NCBI GenBank assembly: GCA_000245075.1
Contig: JH599944.1
Location: 1 to 64,000 of the forward strand
Direction: 5' to 3'
From: Acetobacteraceae bacterium AT-5844
Lineage (GTDB): Bacteria; Pseudomonadota; Alphaproteobacteria; Acetobacterales; Acetobacteraceae
DNA: 64,000 bases
Part shown: piece by piece, positions 1 to 64,000 of the stretch
Layout: every line of letters begins with the position of its first letter
How positions within the stretch are numbered: position 1 is the stretch's first letter
Notes under the pieces: generated by a model
The model's input: only the letters and a program-made list of their open reading frames with translations
Database searches by the model: none
Told to the model about the DNA's origin: nothing
Made by a program: the position numbers and the translations under genes

Positions 1-135
1 CGTCGGCTGCAGGCTCTTGCGCTCACCAGGCCGAGCAAGCCCCGCAGATAGAGCGGCGCCCAGGTCCGGCGCGTCTTGCGCCCGAGCACCGCCAAGAACG
101 GCACCAGCCAGCGATACCACCAAACCCGGCTGAAA
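1..135 (-). pseudogene. IS701-like transposase fragment, frameshifted, cut by window edge
   Basis: The minus strand reads a stretch ending TWAPLYLRGLLG. After a one-base frame change near position 28-31 it continues as PGERKSLQPT. Joined, these give the WAPLYxRGLLGPGERKSLQP pattern I associate with the N-terminal part of IS701-type DDE transposases. The join needs one extra C, so the copy looks like a one-base-deletion pseudogene. No good start codon is visible on its 5-prime side, so the N-terminus may also be missing. The rest lies beyond the left edge. The family assignment rests on motif memory only. Confidence 0.5.
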
Positions 136-161
136 GGTCGCGGCACTAAAGTGAACAGAGG

Positions 162-1007
162 CTAATCAACCGCCAGGAACGGGCTCAAGGCCTGTTGCAA
201 GATTTCGTAGCCCTTTTCCGAAAGGTGTAAGCCATCCTCCAATAAACTTGCATCAGGACGACCATGAGCGCCAACGAAGAGGCCTGCCACATCGATGTAC
301 GTAAGAAAATTTCCGGAAGACCCCTCAGAAGAACAGGTCCTAACATTTTCGTTAAGCGAAGAAATAATTTTATTATGAAAGGGCCCTAGGTTTGTCCTAG
401 GAAGCACGCTTATTACAAACACCTTAGCATTCGGCCAATACCTATGAATCTCCCCTACAACCGCCCGTATCTGCGCCGAAATTAATGCAGCTTCGATATT
501 CCTCCCAATATCGTTAGTGCCGATTAAAAGAAATACTTGAGAAGGCGTCAGGGCCCTTCCCCCTATAGCCCACATATCGTACCGCAAACGCCACAATAAA
601 TTTGAGGCTCCGTCGCCACCGATGCCTAAATTCAGTGCGGACAGCGGCGCAAAGTGCCGATTCCACAGGCGGTCAGGCCAGCGTTGGACCAGAGAGTCAC
701 CAAAAAACACTAATCGGACTTGAGCTGCCTCCGGGCTCTCATATCGCCTGCCAATGTGATCGACTCTTTGGGCGGCTTCTTTCCTCGGCGGCTGGGGGGC
801 CGCTAGGTGTGGCGCCAGGCACTCAGCAGCCCCGGGCGTGATCTGAAAAATAAACACTCCCAGACCGCAGACTACGGAAGCCAGCCTAATTAATGAAATC
901 CGCAAGACATGCTCTGGACATTCTATGCTCCACACCGACAGTCTGCAAATTCCATGGAAAATTACAAAATGCATTCGCATAATTACATCATATATTGTGC
1001 TATTCAT
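162..1007 (-). CDS. SGNH/GDSL-type hydrolase (copy 1)
   Basis: Probable exported or membrane-anchored esterase, acetylesterase or lipase of the SGNH superfamily, 281 residues. The blocks are in the expected order: FFGDSLVQ (nucleophile Ser105), LNLGIGGDG (residues 125-132), IGTNDIG (Asn165) and EDGLHLSEKGY (Asp258 and His261). A hydrophobic stretch at about 38-58 could be a signal anchor. The true start may be Met10 or Met12, since the first residues are unremarkable. It is a paralogue of the gene at 3766-4563 and faces away from a hexapeptide acyltransferase, so a role in adding or removing acyl groups on an exported polysaccharide is a reasonable inference. DNA here is clearly AT-richer than the core of the window, consistent with acquisition by transfer. 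Confidence 0.85.
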   Translation of the reverse strand: MNSTIYDVIMRMHFVIFHGICRLSVWSIECPEHVLRISLIRLASVVCGLGVFIFQITPGAAECLAPHLAAPQPPRKEAAQRVDHIGRRYESPEAAQVRLVFFGDSLVQRWPDRLWNRHFAPLSALNLGIGGDGASNLLWRLRYDMWAIGGRALTPSQVFLLIGTNDIGRNIEAALISAQIRAVVGEIHRYWPNAKVFVISVLPRTNLGPFHNKIISSLNENVRTCSSEGSSGNFLTYIDVAGLFVGAHGRPDASLLEDGLHLSEKGYEILQQALSPFLAVD

Positions 1008-1268
1008 GGTTATCTGCCTCTAGGCCTCACAAAGATGCTGAACACTTGGTCGACTGCCGGGTTATGAGAGGGCTAAAGCGGAATACGTTGAAATCTATGT
1101 CTTCAATGCCAGGAGAAACTGTCAAATAAGAGTGATCCCGCCATTGCTGACAAAGAGATATCCTAAGGCCTAACGACGAGGAGTTTTAGGGTGGCAGCCT
1201 AATTCCCATATGTACTGGCTGCTAAAGGCAGCACCCATCTCTAGGATTGGAATAGCACGTAGGGGCCA
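1008..1268. other. Divergent intergenic region between hydrolase and acyltransferase
   Basis: This AT-richer spacer separates two divergently transcribed genes and should hold both promoters. GGCAGC/GGCTGC half-repeats occur around 1193-1232. An AGGGG stretch at 1259-1263 could be the ribosome site for the acyltransferase. I see no convincing sigma-70 box pair and no RNA gene. Confidence 0.4.
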
Positions 1269-1922
1269 GTGATGAAGGTCTGTCTGACGCAACTTCGAAA
1301 CTATACAGATGACAACGGGAACAGCGTCGAGGCCGATCCCAGTTCGTCTATGCAAGGAGGGTCTATTGTCTTCCACGACAAGAATGCCCTCGTTCGTATT
1401 GGCAAGAACGTGGACCTTCGATACTGCAAGATAGTTTTAGGAAGCAACTCTATTTGCGAAATTGGCGATAATAGCCGTCTTAGCGGACTGCTGTCCCTCG
1501 GCTGGAACAGTTCTTTTCGAACGCCGGGCAAGCTCACAGTGACGAAGAACCTCAGAGTTCGGGCAGTCGAGGGCACAGCGGTTCTGGTTGGTTTAGACTG
1601 CCTTTTCGCATCCGATGTCTTCATTCGTACTAATGATGGCCATCCGATTTACGACGCTGTGACACGCCGCCGGGTGAATCCATCGAAATCGGTTATGATC
1701 GGCGACCACGTCTGGATCGGTGACGATGCTCTCGTGCTCAAGGGTGTTACAATCGGACAGGCCTCTATTATTGGCGCCCGGAGCGTTGTTACGAAAGATG
1801 TGCCCCCTAACAGTGTCGCGGTGGGGACACCAGCGAGGATTATACGCCGCAACGTCACGTGGGAACATAACATTGGAACGGTGACCGAAGAATTTTACCT
1901 GCCTCTTGAGGTGGTCGAATAA
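1269..1922 (+). CDS. Left-handed beta-helix (hexapeptide-repeat) acyltransferase, copy 1
   Basis: Predicted acetyl/acyl-CoA-dependent O-acyltransferase of the LbetaH fold, 217 residues, of the kind found in surface-polysaccharide loci. The C-terminal half carries hexapeptide repeats, for example SVMIGDHVWIGDDALVLKGV, then TIGQASIIGARSVVTKDVPP and the usual VAVGTPARII ending. TNDGHPIYD around residue 122 contains the catalytic-type His. The N-terminal half also has short I/V-G-x4 repeats. Met1 and Met2 are both possible starts. The gene is divergent from the SGNH hydrolase at 162-1007. The same pair recurs inverted at 2981-4563. The acceptor sugar cannot be deduced. Confidence 0.85.
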   Translation: MMKVCLTQLRNYTDDNGNSVEADPSSSMQGGSIVFHDKNALVRIGKNVDLRYCKIVLGSNSICEIGDNSRLSGLLSLGWNSSFRTPGKLTVTKNLRVRAVEGTAVLVGLDCLFASDVFIRTNDGHPIYDAVTRRRVNPSKSVMIGDHVWIGDDALVLKGVTIGQASIIGARSVVTKDVPPNSVAVGTPARIIRRNVTWEHNIGTVTEEFYLPLEVVE

Positions 1923-2065
1923 CCTATCGAATTTAAGCCAAACCGAATCCTTACTCGCCCGCAGGTCCATAACAGCCTGTAGAGGGCGGCACCGTTTGGG
2001 CCAGTGATGCGGCTCAAACTTGGAAGTCTTGGAGCGATTCTGCCGGCAGTTCAAGGCGGGCTGTT

Positions 2066-2630
2066 GTGGCAACGTCAGAGCCATCGGAGTTCCGCCCCCC
2101 TCGGCCACGCCGAAAGTCGCCTAGGCTTGCTACGCCACTCGGCTGTGGCGGTGGTGCGGCGTTCGCCATCGTGGAGGGAACTGGCGGTGCGGAGGCCTAT
2201 GCGAACATTCGGGCGTTGGATGCGCGGAGCTGCGCCAGCCGCCGGGTATTCTTCCACGTTCCAACGGAGCGGGTGTCTGGCCTCAACAACGTGACCACCG
2301 CGGCGCCCAACGGAAGCGCCATTGCCACGGGCACCGGCAGCCGCACCCCCGTCATCACGCCATCTTCTGTCCTGGCGCTTCCCACCATCGGCAACACCTT
2401 CCGGGTTGGCTCTGGCCGGGATGTTGGGGCCATCTCGGGAGGGTGGCCCGGCCGGGAGGTGACGTTCATCCCAGAGGGAGCATTACCTCCTTCGAAGGGG
2501 CTCCCTGCACCTGAACGGCAATTTCGCCGGGGCCCCGGGCTCAACCCTCCGCATCGTGCACGACGGCCTGTCCTGGTACGTGCTGTCCCGGTCCCGAACC
2601 ATAAACCCATGGAGAACAGGATGGGAGTGA
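2066..2630 (+). pseudogene. Decayed beta-helix / tail-spike-like protein, C-terminal remnant
   Basis: One frame reads a plausible C-terminal region (NVTTAAPNGSAIATGTGS, VGAISGGWPGREVTFIPEGA) and then goes out of frame near 2490-2510. From about 2508 a different frame gives LHLNGNFAGAPGSTLRIVHD followed by GLSWYVLSRS, the typical end of this domain in exopolysaccharide or phage-spike beta-helix proteins. No start with a ribosome site and no N-terminal beta-helix is present. I read it as a truncated, frameshifted remnant. The family assignment is inferred from pattern. It lies between the two acyltransferases in the accessory patch. Confidence 0.5.
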
Positions 2631-2716
2631 CTGTGTCAGATGTGTGCTAATTATCCGCCCGAATGCGACTCTACAGATCCTGTTTGTTCACGGTAAGCGG
2701 GAGAGGCCTTCGGCGA

Positions 2717-2738
2717 AACTCTTTTAATATCAAGAGTT
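2717..2738 (-). terminator. Hairpin just downstream of tRNA-Thr
   Basis: AACTCTT and AAGAGTT form a perfect 7-bp stem with an 8-base AT-rich loop, four bases past the tRNA 3-prime end. There is no long U-tract on the minus strand, so terminator function is only probable. Confidence 0.4.
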
Positions 2739-2742
2739 CAGA

Positions 2743-2817
<75 letters not shown>

Positions 2818-2980
2818 GTGCCGCCTGAAAGCGAGGCGCTTCCTAGGGGCAGGCGGAGCGGCGCGCAAGCCCCAATTTGCGACGAAGCGAACGGAATGGG
2901 AGCTTGCCGCGCGATTTGCCTGCTGGCTGGCGGTGCAGCGGGTGCCGGGCGGGGAGCCGCCGTTAAAGCGACTTCCAGTG

Positions 2981-3643
2981 CTAGAGATCGCTCTCGGCAA
3001 ATTCGTCCTGCTGCTTCCGGCTCCAGGTGACGCCCTGGCGCAGAACCGTTGCCGGAGAGCCGGCGACGATGATGTTCGATTCCGGGAAGCGCTTCGTGAC
3101 CATGGCATTGGCGCCGACGATGCTGTCGTTACCGATGCCGGCGCCCTTGGTGAAGAGGGCCCTCATGCCGACCCAGACATGATCGCCGATCGAAACGCTG
3201 CGGGCCTTGTTCACGCGCTTCCGCGTTTCGACGTCGATGACGGAATGCGCGTCCGGATCTCGATTTCGCGCGGGAACATGCAGTGCCGGCCGATGGTGAT
3301 GTCGCAGCCCTCTTCCGCGAGGAGGCGCGCCGACAACGGTGGTGTAGTCGCCGATCTCGATGGTCTGGTTGTCGCCCTTCATGTAGAGGGCGCCCGCGAA
3401 GATCGTCTCTTTGCCCAGCAGGATCTTGTTGCCGGATCCAATAACGATAATAGAAGCGTTCTTGAGCTGCATGTTATGCCCAAAAACAACTGTATTGTTT
3501 ACAGAGCCGGGCGAGAAATTCACATGGCCCTCAGCTAACCGCATCTGGGGGCGCTGGACAACATTGTCTTGCCCATTAGTGATCTTCAGCTCGTTCGCCA
3601 TGCCGGTTTCGCTGTAGTTACATTGTGCGTGAGCATGACGCAC
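2981..3643 (-). CDS. Hexapeptide-repeat acyltransferase, copy 2, with an internal double frameshift
   Basis: LbetaH acyltransferase paralogous to the gene at 1269-1922, 220 residues. The C-terminal half is intact: DAHSVIDVETRKRVNKARS, VSIGDHVWVGMRALFTKG, then SIVGANAMVTKRF and AGSPATVLRQGVTW. In the middle (about 3248-3329) the open frame gives an Arg/His-rich stretch unlike the family. The neighbouring frame gives LLAEEGCDITIGRHCMF and REIEIRT, which is family-like. Two deletions, 2 nt in a GC repeat and about 7 nt at a CGGACG repeat, sum to nine and would keep the frame open while scrambling about 27 residues. Activity is doubtful. Met15 (position 3601) is an alternative start. The first third is AT-richer than the rest. 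Confidence 0.75.
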   Translation of the reverse strand: MRHAHAQCNYSETGMANELKITNGQDNVVQRPQMRLAEGHVNFSPGSVNNTVVFGHNMQLKNASIIVIGSGNKILLGKETIFAGALYMKGDNQTIEIGDYTTVVGAPPRGRGLRHHHRPALHVPARNRDPDAHSVIDVETRKRVNKARSVSIGDHVWVGMRALFTKGAGIGNDSIVGANAMVTKRFPESNIIVAGSPATVLRQGVTWSRKQQDEFAESDL

Positions 3644-3765
3644 GTTTGGGGTTGACTGGCAATCGCGGAGAGATAGGCGCAGTTGATGCGTGTGACGGCA
3701 GCCCCGCTCGCGGTGGAGGGAAACTCCGCCGTTATACTTGCGGTTGAGTGGCGAGGATTCGTACG

Positions 3766-4563
3766 ATGTCTTGGCGATTACTTTCAGCTGGTTCTCACGC
3801 TGTGGCCGTGGCGCTCTTTTGTGTGAGTTTTATCACACAAAGTTCATCTTTGGCCCTCGCCGCGGGTGGTTTGCCGCCTGCCTGCCCTTCCTCCGACGCG
3901 GCTGCCGAGCCGGCACCGCTGTCAGCGGGAGCATGGCAGGCGGAGTGGAATCGGACCAATACGGTACGAAGGCAGGCAAACGCCGATGCGGTGGACCTGC
4001 TTTTCATCGGCGATTCACTCACGCGTGGCTGGCCGCGAACCATTTGGTCGCGAGAGTTCGCCCGATACGGGGCCCTGAATTTGGGCTTCCATGGGGACCG
4101 GTCGAGCAGCCTGATCTGGCGCCTGCAGCAGGGGCAGTGGGGTGAGGGAAGCAGCGCCCTTCATCCCAAGCTGGTTGTATTGCTGGTTGGCACCAACGAC
4201 CTCGGCAATCTGGGCCGGGGCAGCAAACCGGAAGAGCTTGCCGCTGGCGTGGTGCGTATCCTGGAATTCGTCCGCCAGCGCTCCCCTGGCAGCCGCACCC
4301 TTTTGGTGGGGGTGCTGCCGCGGCGTGCGCCAAACGCCATGTTGGAGGAACGGAGGACGCGGACGAATGCCTTGATCGCCGGCTGTGCGGATGGGGAGAA
4401 CGTGACCTTCCTGGATGCGAGCAAGGCTCTGGCACCGAACGGCCAGCCTGATGCCAGCCTCTACCGCGACAACGTCCATCTGACCGAGGAGGGATATGAA
4501 CGGCTCCAGGCGGCGCTCAGCCCGGTGATCAGGAGCCTTATGGCACGGCCTTCCTTGCGCTGA
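3766..4563 (+). CDS. SGNH/GDSL-type hydrolase (copy 2), secreted
   Basis: Predicted extracytoplasmic SGNH esterase, 265 residues from the ATG preceded by GAGG nine bases upstream. A GTG six codons earlier is an alternative. An N-terminal signal peptide is clear, with a hydrophobic core to about residue 30 and a probable cut after ALA. Motifs: FIGDSLTRGW (Ser84), ALNLGFHGD (about 103-111), VGTNDLG (Asn144) and RDNVHLTEEGY (Asp235, His238). The ending is very close to that of copy 1 (PDASL..D..HL.E.GYE..Q.ALSP). It diverges from the damaged acyltransferase on its left. A terminator follows at 4626. Confidence 0.9.
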   Translation: MSWRLLSAGSHAVAVALFCVSFITQSSSLALAAGGLPPACPSSDAAAEPAPLSAGAWQAEWNRTNTVRRQANADAVDLLFIGDSLTRGWPRTIWSREFARYGALNLGFHGDRSSSLIWRLQQGQWGEGSSALHPKLVVLLVGTNDLGNLGRGSKPEELAAGVVRILEFVRQRSPGSRTLLVGVLPRRAPNAMLEERRTRTNALIAGCADGENVTFLDASKALAPNGQPDASLYRDNVHLTEEGYERLQAALSPVIRSLMARPSLR

Positions 4564-4625
4564 GGCTATCGGATTCGAGAAAGGGGTTTTCCGCGAGAGG
4601 CGTGGAGTTTAATGTCCGGTTAACG

Positions 4626-4648
4626 ACTCACGAAACCGTGAGTTTTCC
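4626..4648 (+). terminator. Rho-independent terminator after SGNH hydrolase
   Basis: ACTCACG, loop AAAC, CGTGAGT, then TTTCC. A perfect 7-bp stem and a short T-run lie 63 bases past the stop codon and before radC. Confidence 0.7.
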
Positions 4649-4671
4649 GCCAGGAAGGACGGGCCGGGCGT

Positions 4672-5622
4672 ATGTGGCTGAAGCGGATGATGGGGCCGGA
4701 CAGGCCAGGCTGGCCCTGGCAGCGGAAGGGCGAGCGGGCGGAGAAGGCACCGGCGCCCGGGGCTGGGCGGCGTGTGAGCTATCGCCCTGTGCCGGATGGT
4801 GCCATGCGGCCCGGCTTCGCCGAGGATACGGCGGCGATCCGCCTGCATGGCGACCTCATCGAATCCGGCAACCAGTCTCGCAGCAAGGCCGGCTGGCTTG
4901 GCCGGGCCGGCGGAGGGCAGGCGCCAGGGGGGGAACTGCCGTTTCCGGACGGGGAAGGCCCGCATGGTCACCGGGGCCGGATGCGGCAGAAGCTGCTGGA
5001 ACGTGGGCCCGGCGCGTTGGCGGATTACGAGCTGCTGGAGATGCTGCTCTTCTTCGCCTTCAAGAAGGGGGACACCAAGCCGCTCGCGAAGCGCCTGATC
5101 AACCGCTACGGCTCCTTCGCCGCAGTGCTGGCGGCGCCACAGCAGGAATTGCTGGATACGCCTGGGCTCGGCGAGCACAGCGTGTCCGCCCTGAAGCTGG
5201 TGCAGGATGCCGCGCTGCGCATGGCCCGCGCGGAGGTGATGGATCAGCCGGTGCTGAAAAGCTGGGACCGGTTGATGGATTATCTCAACGCGGCTGTCGC
5301 GCGCGAGAAGATCGAGCAGTTCCGTATCCTGTTCCTCGATTCCAAGAACCGGCTGATCGCGGATGAGGCGCAGGCACGGGGGACGGTGAACCACACGCCG
5401 GTCTACCCGCGCGAAGTGGTGAAGCGGGCGCTGGAGTTGCATGCGACGGCGCTGATCCTCGTCCACAACCACCCGAGCGGCGACCCGACGCCGAGCCGGG
5501 CGGATGTGGACATGACGCAGGAGATCAAGGCGGCGGGCGCGGTGCTTTCGATCGTGGTGCATGACCACATCATCGTTGGCAACGGCCGCCACCTTTCCTT
5601 CCGGCGCGAGGGGCTGCTCTGA
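4672..5622 (+). CDS. radC: RadC/JAB-domain DNA repair-type protein
   Basis: RadC-family protein, 316 residues. A helix-hairpin-helix-like region lies at about 115-185 (PGLGEHS at 164-170) and the MPN/JAB metalloprotein core is C-terminal. The metal signature is [16 protein letters not shown], giving His265, His267 and Asp278. The first 100 residues are low-complexity, Gly/Arg/Pro-rich and absent from usual RadC proteins (about 220-230 residues), so the real start may be further in, for example Met45 or Met104. The cellular role of RadC is unsettled: the original repair phenotype was traced to another gene and it often travels with mobile DNA. It converges on the phage lysozyme with a 10-base gap. 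Confidence 0.9.
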
Positions 5623-5632
5623 GGGCTGGCCT

Positions 5633-6070
5633 TCAGCCGGCGCGCATCATCTCCGCCATGCGGCGCGCGCGGGCAGGGGTTTGCCGCGCCCAGAGCGACG
5701 CCAGCATGCCCTCGGCGGCGGCGGCGTAGTCACCGCGCTCGATGGCCGCCAGGGTGTTGCGGAACTTCAGCAGCCCGGCGAGGCCGAGCTGGAAGGCCAT
5801 GGCTTCCAGCACGGTCTGACGGGCTGCGGAAAGACTGCCGATCCAGGGCAGGGCCTTGGCGAGCTGGGCACGGATTTCCGTGATGTCGTTTTCCAGCAGA
5901 AGGCTGGCCTCGGCCATGCTCAGCCCCTTGCGGTCCAGGCAGCGGCCGATGCCGATGGTGGGGTGGCCCACCAGCGTCATGCCTGGGGCGAGGGGCTTGC
6001 CGGTGGCATCGTCATAGACGGTGAGGCGCAGTCCCTCTTCCCGCCGCAGCAATTCGGCGAGCTGGCTCAT
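5633..6070 (-). CDS. Phage-type lysozyme (GH24 endolysin)
   Basis: T4-lysozyme-like muramidase that would cleave the peptidoglycan glycan strand, 145 residues, the normal size. The N-terminal catalytic signature is present: LLRREEGLRLTVYDDATG (Glu11 or Glu12 as acid, Asp20/21), followed by GHPTIGIGR at 35-43, the loop bearing the third catalytic position. No signal peptide or SAR segment is visible, so export would depend on a holin. Its start overlaps the stop of the small membrane protein upstream by four bases, implying translational coupling. It is the last gene of the tail/lysis cassette. Confidence 0.9.
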   Translation of the reverse strand: MSQLAELLRREEGLRLTVYDDATGKPLAPGMTLVGHPTIGIGRCLDRKGLSMAEASLLLENDITEIRAQLAKALPWIGSLSAARQTVLEAMAFQLGLAGLLKFRNTLAAIERGDYAAAAEGMLASLWARQTPARARRMAEMMRAG

Positions 6071-6246
6071 GCACGCGTGGCCTTCTCCGGCATCAGGGCG
6101 GAGACGCCGCCGAGGGCGAGGATCGCGAGATCCACAATGTTCTCGAGCAGCACCTCGCTCGGCACGATGCCCTTCAGGGCGAAGACGACAACGGCGAGCG
6201 AACGCAGCGTGCCAGGCTCGGCCAGGCGGTCCAGCAGATAGCGCAT
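6067..6246 (-). CDS. Small membrane protein, putative holin
   Basis: A 59-residue protein with one or two hydrophobic segments (about 13-25 and 35-52), little else, and an ATGA overlap with the lysozyme. The start is chosen because AAGGA sits eight bases upstream of this ATG; another ATG two codons earlier lies too close to it. Size, membrane character and position beside an endolysin make a holin the best guess. There is no sequence signature that proves it. A strong terminator lies directly upstream at 6274-6305. Confidence 0.65.
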   Translation of the reverse strand: MRYLLDRLAEPGTLRSLAVVVFALKGIVPSEVLLENIVDLAILALGGVSALMPEKATRA

Positions 6247-6273
6247 GGGCATTATCCTTATTCGGGGAGAAGG

Positions 6274-6305
6274 AAAAAAGCCCCGCCCGGGGTCACGGGC
6301 GGGGC
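6274..6305 (-). terminator. Strong Rho-independent terminator before the lysis genes
   Basis: On the minus strand GCCCCGCCCG, loop TGACCC, CGGGCGGGGC, then TTTTTT. This is a perfect 10-bp GC-rich stem with six U. It starts seven bases after the stop of the tail gene at 6312-6686 and ends just before the ribosome site of the holin-like gene. Confidence 0.9.
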
Positions 6306-6311
6306 GGGGCC

Positions 6312-6686
6312 TCATTCGGCGTTGATGGTGAGGGTCTCGGCGGCGATGGTGACCGTGCCGGGGCCGGAGACCGGCGCGTTCTGCGCCAGCGGCCCGAAGG
6401 CCAGGGCGTTGCCGCCGGAGGCCGCGTCATAGAGGCCGACATGGGTGAGGGTGCCGGCGGCGTTGGTGAAGACGAAGCGCAGCGCTTCCGCATTGCGCTG
6501 CTGGCCGGTGCCGGTGAAGGTGATCTTCTGGCGGGCGTAACCATTGCCGGCGGGCTCGCCGGTCAGCCCGTTGGCCACGGTGCCGCCGGTGCCGAGTGCG
6601 GCGTAGACGGCGGTGGGCATCGAGGGGTTGCGGGCGCAAATCGCCCGCGCCACGAGGTTGCGGGCGTAATCGGTCAGAACGGGCAT
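6312..6686 (-). CDS. Phage tail-fibre-associated protein
   Basis: A 124-residue protein of the phage tail type. The N-terminal MPVLTDYARNLVARAI is followed by a compact beta-rich domain (VYAALGTGGT, GNGYARQKITF, LRFVFTNAAG, THVGLYD). This is the arrangement seen in short tail or baseplate-proximal proteins whose product reports a changed coordinate and its gradient. AAGGA lies seven bases before the ATG. There is no catalytic motif. It belongs to the co-directional tail cassette 5633-10478; the strong terminator immediately after it separates it from the lysis pair. Confidence 0.7.
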   Translation of the reverse strand: MPVLTDYARNLVARAICARNPSMPTAVYAALGTGGTVANGLTGEPAGNGYARQKITFTGTGQQRNAEALRFVFTNAAGTLTHVGLYDAASGGNALAFGPLAQNAPVSGPGTVTIAAETLTINAE

Positions 6687-6768
6687 CTCGAATTCCTTGG
6701 TGGCAAGGGGAAGAAGCGCGCATCAGCGGGGACTTCACCGCGCGATGCGCGTGTGAGAGCGGGTGGCT

Positions 6769-7992
6769 CTAGAGGGCGTTCGCGAGGGCCTGGAGCATGC
6801 CGTCGGAGACGCGGGTAGGGCGGTAATCCACCAGCTCGATCTCGCCGAAGGCAGCACGGTTGAGCTGGGTGGAGGCGTGGCCGACCAGCATGCGGATCAG
6901 CCCAGGTGGCAAGGCGGCACTGGCCACCTGCACCGCGCCGCCGCCGAGGCAGAGGGCCTGGCTGCCCTCCGCCCAGGTGAAGGCGGCGCGGAACGGAACC
7001 CCGGGCGTCATGTTGCCGGCGGACAATGTGGCGAGAGTCGTCCCGCCAGCCTCGACGACACCGGTGATGGCGGCGCCGGCCGAAGTGTTGCGCAGCTGAA
7101 GGCGGTTCTGGTCCGTGCCATCATCGATCTGCCAGAGCCCCTGGGAGGCGCCGAAAGGCGCGAGCTGCGGCAGCATGGCCTTCACCACCACCGTGCCTTG
7201 GCTGCCAAAGCCGCCTGGCGGAGACCAGAGCGGCATGTCGGCTTCCCGGCTGGCGCTGGCTGGCGCACCGGCCGGAGGCATGACGGGAGAGGAAGCAAAG
7301 GCCGCCTGCTCCACCTGTAGTGCGCTGATACGCAGCACCATGTTGCCGGCGGCGCTGGCATCCATCCGGAAGCCCGCTGTCAGAAACATCGTGCTGGCGT
7401 TGAGGACGGTCGTCGTGAAGCTCAGCCGGAGCGGAGGCTGGGACATGTCCGGCAGGCTTGCCACCGCCACATCCTTCCAGTGGTCGCCCAGAAAGCCACC
7501 ACCGGTATTCGCTTCCCGGAACCGCATGCGCAGATTGGTGAAGCCGGCCGCGCTGCCGCTCATCCGGCGCACATAGAAGCTGAGCGTGAAGGCCTGCCCC
7601 TGCGTGGCTGGGATGAAGGCATTTGGCTCGAAGGTTACATTCTGGGCCGTGCTTCCGCCGGTGAAGGCGCAGGCGAGATCGACATAAGGAAGGTCATCCT
7701 CGGTGCCGGTGCCTGCCCCGGAGATCATGGCCGGAAGTATCCAGTACTGGAGGCTATTCTCGCCGCGCGGATTGCGCAGGAGATTCACCCGCCGGCCTTC
7801 CACCAGCAGGCGGCGGGCCGTGCCGGAAAAGCGAGGCGTATCCGGTGGCGCCGGCTCGGGGCGGTCCGCGGCCGTGAAGGCCATGGCCGTGCCGCTGCGG
7901 CTGACCGTGACGCGCCCCCGATTGTCCGGCCCCAGCACCCGGAGGGAGGGGTCCCCTCCGAGTGCGCCGACCAGAGAATAGGAGAGGTTCAT
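6769..7992 (-). CDS. Phage tail/virion protein with carbohydrate-binding-like domains
   Basis: A 407-residue protein built of beta-rich modules. An N-terminal region is followed by a carbohydrate-binding-like block (about 75-230: ENSLQYW, AFTLSFYVRRMSG, LRISALQVEQA) and then a LamG-like block (about 255-400: GTVVVKAMLP, QGLWQIDDG, FGEIELVDYRP). Such proteins usually decorate phage tails or act as adhesins. No enzyme motif is visible. Its ATG is two bases past the stop of the tailspike frame, so it is probably co-translated. Downstream, 6717-6751 holds an 8-bp inverted repeat (CGCGCATC/GATGCGCG) that may be a weak terminator. Confidence 0.7.
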   Translation of the reverse strand: MNLSYSLVGALGGDPSLRVLGPDNRGRVTVSRSGTAMAFTAADRPEPAPPDTPRFSGTARRLLVEGRRVNLLRNPRGENSLQYWILPAMISGAGTGTEDDLPYVDLACAFTGGSTAQNVTFEPNAFIPATQGQAFTLSFYVRRMSGSAAGFTNLRMRFREANTGGGFLGDHWKDVAVASLPDMSQPPLRLSFTTTVLNASTMFLTAGFRMDASAAGNMVLRISALQVEQAAFASSPVMPPAGAPASASREADMPLWSPPGGFGSQGTVVVKAMLPQLAPFGASQGLWQIDDGTDQNRLQLRNTSAGAAITGVVEAGGTTLATLSAGNMTPGVPFRAAFTWAEGSQALCLGGGAVQVASAALPPGLIRMLVGHASTQLNRAAFGEIELVDYRPTRVSDGMLQALANAL

Positions 7993-7994
7993 GC

Positions 7995-9780
7995 TCAGGG
8001 GGCCCCGGCACCCGTCAGGTGGCAGATCTTCGTGGTGCCGCCATCGGGCGAGTAGACGAGAAGGGAGGCGACGCCGCCCGCGCGGATCTTCGCGAAGCCA
8101 TCCGCATTGGTGGGCGCCGTGTTGACCGTGAAGCCGGAGAGGGAGAGCGGCAGATCCGCCCCCGTGCGGTTGACCACGACGCAGGAGAACCCATCGCCAC
8201 TGTTGTTCCAGCTGAGCGAGAGGCTCGTGCCGGTATTGGCGATCAGCATCCGGGCGTTGTGGTTGGCATGGGTGAGGGTCGTGGTGCCCGAGAGGATCTG
8301 TGTCGCCAGGCGGCGCTCGGTGAATTGCCCGTCCACATAGCGCTTGGTCGCGGCGTGCTGGTCGGCGCTGGGGTCGCCCGGCAGCACCAGCGGGCCGGAG
8401 AGGGTCGCCGTGCCCGTGGAGGCAATGCGGAAGCGCTCGGCCACCGTTCCGCCCGCGCGGGTTTCGAACACCAGCGCACCGGCCTCGTTGCCGCTCGTCA
8501 CCGTTTCGGCCACGGCGGCGAGGCGAGCAAAGGTCTGCTCCGACGCCGCGCTGTTGTTGCCGGTGGCTTCCAGCACCGCCAGCCGGTCATTGGCCGCGGG
8601 GCTGGAGGAGATGCGGCGCAGCTTCAGTGTCTGCGGCTGCGTCATGCCGGTGCCGCCGAGGCTGAGTGCCGCGTTCGGGTTGCTGGTGCCCTCGCCTGAA
8701 AAGTTCACCTCGGTGCCGGAGACGGCGAAGCTGGCGATCGGCTGGTCCGCCGTGTTGTGCGAGGCGCCGGTTGGGCTGGATGAACACTGCGCCGCCGGAA
8801 TTCCAGCCGGAGACGTAGGTGGACTCATTCAGGTCGAGCCGCGTGTTGTCGACGACCGTCACGGTCCAGCGGCCATAGAGGCTGGAAGCCCCGCTGGTGC
8901 GGACCTCCGAGATGTTGATCATCTCGCCGGTCTTCAGGGAATGCGCGCTGGCTAGCGTGACACGGAAACGGCCCGATCCGTTATCCGCCACATTGGTGAT
9001 GGCGATGCGGGTGTTGGACCAGTTGCGAGAGGTGGTGACCAGCGGATGCCAGTTCACCTCGCTGATGCGGCAAACATCGAAGGCGCGGCCGACATAGATG
9101 CCGTTGCGGCAATCGCCCAGCACGTCCTTCACGCGCAGCCGCGCATTGCCGTTGCTGTAGATGCCCCAGTCAAAGCCGAGAATGAGCAGGCCGCCGAGCG
9201 TGACGTCAGCGCCGTTGCCGGCCGTGTTGCCACCGCCACCATCGCCCACCGTGATGGCGGTGCCGGCGAAGGCGGCCGCCGCATCCATGCCCTGCCGCAG
9301 ATTGGTCGGTGCCGTCAGGCCCCGGCGCAGAACTGCGATACCTTCAATGCCCCCGTTCCGTTGCACCCGAATGGTGGTGCTGGAGTCGAGCAGGATGGCG
9401 TGGTTGACGGTGGAGAAGTTGCCATCCACCCGCCAACCGCCGCTGGAGGTGCGGCCCCGCAGGAACACGCCGTTTTTCACAACCAGCTCCGCCGAGGAAA
9501 GCACGTAGCGGCGCGGGCCCAGCAGCACGGTGCCGCCACCCTGCGCTGCCGCGGCGTCGATGGCGGACTGAATGGCGGCGGTGTCGTCGGTCGTGCCATC
9601 GCCAGCCGCGCCGTAGTCGCGCACATGCAGCGGGCGGTCCGCCAGCATGGCGGCGCGGATCTGGCCCAGCGTGGTGCGGCGTGTTTCGGCAAGGGCGGCG
9701 GCACCCTGCACCAGCGGCGCGATATCGTCGTCATTCAGCGTGGCGGCGGTGGGAAGTTCAGAAATCTTCGCGTTGGACAT
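7995..9780 (-). pseudogene. Pectate-lyase-like phage tailspike, single frameshift
   Basis: One gene read in two frames. The N-terminal frame (from 9780) begins MSNAKISELPTAATLNDDDI and runs through HVRDYGAAGDGTTDDTAAIQ, the classic opening of Pectate_lyase_3 tailspikes, then beta-helix rungs as far as GGAVFIQP. At about 8770-8776 the sense shifts one base into a frame continuing TGASHNTADQPIASFAVSG and ending with a tail-fibre-like domain (DQHAATKRYVDG near 8340). Continuing the first frame gives Arg/His-rich nonsense to 8587. The joined product would be about 594 residues. Whether this is decay, a sequencing error or switching is not decidable here; the slip site is only CCCA. The ribosome site GAAGGA precedes the ATG. 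Confidence 0.75.
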
Positions 9781-9827
9781 CGAGGCGGGGGTCCTTCGGG
9801 GAGAGATGCGCGCGGGGGAGGGAGACG

Positions 9828-10478
9828 TCAGACCAGCAGTTCGCCGCCGTCCTGCATCAGCAGCGTGGCGCCGCTCTCGGTCAGCAGCATGAAGGGCTCG
9901 GTGACGACGAAGCTGGGGGAGAGCTGCATGGCCAGCGGCTCATCCGCGTCCTGCACCCTCACGCGATAACCGGAGCCGATGGCGGGGGCGTTGAAGGTAA
10001 CGGAGGCGGAGCCGGACGCCACGCTGGCCGAGATAGGACCTGAAACGGTGGTGCCCGCCGCGTTGACGATGCTGAACCGTACTGTCGAGACCGGGCCGGT
10101 GACGCGCGCCGTCACGGTGAAGGTGCGGCCGGTGTAGATGCCGGCCGGAATGGCATCGAGCGCCACGCTGCGCGCCTGGGCGGAAGCACCAAGGCTGAAG
10201 AACATGGTGAGCGCGGCGGCGACGGTGAGGCGCACGGGCGGGGCGGAGGCATCCAGCACCAGGCCGTTGCCGACTTCGCCATTGCTGCGGACGGGAATGA
10301 GGCTGAGGGAGTCCGCGGATTGCAGCAGGATGAGATGGCCTGGGCGCAGCCTGTCGGCAGCGCTGGAGAAGTAGCCGGGGGCCAGCACGGCGGCACGGGT
10401 ATCCGTGGTGATGTAGAGCCACATCGTGAAGCCGCCGGCTGATTCCAGCGGCGACAGGTTACGGGCGTCGAAGGCCAT
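9828..10478 (-). CDS. Phage tail-associated hypothetical protein
   Basis: 216 residues, starting at an ATG with GAGGAG six bases upstream. The N-terminus MAFDARNLSPLESAGGFTMW, with a Tyr-Ile-Thr-Thr-Asp motif and APGYF soon after, matches a small family seen in alphaproteobacterial prophage tail modules whose function is unknown. The C-terminal part is an Ig-like beta sandwich (FTVTARVTGPVSTVRFSIVN) ending in repeated LLxxDGGxL-type strands. It is the first gene of the cassette and 47 bases upstream of the tailspike. Confidence 0.65.
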   Translation of the reverse strand: MAFDARNLSPLESAGGFTMWLYITTDTRAAVLAPGYFSSAADRLRPGHLILLQSADSLSLIPVRSNGEVGNGLVLDASAPPVRLTVAAALTMFFSLGASAQARSVALDAIPAGIYTGRTFTVTARVTGPVSTVRFSIVNAAGTTVSGPISASVASGSASVTFNAPAIGSGYRVRVQDADEPLAMQLSPSFVVTEPFMLLTESGATLLMQDGGELLV

Positions 10479-10761
10479 GCGCGTCTCCTCGGACAGGTCC
10501 AGGGCGGAATGGACGCGCGCCGGCGCCGGGCCTGCCATGGGTGGGCAGGCCCGGTGCCGGGCGCGGAGGGATGGGGGCTGGGGAGGTCAGGGCGTAATTC
10601 GCCCGCTGACGAGGGGCTGGTAACAGGAATGAGAGCCTGTCGTCAAGAAAAAAATCCTAGTTTTATCTTTCTGCGTATCGGGCGTGGACCGGCCAGCGGC
10701 TTCGCCGTTAGGCTGCCGCCGCATTCGTCAGCCTCCCACGCAGCCCAGGGGATTCCGCGCC

Positions 10762-11904
10762 ATGCTCCGCCGACTGCTCGCCGCCTCGCTCTGCGCCGCC
10801 TTCGCCCTGGCCGCGATCCCCTCGGAGGCCCAGACTCCCTCTCCATCGGCGCCCGCGCCGTCTCAGCCGCAGGCTGGCGGCACGCTGAACGTCTACAACT
10901 GGTCCGATTACATCGACCCTTATGCCGTCTCGCGCTTCCAGCAGGAGACGGGCATCCGCGTCCGCTACGACGTGTTCGACAGCCTGGAGACGCTGGAAGG
11001 CAAGCTCTCCGCTGGCCGCTCCGGCTACGACATCATCGTGCCGACCAGCGAGCCGACCTTCGCGCGCCTGGCCCGCGCGAATGCATTGTTACCGCTGGAC
11101 CGCAGCAAGATTTCGAACTGGGGCAATCAGGACCCGGCGCTGTTGCAGCGTGTGGCGGCCAGCGATCCCGGCAACCGGTTCGGCGCTGTCTATCTTTACG
11201 GCACCATTGGCCTCGGCATCCGCACGGATCGTATCCGCGCTGTCTTCCCCGATGCTCCGCTCGACAGCCTGGATTTGCTGATGCGGCCGGAGAATGCGCA
11301 CAAGCTGGCGCGCTGCGGCATCGCCGTCATGGATTCCGCCATCGACGTGCTGCCGAGCGTGCTGCGCTGGCTGGGGCGGGACCCCAACAGCACCGAGACG
11401 GCTGACCTGCGCGCGGCGGAGGAAGCCCTGCTGGCCATCCGCCCGCATGTGCGGGCCATCATTCCCAGTGGCAACATCATGGATGCGCTGGCCACGGGCG
11501 AATACTGCGTGGCCATGACCTATTCCGGCGATGTCATCCAGGCGCAGGCCCGCGCGCGGGAGGCCGGGCGAGGGGTCGAGATCGGCTATGTGCAGCCGAA
11601 GGAGGGCGCGCAGCTCTGGTTCGACATGCTGGCCATTCCCGCCGATGCGCCCAACCCGGACGCGGCGCACGCCTTCATCAACTTCCTGCTGCGGCCGGAC
11701 GTGATGGCCGGCATCACCAACCATGTCCGCTACCCCAATGCCGTTCCCGCTGCGACGCCGATGGTGGATGAGGCCGTGCGCAACGACCCCAATGTCTACC
11801 CGACGCCGGAGATGCTGACCCGCACCTTCGCCGTCACCAGCCTGGCACCGGCAGCGGAGCGCGCGCGCAGCCGCAGCTGGAACCGCTTCAAGGCTGGCCG
11901 CTGA
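10762..11904 (+). CDS. potF: Polyamine-type ABC transporter, periplasmic binding protein
   Basis: Extracytoplasmic solute-binding protein of the spermidine/putrescine family, 380 residues. The ATG chosen opens a clear signal peptide (MLRRLLAASLCAAFALAAIP, cut near SEAQ). The mature part begins with the family hallmark TLNVYNWSDYIDPYAVSRFQ and has YDIIVPTSEP, SGNIMDALATGEYCVAMTYS and GYVQPKEGAQLWFDMLAIP, the residues that line the polyamine pocket in PotD/PotF. It leads a four-gene run of binding protein, ATPase and two permeases with 1-nt or overlapping junctions. The substrate (putrescine, spermidine or a related amine) is inferred from family. Confidence 0.9.
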   Translation: MLRRLLAASLCAAFALAAIPSEAQTPSPSAPAPSQPQAGGTLNVYNWSDYIDPYAVSRFQQETGIRVRYDVFDSLETLEGKLSAGRSGYDIIVPTSEPTFARLARANALLPLDRSKISNWGNQDPALLQRVAASDPGNRFGAVYLYGTIGLGIRTDRIRAVFPDAPLDSLDLLMRPENAHKLARCGIAVMDSAIDVLPSVLRWLGRDPNSTETADLRAAEEALLAIRPHVRAIIPSGNIMDALATGEYCVAMTYSGDVIQAQARAREAGRGVEIGYVQPKEGAQLWFDMLAIPADAPNPDAAHAFINFLLRPDVMAGITNHVRYPNAVPAATPMVDEAVRNDPNVYPTPEMLTRTFAVTSLAPAAERARSRSWNRFKAGR

Positions 11905-11905
11905 G

Positions 11906-12955
11906 TTGAGCCTGCTGGAGATCGAGGGGCTGTCGAAGCATTTCGGCAGCGCCCAGGCCCTCGCCGGGCTGGACCTGCGCGTGGAGGCGGGGGAGTTCCT
12001 CGCGCTGCTCGGCGGGTCGGGGTCCGGCAAATCCACCCTGCTGCGCCTCATCGCGGGCTTCGAGATGCCGGATGCCGGGCATATCCGCCTGGCCGGGCAG
12101 GACCTGACGGCCATGCCGCCGCATGAGCGGCCGCTGAACATGATGTTCCAGTCCTATGCGCTGTTCCCGCATCTCAGCGTGGCCGGCAATGTGGGCTATG
12201 GGCTGAAGCGGGATGGCACACCGCGCGCGGAGCGTGACACGCGCGTGGCGGAAGCGCTCGCCATGGTGGGGCTGCAGGATTTGGCGGGGCGGATGCCGCA
12301 CCGGCTCTCCGGCGGCCAGCGCCAGCGCGTGGCACTGGCGCGTGCGCTGGTGAAGCGCCCGCGGCTGCTGTTGCTGGATGAGCCGCTGGGCGCGCTGGAT
12401 GCCAATCTGCGGGAGCGCACGGGTTTCGAGCTGCGCGCCCTGCAACGCCGCACCGGTGCCAGCTTCATCATGGTGACGCACGACCAGCAGGAAGCCCTGG
12501 CGCTGGCCGACCGGGTGGCGGTGCTGGAGAAGGGACGTCTGGTACAGATTGGCCCGCCGCGAGACATCTATGAGCGGCCGGAGACGCGCTTCGTCGCCAC
12601 CTTCCTGGGCGCGGCCAACGTGCTGGAAGGCACGCGGAACAGGGAAGGCGGGCTGGATTGCCCCGGCCTCGGCACCACCTTGCGCGCCAGCGCGCCCTTG
12701 CCGGAGGGCACGGTGGCCTGCGCCCTGCGGCCGGAGCGCATCGTGCTCAACGGGCCAGCGCAGGACTTCAACAGCGCGGAAGGCGTGGTCGAGGATGTCG
12801 CCTTCCGTGGCGATGACAGCCTGTTGCTCGTGCGGGCCCCCGGTGGCGCCGTGCTGCGGGTAAGCCACGCAGAGGAAGACGGACCACCGCCCCCCACCGG
12901 CAGCACGGTGCGCCTGGGCTGGGAGGCGGCGGCCGTCGTGCCGCTCAGCGCCTGA
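11906..12955 (+). CDS. potG: Polyamine-type ABC transporter, ATP-binding subunit
   Basis: Cytoplasmic ATPase of the importer, 349 residues. It uses a TTG start one base after the potF stop. Walker A is GGSGSGKST (36-44; the usual Pro after the first Gly is Gly). The Q-loop is MMFQSYALFPH, the signature LSGGQRQRVALARAL, Walker B LLLLDEPLGALD and the H-loop VTHDQQEALAL. A C-terminal TOBE-type regulatory domain follows (about 245-349, with CALRPERI). The stop overlaps the permease ATG (TGATG). Confidence 0.92.
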   Translation: MSLLEIEGLSKHFGSAQALAGLDLRVEAGEFLALLGGSGSGKSTLLRLIAGFEMPDAGHIRLAGQDLTAMPPHERPLNMMFQSYALFPHLSVAGNVGYGLKRDGTPRAERDTRVAEALAMVGLQDLAGRMPHRLSGGQRQRVALARALVKRPRLLLLDEPLGALDANLRERTGFELRALQRRTGASFIMVTHDQQEALALADRVAVLEKGRLVQIGPPRDIYERPETRFVATFLGAANVLEGTRNREGGLDCPGLGTTLRASAPLPEGTVACALRPERIVLNGPAQDFNSAEGVVEDVAFRGDDSLLLVRAPGGAVLRVSHAEEDGPPPPTGSTVRLGWEAAAVVPLSA

Positions 12956-13809
12956 TGCGCCGCCTGCCTCTGTTGCTGCCCACGCTGTGGCTGGTGGGCT
13001 TCGTGGCCTTGCCGCTGCTGGTGGTGCTGATGCTCGCCATCGCCGAACCGGGGCCGGGCGTGCCGCCCTTCCTACTGCCGTTTGGCTGGGAAGGCGGGCC
13101 GGTGCTGCGGCCCAATTGGGAGCCCTTCGCCCTTCTGGTCGAGGATGACTACTACCTCTCGGCTTTCATCCGGTCCCTTTGGGTGGCAGGTGCCACGGCG
13201 GGGCTGTGCCTGTTGCTGGCGTTTCCCATGGCGCTCGGCATCGTGCGTGCCGCGCCACGCTGGCGGGCGCCTCTCCTGCTCGCGGTGCTGCTGCCCTTCT
13301 GGACCGGCTTCCTGCCGCGCGTCGGCGCCTGGATCGGCCTTCTGCGCGACGAAGGCTGGATCAACGGCATCCTGCGTGGACTGGGCGTGATCGATGCGCC
13401 TCTGCCATTGCTCTACTCGGATTTCGCACTGTTCATCGGCATGGTCCATGCCTACCTGCCATTCGCGGTGTTGCCGCTTTATGCCAGCCTCTCCCGCATG
13501 GACCTGACGCTGGAGGAGGCGGCGGCCGATCTCGGCGCCACCCCGGCCACGGTGTTCCGCACCGTCACCTTGCCACTCGTCGCGCCGGGTGCGGCGGCGG
13601 CCTTTCTGCTGGTCTTCATTCCTGCCGCCGGTGAGTTCGTCATCCCGGAACTGCTGGGGCCGTCCGATGCGCTGCTGGTCGGCCGCGCGCTGTGGCAGGA
13701 ATTCTTCCAGAACCGGGACTGGCCGGTGGCGGCCGCCCTGGCCGTGGCGCTGCTGGCGGTGCTGATCGTGCCCATCCTGCTTTTCCAGCGGCTGGAGGCG
13801 CGGCGATGA
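12955..13809 (+). CDS. potH: Polyamine-type ABC transporter permease 1
   Basis: Inner-membrane permease, 284 residues, about six transmembrane helices. The cytoplasmic coupling (EAA) loop is LEEAAADLGATPATVFRTVT at about 184-203. GEFVIPELLG in the last periplasmic region is typical of PotB/PotH. It overlaps the ATPase gene by one base and the next permease by four (ATGA), so the four genes are translationally coupled. Confidence 0.92.
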   Translation: MRRLPLLLPTLWLVGFVALPLLVVLMLAIAEPGPGVPPFLLPFGWEGGPVLRPNWEPFALLVEDDYYLSAFIRSLWVAGATAGLCLLLAFPMALGIVRAAPRWRAPLLLAVLLPFWTGFLPRVGAWIGLLRDEGWINGILRGLGVIDAPLPLLYSDFALFIGMVHAYLPFAVLPLYASLSRMDLTLEEAAADLGATPATVFRTVTLPLVAPGAAAAFLLVFIPAAGEFVIPELLGPSDALLVGRALWQEFFQNRDWPVAAALAVALLAVLIVPILLFQRLEARR

Positions 13810-14588
13810 GGCGCGTCGGCCTGTGGTTCGGCCTGCTGTTCCTGTGGCTGCCGGTGTTGCTGCTGGCGGGCTACGCCTTCAGCGACAGCCGCATTCCCTT
13901 CCAGTGGGGCGGCTTCTCCCTGCGCTGGTTCCATGCGCTGGCGCAGAACGAGCAGATGCTGGAATCCGCCTGGCTCTCCCTGCGTGTCGCCGCCGGTGCC
14001 GCCACGGTGGCCATGCTGTTGGGAGGCGCCATCGGCTGGGTGCTGGCGCGGCGGGGACCATTCGCCGGGCGGGCGCTGTTCGGTGCGCTGGCCGGTGCGC
14101 CGCTGGTACTGCCGGAAGTGGTGACGGGCCTCTCTCTGCTGCTGACCTTCGTGCTGCTGCAGAACCTGACCGGCTGGCCCGCGGAGCGTGGCGCCCTGAC
14201 CATTCTGCTGGCCCATGGCACCATGGGCGCGGCCTATGTGGCCGTGGTGGTGCAGGCGCGGCTGGCGGGCATGGACGGCACGCTGGAGGACGCCGCGCGC
14301 GACCTCGGCGCGACCCCGGCCACCGCCTTCCGCACCATCACCCTGCCGCTGATGGCACCCAGCCTGGTGGCAGGCTGGCTGCTGGCCTTCACCCTCTCGC
14401 TGGATGACGTGGTGGTGGCGTCCTTCGTCTCGGGCGCGGCGGGCACCACCCTGCCGCAGCGCGTCTTCTCCATGTTGCGCATGGGGCTAACACCGGAGGT
14501 GAACGCGCTGGCGCTGATCATCCTGCTGCTGGCGCTTCTGGCCGCCGGCGCCGTGCTGGTAGCCATGCGGCGGCGAACGGAGATGTGA
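13806..14588 (+). CDS. potI: Polyamine-type ABC transporter permease 2
   Basis: Second inner-membrane permease, 260 residues from the ATG overlapping the previous stop. About six helices. The EAA loop is LEDAARDLGATPATAFRTIT (about 160-179). SLDDVVVASFVSG near 200 is the PotC/PotI signature region. An earlier in-frame start would add 38 non-conserved residues and is rejected. The gene is last in the transporter run; two lipoprotein genes follow 54 bases later and may share the transcript. Confidence 0.92.
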   Translation: MRRVGLWFGLLFLWLPVLLLAGYAFSDSRIPFQWGGFSLRWFHALAQNEQMLESAWLSLRVAAGAATVAMLLGGAIGWVLARRGPFAGRALFGALAGAPLVLPEVVTGLSLLLTFVLLQNLTGWPAERGALTILLAHGTMGAAYVAVVVQARLAGMDGTLEDAARDLGATPATAFRTITLPLMAPSLVAGWLLAFTLSLDDVVVASFVSGAAGTTLPQRVFSMLRMGLTPEVNALALIILLLALLAAGAVLVAMRRRTEM

Positions 14589-14642
14589 GCTTTGGCCCAG
14601 GCCCAGCCCGTGCTAGGCGAGAAGTCTGGGATAAACAAGAGT

Positions 14643-15161
14643 ATGGGCGCCATAGTGAAAGCGGTTTCTGGGGTATTGCTGGGTGCCCTTCTGTTGGGTG
14701 GCTGTCAGTCGCTGGTGAGGGAAGGGACGGCGGACGTCGCCGGTATCGGCGGTGCTGCGCTGGCCACGGCGGTGACGGATAATGGCGCGGTGGCGACCGG
14801 TATTGGCCTCGGCGTGCGCTCCCTGGCCAGTGCGGGGCTGCAATACACCGAGCGACGGCTGCAACGGCAGCAGCAGGACACGATCGCCGCCGTGGCGGGG
14901 CCGTTGCCGGTCGGCCAGGTCGCATCCTGGTCCGCCGAGTACACCGTGCCGATGCATGCCGATGAAAAAGGCCAGGTGACGGTGGTGCGGGATATCGGCG
15001 CCGCCGCCCTGCGGTGCCGCGAGATCATCTTCTCGGTGGACACGGTGGAGGACAGCAAGCCGCAGCGCGCCTTCTACACCGCCGCTATCTGCCGCAATGG
15101 CGAGACCTGGAAATGGGCCAGCGCCGAACCCGCCACGGAGCGCTGGGGAGCATTGCAGTGA
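14643..15161 (+). CDS. Lipoprotein of unknown function, paralogue 1
   Basis: 172 residues. The N-terminal lipoprotein signal has the lipobox LLGGC (Cys21), so the product should be lipid-anchored in the envelope. After it come small-residue-rich helices (VAGIGGAALATAVTD, GVRSLASAGLQ) and then a beta-rich domain with GQVASWSAEYTVPM and a C-terminal WKWASAEPATERWGALQ. The next gene has the same plan and almost the same ending, so the two are tandem duplicates. I do not recognise a named family. A TTG further upstream is possible but would bury the signal peptide. Confidence 0.8.
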   Translation: MGAIVKAVSGVLLGALLLGGCQSLVREGTADVAGIGGAALATAVTDNGAVATGIGLGVRSLASAGLQYTERRLQRQQQDTIAAVAGPLPVGQVASWSAEYTVPMHADEKGQVTVVRDIGAAALRCREIIFSVDTVEDSKPQRAFYTAAICRNGETWKWASAEPATERWGALQ

Positions 15162-15655
15162 GCCCTCGCGCGGTGCGCCGCGCGGCCCTGCTGCTGGCGA
15201 TCCTGCCCCTGGCCGCCTGCAACGCGGCGGGCGGCATCATCGGTGGCGTTTCAGGCGCGCTGACCGGTGCGGCGACCACCAATCCCGCGGTGGGCTATGC
15301 GGTTGGCGTCGGCGTGAAGGCGGCGACCGATTCCACGATCCAGTACGTGATGCGCACGCTGAAGCGGCGTGAGCAGGATGCCATTGTCCGCGTGGCGGGT
15401 GGACTGGAGCCGGGTGAGGTCGCGTCCTGGAAATCGGAGAACTCGCTGCCCTTCGGCTATGGCGATGCCGAGGGCACGGTGCAGGTGGTGCGGCTGATCG
15501 ACACCCCCCTGGCGCAGTGCCGGGAGGTGGCAATCGGCGTGGGTGAGGGCGAGGATGCCGCCACCATCATCGCCTCGGCCTGCCGGCAATCCGATGGCCT
15601 GTGGAAATGGGCCAATGCCGAGCCGGCCGTCGAGCGCTGGGGGGCGCTACAGTAG
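15158..15655 (+). CDS. Lipoprotein of unknown function, paralogue 2
   Basis: 165 residues, GTG start overlapping the preceding stop (GTGA). Lipobox LAAC (Cys21). Gly/Ala-rich segment GGIIGGVSGALTGAATT, then QYVMRTLKRREQDAIVRVAG, GEVASWKSENSLPFGYGD and the ending [17 protein letters not shown]. It aligns along its whole length with the upstream lipoprotein. Function unknown. The Gly-rich insert resembles glycine-zipper segments of outer-membrane lipoproteins, an inference only. Its end overlaps the converging ABC ATPase gene by nine bases. Confidence 0.8.
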   Translation: MSPRAVRRAALLLAILPLAACNAAGGIIGGVSGALTGAATTNPAVGYAVGVGVKAATDSTIQYVMRTLKRREQDAIVRVAGGLEPGEVASWKSENSLPFGYGDAEGTVQVVRLIDTPLAQCREVAIGVGEGEDAATIIASACRQSDGLWKWANAEPAVERWGALQ

Positions 15656-17425
15656 CATCGCCTCCACCCGCCGCAGGGGCGACAGGTCAGGGTCCGGGTC
15701 CGGCATCGCCGAGATCAGCATCCTGGCGTAGTCGCTCTGCGGGTTGGTGAAGACGTCCTCCGTCTCGCCCTGCTCCACCAGGCTGCCGTGGTGGATCAGC
15801 GCAACGCGGTCGCAGATGTAGCGGATGACGCCGAGGTCGTGGCTGATGAAGAAGTAGGTCAGCCCCAGCCGCGATTGCAGGTCGTGCAACAGGTTCAGCA
15901 CCTGGGCTTGAACAGAAACGTCCAGCGCTGAGGTCGGCTCGTCCAAAATGAGGAAATCCGGCTTCGGTGCCAGCGCCCGGGCAATGCCGATGCGCTGCCG
16001 CTGCCCGCCGGAGAACTCGTGCGGATAGCGGTTGAGGTGCTGCGTCGTCAGCCCGACCTGCTCGAGCAATTCAGCCGCGCGATCCGTACGCTGGCGCGGC
16101 GTCAGCCCCAGCTTGCCGTGATGGATTTCCATCGGCTCCGCGATGATGTCGCGGATCGTCATGCGCGGGTTCAGCGACGCGTAGGGGTCCTGGAACACGA
16201 TCTGGATGCGGGAGCGCAGTGCCTGCATCTGCTGCTGGGTCTGCGCCGCGAGGTCGATGCCGTCATAGACGATGCGGCCGCTCGTGATTTTTTCGAGCTG
16301 AAGGATGCAGCGGGTGAGGGTGGTCTTGCCCGAGCCGGACTCGCCCACGAGCCCGAAGCTCTCGCCCTTGCGGATCTCCAGGCTGACGCCCTTCAGCGCC
16401 TGCACCGGTGGCGCGCGGTCGAACAACCCGCGCCGGGCGCCAGGGAACTCCTTCACCACGTTCTCGATGGACATGATGGTGCCGCCCGGTGCCGGGCGCG
16501 GCGGTGGGGGGGCAAGGGGTGCCGCGGCCAGCGCGCCGCCGGCCAGGCCACGCAGCTCGCCGCGCTTCATGCTGGGCTTGGGCACGGAGGCCAGCAGGCC
16601 GCGCGTGTAGTCGTGCCGCGGGTGCTTCAACACGTCCCGCACCGGGCCGGATTCCACAATGGCGCCGGCATACATCACGGCGACATGTGTGCAGAGCTGC
16701 GCCACCACGCCGAGATTGTGGGTGATGAACAGCACGCCGAGATTGTGCTCCTCCACCAGCCCATGAATCAGCCGCAGGATCTGCGCCTGAACGGAGACAT
16801 CCAGCGCCGTGGTCGGCTCATCGGCGATCAGCAGGTCCGGCCGGCCGATCAGCGCCATGGCGATCAGCACGCGCTGCTTCATGCCACCGGAGAATTGGTG
16901 CGGGTAGTCGTGCACGCGGGCGGCGGCATTCGGAATGCCGACCTTCTCCAGCATGGCGACGGCCAGCTTCTCCGCCGCCGCGCGACGCGTACCGCGGGAG
17001 GCCGAGGCATCCAGCCCGAGGATGGAGGGGTCCAGCCGCGCCGCATGCATCGCGACATCGACGAGCTGCGTGCCGATGCGGAAGGTGGGGTTCAGGTTGG
17101 TCGTCGGGTCCTGGAAGATCATGCCGATGCGGCGGCCGCGCAGGGTCCGCATCGTTTCTTCCGTCTGGCGCAGGACATCCTTGCCCTGGAAGCGCACGCT
17201 GCCGCGCAGATAGCGTCCGGGCGGCGTGGGCACGAGGCGGGAGACGGAAAGCCCGGTCAGCGACTTGCCCGAGCCCGTCTCCCCCACGATGCCCCAGATC
17301 TCGCCGCGCTTCACCGCGAAGGACACGCCGTTGAGGACCTGGATCTCGCCCTCGAAGCTGCGCATGGCGAGGTTGAGGTCGTCGATCTCCAGAAGGGTTT
17401 CAGCAGAGAAGGATTCGGGGGGCAT
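15647..17425 (-). CDS. dppDF: Dipeptide/oligopeptide ABC importer, fused DppD-DppF ATPase
   Basis: One 592-residue polypeptide carrying both nucleotide-binding domains. NBD1 (about 10-265) has Walker A GETGSGKS (48-55), signature [15 protein letters not shown] and Walker [16 protein letters not shown]2 (about 315-585) has [24 protein letters not shown] and [13 protein letters not shown] Pro/Ala-rich linker joins them, and each half ends with the oligopeptide-transporter C-terminal region. Such fusions are common in alphaproteobacteria. Its ATG overlaps the stop of the permease upstream (TGATG). It energises uptake by the operon 15647-25524. Confidence 0.93.
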
Positions 17426-18300
17426 CAGCGGCGGGCCTTCGGATCGAGCAGGTCGCGCAGGCCGTCACCCAGCAGGTTGAAGCCGAACACGGCGAGGAAT
17501 ATGGCAAGGCCGGGGAAGATGGCGGTCCACCAGTAATCCGGCATGTTCACGCGGGCGACGGAGAGCAACGAGCCCCATTCCGGCGTCGGCGGCTTCACGC
17601 CGATGCCGATGAAGCCCAGCGACGCCACGGTGAGAGTGGCGAAACCCATATCCAGCGACATCTTCACGATGATCGGCGACATGATGTTGGGCAGGATGTG
17701 CTTCCACAGCAGCCGGTTGGTGCCGGCACCCATGGCGCGGGAGGCAAGAACAAAAGTTTCCTCCCGCTTGGCCATCACCTCGCCGCGTACCAGCCGCGCA
17801 TAGCCCGGCCACCAGGAGAGGGCGATGGCGAAGATCATGTTGAAGATGCCCGGGCCCAGCGCGGCGGCGACGGCCATGGCGAGGATAAGCCCCGGCACTG
17901 TCAGCATGAGGTCCGAGATGCGCATCAGCGCCTCATCCACCCAACCGCCGAAGAAGCCCGCGACCGCGCCGACGATGATGCCGGCGACAGCACCCACGAT
18001 GACCACCGCCATCCCCGCCAGGAGCGAGATGCGCGTGCCCGCGACCACCAGCGAGAACACGTCCTGCCCCATTTCATTGGTGCCGAACCAGTAGGTGGTG
18101 GAAGGCGCCTGCAACCGTGCGCTGGTATCCACCAGCCCCATGATGTGCTGCGGGTAAGGCGTCAGACTCGTGCCGCCGATGGCCAGCACCAGCAGCACCA
18201 GCACGATCAGCAGGCCGAGGACGGAGACCCAGCTCTGGCGGAAGCGATAGAGGCCGCGCCGCCAGGCTTCGACGCGGGGATGTGCGGTCGTGCTGCTCAC
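17425..18300 (-). CDS. dppC: Dpp-type ABC permease (DppC)
   Basis: Inner-membrane permease, 291 residues. The GTG start overlaps the previous stop (GTGA); a longer open frame upstream is only the shadow of dppB. It has the DppC hallmarks: an N-terminal helix (VLGLLIVLVLLVLAIGG), the periplasmic segment TTYWFGTNEMGQDVFS, the domain ILAMAVAAALGPG, the coupling loop ASRAMGAGTNRLLWKHILP, and PPTPEWGSLL near the end. Confidence 0.93.
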   Translation of the reverse strand: MSSTTAHPRVEAWRRGLYRFRQSWVSVLGLLIVLVLLVLAIGGTSLTPYPQHIMGLVDTSARLQAPSTTYWFGTNEMGQDVFSLVVAGTRISLLAGMAVVIVGAVAGIIVGAVAGFFGGWVDEALMRISDLMLTVPGLILAMAVAAALGPGIFNMIFAIALSWWPGYARLVRGEVMAKREETFVLASRAMGAGTNRLLWKHILPNIMSPIIVKMSLDMGFATLTVASLGFIGIGVKPPTPEWGSLLSVARVNMPDYWWTAIFPGLAIFLAVFGFNLLGDGLRDLLDPKARR

Positions 18301-19304
18301 TGATAGCGGACCTTCGGGTTGAGCAGGCCGTAGAGCAGATCGACGACCAGATTCACGGTGACGAAAATCGCGCCGATGCACAGCGTCACGCCAATGATCG
18401 GCATGAAGTCCTGCGTCAGCACCGCCTGGGTGGCGTAGAGGCCGATGCCCGGCCAGTCGAACACCGTCTCCACCAGCACCGTGCCGCCCAGCAGCCAGCC
18501 GAAATACAGGCCGATGACGGTGAGGGTGGCGGAGATGGCGTTCTTCAGCACGTATTTGAACAGGATGAGCCGCTGGGAGAGGCCAAGCGCGCGCTCCGTC
18601 AGCACGTAATCCTGTTGCAGCACCTCGATGGTGGAGGCGCGCATCATCCGCATGATGGTGGCCAGCGGCGAGAGGCTCATCGCGATCGCCGGCAGCGCCA
18701 GATAGGAGAGCGCGACGCCGAAGGCGTGGAACTGGCCGGAGAGCAGCGCATCCACCGTCAGCAGGCCGGTGATGGCGGGTGGCGGGTCTTCCGTCAGTGG
18801 GAAGCGGCCTGAGAGCGGCAGCCAGCCTAGCCACATGGCGAAGAGCAACTGGAACACCAGCCCCAGGAAGAAGCGCGGCATGGAGATGGCGCCGAGCGAG
18901 ACGGTGCGGGAGATGAAGTCCGGCCAGCGGTTGCGGAACACCGCCGCCATCAGCCCCATGGGAATGCCGATGCCGATGGCCAGCAGCATGGCGGCCAGCA
19001 CCAGCTCCAGCGTCGCCGGCAGGTATGCGGCGAGGTCCTCCGCCACCGGGCGGCGGGTGAAGATGGAAACGCCCCAATCGCCCTGGAACAACCCGGTCAG
19101 GTAGTTCCAGTACTGAACGACCAGAGGCTTATCCAGGCCGAATTCACGGGCCACGGAGGCCACATCCGCGGCCGTCGCATTCGGGCCAGCCGCCAGCGCC
19201 ACCGGGTCTCCCGGCAGTAGCCGGGCGATGGCGAAGACCAGCATGGAAAGGCCCAGCAGCACCGGGACCAGCAGCAACAGGCGCCGCAGGATGTAACCGA
19301 CCAT
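18297..19304 (-). CDS. dppB: Dpp-type ABC permease (DppB)
   Basis: Inner-membrane permease, 335 residues, about six helices. It opens MVGYILRRLLLLVPVLLGLS, the usual DppB start, with RLLPGDPV shortly after. The coupling loop is YVLTERALGLSQRLILFKYV, and DWPGIGLYATQAVLTQD is the conserved late region. It sits nine bases downstream of the binding-protein stop. Confidence 0.93.
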   Translation of the reverse strand: MVGYILRRLLLLVPVLLGLSMLVFAIARLLPGDPVALAAGPNATAADVASVAREFGLDKPLVVQYWNYLTGLFQGDWGVSIFTRRPVAEDLAAYLPATLELVLAAMLLAIGIGIPMGLMAAVFRNRWPDFISRTVSLGAISMPRFFLGLVFQLLFAMWLGWLPLSGRFPLTEDPPPAITGLLTVDALLSGQFHAFGVALSYLALPAIAMSLSPLATIMRMMRASTIEVLQQDYVLTERALGLSQRLILFKYVLKNAISATLTVIGLYFGWLLGGTVLVETVFDWPGIGLYATQAVLTQDFMPIIGVTLCIGAIFVTVNLVVDLLYGLLNPKVRYQ

Positions 19305-19313
19305 GGTGCCCGT

Positions 19314-20873
19314 TCAGCCCAGCGAGAGCGGGAACAGCTCGATGGCGTTGGAAGCCACCGGGGTGAAGGTGAAGCCCTTCACGTTGTTCCGCATGGCCAG
19401 CTTGCGCTTCTCCAGCACGCCGAAGATGTCGGGGCTGTCTTCCATGAGCGTGCGCTGGAACTGGACATACAGCTCACGCCGCTTCTCCGGGTCCGTCTCG
19501 CCGCGCGCATCGTCCAGCAGCTTGTCGATGGCGGGGTTGGAATAGACCGGGTTCTGCCAGCCGCCATTGCGGGAGGAGTGATAGCCCGCATAGGCCAGGT
19601 TGTCCGGGTCGCCGTAATTGGCGGTCTGGTACACCATGAAGATATCCGGCGTCGTTTCGGGCGAGCGGGCGGCGGAGACCATGTCGGGCCAGATCATCGG
19701 CTTGATGTCGAGCTCGATGTTCAGCGCGCGCAGGCTGTCCAGCAGCACCAGCGCCCAGCGGCGCTGCTGCTCCAGCCCGGAGACATGCGCGACGGTAAGC
19801 TTGATGCCGCCATTCGGGGTGGAGGACTTCGCCAGGAACTCCTTCGCCCGCGCCAGATCGGTGCGGTAGATCGGAAGATCCTTGTCGAAGCCGTCGATGG
19901 TCTCGGGGAAGGGGCCGCGCATCAGCTCGGCATAGCCCGCGACATCCAGCATGCCCTGGTAGTTGAAGGCGCAGGCAATGGCGCGGCGCAGGTTCGCATC
20001 CTGCAGCGGGCCGTGCCGCGTGTTCATCTTCATGGAGAAGGTGCGGTACTCGGGCTCGATCACCAGATTGACGCCGGCGCGGCCCTTCAGCGCATCCATA
20101 TCCTCGCTGGTCAGGTCCACGGCGATCTGCGCCTCGCCCCGCTGCACCATCAGGCGCTGCGTCGCGGTCTCGCGCGTAATCTTCCAGATGGCGCCGGTCA
20201 GGTTGCCGCCGCCCTGCTTCCAGGCATTGGCCACCCGCTCGAACTCATACAGATTGCCTGCCTCGGCGCGGCGCAGCTTGAAGGCACCGGAACCCGCGAG
20301 GTTGGAGCGCAGGAAGGTCTGCCCGTCATCCTCGCCCTTGTTGGCCTCCACCTGCGCGGGGTTCACGATCCACACCCAGGGCAGCACGGAGAGGAAGGGC
20401 ACGAAGGGTTTTACGAGCTTCACCCGCACAGTCGTGGCGTCAACGGCTTCCACGCTGTTCTGGTCGACCACGCCGGCGATCATCCAGGCATTGCCGCGAT
20501 TGAGGCGCAGCAGGCGGTCGAAGGAGTACTTCACCGCCTCCGCCGTCACCGGCGCGCCATCGTGGAACTTGGCGGCGGGGTCGAGCTTGAAAGTATACTC
20601 CTGGCCATCGTCGGAGACGGTCCAGGACTGCGCCAGATGCGGCACGGGCTTGGGCGGGTTGCCCTCCACCCGCACCAGGGAGTCATAGGTGTTCCGCAGC
20701 GCCATCGACGCCGAGTAACCACTAGCCACATGCGGGTCGAAGTTCGGGATATCCTGGTTGCTCGCGATCACCAGGATGCGGCGGCCCTGCGCCTCCGCCT
20801 GCCGCTGCGCGGCCAGACCCGCCAGCATGGCGGCGCCGCCAGCCAGGACGCCACGTCGTGTCGTTGTCAGCAT
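19314..20873 (-). CDS. ABC transporter substrate-binding protein, family 5 (DppA-like)
   Basis: Periplasmic peptide/opine/nickel-class binding protein, 519 residues. The start is chosen at the ATG preceded by GGAGAG; the longer frame is a shadow of hyuAB. A twin-arginine-type signal (TTTRRGVLAGGAAMLAGLAA) leads. Family marks are NFDPHVASGYSASMALRNTY, AKFHDGAPVTAEAVKYSFDR, GSGAFKL and a C-terminal FTFTPVASN. Position directly after the hydantoinase/oxoprolinase suggests its ligand is that enzyme's substrate or a peptide containing it, which is inference. Confidence 0.9.
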   Translation of the reverse strand: MLTTTRRGVLAGGAAMLAGLAAQRQAEAQGRRILVIASNQDIPNFDPHVASGYSASMALRNTYDSLVRVEGNPPKPVPHLAQSWTVSDDGQEYTFKLDPAAKFHDGAPVTAEAVKYSFDRLLRLNRGNAWMIAGVVDQNSVEAVDATTVRVKLVKPFVPFLSVLPWVWIVNPAQVEANKGEDDGQTFLRSNLAGSGAFKLRRAEAGNLYEFERVANAWKQGGGNLTGAIWKITRETATQRLMVQRGEAQIAVDLTSEDMDALKGRAGVNLVIEPEYRTFSMKMNTRHGPLQDANLRRAIACAFNYQGMLDVAGYAELMRGPFPETIDGFDKDLPIYRTDLARAKEFLAKSSTPNGGIKLTVAHVSGLEQQRRWALVLLDSLRALNIELDIKPMIWPDMVSAARSPETTPDIFMVYQTANYGDPDNLAYAGYHSSRNGGWQNPVYSNPAIDKLLDDARGETDPEKRRELYVQFQRTLMEDSPDIFGVLEKRKLAMRNNVKGFTFTPVASNAIELFPLSLG

Positions 20874-20905
20874 TGCTCTCTCCATCCGCCAGGGGAAGGT
20901 CATCT

Positions 20906-23900
20906 TCAGGCCGTCGCGGCGACAGGTGCCACGGCATAGTCGCGCGCCGCGCCTTCCTCCGACACCAGGCCCCTCTGCACGTCGCGTGCCAGCATGGCGG
21001 GGTCGCGCTCGGCCGGATTGCCGAAGCCGGAGCCGCCCGCGAGGACGATCTCCACCACCTGCGTATCGCGGTCGATCTGCACCAGCATGCCGGTGCCGCA
21101 ATTCAACACCTCATTGCCCTCGGCATCCAGCACGCGGCCACTGGCCTCGCCGCCCGCCTTGCCGCCGAACAGGCCGTCGATCGGGTTGCCGACGCCTTCT
21201 GGATAGACGGTGACCAACGTGGTCAGCCCGTCATCATGCAGCTTCCGCACCTTCACGCGCTGGCCGAGGCCGCCGCGATGCTTACCGGCGCCGCCCGTAT
21301 CCGTGATGAAGGTCTTTTCGAGCACCAGCACCGGCACGCGTGCCTCGAACAGTTCGATAGACGTGTTCGCGGCGGAGGTCGGCCACAGCAGGCCATTCTT
21401 GCCGTCGCCCTGGGCGGAAGCTCCCTGGCCGCCGCCGATGAACAGCATGTCGGAATAGGTGCGGCCTTCCGCATCCTGCCCGTACATATAGGCCGCCATC
21501 GGCAGGCCGGTATTGGCCTGCACCTGGCGCGGCGCGGCATCGGACAATGCACGGAAGATGTTCGGCGCCAGATACCAGCCCGTGCGCGTGCGCAGGTTCA
21601 CCGAGGCCGGGCGCTTCGGGTTCAGGATCGAGCCTTCCGGCGCCTTGACGGTGAAGGGGCGGTAGCAGCCGGCATTGCCGCGCACGCCCGGCGTCAGCAT
21701 GCACTTCAGCGGGTAGGTGGCGTGGGCGGCCGTATAGTTCATCGTGGAGTTCAGGCCACCCTGCGGTAGCTGCGGCGGGGCGCCGTCGAAATCCAGCTCG
21801 ATCTCGTCGCCGGCCACCGTGAGCTTCAGCGGGTAGTCCAGCCGCTGACCCAGCGGGTTGTTCCAGATGGTGCTGTTGTACTCGCCATCCGGCAGCGCGC
21901 GGATGGCATCGCGCATCGCCTTCTCCGAGCGGCCCTGCACCACGGAGGCCAGCGCGCGCAGATCCTTCATGCCGTAATCGGACATGAAGGCCAGCAGCCG
22001 CTCGCCACCCAGCGCATTGGCGGCGACGAAGGAGTGGATGTCGCCCAGCACCTGCTCGGGGTTACGGACATTCTCGGCCAGCAGGCGGAACAGGCTTTCG
22101 TTCGGGCGGCCCGCCTCGAACAGCTTCATCGGCGGGATCTGGAAGCCTTCCTCATAGATCTCGCGCGCCCGCAGGGAGTCCTTGGTGCCGCCGATGTCGG
22201 AGACATGGCCCACGGTGCCCATCAGCCCGACGACCTTGCCCTCCAGGAACACCGGCGTCACCACGGCGATGTCGAACAGATGGCCGGCGCAGAGCCACGG
22301 ATCGTTGGTGATCAGCACGTCGCCGGGCACCAGCGTCTCGGCCGGATAGCGCTCCAGCAGCGCCTTCACTGCCAGCGGCAGCGTCAGGTTGAACACCGGC
22401 ATGGCGCGCGGGGAGTGCGCCAGCGTCTCGCCGGTTGGGTCCAGCAGCTCCGTGGCGAAGTCCTGGCTCTCGGAGATCACCAGCGAGAAGGCGGTGCGGC
22501 AGATGGTCAGCCACATTTCCTCGACCACGGTGATCAGGCGGGACCACATGATCTCCAGCGCGATCGGGTCCGCCTCGATGCGGGCGATCGCCTGCTCCAG
22601 CGGCATGTCCTCGGTGATGCCGTCCGCCGCGCGCACGGTGGCGGCGATGGAGATGCGCAGGTTCAGGCTCTCATCCACCGTCACGCTGTCGCCCGGGGCA
22701 ACGATGGTGGTGGACTCACGCTCCTCGATGATCGCAGGGCCTTGCAGGGTGAAGCCGGAGGCCAGGGCGTAGCGGTCATAGACCGTGGCATCGTGCCAGC
22801 CGCCCTCGAACCAGGCGCGGCGCGTGCCCTTCACGGCCTTGGCGGCGTCTCCGCCACCCACGGCGCCGCTGAGGGAGAGCTTCGGCTCTGGCCCCACCAC
22901 GCGCAGGCGGAAGTTGATGGCCTCCATCCGCGCACCCTCATAGACGGAGGTGTAACGCGCGGCATAGGCCTTCACGAACTCGGCGCTGATGGCGTCGAGG
23001 CTGTCTTCGCCGATCACGCCGCCTGGCAGCGGCACGGAAATGTCGTGCATCTGGCCGACGAGGCGCATGTCGGCGCTCCGCTCCACCCGGATATCGGCGG
23101 GCGAGACGCCCGCGGCCAGCAGGTGCTTGCGGCCCTCGGCCTCCAGTTCATCCAGCACGGCGTTGACGCGCGCGGCGTCGAAGCCCGGGGAGAATTCCAC
23201 AGGCAGGGAGCGGACGCTTTCGAAGGAGAGCGGCGCGGCCAGGAAGCCCAGCGCGGAGGCCGCACCGGAGGCCGGCGGAATGATGACCTCCTTCACGCCC
23301 AGCACGCGGGCCACATCCGCGGCATGGGCCGGGCCGGCGCCGCCGAAGCCGACCATGGCATAGCGGCGCGGGTCCTTGCCCTTTTCCACCAGATGCACGC
23401 GGGCGGCGGCGGCCATGCTCTCCACCACCACCTTGTGGATGCCCCAGGCGGCTTCCGGCACGGAAAGATTCAGCGGCTCCGCGACGCTCTTCACCGCCGC
23501 CTCGCAGGCCGCCATGTCCAGCTTCATGCGGCCGCCGAGGAAGAAGGCGGGATCGTAATAGCCGAGGATCAGGTTGGCGTCCGTCACGGTCGGCTTCGTG
23601 CCGCCCATGCCGTAGCAGGCCGGGCCGGGGTCGGAGCCGGCGGAATGCGGGCCGACCTTCAGCAGGCCAACCTCGTCGATGGCGGCGATAGAGCCACCAC
23701 CGGCACCGATCTCGATCATGTCGATGACGGGCGCCTTGATCGGCAGGCCGGAACCCTTGCTGAAGCGATGCACGCGGCCCGCTTCCAGCATCGGCGCGAT
23801 TTCGACGCGGCCATCCTCGACCATGCAGGCCTTGGCGGTGGTGCCGCCCATGTCGAAGGAAATGACGTCCTTCTTGCCCGCCAGCTCGCCAAACAGCGCG

Positions 23901-24739
23901 GTCGCCAGGCCACCGCCCGCCGGACCGGATTCCAGCAGGCGGATGGGGAAGGCGCGGGCTGTCTCGGGGGACACCAGGCCACCTGCCGAATGCATCAGCC
24001 GCAGCGCGCCGGTGAAGCCGCGCCCGGCCAGCTCACGCTCCAGCCGCTTCAGGTAGCGGTCCATCAGCGGCTGCACATAGGCGTTGGCGCAGGTCGTCAC
24101 CGCGCGCTGGTATTCCCAGAGTTCGCTGACCACCTCGGCGGAGAGCGAAACCGCCAGTTCCGGGAACTCTTCCCGGGCGATGCGGCCGATGGCCTGCTCA
24201 TGCGCCGCGTTGCGATAGGCATTGAGCAGGCAGACCGCTACAGCCTCCACCCCCGCATCCAGCAGCGTGCGGAAGGCGGCGCGCACGCCGGCCTCGTCCA
24301 GCGGCGTGACGACATTGCCGTCGCGGTCCAGCCGCTCGGCCACCTCCAGGCGCAGGTCGCGCGAAACCAGCGGCTCGGGGAAGCCGAGGAAAAGGTCATA
24401 GATGTCGTAGCGCTGCTCCGTGCCCATCTCCAGGATGTCGCGGAAGCCCTGGGTGGTGATCAGGCCCAGCCTGGCGCCCTTGCGCTCGATGACGGCGTTG
24501 GTAACGAGCGTGGTGCCGTGGATGATCTCGCCCACATCGGCCAGGCCGATGCCGGCCATGGCCACCAGCTCCTCCAGCCCCAGCAGCGCGGCGGCGGAGG
24601 GGTCGTGCGGCGTGGTCAGGCGCTTGTGCAGGCGCACGCTGCCTTCCTGGCCGTCATACAGGATGAAGTCGGTAAAGGTGCCGCCGATATCGAAGCCGAT
24701 GCGCCAGCGGTGGGTGGAGGGTGCCATGGTCTGGGTCAT
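20906..24739 (-). CDS. hyuAB: Fused hydantoinase/oxoprolinase (HyuA-HyuB)
   Basis: ATP-dependent cyclic-amide hydrolase, 1277 residues, with both subunits in one chain as in 5-oxoprolinase. Residues about 10-690 are HyuA-like: the ASKHA nucleotide fold opens with RIGFDIGGTFTDFILYDG, and HGTTLVTNAVIERKGA and SFDMGGTTAKACMVEDG follow. From about residue 712 (MPLEQAIARIEADPIALEIM) comes the HyuB-like part with SQDFATELLDPTGETLAHSP, ITNDPWLCAGHLFDI and GGAGKHRGGLGQRV. No stop separates them, but GAGG just before Met712 would allow an independent HyuB start. Five bases separate it from the IclR gene. The exact substrate (5-oxoproline, hydantoin or another) cannot be read from sequence. Confidence 0.92.
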   Translation of the reverse strand: MTQTMAPSTHRWRIGFDIGGTFTDFILYDGQEGSVRLHKRLTTPHDPSAAALLGLEELVAMAGIGLADVGEIIHGTTLVTNAVIERKGARLGLITTQGFRDILEMGTEQRYDIYDLFLGFPEPLVSRDLRLEVAERLDRDGNVVTPLDEAGVRAAFRTLLDAGVEAVAVCLLNAYRNAAHEQAIGRIAREEFPELAVSLSAEVVSELWEYQRAVTTCANAYVQPLMDRYLKRLERELAGRGFTGALRLMHSAGGLVSPETARAFPIRLLESGPAGGGLATALFGELAGKKDVISFDMGGTTAKACMVEDGRVEIAPMLEAGRVHRFSKGSGLPIKAPVIDMIEIGAGGGSIAAIDEVGLLKVGPHSAGSDPGPACYGMGGTKPTVTDANLILGYYDPAFFLGGRMKLDMAACEAAVKSVAEPLNLSVPEAAWGIHKVVVESMAAAARVHLVEKGKDPRRYAMVGFGGAGPAHAADVARVLGVKEVIIPPASGAASALGFLAAPLSFESVRSLPVEFSPGFDAARVNAVLDELEAEGRKHLLAAGVSPADIRVERSADMRLVGQMHDISVPLPGGVIGEDSLDAISAEFVKAYAARYTSVYEGARMEAINFRLRVVGPEPKLSLSGAVGGGDAAKAVKGTRRAWFEGGWHDATVYDRYALASGFTLQGPAIIEERESTTIVAPGDSVTVDESLNLRISIAATVRAADGITEDMPLEQAIARIEADPIALEIMWSRLITVVEEMWLTICRTAFSLVISESQDFATELLDPTGETLAHSPRAMPVFNLTLPLAVKALLERYPAETLVPGDVLITNDPWLCAGHLFDIAVVTPVFLEGKVVGLMGTVGHVSDIGGTKDSLRAREIYEEGFQIPPMKLFEAGRPNESLFRLLAENVRNPEQVLGDIHSFVAANALGGERLLAFMSDYGMKDLRALASVVQGRSEKAMRDAIRALPDGEYNSTIWNNPLGQRLDYPLKLTVAGDEIELDFDGAPPQLPQGGLNSTMNYTAAHATYPLKCMLTPGVRGNAGCYRPFTVKAPEGSILNPKRPASVNLRTRTGWYLAPNIFRALSDAAPRQVQANTGLPMAAYMYGQDAEGRTYSDMLFIGGGQGASAQGDGKNGLLWPTSAANTSIELFEARVPVLVLEKTFITDTGGAGKHRGGLGQRVKVRKLHDDGLTTLVTVYPEGVGNPIDGLFGGKAGGEASGRVLDAEGNEVLNCGTGMLVQIDRDTQVVEIVLAGGSGFGNPAERDPAMLARDVQRGLVSEEGAARDYAVAPVAATA

Positions 24740-24744
24740 GTCCT

Positions 24745-25524
24745 TCAGGCGGCCTTACGGTTGCTGATCCGGGGAATGCCGAGCGGGTCGTCCACGAGGG
24801 TGGCGATCTCGGCGGCCTCGGCCAGCATGGCGTTGAGCATGGCCTCCCGCTCCGCTTCGGAGACGGTGGCCAGGGGGTAGACGAGACAGAGGGCGACGTC
24901 CTCGCCGGTCTGGCGTTCGCCCACGGCGACGGCCAGCGCGCCGATTCCGGCATTCGCTTCATCATGAGACGTGGCGAAGCCATCCCGCCGCACCACGGCC
25001 AATGCGGCCAGCAGCGCATCGATATCGGCGGGGGAGGCGGGGTGGACGGGGCTCAGCGATTGCGGGTGCAGAGCGCGGACCTCGGCATCCGTCTTGCGTG
25101 CCAGCAGGGCGCGGCCGGTGGCGCTGGCGAAGCCGGCGAGGCGGCGGCCGATCGGCGTGCCAACGCGCAGCGCGCTGGTGCCCTCATGATGCGCGACCCC
25201 TACCACATCCGCGCCATCCAGCACCGAGACATAGCTGGTGTGGCCGAAGCGGGCGGAGAGCCGCGCGACGGCATCATCGGCCCGGGCCAGCAGCGTGGAG
25301 GCACGGCGGTAGGTCTGTCCCAGCTCGAACAACAGGATGCCCGGCCGGTAGCGGCGCGAAGCGGGGGCGAGTTCGAGTAGCCCTGCATCGCGCATGGCCC
25401 GCAGCAGGCGGGAGGTGCTGCTTTTCGGCGTGCCCAGGATGGCGACCACATCGGTGAGGGTCAGCTCAAGCCGGGCTGGGTTGAAGCAGCGCAGAACGTC
25501 GGCGGCGTTGGCCAGGATCGTCAT
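24745..25524 (-). CDS. IclR-family transcriptional regulator
   Basis: 259 residues. The N-terminal winged helix-turn-helix includes LTLTDVVAILGTPKSSTSRL (about 21-40), and an IclR-type ligand-binding domain fills the rest (RVGTPIGRRLAGFASATGRA, GFATSHDEANAGIGALAVAV). It is the first gene of the hyuAB-dpp operon and sits five bases before hyuAB, so it very likely controls that operon and itself. Three TTCC/GGAA half-sites lie directly in front of its start codon. The effector is presumably the cyclic amide or its product. Confidence 0.92.
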   Translation of the reverse strand: MTILANAADVLRCFNPARLELTLTDVVAILGTPKSSTSRLLRAMRDAGLLELAPASRRYRPGILLFELGQTYRRASTLLARADDAVARLSARFGHTSYVSVLDGADVVGVAHHEGTSALRVGTPIGRRLAGFASATGRALLARKTDAEVRALHPQSLSPVHPASPADIDALLAALAVVRRDGFATSHDEANAGIGALAVAVGERQTGEDVALCLVYPLATVSEAEREAMLNAMLAEAAEIATLVDDPLGIPRISNRKAA

Positions 25525-25528
25525 GACG

Positions 25529-25554
25529 GTTCCGAAAAATGGAACACAGGTTCC
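25529..25554. promoter_or_regulatory. Candidate IclR operator: overlapping inverted repeats
   Basis: GTTCC-N7-GGAAC (25529-25545) overlaps GGAAC-N4-GTTCC (25541-25554), giving three alternating half-sites. They lie between the predicted transcription start and the ATG of the IclR gene. This is typical placement for an autorepressor site; binding is inferred. Confidence 0.6.
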
Positions 25555-25564
25555 GAATAAAGGT

Positions 25565-25594
25565 ACTATAAACCTTCATTTTTCGGGGCTTCAA
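25565..25594 (-). promoter_or_regulatory. Candidate sigma-70 promoter for the IclR-hyuAB-dpp operon
   Basis: On the minus strand TTGAAG, an 18-base spacer and TATAGT. The expected start point falls at the upstream edge of the TTCC/GGAA operator. Confidence 0.55.
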
Positions 25595-25881
25595 GCAAAG
25601 TTCTGTCGTCGATGACGGGCGTGGCGCAATTTAGTGCATTCCGATTGAGCGTTTTGCCTCTGCCTTTGCCGATTCATTGTGCATCCGGGCGTTTGTGCTG
25701 GAATCGGCCCACGCTCCAGGCGCATGATCCAGCCTGCTGGACCCGGCCTTGCCGATGCGTCTCGCCACTTGCGTCCTTTCCTGGCGAAACCGCCGGCCGT
25801 GCCGGAGCGCCGCGACGGTGTCGTGGCCTCCCGCGCCTTCAGGGCCGGGCAGACAGGGAGAAACCAAGGAGGAGACAAACC

Positions 25882-28441
<2,560 letters not shown>

Positions 28442-28458
<17 letters not shown>

Positions 28459-29644
28459 ACGCCTGAAGGACGTCACCGTCTCCCCTATCGTGGCGATGAG
28501 CACGCGAGCGCGCGCGCTGAAGGCCGAGGGCAAGGCCGTGATCAGCCTGGCCGTCGGCGAGCCCGATTTCCCGACCCCGCCTCATGCGGTGGAAGCCGCT
28601 CACCAGGCGGCGCTGCGTGGCGATACCAAATACCCCGCCCAGGATGGCGGCGTGCCGCTGAAGAAGGCCATCCAGGCCAAGTTCAAGCGTGAGAACCACC
28701 TCGACTACGCGCTGGACGAGATCTGCGTCTGCAACGGCGGCAAGCAGGTGCTGATGAACGCGCTGCTGGCCACCATCAGCCCGGGCGACGAGGTGGTGAT
28801 CCCCGTTCCCTACTGGGCGAGCTATGGCGAGATGGTGAAGCTGGCGGGCGGCAAGCCGGTCTTCGTCAATTGCCCGCAGAATAACGGCTTCAAGCTGCGC
28901 CCGCAGGACCTGGACGCGGCCATCACGCCGAAGACCAAGATGCTGATGCTGAACTTCCCGAACAACCCGACGGGCGCCGCCTGTTCGCGGGAGGAGATGA
29001 AGGCGCTGGCCGAGGTCATGCTGAAGCACGAGCATGTCTGGGTCCTGACCGACGACATGTATGAGCACCTGGTCTTCGACGGCTTCGAGTTCTGCACCAT
29101 CGCCGAGGTCGAGCCGCGGTTGAAGGACCGCACGATCACCGCCAATGGCGTCTCCAAGACCTATGCGATGACGGGCTGGCGCGTCGGTTATGCCGGCGGG
29201 CCGAAGCAGGTCATCAAGGCGATGGTGAACATGCAGGGGCAGGTGACGAGCGGCGTCAGCGGCATCACCCAGGCCGCCGCCCTGGCCGCGCTGGAAGGCC
29301 CGCAGGAGCTGGTGAAGGAGCGCGCCGAGATCTATCGCGGCCGCCGGGACCTGGTGGTCGAAATGCTGAACGGCGCTTCCGGCATCGTCTGCCACAAGCC
29401 TGAGGGCGCGTTCTACGTCTATCCCAACATCGCGGGCTGCCTCGGCAAGACCTCCGCCGGTGGCCGGAAGATCGAGACCGATGCCGATTTCGCCATGGCG
29501 CTGCTGGAGGAAAAGCTGGTGGCGGCCGTGCATGGCGGCGCCTACGGCATGAGCCCTTATCTGCGCATTTCCTACGCCACGGACACGAAAAGCCTGCGCG
29601 AGGCCTGCGCCCGCATCCAGGATTTCTGCCGGGGCCTGCAATGA
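28442..29644 (+). CDS. Class I pyridoxal-phosphate aminotransferase 2 (aspartate/prephenate type)
   Basis: 400 residues, collinear with the aminotransferase at 26780: Lys239 again carries PLP (NGVSKTYAMTGWRVGY), with LAVGEPDFPTP, NFPNNPTGAA and LTDDMYEHL. Conserved shared blocks such as CLGKTSAGGRKIETDADF mark the two as paralogues. The ATG lies inside the end of the GNAT gene. Differences near the active site (Asn-Phe-Pro for Asn-Asn-Pro, Tyr-Trp-Ala for Cys-Trp-Val) suggest divergent substrate choice. Confidence 0.92.
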
Positions 29645-30636
29645 CTGCCGTCATCCGGCCGGGCCGCGACACGGATGAGGCGGATTATATCCGCCTGATC
29701 GGCGATGCCTGGAGCGAGTATCCCAACTGCATCCTGGATGTGGATGGCGAGGTGCCGGAACTGCGTGCCCTGGAGAGCTACTTCGCCAAGGCAGGCGGCG
29801 CGCTGTGGGTGGCCGAGGAGGAGGACAGGGCGGTCGGCATGGTCGCCACCCGCCCGCTGGGCTCCGACAACGCCTGGGAAATCTGCAAGATGTATGTGGA
29901 GAAATCCCAGCGCGGCACGGGCCTTGCGCATCGGCTTCTCGGCGGGGCGGAGGAGCACGCCATCCGCGCCGGTGCCCAGCGCATCGTGCTCTGGACCGAT
30001 ACGCGCTTCGACGCCGCCCACAAATTCTACGAGAAGCGCAGCTACGTCCGCTCCGGCTCCATCCGCATTCTCGACGACATCTCCAAATCCCTTGAGTTCC
30101 GCTACGCCAAGCCGGCGCGCGGCGTGGTGGTGGAGGCGCTGGATGCCGCCGCCGCCGCCAGTGCCGAGCGTCGCCTCGCGGATATCCTGGTGGCCTGTGT
30201 GGATGCCGGCGCCAGCGTCTCCTATCTGCCGCCGCTGGCGGTAGAGACCGCGCGCACTTTCTGGCGCAAGGTCTCCGGCGAGGTCGCCATGGGCAACCGG
30301 CTGCTGCTGGTGGCCTGGGTGGATGGCCGCATGGCCGGCACGGTGCAGCTTGATCTCGCGACGCCGCCCAATCAGCGTCATCGCGCGGAGTTGGCCAAGC
30401 TGCTGGTGCATCCGGATTTCCGCCGCAACGGCATCGGCCGCGCGCTGATGCAACGGGCGGAGCAGGCGGCACGCGGCATCGGCCGCACCCTGCTGACACT
30501 GGACACGCGCGCGGGCGATGCGGGAGAGGTGCTCTATCGCGAACTCGGCTGGCAGGAGGGCGGGCGCATTCCCGGCTTTGCCGCTGATAGCGACGGCAAG
30601 CTCCACGACACCGTCTTCTTCTACAAGAAGGTATAG
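29641..30636 (+). CDS. Double-GNAT-domain N-acetyltransferase
   Basis: 331 residues with two acetyltransferase domains in tandem. Domain 1 (about 1-155) has MYVEKSQRGTGLAHRLLGGA and HKFYEKRSYVRSG. Domain 2 (about 160-331) has LLVHPDFRRNGIGRALMQRA and LYRELGWQEGGRIPGF. Both keep the acetyl-CoA loop (QRGTGLA, RRNGIGRA). ATGA overlap with the preceding aminotransferase. Acceptor unknown. The arrangement (aminotransferase-GNAT, aminotransferase-GNAT) looks like a duplicated unit. Confidence 0.88.
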   Translation: MTAVIRPGRDTDEADYIRLIGDAWSEYPNCILDVDGEVPELRALESYFAKAGGALWVAEEEDRAVGMVATRPLGSDNAWEICKMYVEKSQRGTGLAHRLLGGAEEHAIRAGAQRIVLWTDTRFDAAHKFYEKRSYVRSGSIRILDDISKSLEFRYAKPARGVVVEALDAAAAASAERRLADILVACVDAGASVSYLPPLAVETARTFWRKVSGEVAMGNRLLLVAWVDGRMAGTVQLDLATPPNQRHRAELAKLLVHPDFRRNGIGRALMQRAEQAARGIGRTLLTLDTRAGDAGEVLYRELGWQEGGRIPGFAADSDGKLHDTVFFYKKV

Positions 30637-30640
30637 GACC

Positions 30641-31141
30641 ATGATCTCGGCGGAATGGGCTCGCATGATGGCTGCCTACAACGCCGAGATGAACCGGCGA
30701 TTCTACGCCGCCGCCGCGCGCTTGCCGGATGAGGCGCGGCGCGCGGAGGAGGGCGCCTTTTTTGGCTCCCTCCACGGCACATTATGCCATTTGCTGTGGG
30801 GAGATACGGCCTGGATGGCTCGCCTCGATGGCGGGGAAGGGCCAGGCGTGGGCATCGCAGACAGCGCGAGGATGATCCAGGATTTCACCGCCCTGCAGGA
30901 CGCGCGATGGGCGATGGACAACCGCATCATCCGCTGGGCGGAGGCGTTGGAGGATTCCGCCCTGGAAGGGGATCTCGTCTGGTACAGCCAGGTTGCCAAA
31001 GCCGAATTGCGGCGGCCGGTGGCGATGGCCGTGACGCATCTTTTCCTGCATCAGAACCATCATCGCGGGCAGGCTCACGCCCTGCTCACCCGCCATGGCG
31101 AAGACACAGGCGCCACCGATCTGCCTTTCGCGCTGCCCTGA
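30641..31141 (+). CDS. DinB-family putative metal-dependent protein
   Basis: 166 residues, four-helix-bundle DinB/YfiT type. The three metal-binding histidines are recognisable as His50 (TLCHLLWGD), His137 and His141 (LFLHQNHHRGQ). Enzymes of this fold include thiol transferases that use bacillithiol, mycothiol or glutathione, but many members have no known role. It starts four bases after the double GNAT stop and ends the overlapping run. Confidence 0.88.
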   Translation: MISAEWARMMAAYNAEMNRRFYAAAARLPDEARRAEEGAFFGSLHGTLCHLLWGDTAWMARLDGGEGPGVGIADSARMIQDFTALQDARWAMDNRIIRWAEALEDSALEGDLVWYSQVAKAELRRPVAMAVTHLFLHQNHHRGQAHALLTRHGEDTGATDLPFALP

Positions 31142-31209
31142 CCTGCCGCAACCGCGACCCCGCGGCGCCTGTTCTTATCCCGTCAGCCAACAACAGACGG
31201 GAGAGCAAA

Positions 31210-31797
31210 ATGCCGGATATTCGACAGGCGCATATCCTCGTGCTCGCGACCGATGGTTTCGAGCAATCCGAGCTTCTGGTGCCGGTGGAACAGCTTCGCG
31301 CCAAGGGCGCCACGGTGCATGTGGCGGCCCCGGAGAAAACCCAGCGGCCTGGCAAGATCGTCGCCTGGGATGGCGAGGCCAGCCCGCCGAATTGGGGGCA
31401 GGAGGTCAAGGTCGATAAGGCCCTCTCCGCCGTGAAGGCAGACGAATACGACGCCATCGTGCTGCCGGGCGGCCAGATCAATCCCGATGTGCTGCGCACA
31501 CAGCCGCAAGCCATTTCGCTGATTCAGGAATTCGCGCGAACCGGCAAGGTCGTGGCAGCTATTTGCCATGCGCCCTGGCTGCTGGTGGAAGCCGGCCTGG
31601 CCAAGGGGCGGCGGATGACCTCCTATGCCTCGATCAAGACGGATGTGGTGAATGCCGGCGCCACCTGGCTGGATGAGCAGGTGGTAACCGAGAAGGGCAT
31701 CGTCACCAGCCGCTCTCCGAAGGACCTCGACGCCTTCATTGCCAAGATCGTCGAGGAGATCACCGAAGGCGGCCATGGAGACCGCCGCGCCGCCTGA
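31210..31797 (+). CDS. DJ-1/PfpI-family protein
   Basis: 195 residues. The nucleophile elbow is AAICHAPWLLVEAG with Cys119-His120. Glu18 (GFEQSELLVP) is the partner residue of PfpI/YhbO-type proteins. These act as deglycase-like or chaperone/protease stress proteins; the activity is debated. Start by GGGAGAG before the ATG. It converges on the dehalogenase-like gene eight bases away. Confidence 0.9.
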   Translation: MPDIRQAHILVLATDGFEQSELLVPVEQLRAKGATVHVAAPEKTQRPGKIVAWDGEASPPNWGQEVKVDKALSAVKADEYDAIVLPGGQINPDVLRTQPQAISLIQEFARTGKVVAAICHAPWLLVEAGLAKGRRMTSYASIKTDVVNAGATWLDEQVVTEKGIVTSRSPKDLDAFIAKIVEEITEGGHGDRRAA

Positions 31798-31805
31798 GTT
31801 GCTGC

Positions 31806-32687
31806 TCAGGCCAGGAAGGGCTCCAGCGCCGCCAGAACGGCGTCTGGCGCCTCTTCCGCGAGGTAGTGGCCGCTGGGAACCGCGCCACCCGTCACCGGGC
31901 CGGTGGCATACTGGCGCCAGAGTTCCAGCGGCTGGTACCATTGGCCGATCTTGCCCTTGGCGCCCCATAGGACAAGGAGCGGGCAGCCGATCTTCTCGCC
32001 GGCTTCCCTACTGGCACGGTCATGAACCAGATCGATGGTGGCCGCTGCACGATAATCCTCGCAGATGGCAGCGACCGTTCCGGGCTCGCGTAGGGCCGCG
32101 ACATAGTCGGCGCGCGCTTCCTCATGGAAGAAACCACGGTCCTTCGGTTCGCGGCTGGTGTGCATATCAAACCAGTCCTCCACGTCCCGCAGAATGAACC
32201 GCTCCGGCAGATCATGCGGCTGGGCCAGCCAGAACCAGTGATAATAGCCCATCGCAAACGCCATATCGGTGCGCTCGAAATGTTCGATGGTGGGCACGAT
32301 GTCCATCACCGCCAGCCGCTCTACCGCTTCCGGTGCATCGAGTGCCATGCGGTGCGCTACGCGGGCACCGCGATCATGGCTGATGACACCGAAGCGGGGA
32401 AAGCCGAGCTGCCGCATGAGCCCCACCATATCGGCAGCCATGGCGCGCTTGGCGTAAGGGGCGTGGTCCGCGGTCACGCCGGGCTTGCCGGAGAAGCCAT
32501 AGCCACGCAGGTCCGGGCATATCACCGTGTGGCTCCCGGCCAGTACCGGCGCCAGCTTGTGCCACATCATATGCGTCTGCGGGTTGCCGTGCAGGAGCAG
32601 CAGGGGCGGGCCCTTACCGCCACGGCGCAGCCGGAGCCGCTGTCCCGCGACCTCCCGCTCTTCCAGCGTGAAATCGGGGAACAGCAT
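31806..32687 (-). CDS. Alpha/beta hydrolase, fluoroacetate (haloacetate) dehalogenase-like
   Basis: 293 residues. All positions diagnostic of fluoroacetate dehalogenases are present in order: nucleophile Asp105 with Arg106 and Arg109 (SHDRGARVAHR), Asp128 as charge-relay acid (VMDIVP), His150-Trp151 (GYYHWFWLAQ) that hold the halide, Tyr212 (EDYRA) and catalytic His274 (SGHYLAEEAP). The oxyanion segment is HGNPQTHMMWH. Related epoxide hydrolases lack this His-Trp-Tyr halide pocket, so C-F or C-Cl hydrolysis of a haloacetate is the best prediction, though the physiological substrate is unknown. It follows a small membrane protein by nine bases. Confidence 0.82.
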   Translation of the reverse strand: MLFPDFTLEEREVAGQRLRLRRGGKGPPLLLLHGNPQTHMMWHKLAPVLAGSHTVICPDLRGYGFSGKPGVTADHAPYAKRAMAADMVGLMRQLGFPRFGVISHDRGARVAHRMALDAPEAVERLAVMDIVPTIEHFERTDMAFAMGYYHWFWLAQPHDLPERFILRDVEDWFDMHTSREPKDRGFFHEEARADYVAALREPGTVAAICEDYRAAATIDLVHDRASREAGEKIGCPLLVLWGAKGKIGQWYQPLELWRQYATGPVTGGAVPSGHYLAEEAPDAVLAALEPFLA

Positions 32688-32696
32688 CGGTCTTCC

Positions 32697-33029
32697 TCAG
32701 CTATGGAACAGAAGGATGTAAAGGCTCAGCCCTGTCCCCAAGACCCCCAGCCCCATGGAGAGGCCCGGCCAGAACGGCTTCGGTCCCCGGAAGGCGAGGA
32801 ACAGGTTGAACACGAGGCAGAGCAGGAAGCCCACCACCACATTCTTCAGGGGCTGCATGTAAACGCCCCACACCAACATCCCCAGCCACAGGAAAAAGGT
32901 CAGCTTGGCCAGCAACCGCCAGAACATGTCCGCGCTATCGGAACTCGGCCGCAACTCCGGCACATTGGCGCGGGAGTGGATGAAGGCGCAGCCGGAGAGC
33001 AGCAGCAGGGCGGGCAGGTAGATTTCCAT
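32697..33029 (-). CDS. Small integral membrane protein, unknown
   Basis: 110 residues, probably four membrane segments (1-19, 36-58, 61-80, 88-108). LLLSGC near the N-terminus resembles a lipobox, but the following hydrophobic helices argue for a multi-pass protein. It is co-directional with the dehalogenase-like gene nine bases downstream and may be co-transcribed. No family recognised. Confidence 0.65.
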   Translation of the reverse strand: MEIYLPALLLLSGCAFIHSRANVPELRPSSDSADMFWRLLAKLTFFLWLGMLVWGVYMQPLKNVVVGFLLCLVFNLFLAFRGPKPFWPGLSMGLGVLGTGLSLYILLFHS

Positions 33030-33128
33030 GAAACTGCGCTACCGCGTGGCTTCAGCCTTGCCAAGCCCTGGCGGAAACCCGCGAGGCTGATGGGCTGTTC
33101 TGTCCTCACCGTAAAGGGAGAGAGCCCC

Positions 33129-33383
33129 ATGACCAAACTTGTCTATGAGGTGGTCCGCCATGATGGCGGATGGGCCTACCGGGTGGACGGCGTGTACTCC
33201 GAGACCTTCGCCTCTCACACTCTGGCTGCGAAGGCGGCCCATGCGGCGGCCTCCAAGCAGCAGCAATCAGCCACCACCGAAGTCATCGAATATCAGGACA
33301 AACAGGGCCGTTGGCATGTGGAAACGGCCAAAGGGACGGATCGGCCCGAAACTTCCGTCCAGGATGGCTCGCCTGAGCGGTAA
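33129..33383 (+). CDS. Small DUF2188-like protein
   Basis: 84 residues, with a GGGAGAG ribosome site before the ATG. The layout (VYEVVRHDGGWAYRVDGVYS, then an Ala/Lys-rich helix, then TEVIEYQDKQGRWHVE) matches DUF2188: a short beta hairpin, one helix and a closing hairpin. Function unknown; members often accompany stress genes. A longer in-frame open reading upstream is a shadow of the dehalogenase region. Confidence 0.65.
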   Translation: MTKLVYEVVRHDGGWAYRVDGVYSETFASHTLAAKAAHAAASKQQQSATTEVIEYQDKQGRWHVETAKGTDRPETSVQDGSPER

Positions 33384-33420
33384 TTGAGGACGCAGGGGTG
33401 GCTCAGCGCTGCCCCTGCGG

Positions 33421-33609
33421 TCAGGAATGATGGAGATGGCGCACGAGCGCCAGGAGCTCCTCCGGTATCGGTTCCTGGGCAACCTGGGCGTAATGGTTCT
33501 GGAGGGCGTCTCGGACCCATTGGTCGATAGCGCGCTGCTCCAGGGGCGCGGGCTTATGGCGTATCATATCCTTTGATCTCTGAACCTGCTCTTGTTGGTC
33601 GCCACGCAC
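33421..33609 (-). CDS. NepR-like anti-sigma factor peptide (orphan)
   Basis: 62 residues from a GTG preceded by AAGGAG at nine bases. The core VRDALQNHYAQVAQEPIPEE followed by LLALVRHL matches the NepR pattern (leucine/tyrosine helix, V-x-x-EP-h-P, then a leucine helix) that holds EcfG-type sigma factors in the general stress response of alphaproteobacteria. NepR proteins are about this size. No phyR or ecfG gene is nearby, so this would be an orphan copy. An EcfG-like promoter lies upstream. A later ATG (33567) is possible but has poor spacing. Family assignment is by eye. Confidence 0.55.
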   Translation of the reverse strand: MRGDQQEQVQRSKDMIRHKPAPLEQRAIDQWVRDALQNHYAQVAQEPIPEELLALVRHLHHS

Positions 33610-33642
33610 GATGTGGCGCTCCTTCTCATCTGACAGGCCTTC

Positions 33643-33667
33643 AACACATGAAGCAGCCGCGAGTTCC
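33643..33667 (-). promoter_or_regulatory. EcfG-like (general stress sigma) promoter candidate
   Basis: Minus strand GGAAC, 16-base spacer, TGTT. The EcfG consensus is GGAAC-N16/17-CGTT, so there is one mismatch. It lies about 34 bases upstream of the NepR-like GTG, the right place for the autoregulation known for nepR-ecfG operons. Confidence 0.4.
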
Positions 33668-33721
33668 GCAGCCTTTACGGCGCGCCCTCGCTGTGGCTTC
33701 CGGGCAACATACGGAGGCCAG

Positions 33722-33758
33722 ACAAAAAGAAGGCCGCTAACCCGTTGGGGCAGCGGCC
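33722..33758 (-). terminator. Rho-independent terminator downstream of the LysR gene
   Basis: GGCCGCT and AGCGGCC form the outer stem, CCC/GGG an inner one. The minus strand continues TTCTTTTTGT. It lies about 150 bases past the LysR stop and upstream of the NepR-like promoter, insulating that gene. Confidence 0.75.
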
Positions 33759-33911
33759 AAGTCATACAGGGAGGCTTCACGTCTGGGAGACGAAGGGTCC
33801 AGGACCCTTTCCAGCCGAACCGGCCGGATGGCGAAGGATTAGCCGGGCAAAGCCCATGCTCCCACCGTGAATATTACTATCCCGCCATGCGTTCGCTGCA
33901 TGATGACATTT

Positions 33912-34808
33912 TCACGACGCCGAAGCGGCCGCCGCCAGCTCCGCCACGAGGAAATCCCGGAATACGCCAACGCGCTTGGAATGGCGCATTTCCTCGGGAT
34001 AGACGAAGTAAGAGTCGATCCGCGGGGATTTCAGCTCCGGCAAAACCTGCACCAGATCCGCCAGCTCGCCCATGTAATCCGGCATGGCAGCGAGGCCGAG
34101 GCCGGAGCGGACCGCATACAGAATGGCGGGCAGGCTGTTCACCTCGACGGCCGCGCGCCGCGGGCTGCCCGGGCGGCGGCCGGCTTCCACCAGCCAGTTG
34201 ATGCTCTCCACCGGTGGGCGGTAGTCGCCATAGACCAGCAGCCGGTGGTTATCGAGGTCTTCCGGGCGCTGCGGCGTGCCGGCCTGCTTCAAATACTCGG
34301 CCGAACCGACGATCTTGTACCCAAAGGTCGCGATATGGCGCTGGATCAGGTCCGGCTGTTTCGGCGGATGCATGCGAATGGCGACATCGGCCTCCCGCAT
34401 CGCCAGATCCAGGTCGGAATCGTCCAGCAGCAGCGTCACGGTCACGTCCGGATGCTGCGTCATGAAGCGCTTCAGCCGGGGCGCCAGCCAGGTGGCGCCG
34501 AAGCCCGTGGTCGTCGTCACCTTCAGGCGGCCGGCGGCACGCTCACGGCTTTCCGTCAGCAGCGCCTCGGTCATCGCGAGCTTGGCAAAGACCTCCCGCA
34601 CCGTGCGGTTCAGGGATTCACCCTGTTCCGTCAGGATCAGCCCGCGTGCATGGCGGTGGAAGAGAGGCACCTGCAGGGCCTCCTCCAGCGCCTGAATCTG
34701 CCGGGAAACGGCGGATTGGCTGAGGTTGAGCGACTCGCCGGCATGCGTGAAGCTTCCAGCCTCGGCGACGGCGTGGAAAACGCGGAGCTTGTCCCAATCC
34801 AGCGGCAT
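33912..34808 (-). CDS. LysR-family transcriptional regulator
   Basis: 298 residues. N-terminal winged HTH: LRVFHAVAEAGSFTHAGESL then SQSAVSRQIQALEEAL (about 8-46). A LysR substrate-binding domain follows from about 92 (GRLKVTTTTGFGATWLAPRL). It starts six bases after the trxB stop and so belongs to the trxB transcript. This trxB-lysR neighbourhood with lrp alongside is common in alphaproteobacteria. The inducer is unknown. Confidence 0.92.
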   Translation of the reverse strand: MPLDWDKLRVFHAVAEAGSFTHAGESLNLSQSAVSRQIQALEEALQVPLFHRHARGLILTEQGESLNRTVREVFAKLAMTEALLTESRERAAGRLKVTTTTGFGATWLAPRLKRFMTQHPDVTVTLLLDDSDLDLAMREADVAIRMHPPKQPDLIQRHIATFGYKIVGSAEYLKQAGTPQRPEDLDNHRLLVYGDYRPPVESINWLVEAGRRPGSPRRAAVEVNSLPAILYAVRSGLGLAAMPDYMGELADLVQVLPELKSPRIDSYFVYPEEMRHSKRVGVFRDFLVAELAAAASAS

Positions 34809-34814
34809 GGTGCG

Positions 34815-35813
34815 TCAGGCCGCCTGTGCTTGTGCTTCGTCCTCGCGTTCAGCGAGGAACTTCTCGGCTTCCAGCGCGGCCATGCAGCCGGTGCCGGCAG
34901 CGGTCACGGCCTGCCGGAACACGCGGTCCTGCACGTCGCCGGCGGCGAAGACGCCGTCCCGGCTGGTGCGCGTCGAATCGGGTTCGGTCACCAGATAGCC
35001 CTCCGCATCCATCTCCAACTGCCCTGTGAACAGGCTCGTTGCCGGCGAATGGCCAATGGCGACAAACACGCCATCCACGGCCAGCTCGGATTTCTCGCCC
35101 GTCTTCACGTCACGCAACGCCAGGGCACGGGCGACGGGGGTGCGGCCGCTGGAGTCAGCCAGCACTTCTTCCGTCACGGTGTTCCAGCGCACGGTCACAT
35201 TGGGTTTGGCCAGCAGGCGCTGCTGCAGGATGCGCTCCGCCCGCAGCGAGTCGCGGCGGTGGATCAGCGTCACGCTCTTCGCCAGATTGGCCAGGTAGAG
35301 GGCTTCTTCCACAGCGGAGTTGCCGCCGCCGATCACCGCGACATCCTTGCCGCGATAGAAGAAGCCATCGCAGGTGGCACAGGCGGAGACACCGAAGCCC
35401 GACAGCTCCTTCTCCCCCGGGATGCCGAGCCAGCGCGCCTGGGCGCCGGTGGCGATGACGATAGCCTCGGCCTCATAGCTGTCGCCCGAGTCGCCAACAG
35501 CCTTGAAGGGCCGGCTGGAGAGATCGACGGAGGTGATGAGGTCGTACCGGATGGTGGCGCCGACATGCTCGGCCTGCTCACGCATCTGTTCCATCAGCCA
35601 GGGCCCCTGGACGGGAGCCGCGAAGCCGGGGAAGTTCTCGACATCCGTGGTGATGGTGAGCTGACCGCCCGGCTGCATCCCCGCGACGACGAGGGGTTGC
35701 AAGCCGGCACGGGCGGCGTAGATCGCCGCAGTGTATCCGGCGGGTCCTGCACCGAGGATCAGAAGGCGGGTACGATGCAGTTCGGGCAAGGTCTTGGTCC
35801 TGGAATCGCTCAC
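34815..35813 (-). CDS. trxB: Thioredoxin-disulfide reductase
   Basis: FAD/NADPH enzyme that reduces thioredoxin in the cytoplasm, 332 residues from the GTG chosen (a TTG three codons earlier is also possible). FAD dinucleotide motif GAGPAGYTAA (21-30), redox-active pair SACATCDG (Cys145, Cys148), NADPH motif VIGGGNSAVEEA and C-terminal FAD contact GVFAAGDVQD. Divergent from the lrp gene; LysR follows in the same direction. Confidence 0.94.
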   Translation of the reverse strand: MSDSRTKTLPELHRTRLLILGAGPAGYTAAIYAARAGLQPLVVAGMQPGGQLTITTDVENFPGFAAPVQGPWLMEQMREQAEHVGATIRYDLITSVDLSSRPFKAVGDSGDSYEAEAIVIATGAQARWLGIPGEKELSGFGVSACATCDGFFYRGKDVAVIGGGNSAVEEALYLANLAKSVTLIHRRDSLRAERILQQRLLAKPNVTVRWNTVTEEVLADSSGRTPVARALALRDVKTGEKSELAVDGVFVAIGHSPATSLFTGQLEMDAEGYLVTEPDSTRTSRDGVFAAGDVQDRVFRQAVTAAGTGCMAALEAEKFLAEREDEAQAQAA

Positions 35814-35929
35814 GGGGCACAAGATATCGGCAAGATCGGCGAATACCGCAACCCGGGTGCCTTGAATACGCGAGGCTATGCAAGGATATTGCGCTTGAAA
35901 CGCCGCGCGAGCAATGAACGGTTCAACTG

Positions 35930-36406
35930 ATGCCCGATTCCGTAGATAACCTTGATGTGGTCGACCGCCAGATTCTGGCGGAGCTGCAAGCGGATGGCCG
36001 CATGACCAACGTGGAGCTGGCGCGCCGGGTGGATCTTTCCGCCCCGCCCTGCCTGCGACGCGTGCGGCGGCTGGAGGAGGCCGGCATCATCCGCGGCTAC
36101 CACGCCGAGGTCGACCCCGTGGCGCTGGGATGGGAAATCACCTTCTTCGCGCTGGTGGGGCTGGACAGCCAGAAGCACGCGGTGCTCGACGCCTTTCAGC
36201 AGGAGGTGAAGGCGTGGCCCGAAGTGCGCGAGTGCCACATGATCCGTGGCGGCGGAGATTTCCTGCTGCGCCTGGTGGCACGGGACACCGCGCATGAAAA
36301 TGCGCTCACCAACCGCCTGACCTCCCATGCCAGCGTCTCCCGCGTGCAGACGCTGCAGACCATCCACACCGAGAAGCAACTGCCGGGCGTGCCGCTGGAG
36401 GCCTGA
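35930..36406 (+). CDS. lrp: Lrp/AsnC-family transcriptional regulator
   Basis: 158 residues. N-terminal HTH (LDVVDRQILAELQADGRMTN, then LSAPPCLRRVRRLEEAG) and C-terminal RAM ligand domain (GYHAEVDPVALGW, ECHMIRGGGDFLLRLVARD). Divergent from trxB across 116 bases. A leucine- or amino-acid-responsive global or local regulator; targets cannot be read here. Paralogues are numerous in this group, so the symbol names the family. Confidence 0.9.
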   Translation: MPDSVDNLDVVDRQILAELQADGRMTNVELARRVDLSAPPCLRRVRRLEEAGIIRGYHAEVDPVALGWEITFFALVGLDSQKHAVLDAFQQEVKAWPEVRECHMIRGGGDFLLRLVARDTAHENALTNRLTSHASVSRVQTLQTIHTEKQLPGVPLEA

Positions 36407-36419
36407 AGCCCGCAGGGCC

Positions 36420-36776
36420 TCAGGCGCGGCGCTGCACCTTTCGCCGGCGCCACCAGGCCACCACCAGCGCGCAGCTTGCCGCCATCCAGGCCAGCGCGCC
36501 GAGCGGATGAAGAAAGATGGCCAGCAGCTGGAAATAGAGAAACGGGTTCAGCAGCCCGCCGAGGAAGATGCCGATGGTGTAGCCATTGGCCAGCTCGGCG
36601 AGATCCTTCCCCCAGAGCCAACAATGGTTATAGGTGCCGGCGCTGCTGGTACATTCGGCCAGTCCGGTCACCGTATAGAGACCGACCAGATTCCCGAGCA
36701 TCGGTACGGCGAGAAGCAGGGCCCCCAGAAAGAAGGGCCCTGCGACGATCAGCGTCGCCCAGCGCAAACGGTCCAA
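36420..36776 (-). CDS. Membrane protein, unknown
   Basis: 118 residues from a TTG five bases past the ilvA stop; the longer open frame would overlap ilvA by 50 bases. Three to four hydrophobic segments (LIVAGPFFLGALLLAVPMLG, YTIGIFLGGLLNPFLYFQLL, ALAWMAASCALVVAWW), an ECTSSAGTYNHCW loop with two cysteines that could pair in the periplasm, and a basic tail. No family recognised. The start is uncertain. Confidence 0.6.
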   Translation of the reverse strand: MDRLRWATLIVAGPFFLGALLLAVPMLGNLVGLYTVTGLAECTSSAGTYNHCWLWGKDLAELANGYTIGIFLGGLLNPFLYFQLLAIFLHPLGALAWMAASCALVVAWWRRRKVQRRA

Positions 36777-36780
36777 GGCT

Positions 36781-38016
36781 TCAGACCCGGCGGACCACGT
36801 ATTGCGCGGCTTCCAGCATGGCGATGATGACATTGCCCTGCTGGGCGTCCTTCACCTCCACCATCAGTTCCAGTTCCGTGGACTGCACGGTCGGAGCGCC
36901 GAACAACTGCTGGTGCTTCACCTCGATCACATTTCCGCCGGCATCGGCAATGCGCTTCGCGATGTCGGACAACATGCCGGGGCGGTCGGGAATGTCGAAG
37001 TGAAGGCGAAGAATGCGGCCATCCCGCAGCAACTGCCGCAGCAGCACGTTGGAAAGCGCGCGTGCGTCAATATTGCCGCCACAGACCGGGGTGCCCACGC
37101 GGCGGCCGGTAAACTTGCCCGGGTGGGTCAGCAGAGCGGCGACACCAGCGGCGCCGGCCCCTTCCGCCACGACCTTGGCCCCTTCGGCCAGCAGCGCGAT
37201 GCCCTGCTCGACGGCACGCTCCGGCACCACCAGCACTTCGATGCCCAGGCGCTTCAGCAAGGCGTAGGGCGCCTCGCCCACATCCCGTACCGCGATGCCC
37301 TCGGCAATCGTCGGGCCGCCGACCGCGACGGGCTGGCCGGCCAGGCGCTGCGCCATGGCGGGATAGCCTTCGACCTCGACGCCATAGACCTTGATGCGGG
37401 GGTTCAGCTCGGCGATGGCCGCCGCGCAGCCGGCCAGCAGGCCGCCGCCGCCGACGGGAAAGACCAGCGTATCGAGCTCAGGCGTGTCCTCGACCATTTC
37501 CAGGGCCATGGTGCCCTGGCCGGCCATGACGCCGGGGTCGTCATAGGGGTGGATGAAGGTCAGGCCATTCCGCAGCGCCAGCTCATGCGCATGGGCGGCG
37601 GCTTCGGCCAGGGTCTCGCCGAACAGTACCACCCGCGCGCCCCAGCTCTCGGTCCGCGTCACCTTGGTGGAAGGCGTGAACTTGGGCATGACGATGGTGG
37701 CGGCAATACCGAGCAGGCTGGCATGCCGCGCCACGGCCTGGGCATGGTTGCCGGCGGACATGGCGATGACACCCGCCGCCTTTTCCCGCGCCGTCAGCAA
37801 TGCGAGCCGGTTGGCAGCGCCACGTTCCTTGAAGGCACCCGTGGCCTGCAGGTTGTCCAGCTTCAGCCAGACCTCGCAGCCCACCACCCGGCTGACTGCC
37901 TGAGAAGGCAGGGTAGGGGTGCGCAGCACGGCGCCCTGAATACGGGCGGCAGCCGCCCGTACCTCGGCCAGCCCGATCGTGGGCGGGTCGATCCTCTCCA
38001 CAACCGGGCGGCTCAT
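36781..38016 (-). CDS. ilvA: Threonine ammonia-lyase (dehydratase)
   Basis: PLP enzyme converting threonine to 2-oxobutyrate and ammonia, 411 residues. The PLP lysine is Lys63 in TGAFKERGAAN. MSAGNHAQAVA binds phosphate-side groups, PVGGGGLLAG is the glycine loop. A single C-terminal ACT-like domain (about 330-411, LHFDIPDRPGMLSDIAKRI) marks the short form with one regulatory domain, so either the biosynthetic or the catabolic type is possible. ATG overlaps the greA stop (TGATG), so the two are co-translated. Confidence 0.92.
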   Translation of the reverse strand: MSRPVVERIDPPTIGLAEVRAAAARIQGAVLRTPTLPSQAVSRVVGCEVWLKLDNLQATGAFKERGAANRLALLTAREKAAGVIAMSAGNHAQAVARHASLLGIAATIVMPKFTPSTKVTRTESWGARVVLFGETLAEAAAHAHELALRNGLTFIHPYDDPGVMAGQGTMALEMVEDTPELDTLVFPVGGGGLLAGCAAAIAELNPRIKVYGVEVEGYPAMAQRLAGQPVAVGGPTIAEGIAVRDVGEAPYALLKRLGIEVLVVPERAVEQGIALLAEGAKVVAEGAGAAGVAALLTHPGKFTGRRVGTPVCGGNIDARALSNVLLRQLLRDGRILRLHFDIPDRPGMLSDIAKRIADAGGNVIEVKHQQLFGAPTVQSTELELMVEVKDAQQGNVIIAMLEAAQYVVRRV

Positions 38017-38489
38017 CAGACGAACCGGACCTTCGCGATCTCATAGGCGCGGGCGCCACCCGGCGCCGGCACCTCAACCGTGTCGCCCACGGATTTGCCG
38101 AGCAGAGCCTTGGCCAGCGGCGAGGACATGGAGACCGAGCCGTTCTTCATATCGGCCTCGTAAGCGCCAACGATGCGGTAGGACTTCTCCTCCTCCGTCT
38201 CCTCGTCGACGATCGTGACATAGGCGCCGAACTTCACCTGGTCGCCAGAGAACTTGGTGACGTCGATGATCTCGCTGGCGGGGACGATGGTCTCCAGCTC
38301 GGCGATCCGGCCCTCGATGAAAGACTGGCGCTCACGCGCGGCGTGATACTCGGCGTTCTCCGAGAGGTCGCCATGGGCGCGAGCCTCCGCGATCGCCCGG
38401 ATCACGGCCGGGCGCTCCTCGGATTTCAGCTGACGCAGCTCCTCCTCGAGCCTCGCGTGACCCTCGGCGGTCATGGGGAACTTCTGCAC
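38016..38489 (-). CDS. greA: Transcription elongation factor GreA
   Basis: 157 residues, the normal length, GTG start with AGGAAGG upstream. The N-terminal coiled coil carries the acidic tip [16 protein letters not shown] (Asp41, Glu44) that enters the RNA polymerase secondary channel and triggers cleavage of backtracked RNA. The C-terminal globular domain ends in [20 protein letters not shown] sequence ([15 protein letters not shown]). It lies between carB and ilvA on the same strand; a terminator separates it from carB. Confidence 0.95.
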
Positions 38490-38594
38490 GGCTGGCCCTT
38501 CCTGACATACACGATAGCCCCATCGCGGCGCCGGCCCGGAGCTTCAGCCGGGCCGCCACCGCAGGTGGGGGGTAAAGACTATAAAGGGGGCGAA

Positions 38595-38622
38595 GGCCGC
38601 TTCCCTTCTCAGGGAAGCGGCC
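38595..38622 (-). terminator. Terminator hairpin downstream of carB
   Basis: GGCCGCTTCCCT, loop of four, AGGGAAGCGGCC: a perfect 12-bp stem eight bases past the carB stop. The minus strand continues TTCGCCCCCTTT, a poor U-tract, so termination may be partial. Confidence 0.7.
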
Positions 38623-38630
38623 CCACCCGT

Positions 38631-41876
<3,246 letters not shown>

Positions 41877-41877
41877 G

Positions 41878-42324
41878 TCAGGAACTCTTGCGGTTCGCGG
41901 GCGGGAAGGCCCTATGGACGGCGAGGATGCAGATGAAGGCCGGATACTGGGCGATCATGGCCAGGACCGCTGCGGCGCCACGGCGGTCGCCGGCAGAACT
42001 TCCGCCAGAATACGGCTCAAAGAAGGTGTAAAATCCAAGGAAGCTGATGAGAAGCGTTGCGGCGAAAGCGGAGAACTCCCCCGTGACACGCCTGAGCACG
42101 AGAAAAGTGCCCGCGGCGGCGAGGCCGGGGAGGAGTACGAGAGGCAACGCGAAAGGAGCCACGATCGGAGCCCACAGAAGCAACACCAAAGAGCGTGGCG
42201 GATTGGTGAGGCCAATCATGATCAGGACAAAAACCAGAGGGCCCATCAGCAGAATGAGGGGCAGCTTCCACCAATTGGCTTGCGGATGCAGAGTGGCATC
42301 CGCTGGAGAAGGCTGCCCCGTCAT
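41878..42324 (-). CDS. Membrane protein, unknown
   Basis: 148 residues with four hydrophobic stretches ([76 protein letters not shown]). The DNA is somewhat AT-richer than its neighbours. It lies one base from the carB start and three from the SDR stop, so it is probably carried in the car transcript. No family recognised. Confidence 0.7.
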
Positions 42325-42327
42325 GCT

Positions 42328-43077
42328 TCACCCATGCACCGACATGCCGCCATCCACGGGGATGGCTGTGCCGGTGATGAAGGCCGCGGCGTCGCTGGCC
42401 AGGAAGGCGGCGATGCCGGCGAAGTCGCCGGGCAGGCCCCAGCGCTTCTGCGGGGTGCGTGCCAGCACGCGGTCGTTCAAATCCGGCATGTCGCGCTTGG
42501 CGCCAGCCGTCAGCTCGGTCTCGATCCAGCCGGGAAGGATGGCGTTGGCGGTGATGCCATCCGGCCCCCAGGCCACGGCCAGGTTGCGCATGTATTGCAC
42601 GATGGCGCCCTTGCTCGCGCCATAGGCGGGGGAGAGCGGCAGGCCGAAGATCGACATCATCGAGCCGATGGAGATGATACGCCCGCGCCCGCTGGCCTTG
42701 AGGTGCGGATAGGCTGCGCGGCTCATCCGCATGGCGCTGGTGAGGTTGGCGTCCATCACCGCCATCCACTCATCATCCGTCACGTCCTGCGGCAGGCGGC
42801 GGATGTTGGTGCCGGCGTTGTTCACCAGGATGTCGATGCCACCCGCATGCTCCACCACCTGGGCGATCACGCGGTCCGGCGCATCCTTCTCGGTCAGGTC
42901 GGCCTGGATGGCGAAGGCGCCTTCGCCCAACTCCGCCACGGCGGCCTTGTTCTTGTCGGCATTGCGGCCCACCACGGCCACCCATGCGCCGGCCTTGGCC
43001 AGCCCGCGCGCCATGCCGAGCCCGATGCCGCCATTGCCGCCGGTGACAACCGCCACCCGTCCGCTGAGATCGAACAT
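42328..43077 (-). CDS. Short-chain dehydrogenase/reductase (SDR)
   Basis: 249 residues, classical SDR. Cofactor motif VTGGNGGIGLGMA (11-23), NNAG at 86-89, catalytic Ser139, Tyr152 and Lys156 (AYGASKGA), and a C-terminal ITGTAIPVDGGMS. It resembles 2-deoxy-D-gluconate 3-dehydrogenase/KduD-like or gluconate 5-dehydrogenase enzymes, but the substrate is uncertain. GGAGAGAGGAGAG precedes the ATG. A stem AGGGCTG/CAGCCCT sits in the short gap after carA. Confidence 0.9.
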   Translation of the reverse strand: MFDLSGRVAVVTGGNGGIGLGMARGLAKAGAWVAVVGRNADKNKAAVAELGEGAFAIQADLTEKDAPDRVIAQVVEHAGGIDILVNNAGTNIRRLPQDVTDDEWMAVMDANLTSAMRMSRAAYPHLKASGRGRIISIGSMMSIFGLPLSPAYGASKGAIVQYMRNLAVAWGPDGITANAILPGWIETELTAGAKRDMPDLNDRVLARTPQKRWGLPGDFAGIAAFLASDAAAFITGTAIPVDGGMSVHG

Positions 43078-43107
43078 ACTCTCTCCTCTCTCCTATCAGG
43101 GCTGTGG

Positions 43108-44490
43108 TCAGCCCTTCTGCGCCTCGATCATCTCAACGAAGCGGTGGAAGAGATAGTGGCTGTCGGAGGGGCCGGGGCTGGCCTCCGGGTGGTACTGCAC
43201 GGAGAAGGCGGGCTTGTCGGTCGAGGCGATGCCCTCATTGGAGCCATCGAACAGCGACTTATGCGTTACCTTCACATTGGCGGGCAGGGAGGCCTCATCC
43301 ACGGCGAAGCCATGGTTCTGGCTGGTGATCTCCACCTTGCCCGTCGCCAGGTCCTGCACCGGCTGGTTGGCGCCGCGGTGGCCGCGGTCCAGCTTGTAGG
43401 TCTTGGCGCCAAGGGAGAGCGCCAGCAGCTGGTGGCCGAGGCAGATGCCGAAGACCGGCTTGCCCGAGGCCAGCACGCCCTGAATGGCAGGCACGGCATA
43501 GACGCCGGTTGCCGCCGGGTCGCCAGGGCCGTTGGAGAGGAATACGCCATCCGGGTTGTGGGAGAGGATGTCCTCGGCGGTGGCGGTGGCGGGCACCACG
43601 GTCACGTCGCAGCCGGCATCGGCCAGGCAGCGCAGGATGTTGCGCTTGGCGCCGTAGTCGACGGCCACAACCTTATGCTTGCGCACCGGGTTCTTGTCGA
43701 AGCCCTGGCCCCAGGACCACAGCCCTTCTTCCCAGCTGTAGGACTGGCGGCAGGACACTTCCTTGGCGAGGTCCATGCCCTCCAGCCCCGGCCAGCCGGC
43801 GGCCTGCGCGCGCAGCGCGGCGAGGTCGAACTTGCCATCGGCGGGGAAGGCCAGCACGCCATTGGGCGCGCCGCCATCGCGGATGCGCAGCGTCAGCGCG
43901 CGGGTGTCCACGCCGGCAATGCCGGGGATGCCATAGCTCTTCAGCCAGTCATCCAGGTGGCGGGTGGCGCGATAATTGGCAGGCTCGGTGATGTCCAGCT
44001 TCACCACCAGGCCGCGCGCTGCGGGGGTGATGCTCTCGCTGTCCTCAACATTGGCGCCCACATTGCCGATATGCGGGAAGGTGAAGGTGATAATCTGCCC
44101 GGCATAGGAGGGGTCCGTCAGGGTCTCCTGATAGCCCGTCATGCCCGTGTTGAAGCAGACCTCGCCGACGGTGGTGGTGTTGGCGCCGAGGCCCACGCCC
44201 CAGAAGACGGAGCCGTCACCCAGAACCAGCGCGGCGGTGGCGCCCGGCGGAACCTGCTCCTGCTCATGGGTCTCGGCGTGCATCGGGCTCTCCGCATCGG
44301 TAGGGGTGGGGGTGCCTTGCGGCATATCGGCCAGGGTCAGGCCCGTGGCGGCGATGATGGCCGGCCAATGCTTGGCCGGGATGGCGCGGGACTGGCGCCA
44401 CTTGCGCAGCGCCTCCGTGCCAATGCCGCAACGCTGGGCGGCGGCTTCCGCGCCACCCATCAGGCTCAGAATGTCTTCCACGGACCGCAT
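43108..44490 (-). CDS. carA: Carbamoyl-phosphate synthase, small subunit, with N-terminal helix-turn-helix-like extension
   Basis: Glutamine amidotransferase subunit, 460 residues from the ATG with AAGG five bases upstream. CarA proper begins near residue 86 (TAALVLGDGSVFWG). The amidotransferase triad is Cys350 (FGICLGHQ), His434 and Glu436 (YHPEASPGP). Residues 1-70 are extra compared with E. coli CarA (382 residues): MRSVEDILSLMGG, then AEAAAQRCGIGTEALRKWRQ resembles a Cro/YdaS-type HTH. From memory a small domain named for carbamoyl-phosphate synthase N-termini has been catalogued in this bacterial group, function unassigned. Met70 (position 44283) has GGAGAG four bases upstream, so a short standard CarA may also be made. 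Two palindromes lie just upstream. Confidence 0.93.
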   Translation of the reverse strand: MRSVEDILSLMGGAEAAAQRCGIGTEALRKWRQSRAIPAKHWPAIIAATGLTLADMPQGTPTPTDAESPMHAETHEQEQVPPGATAALVLGDGSVFWGVGLGANTTTVGEVCFNTGMTGYQETLTDPSYAGQIITFTFPHIGNVGANVEDSESITPAARGLVVKLDITEPANYRATRHLDDWLKSYGIPGIAGVDTRALTLRIRDGGAPNGVLAFPADGKFDLAALRAQAAGWPGLEGMDLAKEVSCRQSYSWEEGLWSWGQGFDKNPVRKHKVVAVDYGAKRNILRCLADAGCDVTVVPATATAEDILSHNPDGVFLSNGPGDPAATGVYAVPAIQGVLASGKPVFGICLGHQLLALSLGAKTYKLDRGHRGANQPVQDLATGKVEITSQNHGFAVDEASLPANVKVTHKSLFDGSNEGIASTDKPAFSVQYHPEASPGPSDSHYLFHRFVEMIEAQKG

Positions 44491-44502
44491 GAGCGCCTTA
44501 TC

Positions 44503-44519
44503 TGGGAATTCCTTTCCCA
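44503..44519. promoter_or_regulatory. Palindromic operator candidate, proximal, carA leader
   Basis: TGGGAATTCCTTTCCCA: 6-bp arms TGGGAA/TTCCCA around five bases. It lies 12 bases upstream of the carA ATG. Same arms as the distal site. Confidence 0.6.
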
Positions 44520-44544
44520 AGGCAAGGATTCCCTCCCGCCTTTC

Positions 44545-44561
44545 TGGGAAATTATTTCCCA
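44545..44561. promoter_or_regulatory. Palindromic operator candidate, distal, carA leader
   Basis: TGGGAAATTATTTCCCA, a perfect 17-bp palindrome. Its centre is 42 bp from that of the proximal site, four helical turns. A further hairpin CCAGAGG-N5-CCTCTGG lies beyond it at 44570-44588, in the 183-base region shared with the divergent YqeY gene. Confidence 0.65.
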
Positions 44562-44673
44562 ATCTTTCCCCAGAGGCCGTTCCTCTGGCTCAACGGCCGG
44601 TGCCGGCCTTATACCCGCCACCACCTGCCCAGGGCGTTACTCCCTGCGGTCACCCCATCGAGGAGATCCTGTC

Positions 44674-45132
44674 ATGTCCCTGCGCGCCCGCTTCCTGGAG
44701 GAAATGAAGGCCTCGATGAAGGCCGGTGATTCCGCCCGCACCTCCGCCATCCGCATGGTCATCGCCAAGCTGAAGGACACCGACATCGCCGCCCGCCCGA
44801 GCGGCGTGGCCGAGGTGCCGGAGGAGCAGATCGTCTCCATGCTGCGCGGCATGGTGAAGTCCCGCCGTGAGAGCGTGGAGATGTACCGCCAGGGCAACCG
44901 CCCGGAGCTGGCGGAGAAGGAGGAAAGCGAGATCGCCGTCATCGAATCCTTCCTGCCGCAGCAGATGGATGACGCGGCGACCCAGGCGGCAGTCGACGCC
45001 GCCGTCGCGGCGACCGGCGCCACCACCATCAAGGATATGGGCAAGGTGATGGCCGAACTCCGCGCCAAGCATGCCGCCACGCTGGACATGGCCAAGGCCG
45101 GTCCGCTGGTGAAGGCGAAGCTGGGCGCTTAA
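44674..45132 (+). CDS. yqeY: GatB/YqeY domain protein
   Basis: 152 residues, standard for the stand-alone YqeY family: N-terminal helical part (FLEEMKASMKAGDSARTSAI) and the C-terminal three-helix domain shared with the tail of GatB. GAGGAG eight bases before the ATG. It is divergent from carA and precedes dnaG and rpoD, a neighbourhood conserved in many bacteria. Proposed role: tRNA-dependent amidation or tRNA binding, not proven for the free protein. Confidence 0.92.
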   Translation: MSLRARFLEEMKASMKAGDSARTSAIRMVIAKLKDTDIAARPSGVAEVPEEQIVSMLRGMVKSRRESVEMYRQGNRPELAEKEESEIAVIESFLPQQMDDAATQAAVDAAVAATGATTIKDMGKVMAELRAKHAATLDMAKAGPLVKAKLGA

Positions 45133-45167
45133 CCGGGGGTGGGAGGCGCGCCGGAGGCTGGCCGATC

Positions 45168-45211
45168 GTGTGATTCACGCTTTTCGGCGATTTCGCCTCA
45201 GGCGATCACAC
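45168..45211 (+). promoter_or_regulatory. Leader inverted repeat upstream of dnaG
   Basis: GTGTGAT and ATCACAC, perfect 7-bp arms 30 bases apart, enclose GGCGATTTCGCC, a small nested hairpin. It ends 14 bases before the dnaG ATG. It may be an mRNA fold or a protein site; the arms contain TGTGA/TCACA but at the wrong spacing for CRP. Confidence 0.45.
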
Positions 45212-45225
45212 TCTAAGAACACCGC

Positions 45226-47067
45226 ATGGCGCTGCCTCCCAACTTCCTCGATGAACTGCGCGCCCGCACGCCCTTGCCGGCCCTGATCGGCCGCAAGACC
45301 AAGCTCACGCGTGCCGGGCGGCAGTGGAAGGCGTGCTGTCCCTTCCACGGCGAGAAGTCGCCTTCCTTCTATATCTATGACGACCACTATCACTGCTTCG
45401 GCTGTGGGGCGCATGGCGACGCCATCGCCTTCGTCATGCAGAGCGAGGGCGCGACCTTCCCCGAGGCGGTGGAGCGGCTGGCCGCCGAGGCGGGGCTGGA
45501 AGTGCCCAAGGCCACGCCGCAACAGGCGCGGCGCGAGGCAAAGAGCCGCGATCTCCATGCTGTGCTGGAAGCCGCCGCCGAGGCCTATCAGCGCCGCCTG
45601 CGCCTGCCGGAAGGGCGGGCGGGGCTGGATTACCTGCTGCGCCGCGGCCTGACGGAAGAGACCATCCAGAAATTCGGCCTTGGCTGGTCCGGTGGCGGGC
45701 GCGGCGTCCTCGCCGCCGACCTCAAGCCGCTGGGCATCGAGCCGCGCCAGCTTGTCGAGGCGGGGCTGATGCGGCCGGGGGAGGGAAGCGAGCCGCCGGC
45801 CGACCTCTTCTTCAACCGTGTGATGTTCCCCATCCGGGACCGTCGTGGCCGTCTGGTCTCCTTCGGTGGGCGCATCCTGGGGGATGGCCAGCCGAAATAC
45901 GTCAACGGGCCGGAGACTGATCTCTTCTCCAAGCGCCGCAACCTCTACGGCGTGGAGCTGGCGCGGGAAGCCGCCTTCCGGGGCCAGAGGGTGGTGGTGG
46001 CCGAGGGCTATATGGATGTCATCGCCCTCCACCAGGCGGGGTTCGGCGCGGCGGTGGCTCCCCTCGGCACGGCCCTGACGGAAGACCAGCTCGCCGAGCT
46101 GTGGCGCATGGTGCCGGACCCGGTGCTGTGCTTCGACGGCGATGCCGCCGGCGCCCGCGCCGCCGCGCGTGCCGCTGAGCTCGCGCTGCCCATGCTCTCC
46201 ACCGAGCGCACCCTGGCCTTCATTACCCTACCGCCGGGCGAGGACCCGGATTCGCTCACCCGCAAGGGTGGCCCGAGCGCCTTCAAGGGCCTGCTGGATG
46301 CCGCCAAGCCCCTGGCGGATGTTCTCTACGATATGCTGGCGGTGCAGTCTCCCGGCACGACGCCGGAAGCGCGCGCCACGCTGCGCCACAAGCTCGTGGG
46401 CGCTGCCGAGGCCATTCCCGACAAGACGCTCGGCGCCGAATACCGCCGCCTGCTGCTGGACCGGTTTTTCGAATCCGGGCGCCGCCCCGCGCCCGCCCGC
46501 TTCGCCCAGCGGGGAGATTGGAAAAAAGGCGGCCGCCCCGGCAATGTGCTGGATCTGCCGAGCCCCGGCATCGACCCCGTCCGGACCCAGAGGGAACGGG
46601 CCCGTTGCCTGATGGCGATGACCATCGCCCATCCCTGGTTGCTGCCGGAGGTGGAGGAAGCGCTGGGACTGCTGGAGTTGCCAACTAACAGCCAGGAGGC
46701 AGTGTTGCGCGACGGCATCCTCCGCTGGCATGCGATGGCGGAGCAACTTGACCCCGCCGCCCTCAACGCCCACCTCCACGCAGCGCTGCCCGAGGAGTTG
46801 GCCTGGGCCACCAGCAAGGGCGGGCTGCCCCGCGCGGCCTCGCCCGATGCGCTGCCACGGTCGGTGAGCGCGGGATGGTGGCACTTCTTCGGCCTGCTGC
46901 GAGGCCAGGATGCGCTGATGGAAGACCGGCGGCAGGCGGAACTCGACTGGATCGCGTCCAATGACGAGGCGGCGCTGACCCGCCTGGTGCGGCTGACGGA
47001 GGCCCTGGCCGCCCAGCGGCGCGGCGAGATGGAGGATGACGGTACGGAGGCCGACAGCGCGCTGTGA
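45226..47067 (+). CDS. dnaG: DNA primase
   Basis: 613 residues. Synthesises RNA primers at the replication fork. N-terminal CHC2 zinc finger: Cys38, His41, Cys57, Cys60 (CPFHGEKSPSFY ... HCFGCGAHG). TOPRIM catalytic core around 245-330 (VVVAEGYMDVIALHQAGF, CFDGDAAGARAA). The C-terminal helicase-interacting region is weakly conserved. It is followed by rpoD after 190 bases, the usual macromolecular-synthesis arrangement. Confidence 0.96.
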   Translation: MALPPNFLDELRARTPLPALIGRKTKLTRAGRQWKACCPFHGEKSPSFYIYDDHYHCFGCGAHGDAIAFVMQSEGATFPEAVERLAAEAGLEVPKATPQQARREAKSRDLHAVLEAAAEAYQRRLRLPEGRAGLDYLLRRGLTEETIQKFGLGWSGGGRGVLAADLKPLGIEPRQLVEAGLMRPGEGSEPPADLFFNRVMFPIRDRRGRLVSFGGRILGDGQPKYVNGPETDLFSKRRNLYGVELAREAAFRGQRVVVAEGYMDVIALHQAGFGAAVAPLGTALTEDQLAELWRMVPDPVLCFDGDAAGARAAARAAELALPMLSTERTLAFITLPPGEDPDSLTRKGGPSAFKGLLDAAKPLADVLYDMLAVQSPGTTPEARATLRHKLVGAAEAIPDKTLGAEYRRLLLDRFFESGRRPAPARFAQRGDWKKGGRPGNVLDLPSPGIDPVRTQRERARCLMAMTIAHPWLLPEVEEALGLLELPTNSQEAVLRDGILRWHAMAEQLDPAALNAHLHAALPEELAWATSKGGLPRAASPDALPRSVSAGWWHFFGLLRGQDALMEDRRQAELDWIASNDEAALTRLVRLTEALAAQRRGEMEDDGTEADSAL

Positions 47068-47257
47068 CAGCGCGGCTTTCGTGCTCCCGGCTCTTGTGTT
47101 GCAGGGGGGCGCGCGGCTATGGCCCGAGATGTGGTGCGCGAGAACCGGCAACTTTTCGGGGCTCGCAAGACAAGCATAATGATGCGCCACCCTCGCCGCC
47201 AAATGGCGGTGATGGCCTCGGGTGGCATGTGCGGCGGCATCTGACGGAGCGGACGGC

Positions 47258-49177
<1,920 letters not shown>

Positions 49178-49183
49178 GCCGTC

Positions 49184-49765
49184 ATGTCGGTGAAGCTGTC
49201 CCTGGTGGAGCCAGCTATCCGGGTGGCGGTGGACGTCACCTTTCTCCGCATGACCCAGCCACCCGCCACGCCAGCGCCCAGCCTGCCGGCGGATGCGACC
49301 GTGGAAACGGTGCAGAGCTGCACCGTGCCCTTCTACCGCTACCTCTACAACACGGTGGGGCAGGACTATGTCTGGTGGCTCCGCCGCAGCGTCAGCGATG
49401 CCGAGATTGCCGGCATCCTCGCCGACCCGACCGTCAGCATCCATGTCCTCTACCGCCACGGCGCACCCGCCGGCTTCTATGAGCTGGAGCGGCGTGCTGG
49501 CGCGCAGACCAACATCGCCTATTTCGGCCTGCTGCCGCACGCCGTGGGGCAGGGGCTCGGCGCGGCCTTCCTGCGCCACGCTATCGATGCCGGCTGGTCT
49601 GATGGCACGCGGCTTCTCACCGTGAACACCTGCACGGCCGATCACCCGCGCGCCCTGCCCAATTATCGTGCCGCCGGCTTCGTGGAGACACGGAAGGTGC
49701 GGGAAATATGGCCCGTGCCGTTGCGGCTCGGCCTTAAGGTACCGGAGCACCTGCGGGCAGGCTGA
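49184..49765 (+). CDS. GNAT-family N-acetyltransferase
   Basis: 193 residues. Acetyl-CoA loop [14 protein letters not shown] (about 124-137), then [20 protein letters not shown] and [13 protein letters not shown]. The N-terminal 20 residues may be spurious; Met23 is an alternative start. It lies six bases after rpoD and overlaps the converging dead glycosyltransferase by 32 bases. Acceptor unknown. Confidence 0.82.
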
Positions 49766-50592
49766 CCGCCTGCCGCAGATAATCGGCCAGCCGACGGGCG
49801 TCGGACATGATGTCCTGGATGGCGGCGGCATCATCCGGAATCGGCACTTGCAGCCGCCGCGCCAACGCACAGAAGGCCGCGACGTCGCTTTCCGCCGGCT
49901 GGTTCTGGCGGGCCAGCGCCAGTTCCACCTCCAGCTCGATCGCGCGTACCCGCGACGCCAGTTCCGGCTCATGGTGCCGCAGGATCTGGCGGACGAAGGT
50001 GCCCTTCGTGCCGTTGAAAAAGGTGAAGGGCTCGTAGTGGATATGCCGCGTCAGGCGGTTATCCTCGGCCTTCAGGATGGTGTGCAGCATCTGCTGGTCC
50101 CGGGGGGCGATGGACCAGCTCTCGGCGGCGCGCAGATGGCTCAGGGGAGTGTCGCCGGCGGCCTTGCGCCAGGCCTGGATCACCTCCCGCGTGTCCGGAT
50201 GCGCCAGATTGGCCAGGAAGGCGCCGTCATTCACGTCCCAGGGCTGCTCCGTGCCGCCATGGGCGAAGACGAAAGCCGTGCCGAGGCCAAGCGTATTCAA
50301 ATAGGGCCGCAGCCTGAAGCCGAGATCATTGACCCAGGCATCGGCATCCAGGTGCAGGTACTAGCCCTCGAAACCCAGCCGCAGCAACTCATCCAGGATG
50401 TAGATGCGGTTATGCGAGGCCTGCCAGGGGCGGAAGCCGCGAATGATGCCGTGGTGGCAGATTGTAGTGGATATCATGCGCCAGGCAGTAGGCGCGATTG
50501 ATGCGGGAGGTTGCCCGCAACAGGGCGAAGTAGTTCACCGGATCGGCTGACTGTACCAGGACGATATCCTGGCGTGGCCTGTTCAGCAGCAT
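49734..50592 (-). pseudogene. Glycosyltransferase (GMA12/MNN10-like), inactivated
   Basis: The reading from 50592 gives IVLVQSADPVNYFALLRATS and CLAHDIHYNL. Near 50450-50462 the sense moves to another frame (GIIRGFRPWQASHNRIYILD). There TAG at 50361-50363 replaces what should be a Trp codon in GFEG-stop-YLHLDADAWV, where the catalytic DxD is found. The rest (NTLGLGTAFVFAHGGTEQPW onward) is open to 49734. Two independent lesions in about 100 bases, a frameshift and a nonsense, argue for true decay. Original role: nucleotide-sugar transfer to a surface glycan. Confidence 0.75.
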
Positions 50593-50611
50593 GGCGCCTC
50601 GCCGCGATGTG

Positions 50612-50645
50612 GCCGGGCAGCGTGGCCTGAACCACGCCGCCCGGC
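50612..50645 (-). terminator. Terminator-like hairpin downstream of ppa
   Basis: GCCGGGC-A-GCGTGG, six-base loop, CCACGC-C-GCCCGGC: a 14-position stem with one mismatch, 11 bases past the ppa stop. No U-tract. Confidence 0.5.
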
Positions 50646-50655
50646 AAGCCGCGGA

Positions 50656-51177
50656 TTACTTCGCCGCGGCGATCTGCTTCTCGAGGATGGCGGCCGCCTC
50701 GGCGGCATTGCCCCAGTTGCGGACCTTCACCCACTTGCCGGGCTCCAGATCCTTGTAGCGGGTGAAGAAGTGCTCGATGGCGTCGCGGGTGATCTTCGGC
50801 AGATCCGCCACGTCCTTCACTTCGGAGAAGGCGGTGTGCAGCTTGTCGTGCGGCACGCAGACCAGCTTCTCATCCTGGCCGCTCTCGTCTTCCATGAACA
50901 GCACACCGATCGGGCGCGCACGGATCACGGCGCCCGGCACCACGGCGGCGGGGGCCAGCACCAGCGCGTCGGACGGGTCGCCGTCATCGGCCAGCGTGCC
51001 CGGAATAAAGCCATAGGCGGCCGGATAGGCCATCGGGGTGAAGAGGAAGCGGTCGACCAGGATGGCGCCGCTCTCCTTGTCCAGCTCGTACTTCACCTGG
51101 CTGCCGGCCGGGATCTCGATGACGACGTTGATGTCGTGCGGCGGGTTCTTGCCGGTGGAAAGCTTGGTCACGTCCAT
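50656..51177 (-). CDS. ppa: Inorganic pyrophosphatase
   Basis: Family I soluble pyrophosphatase, 173 residues, standard size. Substrate and metal residues are recognisable in VVIEIPAGSQVKYELDKESG, YPAAYGFIPGTLADDGDPSD and DALVLAP (the DGDPSD aspartates bind Mg). MEDESGQDEKLVCVP is also typical. An in-frame ATG six codons earlier is possible. Monocistronic, with a hairpin after the stop. Confidence 0.95.
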   Translation of the reverse strand: MDVTKLSTGKNPPHDINVVIEIPAGSQVKYELDKESGAILVDRFLFTPMAYPAAYGFIPGTLADDGDPSDALVLAPAAVVPGAVIRARPIGVLFMEDESGQDEKLVCVPHDKLHTAFSEVKDVADLPKITRDAIEHFFTRYKDLEPGKWVKVRNWGNAAEAAAILEKQIAAAK

Positions 51178-51355
51178 CTGGGGATGCCCATCCATTCGGT
51201 GGTTGGCGGGGGAATGCGCGCGCGGGCTTAGCAGGGGGCGGCGCGGGCGTCCATTCATGGCGCGGCCCCCCTTGCGGCGCGCGGCCTGGGGAGACCACCA
51301 TGTGACAAGCACATGGCACGGAGTTGCCGACCATGATGAGGGGGAGGACCAGCCT

Positions 51356-52591
51356 ATGACGACCCGCCGGAGCCTGCTGGCCGCCTCGGCCCTTGCGGCC
51401 CTGCTTCCGCATGCCGTGCGGGCACAGCCGCGCCCGGCGCAGAGCCAGCCCCGCCCGGCTCCAGCACAGCCCGCACCGGCACCGGAACTGCTGGTCGAGA
51501 AGCAGATCTTCGAATATCGCGGCTACCGCACCCGTGGCGGGGCCACCCTGCCCAATCTGCGCATCGGCTACCAGACGGCCGGCAAGCTGAATGCGGCAGG
51601 AGATAATGCGGTGCTGATCACCCATTTCTTCAGCGGCAACAGCCATGCCTTCGGCCGTTACGCGCCAGGAGAGGCTCCCGGCTATTGGGACTCGATCATC
51701 GGGCCGGGCAAGCCGATCGATACCAACCGCTATTTCGTCATCTCCTCCGACACGCTCGTGAACCTGAATGCGCGGGATGCCCGCGTCACCACCACCGGCC
51801 CGGCCTCCGTCAACCCATCGACCGGCCGGCCTTACGGAATGGAGTTCCCGGTCGTCTCCATCCGCGATTTCGTCGAGGTGCAGAAGCTGCTGTTGGAAAG
51901 CCTGGGCGTGCGGAAGCTGGCGCTGGTGGCGGGTGGCAGCATGGGGGCCTTGCAGGTTGTCGAGTGGGCCTGCGCCTATCCGGGCTGGGTGGAGCGGGCC
52001 ATGCCCGTTATTGGCACGGGGGAAATCGATGGCTGGCTGCTCGGGTGGCTGGATATCTGGGAAGCCCCCATCCGCCTCGACCCCAACTGGCGCAACGGGG
52101 ATTACTACACCCAGGGCCGCCAGCCCCCGTTGCAGGGCCTGGCCGAGGCGCTGCGCATCGTCTCCCTGCAATCCCGGGACCGTGGCTGGGCACGCGAATT
52201 CGGCCGCAGGGTAGGGGAGGGCCAGGACCCCTCCCGCCGTATTCAGGACCGCTTCGCCGTCGAGCAGTGGCTGGACGATGCCGTCGTGGCGCGCGCACGC
52301 GCCGCGGACGCCAATTCCTTCCTTTATCTGACGCGTGCCAACCAGCTCTTCCTGAACGAGTATGAGAGCCGCGATGCCGCCCTGGCGCGCGCCCGCGCCA
52401 AATGGCTGATCATGCCCTCCGTCACCGACCGCGTCTTCCCTGTGGAGTACGGGCACGAGCTGGCCACCGCCCTGAAGGGCATGGGCCAGCCGGTACAGAT
52501 GGTGGATCTCAAGGGACCGCTCGGCCATCTGGAGGGGGTGGAGAATGTCGCTCAGGCTGCCGGCGTCATCCGTACCTTCATGGCACGCTGA
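51356..52591 (+). CDS. Exported alpha/beta hydrolase of the homoserine O-acetyltransferase (MetX) family
   Basis: 411 residues. The core is MetX-like: LRIGYQTAGKLNAAGDNAVL, nucleophile Ser195 in VAGGSMGALQVVEW, Asp358 (VTDRVFP) and His391 (LGHLEG). Unlike biosynthetic MetX it begins with a twin-arginine signal (TTRRSLLAASALAALLP, cut near VRAQ) followed by a Pro/Ala-rich linker, so it should act outside the cytoplasm where acetyl-CoA is absent. Hydrolysis or another acyl transfer is therefore more likely than methionine synthesis. GGGAGG upstream of the ATG fixes the start. Confidence 0.85.
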   Translation: MTTRRSLLAASALAALLPHAVRAQPRPAQSQPRPAPAQPAPAPELLVEKQIFEYRGYRTRGGATLPNLRIGYQTAGKLNAAGDNAVLITHFFSGNSHAFGRYAPGEAPGYWDSIIGPGKPIDTNRYFVISSDTLVNLNARDARVTTTGPASVNPSTGRPYGMEFPVVSIRDFVEVQKLLLESLGVRKLALVAGGSMGALQVVEWACAYPGWVERAMPVIGTGEIDGWLLGWLDIWEAPIRLDPNWRNGDYYTQGRQPPLQGLAEALRIVSLQSRDRGWAREFGRRVGEGQDPSRRIQDRFAVEQWLDDAVVARARAADANSFLYLTRANQLFLNEYESRDAALARARAKWLIMPSVTDRVFPVEYGHELATALKGMGQPVQMVDLKGPLGHLEGVENVAQAAGVIRTFMAR

Positions 52592-52653
52592 ATGCCGCAT
52601 CACCCCCTGGCGAAACGCCGCGCGCCGGTTTAGCTAGAGGAGCCTTCCCCTGA

Positions 52654-52727
52654 GCGCCTGTAGCTCAATTGGTTAGAGCGGGCCGCTCATAACGGCTTGG
52701 TTGCGGGTTCAAGTCCTGCCGGGCGCA
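52654..52727 (+). tRNA. tRNA-Ile2 (anticodon CAT, lysidine type)
   Basis: Complete cloverleaf of 74 bases: acceptor GCGCCTG/CGGGCGC, D-arm GCTCAATTGGTTAGAGC, anticodon loop CTCATAA and T-arm with GTTCAAGTC. CCA is not encoded. The anticodon is CAT, but the CTCATAA loop followed by GGCTTGGT and the overall similarity to ileX identify it as the isoleucine tRNA whose C34 is modified to lysidine by TilS to read AUA, rather than a methionine tRNA. Confidence 0.9.
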
Positions 52728-52872
52728 GGGGGGCATGGTCGGGGCGTGTGTCGCCCGCCATGCATGGGCCATATCTCCGAGCGCCGCATTCCGTGAACGT
52801 GCTTGCAACACGGTTGCAATTTGCGCGAGATGCAATTCTCCCTTCGGTACAGCGGGCGGATCGCGGCGGCGC

Positions 52873-54462
52873 ATGTCCACTACTTTTCCCGGGGCCCTGC
52901 CCCTGCCACCAGCCGGCGTTCCCGGCTTGGCCGATTGGCGTGCCTGGATGCGGCGGTCCGAAGGTACAGACCCCTGGCTGCCAGGCTGGTGCCAGGCCCG
53001 TTCCACCACCTTCTGGCTGGGCATCAACCTCGGCGTTGCGCTGGTCTATCTGGCGCTGGGCTGGGCTGTGGGCCGCTTCTTTGCCGCATTCGGGCTGTTC
53101 CCGGCGCCTATCTGGCTGCCTGCCGGGCTGGCCGCCACGGCTGCCATGCTTGGCGGGTGGCGTCTGGTGCCGGGCATCTTCCTGGGTTCTTTCCTTGTCA
53201 ACGGCGTGGTGTTCAGCGCCTCGCCGGCGCTGGCAGCCGCCATTTCGGTGGGCAACGCCCTCGGCCCCTTGCTGGGCACCAAGCTGACCCGGCTGCTGCG
53301 GCCGACCACCGGGCTGTTCACCCGATTCCAGGGTGTCGTCGCCTTCATCCTGGGCGCCGTGCTGCTGCACGCCCTCATCACCGCCAGTATCGGCACGCTC
53401 TCCCTGCTCGCATTGGGGAACCTGCCGCTGGAAGGCGCCGGCGCCAGTTGGGGTGCCTGGCTGTTGTGCGATGCTGGCGGCACCTTCTACTTCGCGCCCT
53501 CCCTGGCCCTGTGGCTCGGGGTGGAGCGCACGCCGCCCGTGCCCGGCCATCGCACCCGCCGCCATGCCGCCTTGCTGGATGGTTCAGTCTGGCTCGGTAC
53601 CGCCGGGCTGGCGGCGCTGATCTTCTCCATCCACCTGCCGCCGCGGCTGCCATCCCCGCAACTGGTCTTCCTGCTGGCGGTGCCGCTGTCCTGGATCGCG
53701 CTGCGCATCTCCCTCCGCGCGGCCTATACCCTGCTGACGCTCATCTGCATTATCGCCTCCGCCGGCACGGTAGCGGGGCTCGGCCCCTTCCAGAGCGGCG
53801 GCGCCGTCAACCCCATGCAATCCGCCGGCATGCTCATCGTGCTGTGCGGCATGAACATCCTGACCCTGCTGGCCCTGGTCAGCGAGCGGCGAGAGGCGGA
53901 ATGGGCGCTGGCGGACGCCAACCGCATGCTGGAGCAGCGCGTTGGCGAACGGACGGAACAATTGCGGCTGCAAGCCCAGACCGACGCGCTGACGGGCCTC
54001 CGCAACCGGTGGGGCTTCATGGCGCAGGCCGAGGCGGCGCTGGGGGAGGCCCAGCGATCCGGCCATCCATTCGGCTTCATCACCTTCGACCTCGACCACT
54101 TCAAGGCCATCAATGACTGCGCCGGTCACGCGGGCGGGGATATGGTGCTGCGCATGGTGGCGGAAAACTGCCAGCCGGTTCTGCGGCGGCAGGACCTGTT
54201 CGGGCGCCTGGGCGGCGAGGAATTCGCCATCGCTCTCGGCGGCCTGGACCCCGAGGCCACCCGGGCGGTGGCGGAACGGTTGCGGGACGCGCTGCGGAGC
54301 ATAAAGCCCGGCTTCAGCCTGCCGGCCGGTGAACTGACGGCCAGCTTCGGCATCGCCACCAGCAGGCCTGGAGAGTCGCTGGGGCAACTGCTCCTGCGGG
54401 CGGACAAGGCCCTTTACATCGCCAAGAATGCGGGGAGGGACCAGGTGCAGGAAGCTGTCTGA
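52873..54462 (+). CDS. MASE1-type membrane diguanylate cyclase
   Basis: 529 residues. Residues about 40-345 form an eight-helix MASE1-like membrane sensor (ALVYLALGWAVGRFFAAFGL, IWLPAGLAATAAMLGGWRLV). A short coiled coil (about 350-375) leads to the GGDEF domain. The active-site motif is GGEEF at 447-451 and a product-binding I-site RRQD lies five residues before it, so it should make c-di-GMP and be feedback-inhibited. The ATG used is 146 bases past tRNA-Ile; an earlier in-frame GTG/ATG at 52735 gives a non-conserved extension only eight bases from the tRNA. Confidence 0.88.
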   Translation: MSTTFPGALPLPPAGVPGLADWRAWMRRSEGTDPWLPGWCQARSTTFWLGINLGVALVYLALGWAVGRFFAAFGLFPAPIWLPAGLAATAAMLGGWRLVPGIFLGSFLVNGVVFSASPALAAAISVGNALGPLLGTKLTRLLRPTTGLFTRFQGVVAFILGAVLLHALITASIGTLSLLALGNLPLEGAGASWGAWLLCDAGGTFYFAPSLALWLGVERTPPVPGHRTRRHAALLDGSVWLGTAGLAALIFSIHLPPRLPSPQLVFLLAVPLSWIALRISLRAAYTLLTLICIIASAGTVAGLGPFQSGGAVNPMQSAGMLIVLCGMNILTLLALVSERREAEWALADANRMLEQRVGERTEQLRLQAQTDALTGLRNRWGFMAQAEAALGEAQRSGHPFGFITFDLDHFKAINDCAGHAGGDMVLRMVAENCQPVLRRQDLFGRLGGEEFAIALGGLDPEATRAVAERLRDALRSIKPGFSLPAGELTASFGIATSRPGESLGQLLLRADKALYIAKNAGRDQVQEAV

Positions 54463-54535
54463 GCGCTTCCGCCTTGGCGTATGGCGCCCCGGTGGCTAGA
54501 ACCGGGGCCGAACAGCGCGCCGGAACTGCTTTGCC

Positions 54536-56212
54536 ATGGCTCCTCAGTACGTTTACGTGATGAAAGACCTCACCAAGTCCTATCCGGGCGGGCGTGAGGT
54601 GTTCAAAGGCATCACCCTTTCCTTCCTCGGCACGGCCAAGATCGGCGTGCTGGGCCCGAACGGCGCCGGTAAGTCCACCCTGATGCGAATCATGGCCGGG
54701 CAGGACAAGGAGTTCGGTGGCGAAGCCTGGGCCGCGGAAGGCGTGAGGGTGGGCTACCTGTCGCAGGAGCCGCATCTCGACCCCGAGAAGACGGTTGGCG
54801 AGAACGTCATGGAAGCCTTCGGCACGCTGAAGGCTGACCTCGAGCGCTTCAACGAGATTTCGATGAAGTTCGGCGAGGAAATGACCGACGACGAGATGAA
54901 CGATCTCCTCGCCGAGCAGGCCACGCTGCAGGAGCGCATCGACGCCGCCGATGGCTGGGACCTGGACCGCACCATCGACATCGCGCTGGACGCGCTGCGC
55001 GCGCCGTCGGCGGATAGCCCGGTGACGCACCTCTCCGGCGGTGAGCGCCGCCGCGTGGCGCTGTGCAAGCTGCTGCTGGAAAAGCCCGACCTGCTGCTGC
55101 TCGACGAACCGACCAACCACCTCGATGCCGAGAGCGTGTCCTGGCTGGAAAAGACGCTGCGCGAGTATGAGGGCGCCGTGCTGGTCGTCACCCACGACCG
55201 CTACTTCCTGGACAACGTGACCAACTGGATTCTGGAAGTCGACCGCGGCCGCGGCATTCCCTACGAGGGCAACTACTCCGCCTACCTGGAAGCCAAGCGC
55301 AAGCGCCTGGCCCAGGAAGAGAAGGAAGAGTCCGCCCGCCAGCGCCAGCTGGCCGAGGAGCAGGAGTGGATCGGCCGCTCCCCCGCCGCCCGCCAGGCCA
55401 AGAGCAAGGCGCGTATCGCGGCATATGAGGAGCTGCTGGCCAAGAGCCAGGAGCGCGCCCCGGACCCGACGGAGATCCAGATTCCGCCGGCACCGCGCCT
55501 GGGCAACACGGTCATCGAGGCGGAGGGCCTGTCCAAGGGCTTTGGCGACAACCTGCTGATCGAGAACCTCTCCTTCAAGCTGCCGCCCGGTGGCATTGTC
55601 GGCGTGATCGGCCCGAACGGCGCCGGCAAGTCCACGCTGTTCAAGATGATCACCGGCAAGGAGACGCCGGATGCCGGCACGCTGAAGATCGGCGAGACCG
55701 TCAGCCTCGGCTATGTCGACCAGTCGCGCGACTCGCTGGATGACAAGCGCACCGTCTGGCAGGAAATCTCCGACGGGCAGGACGTCATCATGATGGGCAA
55801 GCGGGCCGTGCCGTCCCGCGCCTATGCCGCCGCCTTCAACTTCAAGGGCGGCGACCAGCAGAAGCCCGTGGGCGTGCTCTCGGGCGGTGAGCGTAACCGC
55901 CTGCACCTCGCGAAGATGCTGCGGGACCCGCACAACGTCATCCTGCTCGACGAACCGACCAACGACCTGGACGTCGACACGCTCCGCGCGCTGGAAGAGG
56001 CGCTGCAGGATTTCGCTGGCTGCGCCGTTATCATCTCGCACGACCGCTGGTTCCTCGACCGCCTGGCGACGCACATCATGGCCTTCGAGGGCGACAGCCA
56101 CGTCGAATGGTTCGAGGGCAACTATCAGGCGTATGAGGCTGATCGACGTCGACGCTTGGGCGCAGCGGCCGATCAGCCGCACCGGATCAAGTACCGCCCT
56201 CTCACCCGGTAA
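54536..56212 (+). CDS. ettA: Energy-dependent translational throttle EttA (ABC-F)
   Basis: 558 residues. Two ABC domains without membrane parts: Walker A GPNGAGKST at 40-48 and again at about 360, signatures LSGGERRRVALCKLL and LSGGERNRLHLAKML, Walker B LLLLDEPTNHLD and VILLDEPTNDLD. The interdomain linker (about 240-325) and the arm in NBD1 fit EttA rather than Uup. EttA binds the ribosomal E site and gates the first steps of elongation according to ADP/ATP ratio. The ATG sits soon after a CCCCGGT/ACCGGGG hairpin (54487-54507). Confidence 0.93.
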   Translation: MAPQYVYVMKDLTKSYPGGREVFKGITLSFLGTAKIGVLGPNGAGKSTLMRIMAGQDKEFGGEAWAAEGVRVGYLSQEPHLDPEKTVGENVMEAFGTLKADLERFNEISMKFGEEMTDDEMNDLLAEQATLQERIDAADGWDLDRTIDIALDALRAPSADSPVTHLSGGERRRVALCKLLLEKPDLLLLDEPTNHLDAESVSWLEKTLREYEGAVLVVTHDRYFLDNVTNWILEVDRGRGIPYEGNYSAYLEAKRKRLAQEEKEESARQRQLAEEQEWIGRSPAARQAKSKARIAAYEELLAKSQERAPDPTEIQIPPAPRLGNTVIEAEGLSKGFGDNLLIENLSFKLPPGGIVGVIGPNGAGKSTLFKMITGKETPDAGTLKIGETVSLGYVDQSRDSLDDKRTVWQEISDGQDVIMMGKRAVPSRAYAAAFNFKGGDQQKPVGVLSGGERNRLHLAKMLRDPHNVILLDEPTNDLDVDTLRALEEALQDFAGCAVIISHDRWFLDRLATHIMAFEGDSHVEWFEGNYQAYEADRRRRLGAAADQPHRIKYRPLTR

Positions 56213-56216
56213 CCCG

Positions 56217-56738
56217 ATGGATCTCCCCGGGCGGGTGGAATCCCCGCACACGGTGCGCTCGTCGCGGCTGACGCTGCGCCCCGTGGGACCGGAGCACCTG
56301 GACGACCTCATCGCCCTGAAGGGTGATGAGGCCGCCTTCGGGCTGATGCTGAATGGCGTCCGCACACCAAAGCGGACGGACCAGGAACTGCGCGATGACA
56401 TGGCCTTCTGGGCCGAGCGCGGTTACGGCACCTGGGCCGTGCATCTGTCGGAAGACCAGACTTTCCTCGGCATTGTCGGGCTGATGGAACGGCCGGATGG
56501 TCTCGGCGTCGCCCTGCGCTTCGCCCTGTGGCCGCAGGTACGTGGGCGCGGCTATGCGCGGGAGGCGGCGCGGGCGGCGCTGGAATTCGGCCATGCCGCC
56601 GGTCTGGACCGAATCATCGCCGTGGCGCGGGAGACCAATGTCGCCTCGCGCGCCGTGCTGGGCGATCTCGGCATGCAGGAATGCGGTACCTTCCTGCACA
56701 ACGGCCATGTCATGAAGATCTACGAAAGCCAGCGCTGA
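56217..56738 (+). CDS. GNAT-family N-acetyltransferase (RimJ/RimL-like)
   Basis: 173 residues. Opens with SSRLTLRPVGPEHLDDLIAL, has the acetyl-CoA loop RFALWPQVRGRGYAREAARA (about 101-120) and ends VARETNVASRAVLGDLGMQE. This is the layout of Acetyltransf_3/RimJ-RimL enzymes acting on protein or small-molecule amines. It starts four bases after ettA and is probably co-transcribed with it. Substrate unknown. Confidence 0.85.
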   Translation: MDLPGRVESPHTVRSSRLTLRPVGPEHLDDLIALKGDEAAFGLMLNGVRTPKRTDQELRDDMAFWAERGYGTWAVHLSEDQTFLGIVGLMERPDGLGVALRFALWPQVRGRGYAREAARAALEFGHAAGLDRIIAVARETNVASRAVLGDLGMQECGTFLHNGHVMKIYESQR

Positions 56739-56754
56739 AAGGCGCTGGTTCCGT

Positions 56755-58569
56755 TTACTCGGCCCTGCTGGCTTCCCGCATCTCGGCTTCGGGGAGGGCG
56801 GGAATGCCTTCGGCGGCCGCAATCAGCCAGGGGCCGAGCTGCTCCGCGGGACGGGGGCGGCCGAAATAATAGCCCTGGCCCAGATCGCACCCCATGGCGG
56901 CAATGCGGCGCATGGTCGCGGCATCCTCGATCCCCTCCGCCGTGGTGCCGAGCCCCAGGGCCCGGGCGAGCCCGATAATGGCCGAGACATAGCGGCCGCT
57001 TTCCGGCGCCAGGGCGAGGGCGGCCACGAAGCTGCGGTCGATCTTCAGCCGGTCCACCGCCAGCTCCTTGACCATGCTGAGGCTGGCATAGCCGGTGCCG
57101 AAATCATCCAGCGCCACGCGGATGCCGGCGGCACGCAGCAGGCCCAGCACCTGCTTGGCGGTGCTGAGGTCGTGCACGATGCCGGATTCCGTCACCTCCA
57201 GCTCCAGCCGCAAAGGGCTGAGGCCGGTTTGGGCCAGAATGTTGAGGATGGTGTCGGATACGCTGGAATCCTGGAGCTGACTTGGCGCCATGTTCACCGC
57301 GATCTTCAGCCCCTCCGGCCAGCTTGCGGCGTCCTGGCTCGCCTGGCGCAGTAGGGCTTCGAAGAGCTGGCCGGTCAGTCCTGCGCGCTCCGTCGCGGCG
57401 ATGAACTCGGAGGGTGGCAGAAGGCCCCGCTCGGGGTGGCGCCAGCGTGCCAGCACCTCGAGCCCGATCAGCCTGCGGCTGCGCAGATCGACCAGCGGCT
57501 GATAGAAGGGAATGATCTCCTCCGCCGCGATGGCTTGCCGCAGCCGCAGATGATGGATGGCGGCTTCCCGTCGCTCCTCCTCCATATCCGGCGAGAAGAC
57601 CAGATAGCGCGCGGCGCCCAACCGCTTGGCGTTGTACAGCGCCACATCGGCGGCGCGGAGCAGCGCCTCGGTCTCCGTGCCCTCTTCCGTGCTGAAGGCG
57701 ATGCCGATGCTCGCGCTGACCTCGACCAGGGCGGTATCGGCACGGATCGGTACGGCAAGGGCGGTGAGAATCCGCTCTGCCACGGCCGGAGCAGTAGCCA
57801 CCTGGCACTCGGTCAGCAGAATGGCGAATTCATCGCCGCCGAGCCGGGCCACCATGGCTTCCTCCGGCGCTTCCCGCTTCAGGCGAGCCGCCACCTCGGC
57901 CAGCACGGCATCGCCGGCCATATGGCCCAGGCTGTCATTGATGGCCTTGAAGTCGTCCAGATCCACATGCAGCAGGGCGCAGCCGGCGCCGCGCGCCAGC
58001 CACTGCTCCAGCGCCGAAAGGAAGGCCCGGCGGATAGGGAGCCGCGTCAGGTAGTCGATGCCGGCAAGTTCTTCCAGGTGGCTTTCGTTCCGCACCTGCT
58101 CGGTGACGTCCCGCACCACGATGACGATCTCGGAAGGCTCTCCCGTTTCCGGCTCCCGCGCCAGATGCAGCCGGGCTTCGACCCAGGCGATCTGACCGTC
58201 GGCGCGCACCACCCGGTGGCGGCCGCGTTGGTCTGCCTGCGTCTCCTTGAGCCTGCGCATCCTGGCCAGTGCCGCGGTGATGTCATCCGGATGGATCACG
58301 TTGAGAATGGAGACGCCGACAAGCTCCTCCGGCTCGTAGCCCAGGATGGCGCGGCTGGCGGGTGAAACATAGGTGGGGGTGCCGTCCAGGTCCGTGCGGA
58401 GGATCAGGTCCGTCGCGTGGTCGGCCAGCAGGCGGTAGAGCTTCTCGCCCTCTGCCAGAGCTATCGCATCAGAGGCAGGGGCGGGCTCCCGGCCCAGCAG
58501 CGAGCATATCGTTGCGCGCAATCGCCCCAGCATCAGCCCAGCTCTCCCTGGCGGTGTTCGCCCCGCCAT
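56755..58569 (-). CDS. PAS-GGDEF-EAL c-di-GMP protein
   Basis: 604 residues, no membrane segment. PAS domain at about 42-160 (LYRLLADHATDLILRTDLDG). GGDEF domain with intact GGDEF at 244-248 but no RxxD inhibitory site in front of it. EAL-type domain from about 350, with EVLARW at 371-376 and the metal/loop motif DDFGTGYASLSMVKELAVDR. Both enzymatic halves look competent, EVL being a common EAL variant, so net synthesis or breakdown of c-di-GMP cannot be told. It converges on the GNAT gene. Confidence 0.9.
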   Translation of the reverse strand: MAGRTPPGRAGLMLGRLRATICSLLGREPAPASDAIALAEGEKLYRLLADHATDLILRTDLDGTPTYVSPASRAILGYEPEELVGVSILNVIHPDDITAALARMRRLKETQADQRGRHRVVRADGQIAWVEARLHLAREPETGEPSEIVIVVRDVTEQVRNESHLEELAGIDYLTRLPIRRAFLSALEQWLARGAGCALLHVDLDDFKAINDSLGHMAGDAVLAEVAARLKREAPEEAMVARLGGDEFAILLTECQVATAPAVAERILTALAVPIRADTALVEVSASIGIAFSTEEGTETEALLRAADVALYNAKRLGAARYLVFSPDMEEERREAAIHHLRLRQAIAAEEIIPFYQPLVDLRSRRLIGLEVLARWRHPERGLLPPSEFIAATERAGLTGQLFEALLRQASQDAASWPEGLKIAVNMAPSQLQDSSVSDTILNILAQTGLSPLRLELEVTESGIVHDLSTAKQVLGLLRAAGIRVALDDFGTGYASLSMVKELAVDRLKIDRSFVAALALAPESGRYVSAIIGLARALGLGTTAEGIEDAATMRRIAAMGCDLGQGYYFGRPRPAEQLGPWLIAAAEGIPALPEAEMREASRAE

Positions 58570-58621
58570 CTTGCGTGGAACGAATGCCTATCGCGTCAGA
58601 ATAACACGAGGCGCAAGTTTT

Positions 58622-59428
58622 TTACCCACCTCGCCGCTTGCGCAATATCCTGACGCCGAAAATCGCTCCGCCGATAACGGCGAAGGAGAGGGCGGTAGAC
58701 GCTGTCCCCAGCGCGTAGAGCACCGGCGTCGTCACCGTGGTGGTCATGCCCAGGATCTCCAGCGGCAGGGTGTTGCCGCTGCCAGCCGTTAGCAAAGTGC
58801 GGGCGAACTCGTCAAAGGACAGGGTGAAGCCGAACAGGGCGATGCCCACCACGCTCGGCGCGATGATGGGCAGCACGACATGAAGGAAGGACTGCCACGG
58901 CGTGGCTCCCATGTCGCGCGCCGCTTCCTCCCAGGCGCGGTCGAAGCGGTTGAACACGGCGAACATGATGAGCAGGCCGAAGGGGAGGGTCCAGGTGAGC
59001 TGCGCCCCGAAGGCGGAGGAGTACCAGGCCGACTCCCACTCCATGAGGTTGAAGAGCAGCCCCACCCCGAGCGAGACCAGGATGGAGGGCACGATCAGGC
59101 TGGCCAGCGTCAGGTAGAAGAGGGCGGAGCTGCCCGGAAAGCGGCGACGGAAGGCCATGCCGGCGGCGAGGGAGATGATGACGGTGGAGGCCGTCACCAT
59201 CGCCGCGAGTGCCAGAGAGCGTTGCAGCGCGGAGCCGATATCCCCCACCGCCTGGGTGGCGAACAGCCGCCCGAACCAATGGAGCGAGACGCCATTCATA
59301 GGGAAGGTGAGGCCCCCATCCGGCCCCTGGAAGGAGAGCACGGTGATGGTGAGGGTGGGGCCGTAGAGGAAGGCCAGGAACAGCACGAACAGCGCCGTGA
59401 GCAGCAAGCGGGCAAGGCGGCCGGGCAT
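58622..59428 (-). CDS. Polyamine-type ABC permease (PotC-like)
   Basis: 268 residues, six helices. The coupling loop is WEEAARDMGATPWQSFLHVV (about 170-189), and FTLSFDEFARTLLTAGSGNT matches the PotC late region. Two bases after the other permease; last gene of the operon 58622-62569. Second polyamine-class importer in the window. Confidence 0.9.
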   Translation of the reverse strand: MPGRLARLLLTALFVLFLAFLYGPTLTITVLSFQGPDGGLTFPMNGVSLHWFGRLFATQAVGDIGSALQRSLALAAMVTASTVIISLAAGMAFRRRFPGSSALFYLTLASLIVPSILVSLGVGLLFNLMEWESAWYSSAFGAQLTWTLPFGLLIMFAVFNRFDRAWEEAARDMGATPWQSFLHVVLPIIAPSVVGIALFGFTLSFDEFARTLLTAGSGNTLPLEILGMTTTVTTPVLYALGTASTALSFAVIGGAIFGVRILRKRRGG

Positions 59429-59430
59429 GG

Positions 59431-60282
59431 TTACAGCTCCCGCCGGATATCAATGGCGCGCAGGATGGCGGCCATCAGCAGCAGCACCATCACCAGCAGG
59501 CCGACGGCATTGGCCGCGGCGGCCGGGTACTGCATCAACCCGATCTGGTTGGAGATCATGAGCCCGACGGAAGCGCTCTGGCCGCCGCTCATCAGCCGCA
59601 CCGTGGCGAAGTCGCCCATGACGAGCACGATGACGAAAATGCTGCCGATGCCGATGCCCGGCTTGCACAGCGGCAGGATCACGCACCACAGCGTCTGCCA
59701 GAAGCCCGCGCCGGCATCCCGCGCGGCCTCCAGCAGGCGGCGGTCGATGCGCATCATGGTGTTGAAGATCGGCACCACCATGAACAGCGTGTAGAGGTGC
59801 ACGAAGGCCAGAATCACCGCGAAATCCGAGAACAGCAGGAATTCCAACGGCTGGTCGATCGCCCCCATGCCCAGCAGCGCCGAGTTCATCAGCCCGTTGC
59901 GGCCGAGGAAGGGCACCCAGGCGATCATGCGGATGAGGTTGCTAGTCCAGAACGGCACGGTGCAGAGCACGAAGAGCACGGTGCGCGTCACCTCGCCCTG
60001 CACGATGAAGGCGAGGTAGTAGGCCAGCCAGAAGCCGATGGCGAAGGTAATGGCCCAGGTGATGCCGGCGAACCACAGCGTCTTGCCGAAGGTCCGCCAC
60101 GTCACCGCCGAGCCGAAGGCTTCCTGGTAATTGGTGAAGATGAAGTCCGGGATCAGGCTGAAGGCGCTGTAGTCGAAGAAGCTGACAACGACGATCATCG
60201 CCATTGGCACGACGAGGAACACGGCCAGCACCAGCGCCAGCGGCGCCGCCTGCAGCCAGGAGAACAAGGCCGAGCGGCGCAT
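59431..60282 (-). CDS. Polyamine-type ABC permease (PotB-like)
   Basis: 283 residues from the ATG preceded by GAGGAAG; the longer frame is a shadow of the binding-protein gene. Six helices (LALVLAVFLVVPMAMIVVVS first), PFWTSNLIRMIAWVPFLGRN in the conserved periplasmic/turn region, coupling loop LLEAARDAGAGFWQTLWCVI, and VMGDFATVRLMSGG near the end. Confidence 0.9.
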   Translation of the reverse strand: MRRSALFSWLQAAPLALVLAVFLVVPMAMIVVVSFFDYSAFSLIPDFIFTNYQEAFGSAVTWRTFGKTLWFAGITWAITFAIGFWLAYYLAFIVQGEVTRTVLFVLCTVPFWTSNLIRMIAWVPFLGRNGLMNSALLGMGAIDQPLEFLLFSDFAVILAFVHLYTLFMVVPIFNTMMRIDRRLLEAARDAGAGFWQTLWCVILPLCKPGIGIGSIFVIVLVMGDFATVRLMSGGQSASVGLMISNQIGLMQYPAAAANAVGLLVMVLLLMAAILRAIDIRREL

Positions 60283-60296
60283 CCGGTTTTGCTTCC

Positions 60297-61565
60297 TCAG
60301 GCCGCGATGAACTCGTTCCACTTCTGGACCATGTAGCGGTCCTGATCCATCACCGAGTTCCAGCACACCACCTTGCCCATGCGCTCGGCGAAGGAGCCAC
60401 CGTCGCGCACGGCGCCGGCCTTTTCCATTTCCTTGCCATCGGGGAAGAGGATGGGCGCGGTGGCGGGCTTGCCCTCCATCCAGAAACCCCACTCATTCTC
60501 GCTCATATTGGCCTTGGCCGTCTCCAGCACCGCCGAATAGTAGCCCTGGCGGTTGAGATAGGCGCCGACCCAGCCGGAGAGATACCAGTTCAGATACTCA
60601 TAGGCCGCGTCACGCTGCAGGCCGGTGAGGTGCTTCGCCAGGCCGAGGCCGGAGCCCCAGGCGCGATAGCCCTCCTCCAGCGGCTGGTACACGCACTGGA
60701 TGCCGCGCGAGCGCACGGCCGCGACGGCCGGCGACCACATGGACTGGATGACGACCTCGCCCGAGGCCATGAGGTTCACGCTCTCATCGAAGGTTTTCCA
60801 GAAAGCACGGAACTGCCCGGCGCGTTTCTGCTCGATGAGGAAGGCGATGGTGCGGTCGATCTCGGCGCGGGTCATGTTGCCCTTATCGCCGTATTTGATC
60901 TGGCCGAGGCTTTCCATGACCATCGCGGCATCCATGATGCCGATGCCGGGGATGTTCAGGATGGAGGCCTTGCCCTTGAAGGCCGGGTCCACGAGGTCCC
61001 GCCAGTTCTTGATAGGCCGGCCGACGAGGTCGGGGCGGATGCCCAGCGTGTCGGCGTTGTAGATGGTGGGCAGCAGCGTCATCCATTGCGTCGGCGCGGC
61101 GGCGAATTTGGTGGAGGTCTCGCCCTCCACATAGCCCACCGTATGCGGCGCGGTGCCCTGGCCCGGCGTGCTGGAAGGCGTCAGCTTGCCGCTGGTGAAA
61201 ATCGGAACGATCTTGTCGGCGAGCTTGATCTTCGAAACGTCGATCGGCTGCATCACCCCGGTGGGGTACACTTTCTTGATGCTGAAATACTCGATATCGG
61301 CGACGTCGAAGGCGCGCCCCTGCGTGGCCGCGCGCTGCGCCACGGCATCGGTATCGGCGATGGTGAGTTGCAGGTTGAAGCCCAGATCCTTCTTCACCTG
61401 CTCCGCGATGGCATTCAGGCCGGAGACCCCGGTGCCCACCTGGCGCAGCGTCACATCCCGGATGTTCTGCGCCCACAGGGTCGGGAAGCCCGTGATGGCA
61501 CCGCTGCCCAGCGCCGCGCCCCCCAGGGCCAGCGCGCCACGGCGGGTGAGGGTGGTCTTGGTCAT
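60297..61565 (-). CDS. Polyamine-class ABC substrate-binding protein, Tat-exported
   Basis: 422 residues. The twin-arginine signal is LTRRGALALGGAALGSGAIT. The mature protein is a family-1 extracellular solute-binding protein of the spermidine/putrescine group: FDVADIEYFSIKKVYPTG, SILNIPGIGIMDAAMVMESL, SVNLMASGEVVIQSMWSP. It departs from PotD/PotF in the usual YNWxDYI opening (it has RDVTLRQVGTGVSGLNAIAE), so the ligand may be a different amine or organic cation. Confidence 0.87.
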   Translation of the reverse strand: MTKTTLTRRGALALGGAALGSGAITGFPTLWAQNIRDVTLRQVGTGVSGLNAIAEQVKKDLGFNLQLTIADTDAVAQRAATQGRAFDVADIEYFSIKKVYPTGVMQPIDVSKIKLADKIVPIFTSGKLTPSSTPGQGTAPHTVGYVEGETSTKFAAAPTQWMTLLPTIYNADTLGIRPDLVGRPIKNWRDLVDPAFKGKASILNIPGIGIMDAAMVMESLGQIKYGDKGNMTRAEIDRTIAFLIEQKRAGQFRAFWKTFDESVNLMASGEVVIQSMWSPAVAAVRSRGIQCVYQPLEEGYRAWGSGLGLAKHLTGLQRDAAYEYLNWYLSGWVGAYLNRQGYYSAVLETAKANMSENEWGFWMEGKPATAPILFPDGKEMEKAGAVRDGGSFAERMGKVVCWNSVMDQDRYMVQKWNEFIAA

Positions 61566-61588
61566 ATCCTCAATCCTCTCTCTTGGTC

Positions 61589-62569
61589 TCAGGCGGCATC
61601 GGGCAGGGGGTGCGCGTCGGCGGCATCCCAGCCGAGGGTGACGGCCGCGCCCGGCTCGATGGGCGCGGCATGGAAGAGCGTGTCCGGCAGCAAGGCTTCG
61701 GCGGTCTGGCCGTTGGCCGTGGCCACCACGACGCGCACGGCGGCACCCTGATATTCGATGGCGCTGACATGGCCGGGCATCTGCCCTGCCGGCCCCAGGC
61801 GGCAACGGTCCGTCCGCACCGCGAAGCGCCCTTCCGGCAGGGCCACGACGTTGTGCCCGCCGATGAAGCGCGCCACGAAGGCGCTGGCCGGCTTCTCGAA
61901 GATCTCGCGCGGCGGGGCCGCCTGGGCGATGCGCCCGTTCTGCATCACCACGGCGATGTCGGAGAGGGCCATGGCCTCCTCCTGCCCGTGGGTGACGTGG
62001 ATGAAGGTAATGCCCAGCTCCCGCTGGAGGCGCTTCAACTCCTCCCGCATCTGGGTGCGCAGGAAGGGGTCCAGCGCGGAGAGCGGCTCATCGAGCAGCA
62101 GCACCTTGGGGTGGGTGATCAAGGCGCGGGCCAGTGCGACGCGCTGTTGCTGCCCGCCGGAGAGCTGGCTGGGCAGTCGGCCTTTCATGCTGCCGAGCTG
62201 TACCAGCTCCAGGAACTCGCCCGCCTGCCGCAGGCGCTCTGCCTTGGCCACGCCGCGCATGCGCAGGCCGAAGGCCACATTCTCCAGCGCCGTCAGATGC
62301 GGGAACAGGGCGTAGCTCTGGAACATCATGGCGGTGCCCCGGGCCACCGGCGGCAGGTCCGTCACATTGGTGCCGCCGATCAGGACATCGCCCTCGCTGA
62401 TCTCCTCATGGCCGGCGATCATGCGCAGGGTGCTGGTCTTGCCGCAGCCGGAGGGGCCCAGCAGGCAGCAATAGCTGCCGGAAGGAATGGCGAGGGAAAT
62501 ATCGTCCACCGCCACGGCGGCAGGCCCGTAGCGCTTGGTGACGCCAATCAGCTCGACACTGGCCTGCAA
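61589..62569 (-). CDS. Polyamine-class ABC transporter ATPase (PotA-like)
   Basis: 326 residues. Walker A GPSGCGKTS (38-46), Q-loop MMFQSYALFPHL, signature LSGGQQQRVALARAL, Walker B VLLLDEPLSALD, H-loop VTHGQEEAM (Gly replaces the usual Asp after His). C-terminal TOBE domain about 240-326. First gene of the operon; order ATPase, binding protein, permease, permease differs from the PotFGHI order at 10.8-14.6 kb. Confidence 0.92.
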   Translation of the reverse strand: MQASVELIGVTKRYGPAAVAVDDISLAIPSGSYCCLLGPSGCGKTSTLRMIAGHEEISEGDVLIGGTNVTDLPPVARGTAMMFQSYALFPHLTALENVAFGLRMRGVAKAERLRQAGEFLELVQLGSMKGRLPSQLSGGQQQRVALARALITHPKVLLLDEPLSALDPFLRTQMREELKRLQRELGITFIHVTHGQEEAMALSDIAVVMQNGRIAQAAPPREIFEKPASAFVARFIGGHNVVALPEGRFAVRTDRCRLGPAGQMPGHVSAIEYQGAAVRVVVATANGQTAEALLPDTLFHAAPIEPGAAVTLGWDAADAHPLPDAA

Positions 62570-62675
62570 AGCGACCCATCCCGTTCTGTGGAACTGTGGG
62601 AGGGGCTATGCAAATGCCGCACCACTTTGGATGGTTGGCGGAGGTAAGGGCCGCTGGAGGCGGGCTGCCTTCGTG

Positions 62676-62695
62676 TAAGGCAGGGCTTTGCCTTA
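62676..62695. promoter_or_regulatory. Inverted repeat in divergent promoter region
   Basis: TAAGGCA-GGGCTT-TGCCTTA, perfect 7-bp arms. It lies between the leftward ABC operon and the rightward methyltransferase-like gene, 107 and 93 bases from their starts. Could be an operator; no U-tract on either side. Confidence 0.4.
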
Positions 62696-62787
62696 ACTTT
62701 CGCCACTTGGCGGCTTTCCACCCATTTTTATGGCGCAGGAGCCGCTTGATCCGGTAACGATAGAGCGAAAAAGAGGAGGGCTGCCCA

Positions 62788-63738
62788 ATGCAAGACGCCA
62801 CCACGCCGTCCTCCGGCGCCACGCCGTGGTATGCCGAGGAACTGACTCCCGAACTGGACCGGTTGGTTGAACTGGCCTGGGAGCCTGGTTGGGCCCCCTT
62901 AATGCTCGGTGAACTGATCAATCTGTGCCGCCATTTGCGGGAGGCTCACGACCGGCAGACCTGGCTGGATATCCGCGCCCGGCTGCGAGCCCACGACATT
63001 AACCGCCTGATGCGGGAGGACCCGCTGGTCTTCCATGCGGATAAGCCCGCGGCGGTGGTGCGGGACCTGCTCTCCTGCCATCCCGCCGCCGCGCCGCTGC
63101 TCGCCGAGACATCCCGCGCGGGGCGGGACCTCTTCGCCACCAGCCGCAAGCTGGGCTGGTTTGGCGCCGTGGCCGGGCGGGATGAATTTCTCGCCCGCAT
63201 GGTGGACGCGGTGGCGCTGGAGCAGGAGGGGGCCGAGGTCCTCACCTTGGGCGCGGGCCACCTTCGGGAAGCCTCCCGCACCGGCTTGCTGCCGCGCCTG
63301 CGGCGGTGGGTGGTGGCCGATGCCGACGCGGAACGCCGGCGGGAGTTGCAGGCCAGCCTGCCGGCGGGCGCCACTGTCCAGCCGCTGCGCCGGTCCCTCC
63401 GGGGCTTCACGCGGCGGCCTTATGGCTATGGCAGTTTCGATCTGATCTGCCTTCCCGAGCCGCCCGAAGGATGGAAGCTGGCTGATATCGCGGAGCTTCT
63501 GGCCTCGGCGTTCAGCATTCTGAAGCCGGGAGGGCGGCTGCTGCTCTGCGCGCCGGCGGGGCCACCGCCGGAGGCGGCCTGGATGGAGGTTTTCCTGGAC
63601 TGGACACCCACCTGGCGCTCGATGCGGGAGGTGGAGGCCATGCTGGGGAAGGTGCCGGCGGCGGAGTGCATGAGCCGCCGGCTGTTCAGCAGCCTGGATG
63701 GCCGGATGCACCACGCCATCCTGCGGCGCCGGGGCTGA
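62788..63738 (+). CDS. SAM-dependent methyltransferase-like protein
   Basis: 316 residues, GAGGAGGG before the ATG. The N-terminal 130 residues are helical and unfamiliar. The C-terminal part follows the class I methyltransferase order: VLTLGAGHLREASR (motif I, atypical), WVVADADAERRRELQASLPA (acidic end of beta-2), FDLICLPEPPEGW (motif IV position) and AFSILKPGGRLLLCAP (post-motif). Motif I is weak, so SAM binding is not certain. Similar proteins accompany PEP-CTERM or polysaccharide genes elsewhere, but nothing here supports that role. Confidence 0.65.
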   Translation: MQDATTPSSGATPWYAEELTPELDRLVELAWEPGWAPLMLGELINLCRHLREAHDRQTWLDIRARLRAHDINRLMREDPLVFHADKPAAVVRDLLSCHPAAAPLLAETSRAGRDLFATSRKLGWFGAVAGRDEFLARMVDAVALEQEGAEVLTLGAGHLREASRTGLLPRLRRWVVADADAERRRELQASLPAGATVQPLRRSLRGFTRRPYGYGSFDLICLPEPPEGWKLADIAELLASAFSILKPGGRLLLCAPAGPPPEAAWMEVFLDWTPTWRSMREVEAMLGKVPAAECMSRRLFSSLDGRMHHAILRRRG

Positions 63739-63752
63739 GCCCCGGCAGCCGG

Positions 63753-64000
63753 TTAGCGCTGCTCTCGCGCGGCGAGGGCCGCGATCTGCCGGCGCATGGC
63801 GTCGAGCAGCGAGGCGACCTGGCCGCCATTGCGGCTGATGACGGCGGAGTATTCGCTCCGCTGCGTCAGGCGGAGGGAGGTGCCCTCCGCGATCACATCC
63901 ACCACGCGCGGCTGCCCGCCCACTTCGCCGACGCGCCAGTCGAGCGCGAAGGGCGCCATGTTCGGGCGCTCGATGATGGTGTTGACCAGAGCGTCGTCCT
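63753..64000 (-). CDS. mlaC: MlaC/Ttg2D-family phospholipid-transport protein (C-terminal part)
   Basis: Only the last 82 or so residues are inside the window. They read VNTIIERPNMAPFALDWRVG, then PRVVDVIAEGTSLRLTQRSE and ISRNGGQVASLLDAMRRQIA, the conserved C-terminal pattern of MlaC (W-R-V ... V-x-D-V-x-x-E-G-x-S ... Q-R-x-E). MlaC is the periplasmic carrier that moves phospholipid between MlaA and MlaFEDB. The start is beyond the right edge. Confidence 0.8.
   Translation of the reverse strand, partial: DDALVNTIIERPNMAPFALDWRVGEVGGQPRVVDVIAEGTSLRLTQRSEYSAVISRNGGQVASLLDAMRRQIAALAAREQR

Follow-up and report, generated by a model that had tools for sequence, protein, structure and literature searches.

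Background

Enzymes that repress the genes of their own pathway by means of a DNA-binding domain are known, PutA, BirA and NadR being established enzyme-repressors of this kind. The carAB genes feed arginine and pyrimidine synthesis, and in Escherichia coli they are controlled by several separate proteins. Control of the E. coli operon involves the enzymes PepA and PyrH in moonlighting roles, as passages of one published account describe (PMC6245113). Here, we analysed a carA locus from a family of Alphaproteobacteria that seems to carry the regulator on the enzyme CarA itself. Like PutA, BirA and NadR, this CarA is a pathway enzyme with a DNA-binding-type domain and a predicted repressor of its own genes. 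Judged from comparative sequence data, repression of its own promoter by the HTH-bearing CarA is very probable in Roseomonas-like bacteria and the family to which they belong. Whereas enzyme-repressor fusions are already known, a CarA with a fused HTH domain and its own operators was not found in the open literature searched.

Results

A probable Cro-like domain precedes the ordinary CarA

In the window, that is, the whole 64-kb stretch of DNA analysed, the carA frame on the minus strand is open upstream of the ordinary start, ATG 44283, through ATG 44490, 69 codons earlier, and continues open to TTG 44562, which overlaps the distal of two palindromes (Table 1). The HTH-like stretch that the sequence-only reading had placed in a carA extension of about 70 codons is a member of the carph-isopro family NF046037, scoring 57.7 bits against a curated cut-off of 38. 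With the domain alone, the Pfam profiles YdaS_toxin and P22_Cro stay below their gathering cut-offs (23.0 vs 30 and 16.9 vs 30.2 bits, respectively). The chain is also a glutamine-dependent CarA by TIGR01368 (459.1 bits, cut-off 307.35, profile positions 1-360 of 361), with PF00988 and PF00117 matched in its catalytic part. The AlphaFold2 model of the domain (mean pLDDT 84.9) contains helices at residues 4-11, 14-21, 25-34 and 39-49, and its best structural matches are Xfaso 1 Cro and P22 Cro; as modelled, the CarA extension appears to be a Cro-like HTH nearest to prophage and P22 Cro. Codon-position mismatches between the window and 80 relatives (20/6/43%), together with profile matches in 115 of the 120 genomes of the same family (E up to 1e-3), indicate that the domain is conserved as protein. 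Annotators are probably already aware of the domain on CarA, given that it bears a curated name; the name 'carph-isopro' was not found in the open literature searched.

Table 1. Coordinates of the carA locus in the window
Feature	Position	Strand	Remarks
carB, large subunit (named by eye)	38631..41876	-	same strand, probably same operon
SDR-like gene (named by eye)	42328..43077	-	directly downstream of carA; probably cotranscribed; behind carA in 65/80 relatives
Long CarA: Cro-like HTH domain, linker and ordinary CarA	43108..44490	-	460 aa, start ATG 44490
Short CarA from the ordinary start, proposed second product	43108..44283	-	TIGR01368, PF00988, PF00117; internal-start class conserved
GGAGAG Shine-Dalgarno of internal start	44288..44293	-	precedes ATG 44283
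carph-isopro / Cro-like helix-turn-helix domain	44323..44481	-	NF046037 match; recognition helix residues 25-34, including Q33
Predicted -10 box GATAAG	44497..44502	-	abuts O1; 6 nt before ATG 44490
Proximal predicted operator O1	44503..44519	.	exact palindrome; fills 17-bp spacer of predicted carA promoter
Predicted -35 box TTGCCT	44520..44525	-	abuts O1; T, T, G in 140, 134, 136 of 142 relatives
Distal predicted operator O2	44545..44561	.	centre 42 bp from O1 centre
yqeY, divergent neighbour	44674..45132	+	PF09424

Twin palindromes upstream of carA

The twin palindromes reported earlier upstream of carA, TGGGAATTCCTTTCCCA (O1) and TGGGAAATTATTTCCCA (O2), are both exact copies of TGGGAA-N5-TTCCCA and the sole ones in the window and in the 5.19-Mb genome, where a first-order Markov model of the window predicts 0.002 exact sites per 64 kb and 0.17 per 5.19 Mb; a reversed-pattern control gave 0 matches. 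Their centre spacing, which had been read as four turns of B-DNA, is true of the window but uncommon in relatives. Among the 190 loci with two sites, the spacing is 38 bp in 69, 39 bp in 38, 40 bp in 24 and 37 bp in 18, but 42 bp in only 2, which rules out four exact turns as the spacing rule of the family. The divergent neighbour yqeY is encoded on the opposite strand from carA in 99 of the 109 family loci in which carA was detected. The gap between carA and carB in the window (41878-43077) holds the SDR-like gene and a small ORF.

Promoter geometry suggests a leaderless long form

The elements preceding the long form follow one another in the order TTGCCT, O1, GATAAG, 6 nt and ATG 44490. In 142 of the 211 unique loci, 10-15 nt separate the proximal palindrome from a start codon, and the second base at the -10 place is A in 120 of these 142. 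A somewhat different criterion classes 150 loci as leaderless-like; their start is ATG in 149, and in 144 it lies 12-14 nt past the palindrome. The AAGG to which ATG 44490 had been ascribed is present, but it overlaps GATAAG and reads better as part of a -10 box. Mapped promoters of Gluconobacter oxydans carry ttGnnn and Tatnnn boxes, and leaderless genes of this bacterium nearly always start with ATG, as stated in portions of a study (PMC5756330) in which carA is not mentioned. The placement of O1 within the promoter spacer, with an ATG 12-14 nt beyond it, suggests that the long carA form is leaderless, in which case its translation would start at an ATG at or beside the transcription start. 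About one third of the loci do not fit this picture, because their site lies farther from the start.

A Shine-Dalgarno-led start in the linker

Analysis of the linker between the domain and the catalytic part retained 202 of the 211 loci; the start counts given next were made on 104 loci of the family sample. In these 104 loci, AGGA, GGAG or GAGG precedes 47 of the 77 Met codons in the linker; the motifs stand before 188 of the 2474 remaining linker codons, before 7 of the 280 Mets of the catalytic part and before 2 of the 55 linker ATGs that are out of frame. ATG 44283, with its GGAGAG, is one of the conserved linker starts led by a Shine-Dalgarno motif, which were found in 56 of the 104 loci, window included (49 ATG, 4 GTG and 3 TTG), so that these 56 combine a conserved Shine-Dalgarno motif with an in-frame start, as in a two-product gene; 48 of the 104 have no internal start by the criterion used. 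An internal start is present in 106 of 143 leaderless-like loci vs 29 of 59 others. Short, plain CarA is thus likely to be made in many species, but not universally, because 48 relatives lack the start by this criterion.

The relatives without such a start would suit a gene that makes the long form only, the linker ATG and its Shine-Dalgarno motif being a relic of the carA start used before the fusion. Indeed, CarA proteins of the 28 outgroup loci that are best by E-value (see below) start about where the linker ATG sits. A neutral relic would, however, be expected to decay over such divergence, and although the linker varies in other respects, the odds of a Shine-Dalgarno motif are 19-fold higher in front of its Met codons than in front of its remaining codons. 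We therefore regard a long-form-only gene as rather unlikely, though still a serious competitor, and favour two products.

Repression or activation

Because O1 fills the spacer of the predicted promoter, from the -35 to the -10 box, long CarA bound there would exclude RNA polymerase and thereby repress carA and the genes behind it, probably the whole carA transcript. The distal site, mostly 37-43 bp upstream, may allow cooperative or bivalent binding through CarA or CarAB oligomers. Passages of PMC6245113 describe the CPSase of E. coli as heterodimeric in the presence of UMP and tetrameric in that of ornithine, ATP and potassium, and by analogy a CPSase oligomer switch is a possible route from metabolite to promoter in the present case; effector sensing through the oligomer state of CarA is speculative. 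Should the tetramer be the best binder, repression would be lifted by UMP, contrary to simple end-product control. The same changes of oligomer state, and the location of the distal site upstream of the -35 box, could also serve a domain that acts as an activator of carA, or as repressor or activator depending on CPSase effectors. We consider this unlikely: a proximal site within the core promoter agrees with repression, and the sign of an effector response is unreadable from sequence.

The palindromes accompany the domain

The sequence-only reading had suggested comparing CarA proteins with and without the extension, and the palindromes follow the extension in both groups. At least 1 palindrome (up to 2 mismatches) is present within 300 bp upstream of 103 of the 110 domain-bearing carA genes of the family, from which set L077, not a CarA, had been dropped. 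Two or more palindromes precede 76 of the 110, 27 have a single site and 7 have none at this threshold; an exact copy is found in 71. In shuffled upstream sequences, 1.6% contain a site and none an exact one. Named Acetobacteraceae loci from the species collection, in which carA was detected in 79 of 80 (the remaining one is a short contig), carry sites in all 80 cases, with two or more in 74 and one in 6. Across 120 family genomes, 90 of the 114 exact sites are located in the 110 carA upstream regions, 3 further ones precede carA of G066 and G098, and 21 are elsewhere, 11 of them in G072. The genome of G072 has 11 exact sites, compared with 0 to 3 in the other genomes listed.

For an outgroup, CarA was found in 73 of 96 genomes in a class-wide search, and 28 of the 30 loci that were best by E-value and were fetched came from other families. 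In these 28 carA loci, neither the domain (searched by sequence pattern, not profile) nor an upstream palindrome (up to 2 mismatches) was found. Within the family, three genomes carry a domain-less carA, namely G029 and G116, from one genus, and G413, from another. Because G029 and G116 share a genus and the other members of the genus of G413 read here have both the domain and the sites, these cases represent two losses. None of the three has a site between carA and its neighbour, or an exact site anywhere in the genome. Locus L128 contains two matches with 2 mismatches, one inside yqeY and one inside carA, but none between these genes. A carph-isopro profile search gave no match in G413 or G029, and retention of the domain as a separate protein was ruled out for G116, where the single match is a YdaS/Cro-like gene that faces a CI-like repressor in an apparent prophage. 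At L139, a prophage-like region, a YdaS/Cro-like gene stands opposite a CI-like repressor (assigned by eye), beside a D12-class adenine methyltransferase. In G413 (L328), yqeY was not found between carA and dnaG; G029 and G116 lost the sites yet kept yqeY, and site loss is therefore independent of yqeY loss.

Residue 33 of the domain covaries with the operator

Sites for the covariation analysis were found by the GGAA-N5-TTCC core only, and the outer bases were then compared with the domain. In the 183 unique loci with Q33 (Q after KWR), 655 of 710 half-sites have G at position 2, whereas in the 21 unique loci with S33, 58 of 68 have C there, these naturally switched versions having CCGGAA or GCGGAA half-sites. 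Loci with A, T or H at this residue (7 loci) have mixed or C-like half-sites. Altogether, non-Q domains were found in 27 genomes from 5 genera by a pattern search of 397 family genomes. Among 448 usable columns of long CarA, scanned blind in 124 rows of sufficient length, the column of Q33 ranks first as a predictor of the variable base of the operator (p 1.3e-18), followed by a column of the catalytic part (p 2.4e-12) and by G24 of the domain (p 3.7e-12), all by Fisher tests that ignore relatedness. Position 33 falls in helix 3 of the AlphaFold2 model, which by homology is the recognition helix.

In a tree built from the catalytic part, which left out L026, L058, L063, L093 and L095 as too short, at least 5 changes of residue 33 were counted and 8 of the operator class. 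Two S33 clades are separated by L091, which has Q and TGGGAA; S33 was therefore gained twice, or gained once and then reverted, the operator having followed each time. In an independent-pairs test of residue against operator, significance was out of reach with so few events on the tree. The exceptions are L095, an S33 locus with one TGGGAA site and one mixed site, L107 and L023, in which Q33 goes with C-type or mixed sites, and the T33 genomes, which are mixed. The covariation of residue and base provides strong, if not final, comparative evidence that the fused domain reads the palindromes.

These patterns bear on whether a separate trans-acting regulator binds the palindromes, with the CarA domain serving oligomerisation or partner binding. 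The genome does encode three other small carph-isopro-like proteins (C59, C65 and C106), one of them above the cut-off; nevertheless, the sites are lost together with the CarA domain, the exact sites are concentrated upstream of carA, and the operator base varies with a residue in the recognition helix of CarA, all of which make such a regulator improbable. Production of the short form only, with the upstream frame as an untranslated leader, is scarcely credible: the internal start has a good Shine-Dalgarno motif and ATG 44490 only AAGG, but the protein sequence of the domain is conserved, the internal start is lacking in about half of the relatives and the ATG lies at a fixed distance behind the promoter palindrome.

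Proposed mechanism

We consider it highly probable that CarA is an enzyme-repressor fusion, the long form of which binds O1 and O2 and represses carA and the downstream genes, with plain CarA added in many species. The earlier suggestion that the long form may bind the palindromes and autoregulate carA gains support from co-occurrence, co-loss and the covariation of residue 33 with the operator. As expected of a trigger enzyme, one CarA chain combines the enzyme and a DNA-binding-type domain, and comparative evidence points to cognate operators at its own promoter. The Cro-like domain of long CarA would bind both TGGGAA-N5-TTCCCA palindromes, and in many species the Shine-Dalgarno-led linker ATG would yield plain CarA from the same gene. 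More tentatively, and at somewhat less than even chances, one gene would give two CarA forms, a repressor-enzyme from a leaderless start and a plain enzyme from a Shine-Dalgarno-led one, with translation setting their ratio; CarAB oligomers of mixed composition, the assembly of which depends on ornithine, ATP and UMP, would bind the twin operators, and the promoter would read the amount and allosteric state of CPSase with no separate regulator.

The proposal is directly testable, because it names the operator, the probable reading residue (Q33), half-site position 2, and natural variants and losses. If true, the locus would show in nature how a Cro-type specificity residue and its operator coevolve among cellular genes, and would likewise be a natural example of a two-product gene with one leaderless and one Shine-Dalgarno-led start.

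Comparison with known systems

Carph-isopro matches in other alphaproteobacterial families were ruled out as CarA for the loci read, the proteins being Mitofilin-like. In L117, L118, L120-L124 and L126, a carph-isopro-like HTH occupies the N-terminus of a Mitofilin-like protein, an assignment that rests on PF09731 (3.2e-8) for L117 and on likeness for the other loci; a DNA-binding-type domain on a Mic60-type protein is odd. In L325, L326 and L327, a Cro-like HTH is N-terminal on a protein of ~280-300 aa resembling, by eye, a TorD/DmsD-type chaperone, and L325 also holds a formate-dehydrogenase-like frame (by eye). This HTH-chaperone-like fusion is possibly the same trick in another pathway.

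Among known proteins, the nearest to the domain of the window are probably the Cro proteins of prophages and phages, namely Xfaso 1 Cro (3bd1), P22 Cro (1rzs) and N15 Cro (2hin/6on0); the domain exceeds the curated cut-off of the carph-isopro model NF046037, which only names the domain. Moonlighting enzymes take part in the control of E. coli carAB, as is proposed here too, but there they are separate proteins, whereas here the DNA-binding part is on CarA. Unlike PutA, BirA and NadR, CarA is a different enzyme joined to a different HTH family, its gene seems to make a domain-less enzyme too, and its long mRNA looks leaderless.
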